Source of the DNA: Paramacrobiotus metropolitanus
Taxonomy: Eukaryota; Tardigrada; Eutardigrada; Parachela; Macrobiotidae
NCBI RefSeq assembly: GCF_019649055.1
Contig: NW_026570671.1
Span: 1 to 21,026 of the forward strand
DNA length: 21,026 bases
Reading direction: 5' to 3'
In this document: piece after piece, positions 1 to 21,026 of the stretch
How the letters are laid out: each line of letters starts with the position of its first letter
Numbering within the stretch: the first letter of the stretch is position 1
Translations under genes and position numbers: made by a program
The notes under the pieces: model-generated
What the model was told of the DNA's origin: nothing
Database searches by the model: none
What the model saw: only the letters and a program-made list of their open reading frames with translations

Positions 1-573
1 GACGTATGGGAGTAGGATCATACGCCGGATGTACGTACGGATGCTGACTGTCCGCCTTCCACCTGCAACACAACGGATAATCTAGTCAATCAATGCTGTG
101 ATTTGCTGTTCTCTTTTACTAGCGATGTATATGATGTCATAACGCGAAGTCTATATAAGTTCTTGTGGTGCCTAATATCGGTATCGGTAGTCTGAGATTT
201 ACTTCTGAGACTGCTTTCTAATTACGATTTCCTAGTGTTGTGAACTGTGATGTGAATTGGATAAAGAGGCAGCAATACTTGTTCCTACTGAAGTGCATAA
301 TTGTTCCCGGATTATCGCTTAGTATACAGGTTTGCTCGTGACACAATCGTCCTAGCTCTTGCCGATCCACACAGGACTCGCGACCGGATGTCGTAGTTGG
401 AGTGTTCCTGAGGGATTCCTGATTCTCTTGTTCCTGAATCGTTTGTCTTATTTCCACCATAGTTCTTCTGTTACAGTTTGAGAGTACGAGTGCCTACCGA
501 TTGAGCATTACAGGCGTGGAAGAGTAAAGATTGTTCATGGAGCCTTAATCGGCGTGAACGCTTATACACGACA
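1..573 (+). repeat. Probable 5' LTR (left end perhaps cut by the window)
   Basis: This stretch has no credible gene. It contains a TATA box at 152-159 and ends in CA at 572-573, directly before a TGG-starting primer-binding-site-like sequence. That is the normal order of U3, R/U5 and PBS at the left end of a Ty3/Gypsy element, and a Gag-Pol frame follows. I could not find the matching right LTR in the window, so the direct-repeat test that would prove an LTR is not met, and the left boundary is unknown. The 80-codon minus-strand ORF at 218-460 has no recognisable features and is treated as chance. Confidence 0.5.
152..159 (+). promoter_or_regulatory. TATA box of the LTR promoter
   Basis: TATATAAG fits the Pol II TATA consensus. 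It lies about 420 nt upstream of the presumed LTR end, so transcription would begin near 180-190 and R/U5 would cover the rest of the LTR. No other strong TATA element lies between here and the polyprotein start. Function is inferred from position. Confidence 0.5.
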
Positions 574-591
574 TGGCGCCCGCCGGTGTCT
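574..591 (+). other. Candidate primer binding site (PBS)
   Basis: TGGCGCCCG follows the CA end of the presumed LTR without a gap. The first 9 nt are complementary to the CGGGCGCCA 3' end known from animal tRNA-Lys, a common Ty3/Gypsy and retroviral primer; the next bases do not continue that match, so the primer identity is open. A near copy of this junction, from ATACACGACATGGCGC to CCGGTGT, occurs at 16982-17007. Confidence 0.5.
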
Positions 592-740
592 TTTAATTTT
601 CCCGATGTAACAGAAAATTATTGGTGGAAAGTTTGATGGTAATTTACTGGTAAAAGTGGTCCGTTCAGAAAGGCGTCGAACCGCAAAGGTACGCCGAAGG
701 AGGTCAGCGTTCCTGATCTGGCCTAGTTAATTTATTTGTA

Positions 741-789
741 GCGAGCTTCCTCGCAATTGTGAGCTTCCTCACTGGTGAGCTTCCTCGCC
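741..789 (+). repeat. Three tandem hairpins with CTTC tetraloops
   Basis: Three consecutive stem-loops all present GAG-CTTC-CTC at the tip (741-754, 759-772, 774-789). The outer stem pairs differ between copies (GC/GC, GT/AC and GGT/GCC, the last with one G.T wobble), so pairing is maintained although sequence changes. They are followed at once by a 28-nt AT-rich palindrome with a single A.A mismatch at 788-815. Confidence 0.7.
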
Positions 790-929
790 AATTAAATTAA
801 ATTTAATTAAATTGGACCGTAGGAATAAACAGTCGAAACCTTAAAGGTCGGCTGTGCTAAATAAACTAGTACTGTGTGGGTAATTTCCGGGTTGTCTGCG
901 CAAAGCAGTAACCGCGGCGAATAAAGCGT

Positions 930-1026
930 AGTCTGCAGTGTCAGTGTACCTGGCCTGCAGATAGAGCAGATAGTAAGCACCGAGCCATTGTCAGTGGCCA
1001 GGTGAGATAACGATCTCCAGCAGACT
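930..1026 (+). ncRNA. Candidate three-way junction in the leader
   Basis: A 7-bp stem (AGTCTGC 930-936 with GCAGACT 1020-1026) encloses an 8-bp stem (ACCTGGCC 948-955 with GGCCAGGT 996-1003) and a 5-bp hairpin (GAGAT 1004-1008 with ATCTC 1013-1017). The last two stems abut, as in a coaxially stacked junction. Read from base complementarity only; no folding energies were computed. Confidence 0.5.
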
Positions 1027-1318
1027 GATAAAGGCAAGCCGCAAGCGGTAGCCAAAATCAGCAGCTAGAGAGAGTTGACCGTGAAAAGGTAAACACCGGC
1101 AAACGGTGATTGACCTGTGAATTCTAAAAATACTGTAGCACGCAAAGTGCAGCAGCGTAATTTTAGGAAGTTGTTACAGTCGAAACCGCAAAGGTCGGCT
1201 GTTATTTAATTATCACGGAACAATTCAAACCTTAAAGGAGGATTGGGAAGTGATTGTTATTGCACAATAGCAATAACGGTATTTGTCGGAATCAGTAGCA
1301 CAATCGCTACTGTAAGTA

Positions 1319-1353
1319 TTATTTTAAATAGCCGCAAAGGTTATTTAAAATAA
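1319..1353 (+). ncRNA. 15-bp hairpin just upstream of the polyprotein AUG
   Basis: Twelve A/T pairs (1319-1330 with 1342-1353), one G.T wobble and two C-G pairs form an uninterrupted stem capped by the GCAAA loop (1334-1338). It ends 9 nt before the AUG at 1363, so a scanning ribosome would have to melt it. This suggests a regulatory or non-scanning start, though the A/T-rich stem is not extremely stable. Confidence 0.65.
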
Positions 1354-1362
1354 AAAGCAGAA

Positions 1363-4300
1363 ATGTCGGGCGGTTCGATTCCTAGAAATCGCCCACCACC
1401 GCGTAAGATCCCAGATAACAAAGTGATTATTGGGGCGTACGATGGATCGAGAGCTCAGACAAGGTTCAAATTTAACGCAAAAGAAATCCCGTTGAATTTA
1501 ATGTACATCGCTCTTAATGTCGAACCACCAGAAGCACAAGATGCATTCTGTGGAAAGTCATGGATTGATTACCAGGAAATCAGGCGGTACTTAAATTCCA
1601 AAACGAGATTACCAGCACATTTTAAACCTTGGATTGAGTACGAGGGATGTATCCCTGAAGCTTACCTGGACATTACTGATGAGCAGTTTAAAGCTGCCTT
1701 GCAGGATGCAAACAGGTGGCTGCCAGAATATACGGAAGATTTGAATAGACGCAGAGAGGCGGCCCAAGCTGCACTCACAGCGTCAAAAGCAACCGGAAAA
1801 ACTCCAAAAAAACAGGCAGCAAATGAGCGCGTCACGCGCGGTGCCAAGGAGAGAATTCCAGCTCAGGCATCCGGTGCGATATTGGATGAACCCATATCGG
1901 AAACTCCAAGTGTGGCTGAGAGCCAAACAGAACCTCAGTCTTCCCAGTCGGACAATAATTTGACAGCGTTGGCGGCTGCGGATAAAGCAGACATATCCGA
2001 GGGATCAGAAACAAGAGCAAGCAAAAGTATTCGTGGTGGAACAATGACATTCCACCCGGCACAGTTAAAATTACACAGTTTTGTGTCAGAAAAAGATTTT
2101 GAGCAACCAGATGAGGACTTCCTTACTCAAGCTAGGGAAGTCGATGAGCAGTTAGCTGCGGCAGAAACTGACCAGGATGTGGGCTTGATAGTTCGGCAAA
2201 CTATGCCCGTATTGATCCAAAGTCTCCGCACGCTCATCGCATCTACAAAAACAAAAGTAGATGAAATGGGTAATACAATGTCTTTAGACGCTCGTGTAGA
2301 TGCGGAACGAAACGAAAAATTGAAATTCCAAAACGATTTCAATGAGATGCGTGTTAAATTTGAAAATGAACAAATAGAAAATGATAGATTGGCTAATGAA
2401 ATACGTATTGCGAATGATAATTTGCACAGTCTAAGACAAGCCAACAGAAATGCGGAGGCCGCATTTATTGCAATGCAAGATGAGCGCGATACTTTAAAAG
2501 ACACGAATCGTAATTTTGAAAAACAGTTGGAAGATGCCCAGAGAGATCTTTCAAACGCGAAAGCTACGATTGATGGCCTCAGTGCACAACCAGCACCGGA
2601 TTTAACGAAACAAATAACTGATTTGAACCAAAAGCTCTCGAAAGCTCAGAAAGATTGTAATTCTGAGAAAGATGCGCATAAATTAACTAATAAAAATTTG
2701 ACGGATGCGCAGAACCTGGTCACGAAACTTACCAAAGATTTGGATGATGAAAAGAAGCGGGCTAAAGATGCGGAAGACTCTCTACAGCGTGAACTCACAC
2801 AAGCAAGAGTGCAGCTGAATAACAAGTCTTCGGTCGGCCCGATGCATATTCCCAAGGAAAAGGATGATGCGTCCCAAAAGGAAATTGAGAGACTGCAGGG
2901 TCTGTTGATTACAGAGCGAGAGAATGTTCAAAAGGCCCAAAAGGAATTAAAAGATTCGAAAAAGGATAAAAGATGTGATAATTGTGAGAACGCGATTCAA
3001 GCGAAAAATACAGCACAGGCTGACGCATATGAAAAGTCTGAAAGGTGTAATCGACTGTATGAAGAAAATGCGCAATGCCGAAGGGAATGGCATGAAAAAC
3101 AAGATCAACTTACCAAGATGGAAGTGGATCTAAAGCAAGCGTTTGACGAACTTCGTCGGCTTCGAAATACAGATGCTGTTCTTGGCGGCGGTGAAGGATA
3201 CTTTCAAAGGGAAGCGCCGGTAGCATCTGGAGATGTATTACGCCCTCCCGCTTTCACACCATTTAATCCCCAAAATTTCTCGTCATACGTGGATCAGCCC
3301 TTAGCTACTGGCAGTAATCCGGCTGGCATCTTACGCAGGCCTAGGCAGGAATCACGAGTCGAATTCTCGGAGGGTCAGACTATGCTGCGTTCATCGTCAG
3401 AAAGTCAAATTCCAAGGGAAACGGCACCTGCCAAACAGAGGAAAAATGGCTCAACAGACTTACGCCAACAAATTCTGAAAAGAACAGCTGACGAATCTAG
3501 TCGCCAGATGCGAGGAACAGAAAACAGAGACAGTTCTGATACAGAAAATGAACTGATGGATGATGCCCTAATGGAGGATGAACACCGTCGCCCCAGTAGT
3601 ACGACCAGCAATGAGTCTATGTCCAGAAATCCTCAGCTGGAGGAATGGCTAAATAAACAGACCCAAATTTCGGATAGAACGACGCTTACACAAGAAAGCG
3701 TTGTTGAGCTTTTAGCGAAATTTGTGGAAAAGGACAGCGATAAAACGGTAGTTGGCATGAAGCTCCTTGCCTTTGACGATGCTCATCCAGAAAAAATTCA
3801 AAGATGGCTCATGAATGTTGAACAATGTAGAGCCACGAATAACTGGAATGATGAAACAACGTGTCGCAGAGTAATCGGTGCATTCACCGGTCCGTCTTTT
3901 CAATGGTTTGAAAAATTTTGGAAAGATAATAAAGGCAAATCATGGTCTGATTTCTTTAAGCCCGCTATTGTAGAGCACTTTAACGGCTCGCTGTCTAAGG
4001 CCGACATTCGTAGGAAAATGAATAATCGCAAATTAGAATTTTATGAACCAGTTCGTGCTTACCTGGATAGTTTCCTCCCATGGTTTGAGGAACTAAAAAC
4101 ATCGGATGAAGAGCAGGTGGAAGCACTCCTTGATGGCGTACAGGAGCATCGACCGGCATGGTTCCGTGAAATTTATAATGCGGCACCTAAAAATTATGCG
4201 GAATTTGAGAAGAAGTTACAGGAATGCGAAAAGTTATGGAAGCGCATGAATAAAGATAAGAAGACACCTGAATCAACTCAGAGAAATGCTCCTGCGGAGC

Positions 4301-7300
4301 CCAGAAGTGCCGGCAATAATAATAATAATTCGAATTATGAAAATCGAGGCGGCCGCGGTGGCTCGTCGCAGAGAGGAAATTATTATTCGAACCGGGGAGG
4401 CCGCGGAAATTATGGCAACAATCGCGGAGGATATTCACGTTCGTACACGGAGACAGTGATTCCTCAGCCGCAGAATTCGGTGGTTCCTGTGCAGCCTGTC
4501 CTGAATGTCCCCCAGCCGCAGTTTGTCCCTGTCCCGGTGTTCCAACAGCCACAATATGTTGAGCAACAACACCCGGTGCAATTTGCGCAGACTTTCCCTC
4601 AACCAATTCCTATGCAGGCTCCTATGCCTGTCCCAGTTCAAATGATGAATCCAATGATGCCGGTTATGCAGCCGCAATTCCAACAACCGGTACAGAATTT
4701 TGATCCACAGTACCAACAGAATGGCCCTGCGAATAACAATAATTATGATGGCGGTAATAATCGTGGAAATTACCGAAATAATAATACTAATTATCGCGGA
4801 CGAAGTGGCTATAACAACAACAATAATCGTCAGCAAAATAACCAGAATTACCGGCAAAATCAACAGGCCGGTAGTCAGCCTCCGTTTGATGAACGAAATA
4901 TCCTGAAGGATAAATGGCGAACAAATCGCGGAGTCGAAATTTGCTTCCGCTGTCATGGTCTTCATCCTGCAGCTGGTTGTACGAATCAATTTGTACTTCC
5001 CCGCCAGTATGAGCCATCCGCAGAATTATTGGCACGCTACAATAACCCGCAGCAGCAGATTAACATGATGGAGTTGGACTTACCGGCTGGTTTGTCTTCG
5101 CCGACGCCCCAGTGTAACAAAATGGAAGTCCAGGACTTTTCGCAGTACCCTCTAGCGGATCACGTGTGCCTGTTGCCGACGCTGGATGCCCAGGCTTGGT
5201 ATTCTGTAATTGACATAAATTATCAGAAAGTAAAAACCATGCTAGATACTGGGTCTAGCATTTCAGTCATGTCTCTCAAAATGGCTAAAGATTTAAAATT
5301 AAATATTCACCGCTGTCCTGATCACATTAAAGGCAGGGTTGTACATACAGCTTACCAAGGGAGACAGCTGATTGAGCCGTTGTCGGTAGTGGTCACAATC
5401 CACGAATTTGGGATGGCTTTTGAGCACGCAATGCTTGTGAGTTCCACTTTCGATAGGGACCACGTTGTTTTAGGTTTAGACTTTTTAGCTACAAAGCCTT
5501 TTATACTAGATATGAACACGATGACTTGGCGTCTCTCGCGTAGGCAGCCTAATGCACCGGCATTCTTACGTCGTGAAACTCACTTGATGTCGGATGTCAT
5601 CCGCTCTCACGATTTTGATCCATTAATTCCTGCGGGAGTTAAGCCGTCTCCTGCAATCCCTGCGTTGATGTTGACAGAGCGCATCGGTGTCGCTAAAGAA
5701 GCAAAATTCGTACCGTATGAGTCAGCTCATTTAATTCTAGCAAAGGCTGATCCAGAAATTTGTATTCTGCACTTACAAAAGGCTAAGCAGGAGTGGCCGC
5801 GTCCAGTCCCGTCGCCACCAGTGACAAAAGTGGTTGATGCCCCGGTGAAAACGGAAGTTAAAGAAACTATACCAGTCCAGCTAGCCCCGATTAAAAAGGG
5901 ATCCGATCAGCGTGATGAAGAGTTTGTGCGTAGTGTAGTACAGGAGATGATTCGTCAATATCTCCCGAGAGCAGCTTCCGTCGCGGATGAACCTGTTCGT
6001 CCTGCAATTAAACAAGAAATTAAAGTGGAGAAAAACCCAGAACCGAATCAAGTTCGTGGGGGAGGCGGTGAAACAATTGTAAATAATATGCAGTCAAGTT
6101 CGTGGGGGAGAGAACAGGCGTCTTCCCAGCCGCCAATTAAAAAGGAAAAAGTTGTTCAGCCGTCACCGGCAGGCAACCCGATTACCTCGTCTTCGTCATC
6201 GGTCAGTTCCGCGCCTAACTCTGGCTCCAGTCAAGTTCGTGGGGGTGACGACTCCCTGCAACTTCCGATTCAGATTTCGTCGGTGGACGCAGTGCTGAAG
6301 CAGCATCCTGCGGCAAAATATCTCTACATGGGTGTCATGGAAAAATCAGCGAAGGTGGTCGAATGTCTTAGCATGGATAACAAATTGCTTAATGTTATAC
6401 CGGTTGAGCGCGACCGCAGAGACGTCGATGAAATCCACGACTATCCGTCTTATATGGCACGCAATCCAGAGTTGAAGAAATGGATGACACCGATGGACAG
6501 GCCACAGGATAAACAGCTGTTTCCTTCAGAAAAAAGATTCCGTGATCCGCAGTTCTGGCGCGAAACTCAACAGCAGTGTGTTGATAGCCGGATGTGGTAC
6601 AAAATGTACAAGAAGCCGTCGCACGCTAATACGAATTTTACCAAGTACGAGATTAACAGATTCGTAATATGCGAAGGGATTTTATGTAGAGTACCTGATC
6701 ATTCTGGTGCTTGCCCAAGAATTTATGTGCCGCACCAATGGCGACAGAAATTAATTGCCTGCTTCCACGAAATTTTAATTCATAAGCAAGCGTATGGCCG
6801 GCATGAAAAGCTATATCCGTACTTGGTGAAATTATTTTACTGGCCGGACTGTATAATAGAAATTGAACGGTACGAGAAGAACTGCGACGTGTGTCGAAAC
6901 TCGATTAATGATCGCCGGCATTTTGAAACCTTGAAACGCACGGAGCAATTAAACGCACAGAAAGCTACAGGAAAACGTAAGGTTACCTTTTCCGTGGATA
7001 ACCCGGCACCAGCAGGTGAATTTGAAAACGGTAGCTTTGTTCCTGCAGATTGTATGAAACCCATTAACATCGGCCCGTGTCCGGTCTCCTATGAAGATAA
7101 ACAGGCGGAGAAGCAAAGAGAAATAAATTCTCAAATGATTAGTAACTCACCGCCGCCGAAGCCGTCTGAGTTCGTTTCGGAGGATGTCAGAGCGACCTAC
7201 GATGTTGCGACAAAAATTAATATTAATGAACAGTGGGAAATCTGGAATGACATTCAGAGACAAAAAGCATTGAGCGAATCTGCAGCCGTTAATCCAGTAC

Positions 7301-10300
7301 AACCCACCGTGGGAAACTACGAATCATCACCGGAATGTTCGGGAAGGAATTCTCCTAGGCGTAAAAAGTCCAGTTACAGCCGCAGAATTCGGCGGGAATA
7401 TGCAGAAAGAGAGGCGGCAAGCCAAATGTCAGCTGAGACGGTGCAGCCGGCACCGGTGTTGCAACAGCCGGTGGCTAAAAATTTGCCCAAACGGTCTCAG
7501 GACGTCCGGGAATCCACGGATATCCCGGCATGCGTGTATTCGAAGGATGTCATCGAGCTCGCGTACAGGGACGCCCATCTGAAACAGGCACAAGCACAGG
7601 TTGAAGTTAATTCGGTAGAACAGGATATTTACCGCTTCGAGCCTGAACCCGGTCCAATTGACTGTTTTAAAATGGAGCTGTTTCCAGCCTCGCCGGTTAT
7701 AATTCAGCCCCATTCACAGGGAATTATTCGTGCAACGACGTCGATGTCTGACGAACAGTTCATGGAATTTCAGGACGAATACCTGTACACCCAGCCGTTT
7801 CTCTACGAAGGAAAAATACCAGAGTCAAATAAAAACGCCGTATTACTCGATGGCGTCTTAACGTTAAATGAGTATGGTAATTGCCGAGTCTGCGTTGTTA
7901 ACGTTTCTGACAAACCGCTGGTTTTAAACGAAGAAACTAACCTTGGCGAAGTCGCGCTCGTCGATGCGGTCTATCAGATGGACTCGCCGGAGTTCCAGGA
8001 GAATTGTCAAGAGGCAATTGGTGGCATTGCAGTGCCGGAGAAAGTCCATGAATGTGTGGCCATGCAGTTGCCGCCACCTGCCGTTAGTGTCGTTGATCCT
8101 GAAACCGAAGAAACTTTTGCAAAAATCAAAGTTGGTGATATCTGTCCCAGCAAGGAGGAATTAAAGGCTATATTTTATCAGGCAAAATCGGTCTTACCGA
8201 CTAAAGCGCGTCCTGTGGGTTGTTGTACCATATATGAGCATTCAGTGGACACTGGTACGAGTTTGCCGGTCAGAACCCCTCCGTATCGGACATTGTTTGA
8301 AGACCGCAAATGGCTCCAGGCTAAAACCCAAGAAATGATTAAAGACGGTATCATTGAGCCAACAAATTCGGCGTGGGGCAGTCCCATCTGCATAGTGAAG
8401 AAGAAGGATAAATCCCGGCGTTTAACCGTGGATTTCCGTAAGCTTAACGAAAGATTAATGGGCAGCAGTTACCCGCTTCCCAGAGTTGACGATATATTAA
8501 ATGCCCTCGATAAAGCTACGGTTTTTAGCAAAATTGATTTAAAGAGTGGCTTTTGGCAAATAAAAATAAAACCGGAAGACCGGTGTAAAACAACAATGGT
8601 TGGCGAAGAGTTCACGTTTCAATACAAAGTCTTACCTTTTGGGATGAAGGACGCGCCTTCGGCTTTCCAGCGCGCCATGGATTTGACGCTTGCGAACATG
8701 AAGTGGAGGAACGTATTAGTTTTTATTGATGACATTATTGTCTTCAGTAAAAACCTGGCTGATCATATGCGAGACTTACAGGAGCTCTTTTTGCGGCTCC
8801 AGGAATGCGGCTGGACCATTAATCCTGAAAAGACAGAATTATTTGTAAATTCAATAACGTTCCTGGGTCACACGGTTGACCAGTTCGGTATCAGTACTGA
8901 TCCAGAGAAGATCCAGGCGGTTAAGGAATTCGGTCCTATTAAAGACAAAAAAGATATACTGCGTTTCCTAGGTATGGTAGGATATTACCGCCAATTTATT
9001 AAGAATTTTCAAGAGATCGCTGAGCCGCTTCAAAAGTTGATTCCTAAAAAAGTTACCTTTGAATGGGGAACGGATCAGTGTAGGTCTGTGGAACAATTGA
9101 AGGAGGCCTTGGTGACGGCGCCGGTCTTGGCCCGTTATGACCCAGAGGCTTTGTCGCGAGTTATCGTCGATGCCAGTACTATTGCTGTGGGTGCAGTTCT
9201 TATGCAATGTCCCAAGGATAAACCGACGGATGTGCCGACAAACTGGCGTCCTATCGCGTATCTAAGCCGAAAGTTGACTGAAACACAGAAAAGGCTCTAC
9301 TTCCCTACCGAGCTTGAGGCCTATGCAGTTATTTGCGCTCTCAAGAAATGGAAACACTATCTTTCCGACTATCAGTTCGAAGTACAAACAGATCACCAAG
9401 CGTTAGTGTTTTTAAATAATATGCGCGATGCCGCTGGCCGCCTTGGGCGCTGGGCGTTGTATATCCAGCAGTTCAACACTAAACCAGTTCAGATACCTGG
9501 CAAAGAGAATGTAATTGCCGACGCCTTGAGTAGAAATCCAGGAGAGCAACCGGAACCCGACTCCGACGATTCGGATATCGAATTTGACTATAGGCAAACC
9601 CACCCCTTCGCCGGTGATGCCGCGATGATCGAGTGTTGTTTCGCTATCCTGGAGAGAGACTATGTGGATATCCGCTTCGAGATGATGTCGGCCGAAGTTA
9701 AAGCCATTCCAGAGGAGGACATGAAAGCTTTTGATGAGGATAAGGTGCAGAAGTTGATTACTGACGATAAGGCTTCATACTGGGCTGAAGAGCAGTCTCG
9801 CGATGCGCGAATTGTCAGATGGCGGCTGCTCCTAGAAAATAGAAAGGAAAAGATGTCAGACCACGAGAAATTACACCTAAATAAATTTGTAGTGAAACAG
9901 GGCGTTGTTTATTATAAGTTCGAATTAAACCGGAAGATCTATTATTGCATGTATGTACCTGTTCACTGGCGGCTTCAGTTCCTTCAGGATAACCATGATT
10001 CCCCGTTAGCAGCACACTTGGGCGTCCTGGCCACCTATAAAAGGATGTACAAGTATTTTTATTGGCCTCGTATGTTTGAGTCTGTTAAAAGTTACTGTGC
10101 TTCGTGCCCGGCGTGCCTTGCACAAAATCCTCTTGCTATGGCACCGGCCGGTGCTCTCCAGTCCAATCCCACGGTTCCTCCTCGGTTAGTTTGGGCAATC
10201 GACGTTGCTCCGGCCCTCCCAACGACGGAATCTGGAAACAAAAACATAATTATTGCAGTAGATTACGGGAGCAAATATATAGTCGCGGAGGCAGTTGAGA

Positions 10301-11010
10301 GAAATGATGCTGCCACATTGGCGTTGTTCTTTTATCGCCGCATTCTCACAGTCTTTGGCATGCCTGTACACATCACCTCAGACCGCGGCAGTAATTTCAT
10401 GTCTGAGATGTTTCGGGAGCTTCTCGCTCTCGCGGGTGTTGCTCACGCACCGACGGCGTCAGGCCACCAACAGGGTAATGGGCTGGTCGAAAAACGTGTA
10501 GGGGAAATCAAAAAGGCGCTAGCGAAGTATGTGAACGAGCAGCAAAGTGACTGGGACATATTCCTCCCAGCACTTTGTGCTGCCTTTAACAGTAAGGTTG
10601 TGGAGCGAACGGGCCGCTCACCATTCTTCATGATGCACGGCACCGAGATGCGCTTACCGATAAATAACTTCCTGCCATTCGAAGAGGATTTTGTGATTCC
10701 TGCCCATGTATATGTACAGCAGATGCAGCGCGGCCTTGGTGAGGCCTTGGATTTAGTGAATGCTGAAGAGTTTCGTCATAAACTTAAAGATAAAATTAGA
10801 TATGATGCCAATATTTCACATGTATCGTATAAACCGGGAGATCAAGTTTTGGTATATGTACTTCATCGGAAAGTGGGGAAGAATCCATCCCTTATGCCCC
10901 GTTGGACTGCTGGATGGGAAATTGTGCGTCAGTCAGGGCCAGTGCATTATGTAGTAAAAAGTAACAGGCGCGGAATGTCAAAGTTGACACTGTCCATGTC
11001 AGCCGGTTAA
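1363..11010 (+). CDS. gag-pol: Giant Ty3/Gypsy-type Gag-Pol polyprotein (3215 aa)
   Basis: One uninterrupted frame encodes structural and enzymatic proteins of an LTR retrotransposon. Approximate residues: novel N-terminus 1-290; long coiled coil 300-605; Gag capsid-like helical domain 800-965; Asn-rich RGG region 983-1180; CCHC knuckle C1194-C1206; aspartic protease with D1295-TGSS and a later LGLDFL; extra H2C2 finger H1802, H1807, C1841, C1844; protease-to-RT linker 2097-2200; reverse transcriptase about 2280-2560 with FIDD at 2454-2457; RNase H about 2600-2720 with D2603; integrase H2C2 (H2878, H2885, C2915, C2918) and catalytic D2947, D3007, E3043, exactly 35 residues between the last two. 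Families are recognised from motifs. At about twice the usual Ty3 length, it is unusual in the coiled coil and the 900-residue protease-RT region. The frame ends early: the normal integrase tail continues in another frame. Confidence 0.95.
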   Translation: MSGGSIPRNRPPPRKIPDNKVIIGAYDGSRAQTRFKFNAKEIPLNLMYIALNVEPPEAQDAFCGKSWIDYQEIRRYLNSKTRLPAHFKPWIEYEGCIPEAYLDITDEQFKAALQDANRWLPEYTEDLNRRREAAQAALTASKATGKTPKKQAANERVTRGAKERIPAQASGAILDEPISETPSVAESQTEPQSSQSDNNLTALAAADKADISEGSETRASKSIRGGTMTFHPAQLKLHSFVSEKDFEQPDEDFLTQAREVDEQLAAAETDQDVGLIVRQTMPVLIQSLRTLIASTKTKVDEMGNTMSLDARVDAERNEKLKFQNDFNEMRVKFENEQIENDRLANEIRIANDNLHSLRQANRNAEAAFIAMQDERDTLKDTNRNFEKQLEDAQRDLSNAKATIDGLSAQPAPDLTKQITDLNQKLSKAQKDCNSEKDAHKLTNKNLTDAQNLVTKLTKDLDDEKKRAKDAEDSLQRELTQARVQLNNKSSVGPMHIPKEKDDASQKEIERLQGLLITERENVQKAQKELKDSKKDKRCDNCENAIQAKNTAQADAYEKSERCNRLYEENAQCRREWHEKQDQLTKMEVDLKQAFDELRRLRNTDAVLGGGEGYFQREAPVASGDVLRPPAFTPFNPQNFSSYVDQPLATGSNPAGILRRPRQESRVEFSEGQTMLRSSSESQIPRETAPAKQRKNGSTDLRQQILKRTADESSRQMRGTENRDSSDTENELMDDALMEDEHRRPSSTTSNESMSRNPQLEEWLNKQTQISDRTTLTQESVVELLAKFVEKDSDKTVVGMKLLAFDDAHPEKIQRWLMNVEQCRATNNWNDETTCRRVIGAFTGPSFQWFEKFWKDNKGKSWSDFFKPAIVEHFNGSLSKADIRRKMNNRKLEFYEPVRAYLDSFLPWFEELKTSDEEQVEALLDGVQEHRPAWFREIYNAAPKNYAEFEKKLQECEKLWKRMNKDKKTPESTQRNAPAEPRSAGNNNNNSNYENRGGRGGSSQRGNYYSNRGGRGNYGNNRGGYSRSYTETVIPQPQNSVVPVQPVLNVPQPQFVPVPVFQQPQYVEQQHPVQFAQTFPQPIPMQAPMPVPVQMMNPMMPVMQPQFQQPVQNFDPQYQQNGPANNNNYDGGNNRGNYRNNNTNYRGRSGYNNNNNRQQNNQNYRQNQQAGSQPPFDERNILKDKWRTNRGVEICFRCHGLHPAAGCTNQFVLPRQYEPSAELLARYNNPQQQINMMELDLPAGLSSPTPQCNKMEVQDFSQYPLADHVCLLPTLDAQAWYSVIDINYQKVKTMLDTGSSISVMSLKMAKDLKLNIHRCPDHIKGRVVHTAYQGRQLIEPLSVVVTIHEFGMAFEHAMLVSSTFDRDHVVLGLDFLATKPFILDMNTMTWRLSRRQPNAPAFLRRETHLMSDVIRSHDFDPLIPAGVKPSPAIPALMLTERIGVAKEAKFVPYESAHLILAKADPEICILHLQKAKQEWPRPVPSPPVTKVVDAPVKTEVKETIPVQLAPIKKGSDQRDEEFVRSVVQEMIRQYLPRAASVADEPVRPAIKQEIKVEKNPEPNQVRGGGGETIVNNMQSSSWGREQASSQPPIKKEKVVQPSPAGNPITSSSSSVSSAPNSGSSQVRGGDDSLQLPIQISSVDAVLKQHPAAKYLYMGVMEKSAKVVECLSMDNKLLNVIPVERDRRDVDEIHDYPSYMARNPELKKWMTPMDRPQDKQLFPSEKRFRDPQFWRETQQQCVDSRMWYKMYKKPSHANTNFTKYEINRFVICEGILCRVPDHSGACPRIYVPHQWRQKLIACFHEILIHKQAYGRHEKLYPYLVKLFYWPDCIIEIERYEKNCDVCRNSINDRRHFETLKRTEQLNAQKATGKRKVTFSVDNPAPAGEFENGSFVPADCMKPINIGPCPVSYEDKQAEKQREINSQMISNSPPPKPSEFVSEDVRATYDVATKININEQWEIWNDIQRQKALSESAAVNPVQPTVGNYESSPECSGRNSPRRKKSSYSRRIRREYAEREAASQMSAETVQPAPVLQQPVAKNLPKRSQDVRESTDIPACVYSKDVIELAYRDAHLKQAQAQVEVNSVEQDIYRFEPEPGPIDCFKMELFPASPVIIQPHSQGIIRATTSMSDEQFMEFQDEYLYTQPFLYEGKIPESNKNAVLLDGVLTLNEYGNCRVCVVNVSDKPLVLNEETNLGEVALVDAVYQMDSPEFQENCQEAIGGIAVPEKVHECVAMQLPPPAVSVVDPETEETFAKIKVGDICPSKEELKAIFYQAKSVLPTKARPVGCCTIYEHSVDTGTSLPVRTPPYRTLFEDRKWLQAKTQEMIKDGIIEPTNSAWGSPICIVKKKDKSRRLTVDFRKLNERLMGSSYPLPRVDDILNALDKATVFSKIDLKSGFWQIKIKPEDRCKTTMVGEEFTFQYKVLPFGMKDAPSAFQRAMDLTLANMKWRNVLVFIDDIIVFSKNLADHMRDLQELFLRLQECGWTINPEKTELFVNSITFLGHTVDQFGISTDPEKIQAVKEFGPIKDKKDILRFLGMVGYYRQFIKNFQEIAEPLQKLIPKKVTFEWGTDQCRSVEQLKEALVTAPVLARYDPEALSRVIVDASTIAVGAVLMQCPKDKPTDVPTNWRPIAYLSRKLTETQKRLYFPTELEAYAVICALKKWKHYLSDYQFEVQTDHQALVFLNNMRDAAGRLGRWALYIQQFNTKPVQIPGKENVIADALSRNPGEQPEPDSDDSDIEFDYRQTHPFAGDAAMIECCFAILERDYVDIRFEMMSAEVKAIPEEDMKAFDEDKVQKLITDDKASYWAEEQSRDARIVRWRLLLENRKEKMSDHEKLHLNKFVVKQGVVYYKFELNRKIYYCMYVPVHWRLQFLQDNHDSPLAAHLGVLATYKRMYKYFYWPRMFESVKSYCASCPACLAQNPLAMAPAGALQSNPTVPPRLVWAIDVAPALPTTESGNKNIIIAVDYGSKYIVAEAVERNDAATLALFFYRRILTVFGMPVHITSDRGSNFMSEMFRELLALAGVAHAPTASGHQQGNGLVEKRVGEIKKALAKYVNEQQSDWDIFLPALCAAFNSKVVERTGRSPFFMMHGTEMRLPINNFLPFEEDFVIPAHVYVQQMQRGLGEALDLVNAEEFRHKLKDKIRYDANISHVSYKPGDQVLVYVLHRKVGKNPSLMPRWTAGWEIVRQSGPVHYVVKSNRRGMSKLTLSMSAG
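6048..6247 (+). repeat. Three copies of a G-rich 15-mer inside the polyprotein
   Basis: TCAAGTTCGTGGGGG occurs at 6048-6062, 6094-6108 and 6231-6245. Copies 1 and 3 are read as Q-V-R-G-G, but copy 2 is in another frame and read as S-S-W-G. Identity across frames points to a nucleotide-level cause: recent duplication or a nucleic-acid signal. The region encodes low-complexity protein, so the coding constraint is weak. Confidence 0.6.
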
Positions 11011-11352
11011 AACCCTATAATTTTCGCGACGTTGACACTATTCTGCAAGACGAGCACTTACCGAAGTTGCTCGATTGTGTGGAGAAAGGAATGCCCTGAT
11101 GAGTTAGTTGAGGCGCCCGCGCCGCCGCCGGTGATTCCATCCGTTGATTCAGCATCGTCGCGCCTTGATGCTGAGTACGCTGAATATCTGGATAACCAGA
11201 TGGAGAAAGTTCCATTACTTAAAACCCGCTCCGGGCGTGTGGTGAAACCTGTGGAAAGACTTATTAATCAGAGCAACGACAAAAAGCGTAAAGAGACCCG
11301 TCGGCTGATGCTAAAAAGCGCATGGCCACAAATGATAGAGAACCGGCTATTC
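10976..11352 (+). pseudogene. Frameshifted C-terminal tail of Pol/integrase
   Basis: After the integrase core the polyprotein frame stops at 11010, but a different frame over about 10976-11096 carries VHVSRLKPY, a motif typical of the end of Ty3/Gypsy integrases, and continues as a sensible protein up to TGA at 11097. Coding character then returns to the polyprotein frame from about 11098 to 11352, with TRSGRVVKP, also typical of Ty3/Gypsy Pol C-termini. A net one-base loss near 10976-10985 (in the run TCAAAG) and one extra base near 11097 explain this. I read the tail as broken in this copy or affected by sequence error; programmed shifting is less likely. Confidence 0.75.
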
Positions 11353-11930
11353 TGAACGTATCCCAGCCGGGAGGGGCCAATCTGAACTAGTTGCCCCGGT
11401 GGCCAGTGATACTTCGCCAATTACCTGTAACGCAATGGAGATTGGGCCGGCGCAATACCTTCAGTGTCCCAGAACAGAAGATTCTACCTGCCCGGCTTGG
11501 GCACGCCCAATTGAGCAGTTCTGGCCACAAGGTGTAATATCCGATGACGCCCTTGATAAGCAGGAATTCTGGAGGTATCGCCAGATGGAGTGCAGTGACA
11601 TGATGTTGTGGGACGCCGTTGTTGATGGAGATTGTACTCGAGGAATCTGCATACGCGGCCTGGCATCTTCCTTTAGTGCTGAAAATAAAAGGCATTATTT
11701 GCCATTACGGCGAAAGAGAGGATATCCAGAAAAGAATCCCTAAAATTCTGATTCCGTTTCAATGGCGTAAAATATTAGTTGAATCTGTACACCGTCGGTT
11801 GCTTCACAAGTATGGCAGTACCATTTCGCCATATGATTACTTATATAAACACCTTCGGTTTTTCTGGCCTGAGATGAAGTCTGATTTAGCGAAATTTTGC
11901 CGAGTTTGTACCTTATGTAATCTGGATTAA
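11339..11930 (+). pseudogene. Third, frame-broken H2C2 zinc-finger module after Pol
   Basis: A frame open from 11339 has QEFWRYRQMEC and a Trp-rich segment up to about 11625. A second frame then carries LKIKGIIC, IPFQWRK and an H2C2 finger (HRRLLH, about 25 residues, then FFWPEM and CRVCTLC) ending at 11930. With one shift near 11625, the spacing from FW to the G-I-I-C strand equals that in the first H2C2 module of the polyprotein (both about 36 residues), so this looks like a third copy of the same layout. It may be the original extreme C-terminus of Pol or a separate downstream protein. The nearest start codons are weak, and the upstream part connects best to the Pol tail through another shift near 11350. 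Confidence 0.65.
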
Positions 11931-12271
11931 AAGGCCGAGCGGCCGTGTAAATTTGTACATTTATTTTATTTTATTTTATTTTTGAACTCTGAGGATTGAA
12001 ATTTTTACTCTCTACTGCATTAAATTGCCTGGAAAATTCCCAAACTGTTTGTACGTACAGGTTGTCGGTGTGCATTCGCCATTGGACAGTCCGCGATGAC
12101 GTAGTAGCGTTCGTTGCTCTTTTGCATATCAACTGCATAGGAAAGCCGCTTTTAGCTGGCCGCAAATGCGATTTATACCTGCAAAAATCAGTTTCATTCA
12201 TTAATTCGCTCTTGGTCTTGTGCGAGGTTGCTCCTTTTCTACACTGATTTTACGCCTAACAATCCCTGATA
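11931..12271. other. Intergenic stretch with TTTTA repeats
   Basis: No gene is recognised. A small palindromic hairpin GGCCG/CGGCC sits at 11934-11945, and about four ATTTT units lie at 11961-11985, followed by TTTTTGAACTCTGAG, which would serve as a splice acceptor. The rest is unique sequence and acts as 5' flank of the next gene. Confidence 0.4.
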
Positions 12272-13117
12272 ATGTATCGCCCGAAAGTGCCAGCACACCA
12301 TTCCTTCATGCATGAGGATACTACGAGTTCCTCGGAGGATTTGGTGCAGGTTTTGGCAGATGTCTCGGCCGAAGTCCAGCCGCCAATGTACCCCGATCCT
12401 CATGTTGGATGGCCTGAACCAACATTTGAATGGTCCCATCTCATGGTGGATTGTGGCCTTCGTCCGTCTCCACATGACTATGCTCGTGGAGGAAAGAGTT
12501 ACATTCCCCCATCTGGTTTGATTAATTGTCCCTACAATCCGGACAGAGATTATGTGGAGCTCCATCCTGACACTCGATTGCGTTTCCGCGGCAAGATTTA
12601 CCATAATGGATCGGAGATGACGGTGGACAAATATAACCGCTTTGTTCACACTCTAGATTTGTCAAAGGATGCACACTATGCATTGTTACGTTACCTGCGT
12701 GTGGATTTCCGACAAGGATGGCTCATCGGGCAAATTGTGTGTGAACTCCGTCGGAACTTCGGCATCAATGTGGTGCGCAATCCTGTCGAGTTTCTCACTG
12801 CGTTGGATTATGTCCCGGGGGAAACGGGAGACCATGGTGCCGTTGTTACGCTCGTGGACGCGTATAATCAGCATATCGAGGAATTGGTTTCCAATATTGA
12901 TGAGGATCACCGCTTGGAAGCAGAGCAGCGTTATTTTGATCGTCTGAATGCAGCGGACCCGCGCTCGTCATCCCAACAACAGCAGCAATTGCAACAAAGT
13001 CGTTGGCTGTTACATGAAGGACAGGAAAAGCGTGGCCCGGGTAAGCTGGATGCTTCGATCGCCAAACGCCACCGTCCACGCCGTGATGACGACGATAACA
13101 TGGGCGCTGCGGTGTAA
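12272..13117 (+). CDS. Accessory protein of unknown family (281 aa)
   Basis: I do not recognise this protein. The start ATG at 12272 has A at -3 and is the first in a long open frame. The N-terminal 45 residues are Ser/Glu-rich, residues about 45-215 look like a compact mixed-composition domain with many Trp, Tyr and Pro (for example GWPEPTFEW and YIPPSGLINCPYNPDRDY), then comes a Gln-rich stretch near 230 and a basic tail (KRHRPRRDDDD) that could act as a nuclear localisation signal. There is no signal peptide or membrane segment, so it is not an obvious envelope protein. It follows Pol by 340 nt on the same strand and would need a spliced or internal transcript. Regulatory or capsid-accessory roles are possible but unproven. 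Confidence 0.8.
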   Translation: MYRPKVPAHHSFMHEDTTSSSEDLVQVLADVSAEVQPPMYPDPHVGWPEPTFEWSHLMVDCGLRPSPHDYARGGKSYIPPSGLINCPYNPDRDYVELHPDTRLRFRGKIYHNGSEMTVDKYNRFVHTLDLSKDAHYALLRYLRVDFRQGWLIGQIVCELRRNFGINVVRNPVEFLTALDYVPGETGDHGAVVTLVDAYNQHIEELVSNIDEDHRLEAEQRYFDRLNAADPRSSSQQQQQLQQSRWLLHEGQEKRGPGKLDASIAKRHRPRRDDDDNMGAAV

Positions 13118-13703
13118 TGAGGATTTTCCCTGCAATCACAGCCCTGTTTTAGTGCTCTCTTATTTAGCCTCTGTATTTTTCGTTTTACGGAAGAGCATTA
13201 CCTTTAGTGTTGGGCATGTTATTCTAAGTTCATAGAATCCTGTACAGAATCTGTTTTCCGTTTACAATTAGCTCTTTAACGTTATTTTTACAGCCTGTGC
13301 AATGTGCAGCTATTCTACGAATTAGCTTACCACTCATTCTCTGGAACGCAAACTTGGCTGTTCAGTAATAAATCAGTTAAAATAGACTTCTCCGGTTGTT
13401 TAAAATCAGAATTTGGCGGACAATCCGACGGAAAACGATTTTAACACACAAATGACGGTTTAAAAATGTAAAGCCTTCACGTTTGAACATGTAAACAATT
13501 GATACCATGGCAACCGCCCGTATGTTACTAAATTTTAGGGCAGTGGCAGTCACATAGTGCACAGCTGTTTCCGGTCTGCTCAGCTGCGGTGTGTCAGCGG
13601 TTTTCCTGTTTAGTCTTGCTTTTTACATTTTTAGCTGCGGCTTTTAAATTCTACAGACTTTTGTCGTCATTTGTTCTGGTTTTAATCTCTCCTCTTTCAT
13701 ACA
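13118..13703. other. Intergenic region with a polyadenylation signal
   Basis: No gene is supported. AATAAA at 13367-13372 may end the transcript of the 281-residue gene. Pyrimidine-rich stretches ending in AG close to 13643 and 13666 resemble splice acceptors for the next gene. The 61-codon minus ORF at 13377-13562 has no protein-like features. Confidence 0.4.
13367..13372 (+). terminator. Poly(A) signal AATAAA
   Basis: Canonical AATAAA, 250 nt downstream of the stop of the 281-residue gene and before the next start, so it is well placed to end that transcript. Downstream GT-rich elements are weak. Confidence 0.35.
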
Positions 13704-14492
13704 ATGGACATGGAATTTTATAAATCAGAGCGCGGGCGTATGATCTGTGCGGAGCAGGACGAGCGGAAGCGCCGTAAGTTCGTGAGATTTTCTGACTCTG
13801 TTGCTTATGTTCTGGCGAACCAAGAACACATTTTCGAGTTTGTGCACTTTTGGCGTTCGCTGGATGCTCCATATATTTCTATCAGAGAACTGTGCAGGCT
13901 CTCTAATTCGGAAATCATGGCTTTGAATTTTGTAGAACCCGAGCCATTGGATTTCGAGGCTCAGGTGGCTTTAGAGATTGGGAACATCCGCCAGTCGGAG
14001 TCGCAGATGTATTACTTGAAGATCGGGTTTATTCTGTATCCCGACACTCCAGTTCGACGTGAAGCATCTGAACGTCTGCGGAAGGAATGTGGTTTGCCAT
14101 CCCTATTTAACCCGCCGGAAACTTCGCGTGAGCGTCATCAGCGCATGCTAGAACACAACAAGCGTGTGATGGAGGAAGAGCTCTGTTGTGTGGAGTGTGA
14201 AAATAATGGCCCAGGTTCATGCGGCCGTATGTTGTACACTTTGGACGATGAGCCTGTTCCAAATATCTGGGGATCTGGCAATCTGGAGGACTGGAAAGAG
14301 CCAGACTTAGATGTGGATGACTGGTGGGCAGAGCACAAGCTGGATTTTAAGGATCCGATGGAATTCTTGCCTGCGGATATGCTGTGGGTGGATGAAGATT
14401 TCGGTACTGACCAGAAACCGAAGAAGAAGCGTAAGCGCATAGTTGTGCAGCGTCACCCTCTGCGCGGGATTCGTTTTCCCTATCGGATGTAA
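13704..14492 (+). CDS. Nuclear accessory protein of unknown family (262 aa)
   Basis: I cannot assign a family. The ATG at 13704 has good context (ACAATGG), and pyrimidine-rich sequence precedes it. The N-terminus is charged (ERKRRKF near 22), followed by a Phe/Leu-rich probable helical region to about 130. A Cys cluster (C161, C162, C165 and one near 173) may bind metal. The C-terminal third is rich in Trp and Asp (KEPDLDVDDWWAEH). It ends in a very clear monopartite nuclear localisation signal, PKKKRKR at 239-245, close to the SV40 large T type. A nuclear regulator or RNA/DNA-binding adaptor of the element is a reasonable guess. It lies 586 nt after the previous accessory gene, same strand. 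Confidence 0.8.
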   Translation: MDMEFYKSERGRMICAEQDERKRRKFVRFSDSVAYVLANQEHIFEFVHFWRSLDAPYISIRELCRLSNSEIMALNFVEPEPLDFEAQVALEIGNIRQSESQMYYLKIGFILYPDTPVRREASERLRKECGLPSLFNPPETSRERHQRMLEHNKRVMEEELCCVECENNGPGSCGRMLYTLDDEPVPNIWGSGNLEDWKEPDLDVDDWWAEHKLDFKDPMEFLPADMLWVDEDFGTDQKPKKKRKRIVVQRHPLRGIRFPYRM

Positions 14493-14693
14493 GCACTTTT
14501 GCTGTTGGCCGCATGTATTTCTAAGCTGCGGTGGGATGATTTGAAATTGTATAGGTCTTTGGTTTAAACTCCTGCTGATGTCATTCTTCCGTGCATTAAT
14601 TAATCTGTATGCAGTGCGTCTAATCTGGAATAATTTTCAAGACGCTGCACTTTTCAATGTTTAAATCGAATGTTCTCGATGGAGTTGTGATAG

Positions 14694-14722
14694 GAGCCTA
14701 TCGGTTAAAGGCTCTCTTTTTT
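14694..14722 (+). terminator. Hairpin plus T6, possible Pol III-type stop
   Basis: A 5-6 bp stem (GAGCC 14694-14698 with GGCTC 14710-14714) is followed by TTTTTT at 14717-14722. In a eukaryote a T-run alone stops RNA polymerase III, so this may end a small RNA or be chance. No A/B box was found just upstream. Confidence 0.25.
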
Positions 14723-14731
14723 GTGAATTGT

Positions 14732-14782
14732 AATTATACGACGGCCTTATGGTCATAATTTTGCTGATGATGTCGTATAATT
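14732..14782. repeat. 11-bp perfect inverted repeat (possible stem-loop)
   Basis: AATTATACGAC at 14732-14742 is the exact reverse complement of 14772-14782. The 29-nt interior contains a smaller GGCC/GGTC pairing (one wobble). Could be an RNA hairpin in the 3' region of the 262-residue gene. Confidence 0.5.
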
Positions 14783-15118
14783 TTTCTGGTGTTAAAGAGT
14801 GTCAAATATTCAGTTTCGGAATTAAAAAGTGTGAAGTTCGGATATCTATCGCTACATGCAGCATACGCATTAATTCCGGTGTAATGAGCTGACGGCGGAC
14901 CTACCGCCGGGTGGCACTCTCATTTAATCGACTTCGCTGGTTACGAAGTATGCGGTCGCCAGTATGGGCGGCTGTCAAACTCCTATCCTGAATGTATCCC
15001 ATTATGAATTTTTATTTTAATTTAATCATTTACAATTACCGTGATTTTATTCCGCTGATTCCGCTGCCTTAAGTTTATGTGTGCAATCTGTGATACTGTG
15101 GTTATTTGTCAAATCACG

Positions 15119-15301
15119 ATGACTCCTCCAGCTTCGGAGAAGAAGAACGCGGCCAAGCAGGCGCTGGAGAACCGTGTCTCGGCATGGACGCAGATAGTGG
15201 CGCAGAAGATGGCCGAACGCACTGAAGCTCAGCAGCGTTTTGAGCGTGGCAGAATTGCCGTCAAGGAGGCTGTATCCAAGCTCCCTCCTAAGATTTCTTG
15301 A
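15119..15301 (+). CDS. Small charged helical protein (60 aa), hypothetical
   Basis: An ATG at 15077 and a second in frame at 15119 open this ORF; the second (MTPPASEKK) is preferred because coding character, GC content and charged composition begin there. Residues 8-55 are rich in Ala, Glu, Lys, Gln and Arg without helix breakers, so a single amphipathic helix or coiled coil is expected. It resembles in style the antisense 100-residue protein at 18031-18333 but is not clearly homologous. It may be an exon of something longer: the frame ends at TGA 15299-15301 and T-rich sequence follows, with AATAAA at 15636. Function unknown. Confidence 0.5.
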   Translation: MTPPASEKKNAAKQALENRVSAWTQIVAQKMAERTEAQQRFERGRIAVKEAVSKLPPKIS

Positions 15302-15503
15302 TGTGGCATTATCTGGCGGACTTTTCGATGTGGATTTCGCCACTATTGTTAGAATGTTCGGTATTTTGTACGGAATGCCTGAAACATCGCTTCACGTCTA
15401 TGATCTCCTTGCCTTCATTCTTTTATGTACGCTCATGCCTCTTTGAGATCTCATATTGTAGATTTGGCGCAGCGTTTTATCTTGTATTTTTATTGTTTTG
15501 CGG

Positions 15504-15833
15504 TTAGTTATCTTCGTTATTCAAGGATGCGTTTCGCCATAGGTGTTGTACACTGTTTAGCTGGTACATTATGGTTTTTGCGCTTCGTTCCGCAAGATAC
15601 TTTTGTTGTTTCGTTACTATGCGAGTTGCGGCCTTAATAAAGTTTAGGTAGTTACCGTCCGTGCTGTCTGTTGGTAATTTTTGGACAATGTAATGCATAA
15701 CCGCACGAGGATACACTTTCGTTAGGATGTTGTACGGGTTTTTTATGTAGCTGGCTGCCCAGGTAGATTGCTCACTGGCACATTCACTATTGCCTGGTGT
15801 TTGTGTACGCTTTCGGTGCTGACGTTTTTCCAA
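15504..15833 (-). CDS. Doubtful antisense ORF (about 110 aa)
   Basis: The minus strand is open from about 15880 to 15504, giving a protein-like sequence with KNPYNILTKVYPRAVMHYIV and mixed charged residues. It lacks an ATG near its start (first possible start is a TTG at 15833), so it could only be an internal exon or a chance frame. No family recognised. Its upstream end overlaps the first tRNA-like unit. The open length in A-rich sequence, where TAA is frequent, is the only argument for it. Confidence 0.2.
   Translation of the reverse strand: MEKRQHRKRTQTPGNSECASEQSTWAASYIKNPYNILTKVYPRAVMHYIVQKLPTDSTDGNYLNFIKAATRIVTKQQKYLAERSAKTIMYQLNSVQHLWRNASLNNEDN
15636..15641 (+). terminator. Poly(A) signal AATAAA
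   Basis: Canonical hexamer 335 nt after the stop of the small ORF at 15119-15301, before the tRNA-like array; plausible end of that transcript. Confidence 0.35.
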
Positions 15834-15844
15834 TATTTTACGTA

Positions 15845-15915
15845 GAGCGACCCCGCTAGTATAGTAGAGGCTTCCGTTGCTTCGTCATTGGAGGTCGGAG
15901 GTTCCAGTCCACATA
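15845..15915 (+). ncRNA. tRNA-like unit 1
   Basis: A-box-like TAGTATAGTAG at 15857-15867 and B-box-like GGTTCCAGTCC at 15900-15910; between them CTTCCG can pair with CGGAGG. T-rich sequence (ATTTTTCG) follows at about 15941. Acceptor stem not convincing. Confidence 0.45.
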
Positions 15916-16075
15916 AAAATGCGATTTTGTAAATGTCCTCATTTTTCGTTTTTATTTCATGAATCGTTATATTCTTATTCGTGGGATTTAATATGGGGAA
16001 TATTGGCTGACTCGCTGTTGAGAGGTGTTAAAATGAGTACTGCCAGCTGTGTTATTAGTATTATTTTTGTCAATG

Positions 16076-16166
16076 ACTCTTGTAGTCGAGTGGTCCAGTA
16101 AAGAGGACAATACCAGGCGAATCCGTTTACCTGTTGCTGGTCCTGGGTTCCAATCCCTAAAAATCA
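16076..16166 (+). ncRNA. tRNA-like unit 2
   Basis: A-box TAGTCGAGTGG at 16083-16093, close to class II (Ser/Leu) tRNAs, and B-box GGTTCCAATCC at 16146-16156 flanked by GGG/CCC pairs. ACCAG/CTGGT forms a long arm between. Followed by T6 near 16189-16194, a Pol III stop. Confidence 0.55.
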
Positions 16167-16323
16167 AAAGCATTTTCTTAAAACCTTCTTTTTTGTGCTT
16201 GAATTTTTGCATTTGTTTGTACTTACACATTCGGTGTGATACCGTTAATTCCTTATTAGTTTTCAGCGAGCGGCACATAGTTGTACAGCCTTTCCCGTGC
16301 GGATTTTCGTGTTTTGCTGTGAG

Positions 16324-16405
16324 ACTTCGTAGTGTAGTGGTTGTCCGCCTTGTCTCCGCTACGACTCGGTCAATTTAGGGCCTTGGGTTCGAAACCCTTG
16401 CAAGT
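16324..16405 (+). ncRNA. tRNA-like unit 3
   Basis: A-box TAGTGTAGTGG at 16330-16340 and perfect B-box GGTTCGAAACC at 16386-16396 with GGG/CCC at the T-stem. ACTT 16324-16327 pairs with AAGT 16402-16405 as a partial acceptor stem, giving an 82-nt unit. T6 follows near 16429-16434. The most tRNA-like member. Confidence 0.6.
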
Positions 16406-16534
16406 AATGCACATTTCTTAAAACCTTCTTTTTTGCGTTTTATAATGTCACAGTACCATCGAATACGTATTACGGTTGACCGCTGTAATTTTACGTTCCT
16501 CTCCGACGAGCGAATTCAAAAATAACTGTCGTAG

Positions 16535-16617
16535 AACAGCGTAGAATAGTGCTTTGCACCGTTGAACTGCAGCAATGGGGAAATGAAACGGTTGCGGGTT
16601 CAAGTCCCTTACAGCTA
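16535..16617 (+). ncRNA. tRNA-like unit 4
   Basis: A-box-like TAGAATAGTGC at 16542-16552, B-box GGTTCAAGTCC at 16597-16607. A 6-bp arm CCGTTG/CAATGG with loop AACTGCAG (16559-16578) matches in position and fold the arm of unit 7, with a compensatory T-A to C-G change and a G.T wobble. A T8 tract follows near 16645. Confidence 0.6.
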
Positions 16618-16793
16618 ATTTGCAATTTTAAGAAACTTACCTTTTTTTTCACATATTTTTGTTTTCGTCTTGGGAAAAGTATTGTTAACAGTTCCCAGAA
16701 TGTCAGAATTAAACTCAAAGAGCTGGGCGTAAAATTGTATACACACTCAATGGTTAACATTGCACTTGGCCGTATGTTTGTCTGTATTCGAAT

Positions 16794-16888
16794 GACTTTG
16801 TAGTTCAGTGGCTATGAATGATGGCCATTCGCCTCATGTTCTACCTCCTAAACGGCTAGTCTTAATCTCAGGGTTGCATGCTGCATGT
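16794..16888 (+). ncRNA. tRNA-like unit 5 (degenerate)
   Basis: Good A-box TAGTTCAGTGG at 16801-16811, as in Gly/Val-type tRNAs, but the B-box (GGTTGCATGCTG near 16872) is poor. A long T tract follows at about 16901. Confidence 0.4.
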
Positions 16889-16981
16889 TAAAAAACTACA
16901 TTTTTTTTTTCTCCCCTACATTTTTGTACCATTGTGGGATGAAGAGTTAATCGTTTGGTGCCTTATTGCAGTAGGGTTAAA

Positions 16982-17007
16982 TATACACGACATGGCGCTT
17001 CCGGTGT
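16982..17007 (+). repeat. Second copy of the LTR-end/PBS junction
   Basis: ATACACGACATGGCGC then CCGGTGT matches 564-589 at the LTR/PBS border, differing only in the 2-3 nt between the two blocks. It lies about 35 nt before tRNA-like unit 6. Read on the minus strand it ends GCGCCA, complementary to the start of the PBS. Confidence 0.65.
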
Positions 17008-17034
17008 TGAATCTAACTCGGCTTTAGCGTAGAG

Positions 17035-17115
17035 TACCTTGTGGCGTAGTGGCTAGACTGAGAATCCATACCGACCCGCTTCTCGCAAGTCTAGAGTTCG
17101 AATCCTAAAAGTTAA
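17035..17115 (+). ncRNA. tRNA-like unit 6
   Basis: A-box TGGCGTAGTGG at 17042-17052 and B-box AGTTCGAATCC at 17095-17105. Between them CTAGACT-GAGAA (17053-17064) pairs with TTCTC (17080-17084) and AGTCTAG (17088-17094), a 12-bp hairpin interrupted by a 3-nt bulge. A T-rich block similar to units 2 and 3 follows at 17125-17143. Confidence 0.55.
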
Positions 17116-17235
17116 TCCGTTTAATTTAAAACCTTCTTTTCGGTTTTATATTTTAAATTTATATGCAGTATTATGTTGGCTTCGAGATTGGTAATTTTAT
17201 GGTCATTCCCGACGAGCGAATTTTAAAGTTTAACT

Positions 17236-17322
17236 TCGTAGATTGTAGTGGCGTAGTGCACTGAACTGTTGAACCACAACAACAGGTGCAATGAAGGTTC
17301 AGGTTCGAAACCCCTTGAAACT
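17236..17322 (+). ncRNA. tRNA-like unit 7
   Basis: A-box TGGCGTAGTGC at 17249-17259, B-box GGTTCGAAACC at 17302-17312. The arm CTGTTG/CAACAG (17266-17285, loop AACCACAA) is perfect and is extended by GCAC/GTGC across a bulge. Paralogue of unit 4, including the upstream CCGACGAGCGAATT at 17209-17222. Confidence 0.6.
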
Positions 17323-17519
17323 AAATTGCATTTTCTGACATCCTACTTTTTCGTTTTTATATTTTGTTGGCACTCTTGTGGAAATATTTCAGTTGTCGGC
17401 GCGAATTCTGCAATCATGATGGTGGTGAAATCTTAAAATTATCAGCTGCTGCAGCGGTGAATTTTCACTACATCGTGATTTTCGTAGTACAGCCTTTGGT
17501 GATTGCCAAATTAAAAGTA

Positions 17520-17602
17520 TAATGTGGTATAGCCATGCTAGCGTATGGGCAAGAGCAGGATTTAGTTGTCCACCTAGATGCAAGGTTCAATCCTGCGTGA
17601 AT
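17520..17602 (+). ncRNA. tRNA-like unit 8
   Basis: A-box-like TGGTATAGCCATG from 17525, B-box GGTTCAATCC at 17584-17593. GCAGGATT 17555-17562 pairs perfectly with AATCCTGC 17589-17596, a different arrangement from a canonical cloverleaf. Confidence 0.45.
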
Positions 17603-18030
17603 ACAGATTTTGCGAGTGTTAAGAGTTTCTCTCCATTCTTTTCCTTTCTGTGGTGACTGTTACCTTGCTCCTTGACGGAATATTAAAATTGTTTTAGCAT
17701 TTGATTCACGGTTGCAGGTGTGATAATTGATTTTAAACTGTTTATTTGTCACTCTGCACTGGAATTCACTGTTGTTACTATTGCGCATGCTGTTACACCG
17801 ATTTTATTGCGGTTATTCAAATGCTACAAAATCCAAAATTAAACTCGAATTAAAGATCTGTCCGACCAGCAAAATTTGCGACTAACATGAGAATCTGTAC
17901 GCATGAGAATTACGAATAGGAGTGAGATTAAAAGATTAAACGGAAGAAACAAAAGTCGGCCGAAAATCAGATTCAAATTATCAAACAGCCGCGGGAAACG
18001 CATTATACGCATACGTTACAGCGCTGCTAT
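17603..18030. other. Non-coding gap between tRNA-like array and antisense block
   Basis: No gene is seen. TTTATT near 17739 and near 17803 reads AATAAA on the minus strand and could end the antisense transcripts. Otherwise unremarkable, A-rich to the right. Confidence 0.35.
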
Positions 18031-18333
18031 TTAGTCCAGATCTAGATTCTCCTTCGCAGTCTTCAAGTTCGCAAGACGTTGTTCTAGAGCCTCACGGATA
18101 TACGCGATATGTTTAGCATCCATCGTCGCTCGAGCCTTCAGCGTGTTTACCAGCGCCTTGCAGTTATCCATAATATCCTTCTCTCGTTCGACTTGTTCTA
18201 GTAATTTGTCGATTGCGTCGGGCTTTTTAATAGCATCCGGTTTTGCAGTGCTCACTTCATTGTCAGGCTTTTCGGCCTTCTCCTTGGTCTTCTGGCCTTT
18301 CTTTCGGTATCCGTATTCTTTGATCGGGGACAT
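18031..18333 (-). CDS. Small coiled-coil protein (100 aa), antisense block
   Basis: The frame begins MSPIKEYGYRKKGQK and is very rich in Lys, Glu, Ala and Leu. Residues about 40-98 form a probable coiled coil (KLLEQVEREKDIMDN, ALVNTLKARA, EALEQRLANLKTAKEN). The N-terminal 35 residues are basic. The first 71 nt overlap the end of the 107-residue ORF in another frame, and this frame is open upstream of its ATG, so it could also be the continuation of that protein through a shift or splice. No family is recognised. Confidence 0.6.
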   Translation of the reverse strand: MSPIKEYGYRKKGQKTKEKAEKPDNEVSTAKPDAIKKPDAIDKLLEQVEREKDIMDNCKALVNTLKARATMDAKHIAYIREALEQRLANLKTAKENLDLD

Positions 18334-18586
18334 ATTTAGGACGGCCGCCCATAGCTTTTAGTTGAGTGAGCGTGATAATTGGTTCTCTCTCAATGCGTCC
18401 GTCTTTGCTAGCCCGGATTACCAGATTTACGTTGGTGGTGTTGTTCTTCTCGGGCTCGATTGCGTCCAGCCGCTCCATGACGCCATCGACAACCAAATCC
18501 CCGTCTTGTCCCACGTAACCAAAGCTGCAATCGGCGACATGCTGGTTGGTCTCCTTGCCGTTTACGATAACCTTCATGGTGCCCAT
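18263..18586 (-). CDS. Unknown 107-aa protein, antisense block
   Basis: MGTMKVIVNGKE starts a frame with alternating hydrophobic residues in the first 70 positions (VADCSFGYVGQDGDLVVDG, NVNLVIRAS), suggesting a small beta-rich fold; the last 25 residues are basic and overlap the next ORF, so they may not be real coding. The ATG lies 9 nt after a good splice acceptor (TTTAAATTGTAG, AG at 18596-18595), which suggests the ORF begins in a downstream exon. Depending on which of two donors is used upstream it could be fused to the 205-residue frame. Function unknown. Confidence 0.6.
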   Translation of the reverse strand: MGTMKVIVNGKETNQHVADCSFGYVGQDGDLVVDGVMERLDAIEPEKNNTTNVNLVIRASKDGRIEREPIITLTQLKAMGGRPKYVPDQRIRIPKERPEDQGEGRKA

Positions 18587-18594
18587 TTTGATAT

Positions 18595-18718
18595 CTACAA
18601 TTTAAATCACTTTGGTTAAATTACGGCAGACAACGTGATTTCCAGTAGGCGGCGTTGCTGTGCTATTTTAAAGTGTAAGTATCAAGAATGCTACTTCGAA
18701 AAACACAGAAATACTCAC
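18595..18718 (-). other. Candidate intron (124 nt) in the antisense block
   Basis: On the minus strand CCATCA is followed by GTGAGT at 18718, and the sequence ends TTGTAG at 18595. A second GT (GTATTT) sits 4 nt inside the first donor, a tandem-donor arrangement. The first donor gives a short tail and stop after the junction; the second keeps the frame open into the 107-residue ORF. Inferred from motifs only. Confidence 0.5.
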
Positions 18719-19285
18719 TGATGGTCTGGGCCAGAGTGGTGCAGAGACAGCAACCGCGAATGCTTCGTAGCCACAGGTCGATGCAGCTGTCCACGAAAAG
18801 ATTCCGTAGACGACGACGACATGTTTCTGGTTAACCAGTTGGCGCAGCCCGCGCTCCAGCCAGTAGTCCACGTCCTGCAACTGTACGTCGAACGTACAGA
18901 TCCAGTGTTGGATTTCGTGCGACATGGCGTATCGACCGTGGTAGAGGATTACGCGAATCATCCGACGAAACTTGCTAGTTGTGTCGATTACCTTCGTCTC
19001 TGGATCGCGGTTATTTTTCACTTCCTCGGCCACCTCGAGCACGAAACGTCCATCGCGGCTCATCTTCTTGAGTAAGATACCAGCGTTGATAGCGTCGCCG
19101 AGGAAGAAATCCACTCGTTCTTCCGTGAAATCATCGTGCATTTCCACAACGAATTTCTTGATTGATGACATGTCCACATAATACCCTGTAATGTCAGCCT
19201 CAAGGATGCAAGCGTGGGCTGCCGTATGCATCGCCAATTGTCGACGGTCTCGGATGGTTTCGTTTGGCTGTAGAGGCTCTGCCAT
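18668..19285 (-). CDS. Unknown antisense protein (up to 205 aa)
   Basis: The frame from MAEPLQPNE is protein-like to about residue 189 (PLWPRPS), just before the donor GTGAGT; the last residues (FFEVAFLILTL) are probably intron read-through. Composition is balanced, with charged helical parts (VEMHDDFTEERVDFFLGD, SKFRRMIRVILYHGRYAM) and two Cys. Upstream of the ATG the frame stays open with coding character (ADAIAHYEYWKGRTRES) to a splice acceptor at 19412, so the true start may be in an earlier exon. No family recognised. Its direction is opposite to the polyprotein, so it needs its own promoter, or it may be a host gene. Confidence 0.65.
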   Translation of the reverse strand: MAEPLQPNETIRDRRQLAMHTAAHACILEADITGYYVDMSSIKKFVVEMHDDFTEERVDFFLGDAINAGILLKKMSRDGRFVLEVAEEVKNNRDPETKVIDTTSKFRRMIRVILYHGRYAMSHEIQHWICTFDVQLQDVDYWLERGLRQLVNQKHVVVVYGIFSWTAASTCGYEAFAVAVSAPLWPRPSVSISVFFEVAFLILTL

Positions 19286-19411
19286 GGCAAACTGAACTGA
19301 TTCGCGAGTTCGTCCCTTCCAGTATTCATAGTGGGCAATCGCGTCTGCTTCCGGCGATGGTAGAGGCTCTTCAGTTGGTCTACAGGCTGTGCTGACATGA
19401 TGCTCGGAGAT

Positions 19412-19634
19412 CTGAAATGATTAAAATAAAATTCGGCGAAGAGAAACAATAGTAAGAAATGAACAGAAACCCGTCACCGTGAAAGGATAAATATTCTTGG
19501 TTTCTTCTGTTTTTATGAATGAACAGCTGATATTTTCTGTGCTGCTGTACCGGCATAGCCGCTTGAATAGGCAATGTTCGGAACTGCGCAGTTTCCGTCT
19601 GTGTTCTGAATATTTCCCAGCCGCGTGTTTTCAT
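19412..19634 (-). other. Possible upstream exon and intron of the antisense gene
   Basis: The minus strand has a good acceptor (TTTTAATCATTTCAG, AG at 19413-19412) before the exon carrying the 205-residue frame. An ATG-started frame at 19634 runs across it. A possible donor GTGACG at 19477 would give a 66-nt intron but does not join the frames, so exon structure is unresolved. Confidence 0.3.
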
Positions 19635-19972
19635 CCTGGCTTTTCTCTTTTATATCCTCTTTAATCGTCATGATTTGTATGTTTTATTAAATTCGGTTTT
19701 GTGGTGCAAATTTACAAATCCCGGAGAATTGGTCTTCTGTGTGTTCTACGCCAAATGATCATAGTGGCTTCAAAATTCGCAAAATTAGTCTGTCGCCTGT
19801 CAACCGCCTGGTGGTATACTCAATGAATTTGATTTCCAGTGTCGGTGCCAGTGTAGATTGTCTGTTGTGCTTTTCTGCACTCAGTCCTTCCATTTTTCTG
19901 CAACAGCTGGTATTCGCTTGTTTTGTTTTCCTATCTTTCATGTGATTAATTTGTCACTTTTACGTTTTGAGA
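19635..19972. other. Divergent intergenic region
   Basis: It separates the antisense block from the plus-strand gene at 19973 and probably holds both promoters. No clear TATA pair or repeat is seen. Small overlapping ORFs on both strands here look like chance. Confidence 0.3.
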
Positions 19973-20538
19973 ATGTCGCCTCCCTGCGAAGAAAGGACTG
20001 CGAGGAAGACTTCATCTCGTACACCGCGCCCGAGTCGTGCAACAGCAGGGCTGAGTTTTGGTTATTCTCGGACAGCGCGAAGCCCGTTCTTCGTCGCGTG
20101 TCACTCGATCTCGCGTCTCTCGTCGTACTTCCGCGCAACCAGTGTTTTCTGCGCAATCTTCTGGGTCATCGGGATCGGTGAGTGAAGCAGAGCTCAGCAA
20201 CCTTCAACGAGTTGGGCATGGTAGTCAATGCTTTGCAGCGCCGATATGATGCACAGCGGCGACGAACGATTTTACGACGCAATGCTGCTGTGGTTCGCCG
20301 CCGTGCCCGTCGGGGATCATTTCCTACCAGCCCCGACGTTGAGATTCGCCAGCCATCACCTAGGAAACCGCAGACGCAGGCGGAGAGACAGTTGGGTACC
20401 CCAGACTTGACAGAAGAAGAGTCATCGTCTTCTGAGACTCCGTCGGTGCGAGCAAAGCGAGGTACCGTCGTATTACCCTGCTGTTTTGGTTCCCTTTGCT
20501 TGATAATAACGATAGTTCTCAGTCTCCGTTATTTCTAG
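19973..20538 (+). CDS. Arg/Ser-rich protein with C-terminal membrane anchor (intron, frame break)
   Basis: ATG at 19973 (MSPPCEERTARK) opens an Arg/Ser/Thr-rich frame. Similar coding character continues in another frame from about 20055-20090 (SRVTRSRVSRRTSAQPV) to a donor GTGAGT at 20178. An acceptor TTTGCAG ending 20238 defines a 61-nt intron, both borders in phase 0, leading to an exon with RRRTILRRNAAVVRRR, a Pro/Ser/Glu-rich linker, RAKRG and a hydrophobic end (VVLPCCFGSLCLIITIVLSL) that looks like a tail anchor; stop at 20536-20538. The switch near 20055-20090 is unexplained: an unseen intron, mutation or sequence error. A basic, membrane-anchored protein could link nucleic acid to a membrane; that is inference. 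Confidence 0.55.
20178..20238 (+). other. Candidate 61-nt intron
   Basis: GTGAGT at the 5' end and TTTGCAG at the 3' end. Removing it joins two frames that are both coding-like, with phase 0 on each side. Length fits compact invertebrate introns. Confidence 0.6.
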
Positions 20539-20740
20539 TCGGCTTTATCGACTTAAACTCCAATATGTATTGTTGCGAACTGCTTTGTAAAATTAACGGA
20601 TATTTGGTTTGTGTTCTCGTTGCATATCCGTGATACAGTTTGCGGGGATAATCTTTGCCCGCTGCTAATTGTTGCTTCTTGTGATGTCAGATGAAGAAGC
20701 ATCTGCGTAGGCGGAATTTTATACGCGCCCTATAACCCGG
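20539..20740. other. Gap with no recognised feature
   Basis: Downstream flank of the membrane-anchored protein gene; I see no poly(A) hexamer, repeat or ORF of note. Confidence 0.3.
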
Positions 20741-20980
20741 ATGCACCACGGCCGGTCTTCGTTCAAGCAGACGGTTTCGCAAACGAGCGCATTCGAGTAT
20801 TTCCAAGAATGGCTATTGCGGACAAGCAGGGTGAGATGGCAATTACAAAGCCTATTTCTCCGGTTTAAATCGCTTTCATCCTCGCTTCCGGAATTGTATT
20901 TGTTCTACTTTTTATACCAAAACGGAGTATTAATCAATCGTTATGATTTGTGTGTGGCTACTGGAAATTACCTTCGTTAA
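20741..20980 (+). CDS. Hypothetical ORF or first exon (79 aa)
   Basis: ATG at 20741 starts MHHGRSSFKQTVSQTSAF, with a plausible coding stretch of about 29 codons up to a good splice donor (CAGG then GTGAGA at 20829). Beyond it the frame becomes Leu/Phe/Tyr-rich and looks like read-through. It may be the first exon of a gene that continues past the window. No family recognised. Confidence 0.3.
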   Translation: MHHGRSSFKQTVSQTSAFEYFQEWLLRTSRVRWQLQSLFLRFKSLSSSLPELYLFYFLYQNGVLINRYDLCVATGNYLR

Positions 20981-21026
20981 TTGCATTAGAGCTGCGTCGC
21001 CAATATCTACACTTACATCCTGTTTT

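What the first reader, a model, noticed from the sequence alone, without database searches (positions are those of the whole stretch)
15845..17602. Array of eight tRNA-like Pol III units inside the element
Regularly spaced A-box/B-box pairs, each followed by a T-run, form an array with a 709-nt higher-order period of three units. Units 4 and 7 show compensatory change in a shared arm. The layout recalls the tRNA-like small-RNA cluster of a murine gammaherpesvirus (eight tRNA-like RNAs with trailing hairpins), but in a retroelement this is, to my knowledge, undescribed. Possible roles: small RNAs, replication primers, decoys, insulators, or captured tRNA-derived SINEs.
Basis: partly seen in the sequence, partly recalled or inferred. 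Interest (0 to 1): 0.9.

Follow-up and report, generated by a model that had tools for sequence, protein, structure and literature searches.

The report
Pol III gene array inside retroelement
A very long retrovirus-like element carries, beside its protein gene, a row of eight small promoter units of the kind that drives tRNA genes; the copies examined keep these units better than the sequence around them, which suggests that the element makes its own set of small RNAs.

Summary
The array is real. Window 15845-17611 holds eight units with A box, B box (degenerate in unit 5) and T-run. A scan for A box + B box + TTTT gives 8 hits at 7 distinct units, against a mean of 0.3 in simulated sequence. 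The carrier is an LTR element, about 24 kb in a sister contig, with a 3215-aa Gag-Pol frame. In 40 aligned arrays diversity is A 0.036, T 0.056, B 0.064, between boxes 0.075, spacers 0.151, flanks 0.206. TTTT is rare inside the units (6 in 23,193 bases) and common outside (1827 in 42,388); AAAA is depleted too, less strongly. All 40 array places examined lie beside other parts of this element, so a dispersed host SINE or satellite is unlikely. The units are not tRNA mimics, show no unusually stable hairpin, and are probably not primers, as the PBS fits host tRNA-Lys. Best reading: eight independent Pol III genes for ~85-120-nt non-tRNA RNAs.

The parts
1..573 (+). 5' LTR (its first base, T, lies just outside the contig); a 3' LTR is seen in the sister contig C337
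   Evidence: 5' flanks of 8 distinct copies diverge at window 1 and all end in T; window 1-573 matches C337 23522-24092 at 98.4%
574..586 (+). primer-binding site: 13 nt complementary to the 3' end of host tRNA-Lys(CTT) plus CCA (one G-U in the window; perfect in the 9 other distinct copies looked at)
1363..11010 (+). 3215-aa Gag-protease-RT-RNaseH-integrase frame
   Evidence: gag-asp_proteas, RVT_1, RT_RNaseH, Integrase_H2C2, rve
15845..15928 (+). unit 1: A box 15857, B box 15900, first TTTT 15925
   Evidence: A box 7/7 in 38 of 38 copies
16071..16194 (+). unit 2: A box 16083, B box 16146, TTTT 16173 and a second T-run 16189-16194
16318..16434 (+). unit 3: A box 16330, B box 16386, T-run 16429; missing in 6 of 40 arrays
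16530..16649 (+). unit 4: A box 16542, B box 16597, TTTT 16626 and T-run 16642-16649; paired arm 16559-16578
   Evidence: (B box, TTTT)
16789..16910 (+). unit 5: A box 16801, degenerate B box 16872 (GGTTGCATGCT, the same in 34 of 38 copies), T-run 16901-16910
17030..17140 (+). unit 6: A box 17042, B box 17095, T-run 17137; hairpin between the boxes 17053-17094
17237..17350 (+). unit 7: A box 17249, B box 17302, TTTT 17331 and 17347; paired arm 17266-17285
   Evidence: (B box, TTTT)
17527..17611 (+). unit 8: A box 17539 (6/7), B box 17584, TTTT 17608; the most conserved unit (invariant run 17535-17561)
   Evidence: one search used 17546 as the A-box start
16982..17008 (+). conserved 27-nt block upstream of unit 6 that resembles the LTR end + PBS (563-589); the first 17 nt are identical
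   Evidence: score 37, against at most 23 for 400 random window pieces; 17-mer unchanged in 37 of 38 copies with letters there

Best explanation
The array is a cluster of eight independent RNA polymerase III genes carried by the element. Shown: conserved A and B boxes, T-runs 13-32 nt (median per unit) after each B box, almost no TTTT inside the units, conservation of the sequence between the boxes above that of the spacers, and, in the 40 places examined, presence only in this element. Inferred: TFIIIC binds the boxes, Pol III starts about 12 nt before each A box and stops at the T-run, giving eight uncapped, U-tailed RNAs of about 85-120 nt without a tRNA fold. Since the sequence between the boxes is kept nearly as well as the B boxes, the RNAs themselves probably matter. 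The likeliest role is as element-encoded small regulators or decoys, made from the integrated copy independently of a Pol II promoter in the LTR. The units probably multiplied by duplication, at least 4 to 7 and perhaps the block 2-3-4 to 5-6-7, and can be lost singly.
For: Scan against simulated sequence. Diversity order A < T < B < between boxes < leader < trailer < spacer < flank; the contrast of unit cores with the rest is reached by 3 of 1766 circular shifts, that of the boxes by 7 of 1766. TTTT within 75 nt after the B box in every copy that has the unit (33-38 of 33-38 per unit). TTTT 6 in 23,193 bases inside and 1827 in 42,388 outside. Box scores per copy, best within a few bases of the stated place: A at least 6/7 in all copies for six units and in all but 2 (unit 4) and 1 (unit 7). 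Of 40 arrays 28 hold all eight units, 8 lack units (six lack unit 3, one unit 2, one units 4-6) and 4 are incomplete in the stretch held. Segments between the boxes fold more stably than 22 control segments (mean z -0.70 against 0.00, Mann-Whitney P 0.010), with paired arms in units 1, 4, 6 and 7.
Against: No transcript data. Unit 5 has a poor B box (5-6 of 10) and unit 6 varies there (6-9 of 10). TTTT is so common outside the units (43 per 1000 bases) that one within 75 nt of a B box is weak evidence by itself. AAAA is depleted inside the units as well (15 in 23,193 against 667 in 42,388), so the lack of TTTT is partly a matter of composition; in the window alone zero TTTT inside has P 0.09 by shuffling. 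Whole units do not fold better than shuffles (mean z -0.74 to +1.04, 13-14 distinct copies each). Covariation within copies is slight (at most one two-sided pair per unit), and unit 6's 12-pair hairpin is complete in 14 of 38. The copies are related and were the best-scoring 40 of 59 candidates, so counts are not independent. TFIIIC binding without RNA function would also explain the boxes.
Confidence: 0.6

Rival explanations
1. The array works as DNA: a cluster of TFIIIC/Pol III sites that acts as a boundary or anti-silencing island, as tDNA and B-box clusters do in fission yeast; the RNAs are by-products.
For: A boxes are the best-kept parts; no strong RNA fold; in fission yeast B-box barriers need TFIIIC and the tDNA barrier needs Pol III as well (PMC2040200, passages).
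Against: The sequence between the boxes (0.075) and the T-runs (0.056) are also kept against spacers (0.151), and TTTT is nearly absent from the units; a pure binding array would not need this.
Confidence: 0.25
2. The units make primers for the element's own reverse transcription.
For: A second, LTR-end + PBS-like block lies inside the array.
Against: The PBS pairs over 13 nt with the 3' end of host tRNA-Lys(CTT) + CCA. The tRNA-Lys 3' end with up to 2 mismatches occurs in the array only at 16503 and 17209, upstream of units 4 and 7 and not at a unit's 3' end, and the window as a whole has no clear excess (26 matches, 17.8 expected). The T stem is incomplete in the six units tested.
Confidence: 0.04
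3. Captured tRNA-derived SINEs or tRNA genes, carried as decaying passengers.
For: A and B boxes look tRNA-derived; unit 3's boxes resemble tRNA-Val (judged by eye against host tRNA-Val(TAC) and from memory).
Against: The units evolve more slowly than spacers and flanks; all 40 array places examined lie in the element.
Confidence: 0.06
4. Pol III-made pre-miRNA hairpins as in bovine leukemia virus or the TMER RNAs of murine gammaherpesvirus 68.
For: Similar layout of several compact type 2 Pol III genes in one virus-like genome; arms between the boxes in units 1, 4, 6, 7.
Against: No hairpin of unusual stability in whole units; in BLV the terminator lies between A and B box (PMC4267658, passages), here the T-run follows the B box.
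Confidence: 0.05

Closest known systems
BLV microRNA cluster
   Same: Independent compact Pol III type 2 genes with A-like and B-like boxes and T-runs inside a retroviral genome (PMC4267658, passages)
   Different: BLV units are pre-miRNA hairpins with the terminator between A and B box; here the T-run follows the B box and no unusually stable hairpin is seen; the carrier is a gypsy-type LTR element
TMER RNAs of murine gammaherpesvirus 68
   Different: TMERs have a tRNA-like 5' structure, a triplicated overlapping A box and miRNA hairpins (PMC8223928, passages); a tRNA-like structure and hairpins were looked for here and not found, the A-box triplication was not looked for; MHV68 is a DNA virus
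Foamy virus Pol III miRNAs (BFV, SFV)
   Same: Pol III-directed small RNAs in a retrovirus (PMC7693620, start of abstract in a search listing)
   Different: Hairpins; in SFV they lie in the LTR (PMC7104284, start of abstract in the listing)
TRIMp3 elements (Helenus, Ajax, Cassandra)
   Same: LTR elements with tRNA- or 5S-derived Pol III promoters; in Helenus, too, the tRNA-like sequence is not complementary to the PBS (PMC10886601, abstract and passages)
   Different: Short, non-autonomous, promoter in the LTRs; here eight units in the internal region of an element with its own Gag-Pol frame
B-box and tDNA barriers of fission yeast
   Same: TFIIIC sites, clustered in the B-box barriers (PMC2040200, passages)
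   Different: The barriers described in those passages are not part of a mobile element; [quoted passage not shown]

Membership tests
Pol III type 2 gene | A box | tested here: met
   6-7 of 7 positions in all copies but 2 (unit 4) and 1 (unit 7)
Pol III type 2 gene | B box downstream of the A box | tested here: met
   Met in seven units (mostly 8-10 of 10; unit 6 varies 6-9); not met in unit 5 (5-6 of 10)
Pol III type 2 gene | T-run after the B box and none before it | tested here: met
   TTTT inside in 2 of 37, 2 of 38 and 2 of 38 copies for units 2, 4, 5 and in none of 33-38 for the others
Pol III type 2 gene | transcription by Pol III | not testable with these tools
   no expression data
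tRNA / tRNA-like RNA | cloverleaf with a five-pair T stem | tested here: not met
   ARAGORN 0 genes; no Rfam tRNA match; full T stem in 0 of 33-38 copies for units 1, 2, 3, 4, 6, 7; units 5 and 8 not tested for it, acceptor stem judged by eye only
tRNA-derived SINE | dispersed as independent insertions | tested here: not met
   40 of 40 array places lie beside the element's LTR/leader or 3' region; the search scored 40 of 59 candidates, so rarer places could be missed
Viral Pol III pre-miRNA cluster (BLV, TMER) | stable hairpin in each unit | tested here: not met
   whole-unit mean z -0.74 to +1.04
TRIMp3 | Pol III promoter within the LTR of a short non-autonomous element | tested here: not met
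   array lies about 15 kb from the 5' LTR in an element with a 3215-aa Gag-Pol frame
Ty3/gypsy-type LTR element | LTRs TG...CA, tRNA PBS, order protease-RT-RNaseH-integrase | tested here: met
   lineage not determined by a tree

The most novel reading that the evidence does not exclude
An LTR retroelement with its own gag-pol carries a selected cluster of eight Pol III small-RNA genes, together with internal copies of its replication start signals (an LTR-end + PBS-like block in the array and PPT-like copies in pol), so that it steers its own replication or its host with small RNAs that do not depend on the LTR promoter.
Probability: 0.4. Interest if true: 0.87.

Novelty: new variant of a known kind. 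Interest (0 to 1): 0.72.

Why it matters
Pol III RNAs are known from a few vertebrate retroviruses, and single Pol III promoters from short non-autonomous LTR elements. A conserved eight-gene cluster inside a long LTR element with its own Gag-Pol would show that such elements, too, can evolve dedicated small-RNA genes, and offers some 40 natural variants for testing what they do. No title or abstract start in the listings seen describes such an array in an autonomous LTR element: 12 of 56 papers, 20 of 29, 20 of 45, 12 of 60, 15 of 18. The library holds open-licence PMC papers only, so this is no proof of absence.

Tried and rejected
Tried without result: ARAGORN and Rfam for tRNA; RNAalifold on each unit, no common cloverleaf and at most one two-sided pair per unit; folding of whole units against shuffles. 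Host identity: a host WD40-like frame gave one unnamed hit; 5S rRNA was found but names nothing; the 18S (RF01960) and COX1 (PF00115) searches did not complete. Gag part (residues 1-700): none of the 2783 candidates scored had E <= 0.001. P0062 (Bursaphelenchus) as query found 20 gypsy-type loci in the host (20 of 1930 candidates scored); none is nearer than 25 kb to an array place, and whether any has an array of its own was not looked at. Host tRNAs were seen from 30 loci only, out of 63 scored among 6550 candidates. Upstream motifs: units 1/6, 3/8 and 4/7 share short stretches at about -50; the strings CGGTG and TATACAC are absent from 31 host tRNA upstream regions; pairwise only, so not claimed as an element. 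Primer, SINE and miRNA readings were rejected for the reasons given under rivals.

Rows dropped and slips: of 48 matches, 8 second fragments were merged with their neighbours, leaving 40 places; the alignment has 40 rows (window + 39 copies). In one search the stretch labelled T for unit 1 was misplaced (its true T-run fell in the trailer) and unit 8's A box was set at 17546, so the class means are slightly off; later calls (60, 65, 78, 83) use 17539. Of the 10 loci besides the window shown for the PBS, two (L012, L081) are the same place, so 9 are distinct.

Full report
Setting. The window is a whole contig (C451, 21,026 bases) of an unnamed assembly of 169.8 Mb in 533 contigs. It begins one base inside the 5' LTR of an LTR element: the 5' flanks of 8 distinct copies diverge at window 1 and all end in T, so the LTR probably starts with TG. 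The LTR is window 1-573; a 3' LTR is seen in sister contig C337, preceded by TTCGTGGGGG. C337's two LTRs are about 97% identical, and its element is about 24 kb long. The main frame of 3215 aa (1363-11010) holds protease, RT, RNase H and integrase domains in gypsy order; the lineage was not determined. Relatives of the RT-integrase part were found at 25-40% identity (103 proteins); for the first 700 residues none of 2783 scored candidates reached E 0.001. The host could not be named.

Observation. Each of eight units at 15845-17611 has an A box, a B box and a T-run. The scan gave 8 hits at 7 distinct units against a mean of 0.316 and a maximum of 3 in 500 Markov sequences, and one further hit per strand elsewhere in the window. 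Unit 5 was not found by the scan: its A box scores 7/7 in 37 of 38 copies, and its non-canonical B box is the same in 34 of 38. The order of the units suggests a duplicated block of three (2-3-4 and 5-6-7) by spacing; by sequence only the pair 4-7 stands out.

Selection. The array gave 48 matches in the host, merged to 40 places, all beside the element's LTR/leader or its 3' region; 40 of 59 candidates were scored. A search with unit 8 alone gave 40 matches of 93-100% identity (40 of 43 candidates scored). The window and 39 copies were aligned. Mean diversity is 0.036 in A boxes, 0.056 in T-runs, 0.064 in B boxes, 0.075 between the boxes, 0.100 in leaders, 0.113 in trailers, 0.151 in spacers and 0.206 in flanks. 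The contrast of unit cores with the rest is reached by 3 of 1766 circular shifts, that of the boxes alone by 7 of 1766. A TTTT follows within 75 nt of the B box in every copy that holds the unit, though TTTT is common there anyway. [quoted passage not shown] AAAA is depleted too (15 against 667), about 24-fold per base where TTTT is depleted about 170-fold, so composition is part of the reason but not all. The median distance from B box to TTTT is 13-18 nt in six units and 32 nt in two. Of 40 arrays 28 hold all eight units, six lack unit 3, one unit 2, one units 4-6, and four are incomplete in the stretch held.

Structure. No tRNA is called by ARAGORN or Rfam. In the six units tested the five-pair T stem is never complete (0 of 33-38 copies each), while the pairs within and next to the B box are mostly kept; this fits a B box kept as promoter rather than as tRNA arm. 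Whole units fold like shuffles. The segments between the boxes do better: mean z -0.70 against 0.00 for 22 control segments, P 0.010. Units 4 and 7 have a six-pair arm near the place of a tRNA's anticodon arm (27 of 38 and 35 of 38 fully paired), which differs by a C-G/U-A change with U-G in between. Unit 1's arm is fully paired in 34 of 37, unit 6's twelve-pair hairpin in 14 of 38.

Primer question. The PBS of the nine other distinct copies looked at is complementary over 13 nt to the 3' end of host tRNA-Lys(CTT) with CCA; the window's has one G-U. No unit ends in the matching tRNA-Lys sequence. Yet a 27-nt block at 16982-17008, upstream of unit 6, repeats the LTR end and the start of the PBS; its 17-mer is unchanged in 37 of 38 copies with letters there, and it holds one of three invariant runs of 14 nt or more in the aligned stretch. 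Its role is unknown; a second, imperfect tRNA-Lys annealing site is one possibility.

Mechanism. The simplest account is eight independent type 2 Pol III genes. Shown: promoter and terminator elements and their conservation. Inferred: TFIIIC binding, initiation, termination, a stable RNA, and action of the RNA. Because the inter-box sequence is conserved, an RNA role is favoured over a purely DNA-level boundary role (0.6 against 0.25).

Known systems. BLV has compact Pol III type 2 miRNA genes in which mutation of A boxes, B box or terminator lowers expression, with the terminator between A and B box (PMC4267658, passages). TMERs combine a tRNA-like 5' part with miRNA hairpins (PMC8223928, passages). 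Helenus and Ajax are short LTR elements with Pol III promoters in the LTR (PMC10886601, abstract and passages). The array is like these in being Pol III-type units in a virus-like element, but it fails the hairpin, tRNA-fold and LTR-location tests. I rate it a new variant of a known kind.

Noticed in passing
window 16982-17008 and 563-589: LTR-end + PBS-like sequence repeated inside the array; first 17 nt identical, kept in 37 of 38 copies with letters there. Could be a second, imperfect tRNA-Lys annealing site.
   Followed up: partly
window 6053, 6099, 6236: The 10-mer TTCGTGGGGG that precedes the 3' LTR in C337 occurs three times inside the Gag-Pol frame, the last followed by TGACG as at the LTR start. 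Of 9 sequences (window + 8 of the 39 other places listed) 8 keep it exactly at the first and last place and one has a G fewer; the middle one is kept in fewer. Central-PPT-like, but the first and last place also encode a repeated QVRGG peptide.
   Followed up: partly
window 6727-6897, 9955-10131, 11619-11930: Three integrase zinc-binding (H2C2) matches: the usual one and two weak ones below Pfam's cut-off, one between protease and RT and one in a separate frame downstream of integrase.
   Followed up: partly
window 12272-13117, 13704-14492; L086 2-577 and 1084-1878: Open frames of 281, 262, 192 and 265 aa downstream of pol with no significant Pfam family (one match at E 0.066, below cut-off); the last is rich in R, G and N.
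   Followed up: no
window 829-855, 1176-1202, 1220-1246: A 27-nt motif repeated three times in the leader between PBS and gag.
   Followed up: no
about 50 nt upstream of the A boxes of units 1/6, 3/8 and 4/7: Short shared upstream stretches; the strings CGGTG and TATACAC are absent from 31 host tRNA upstream regions.
   Followed up: partly
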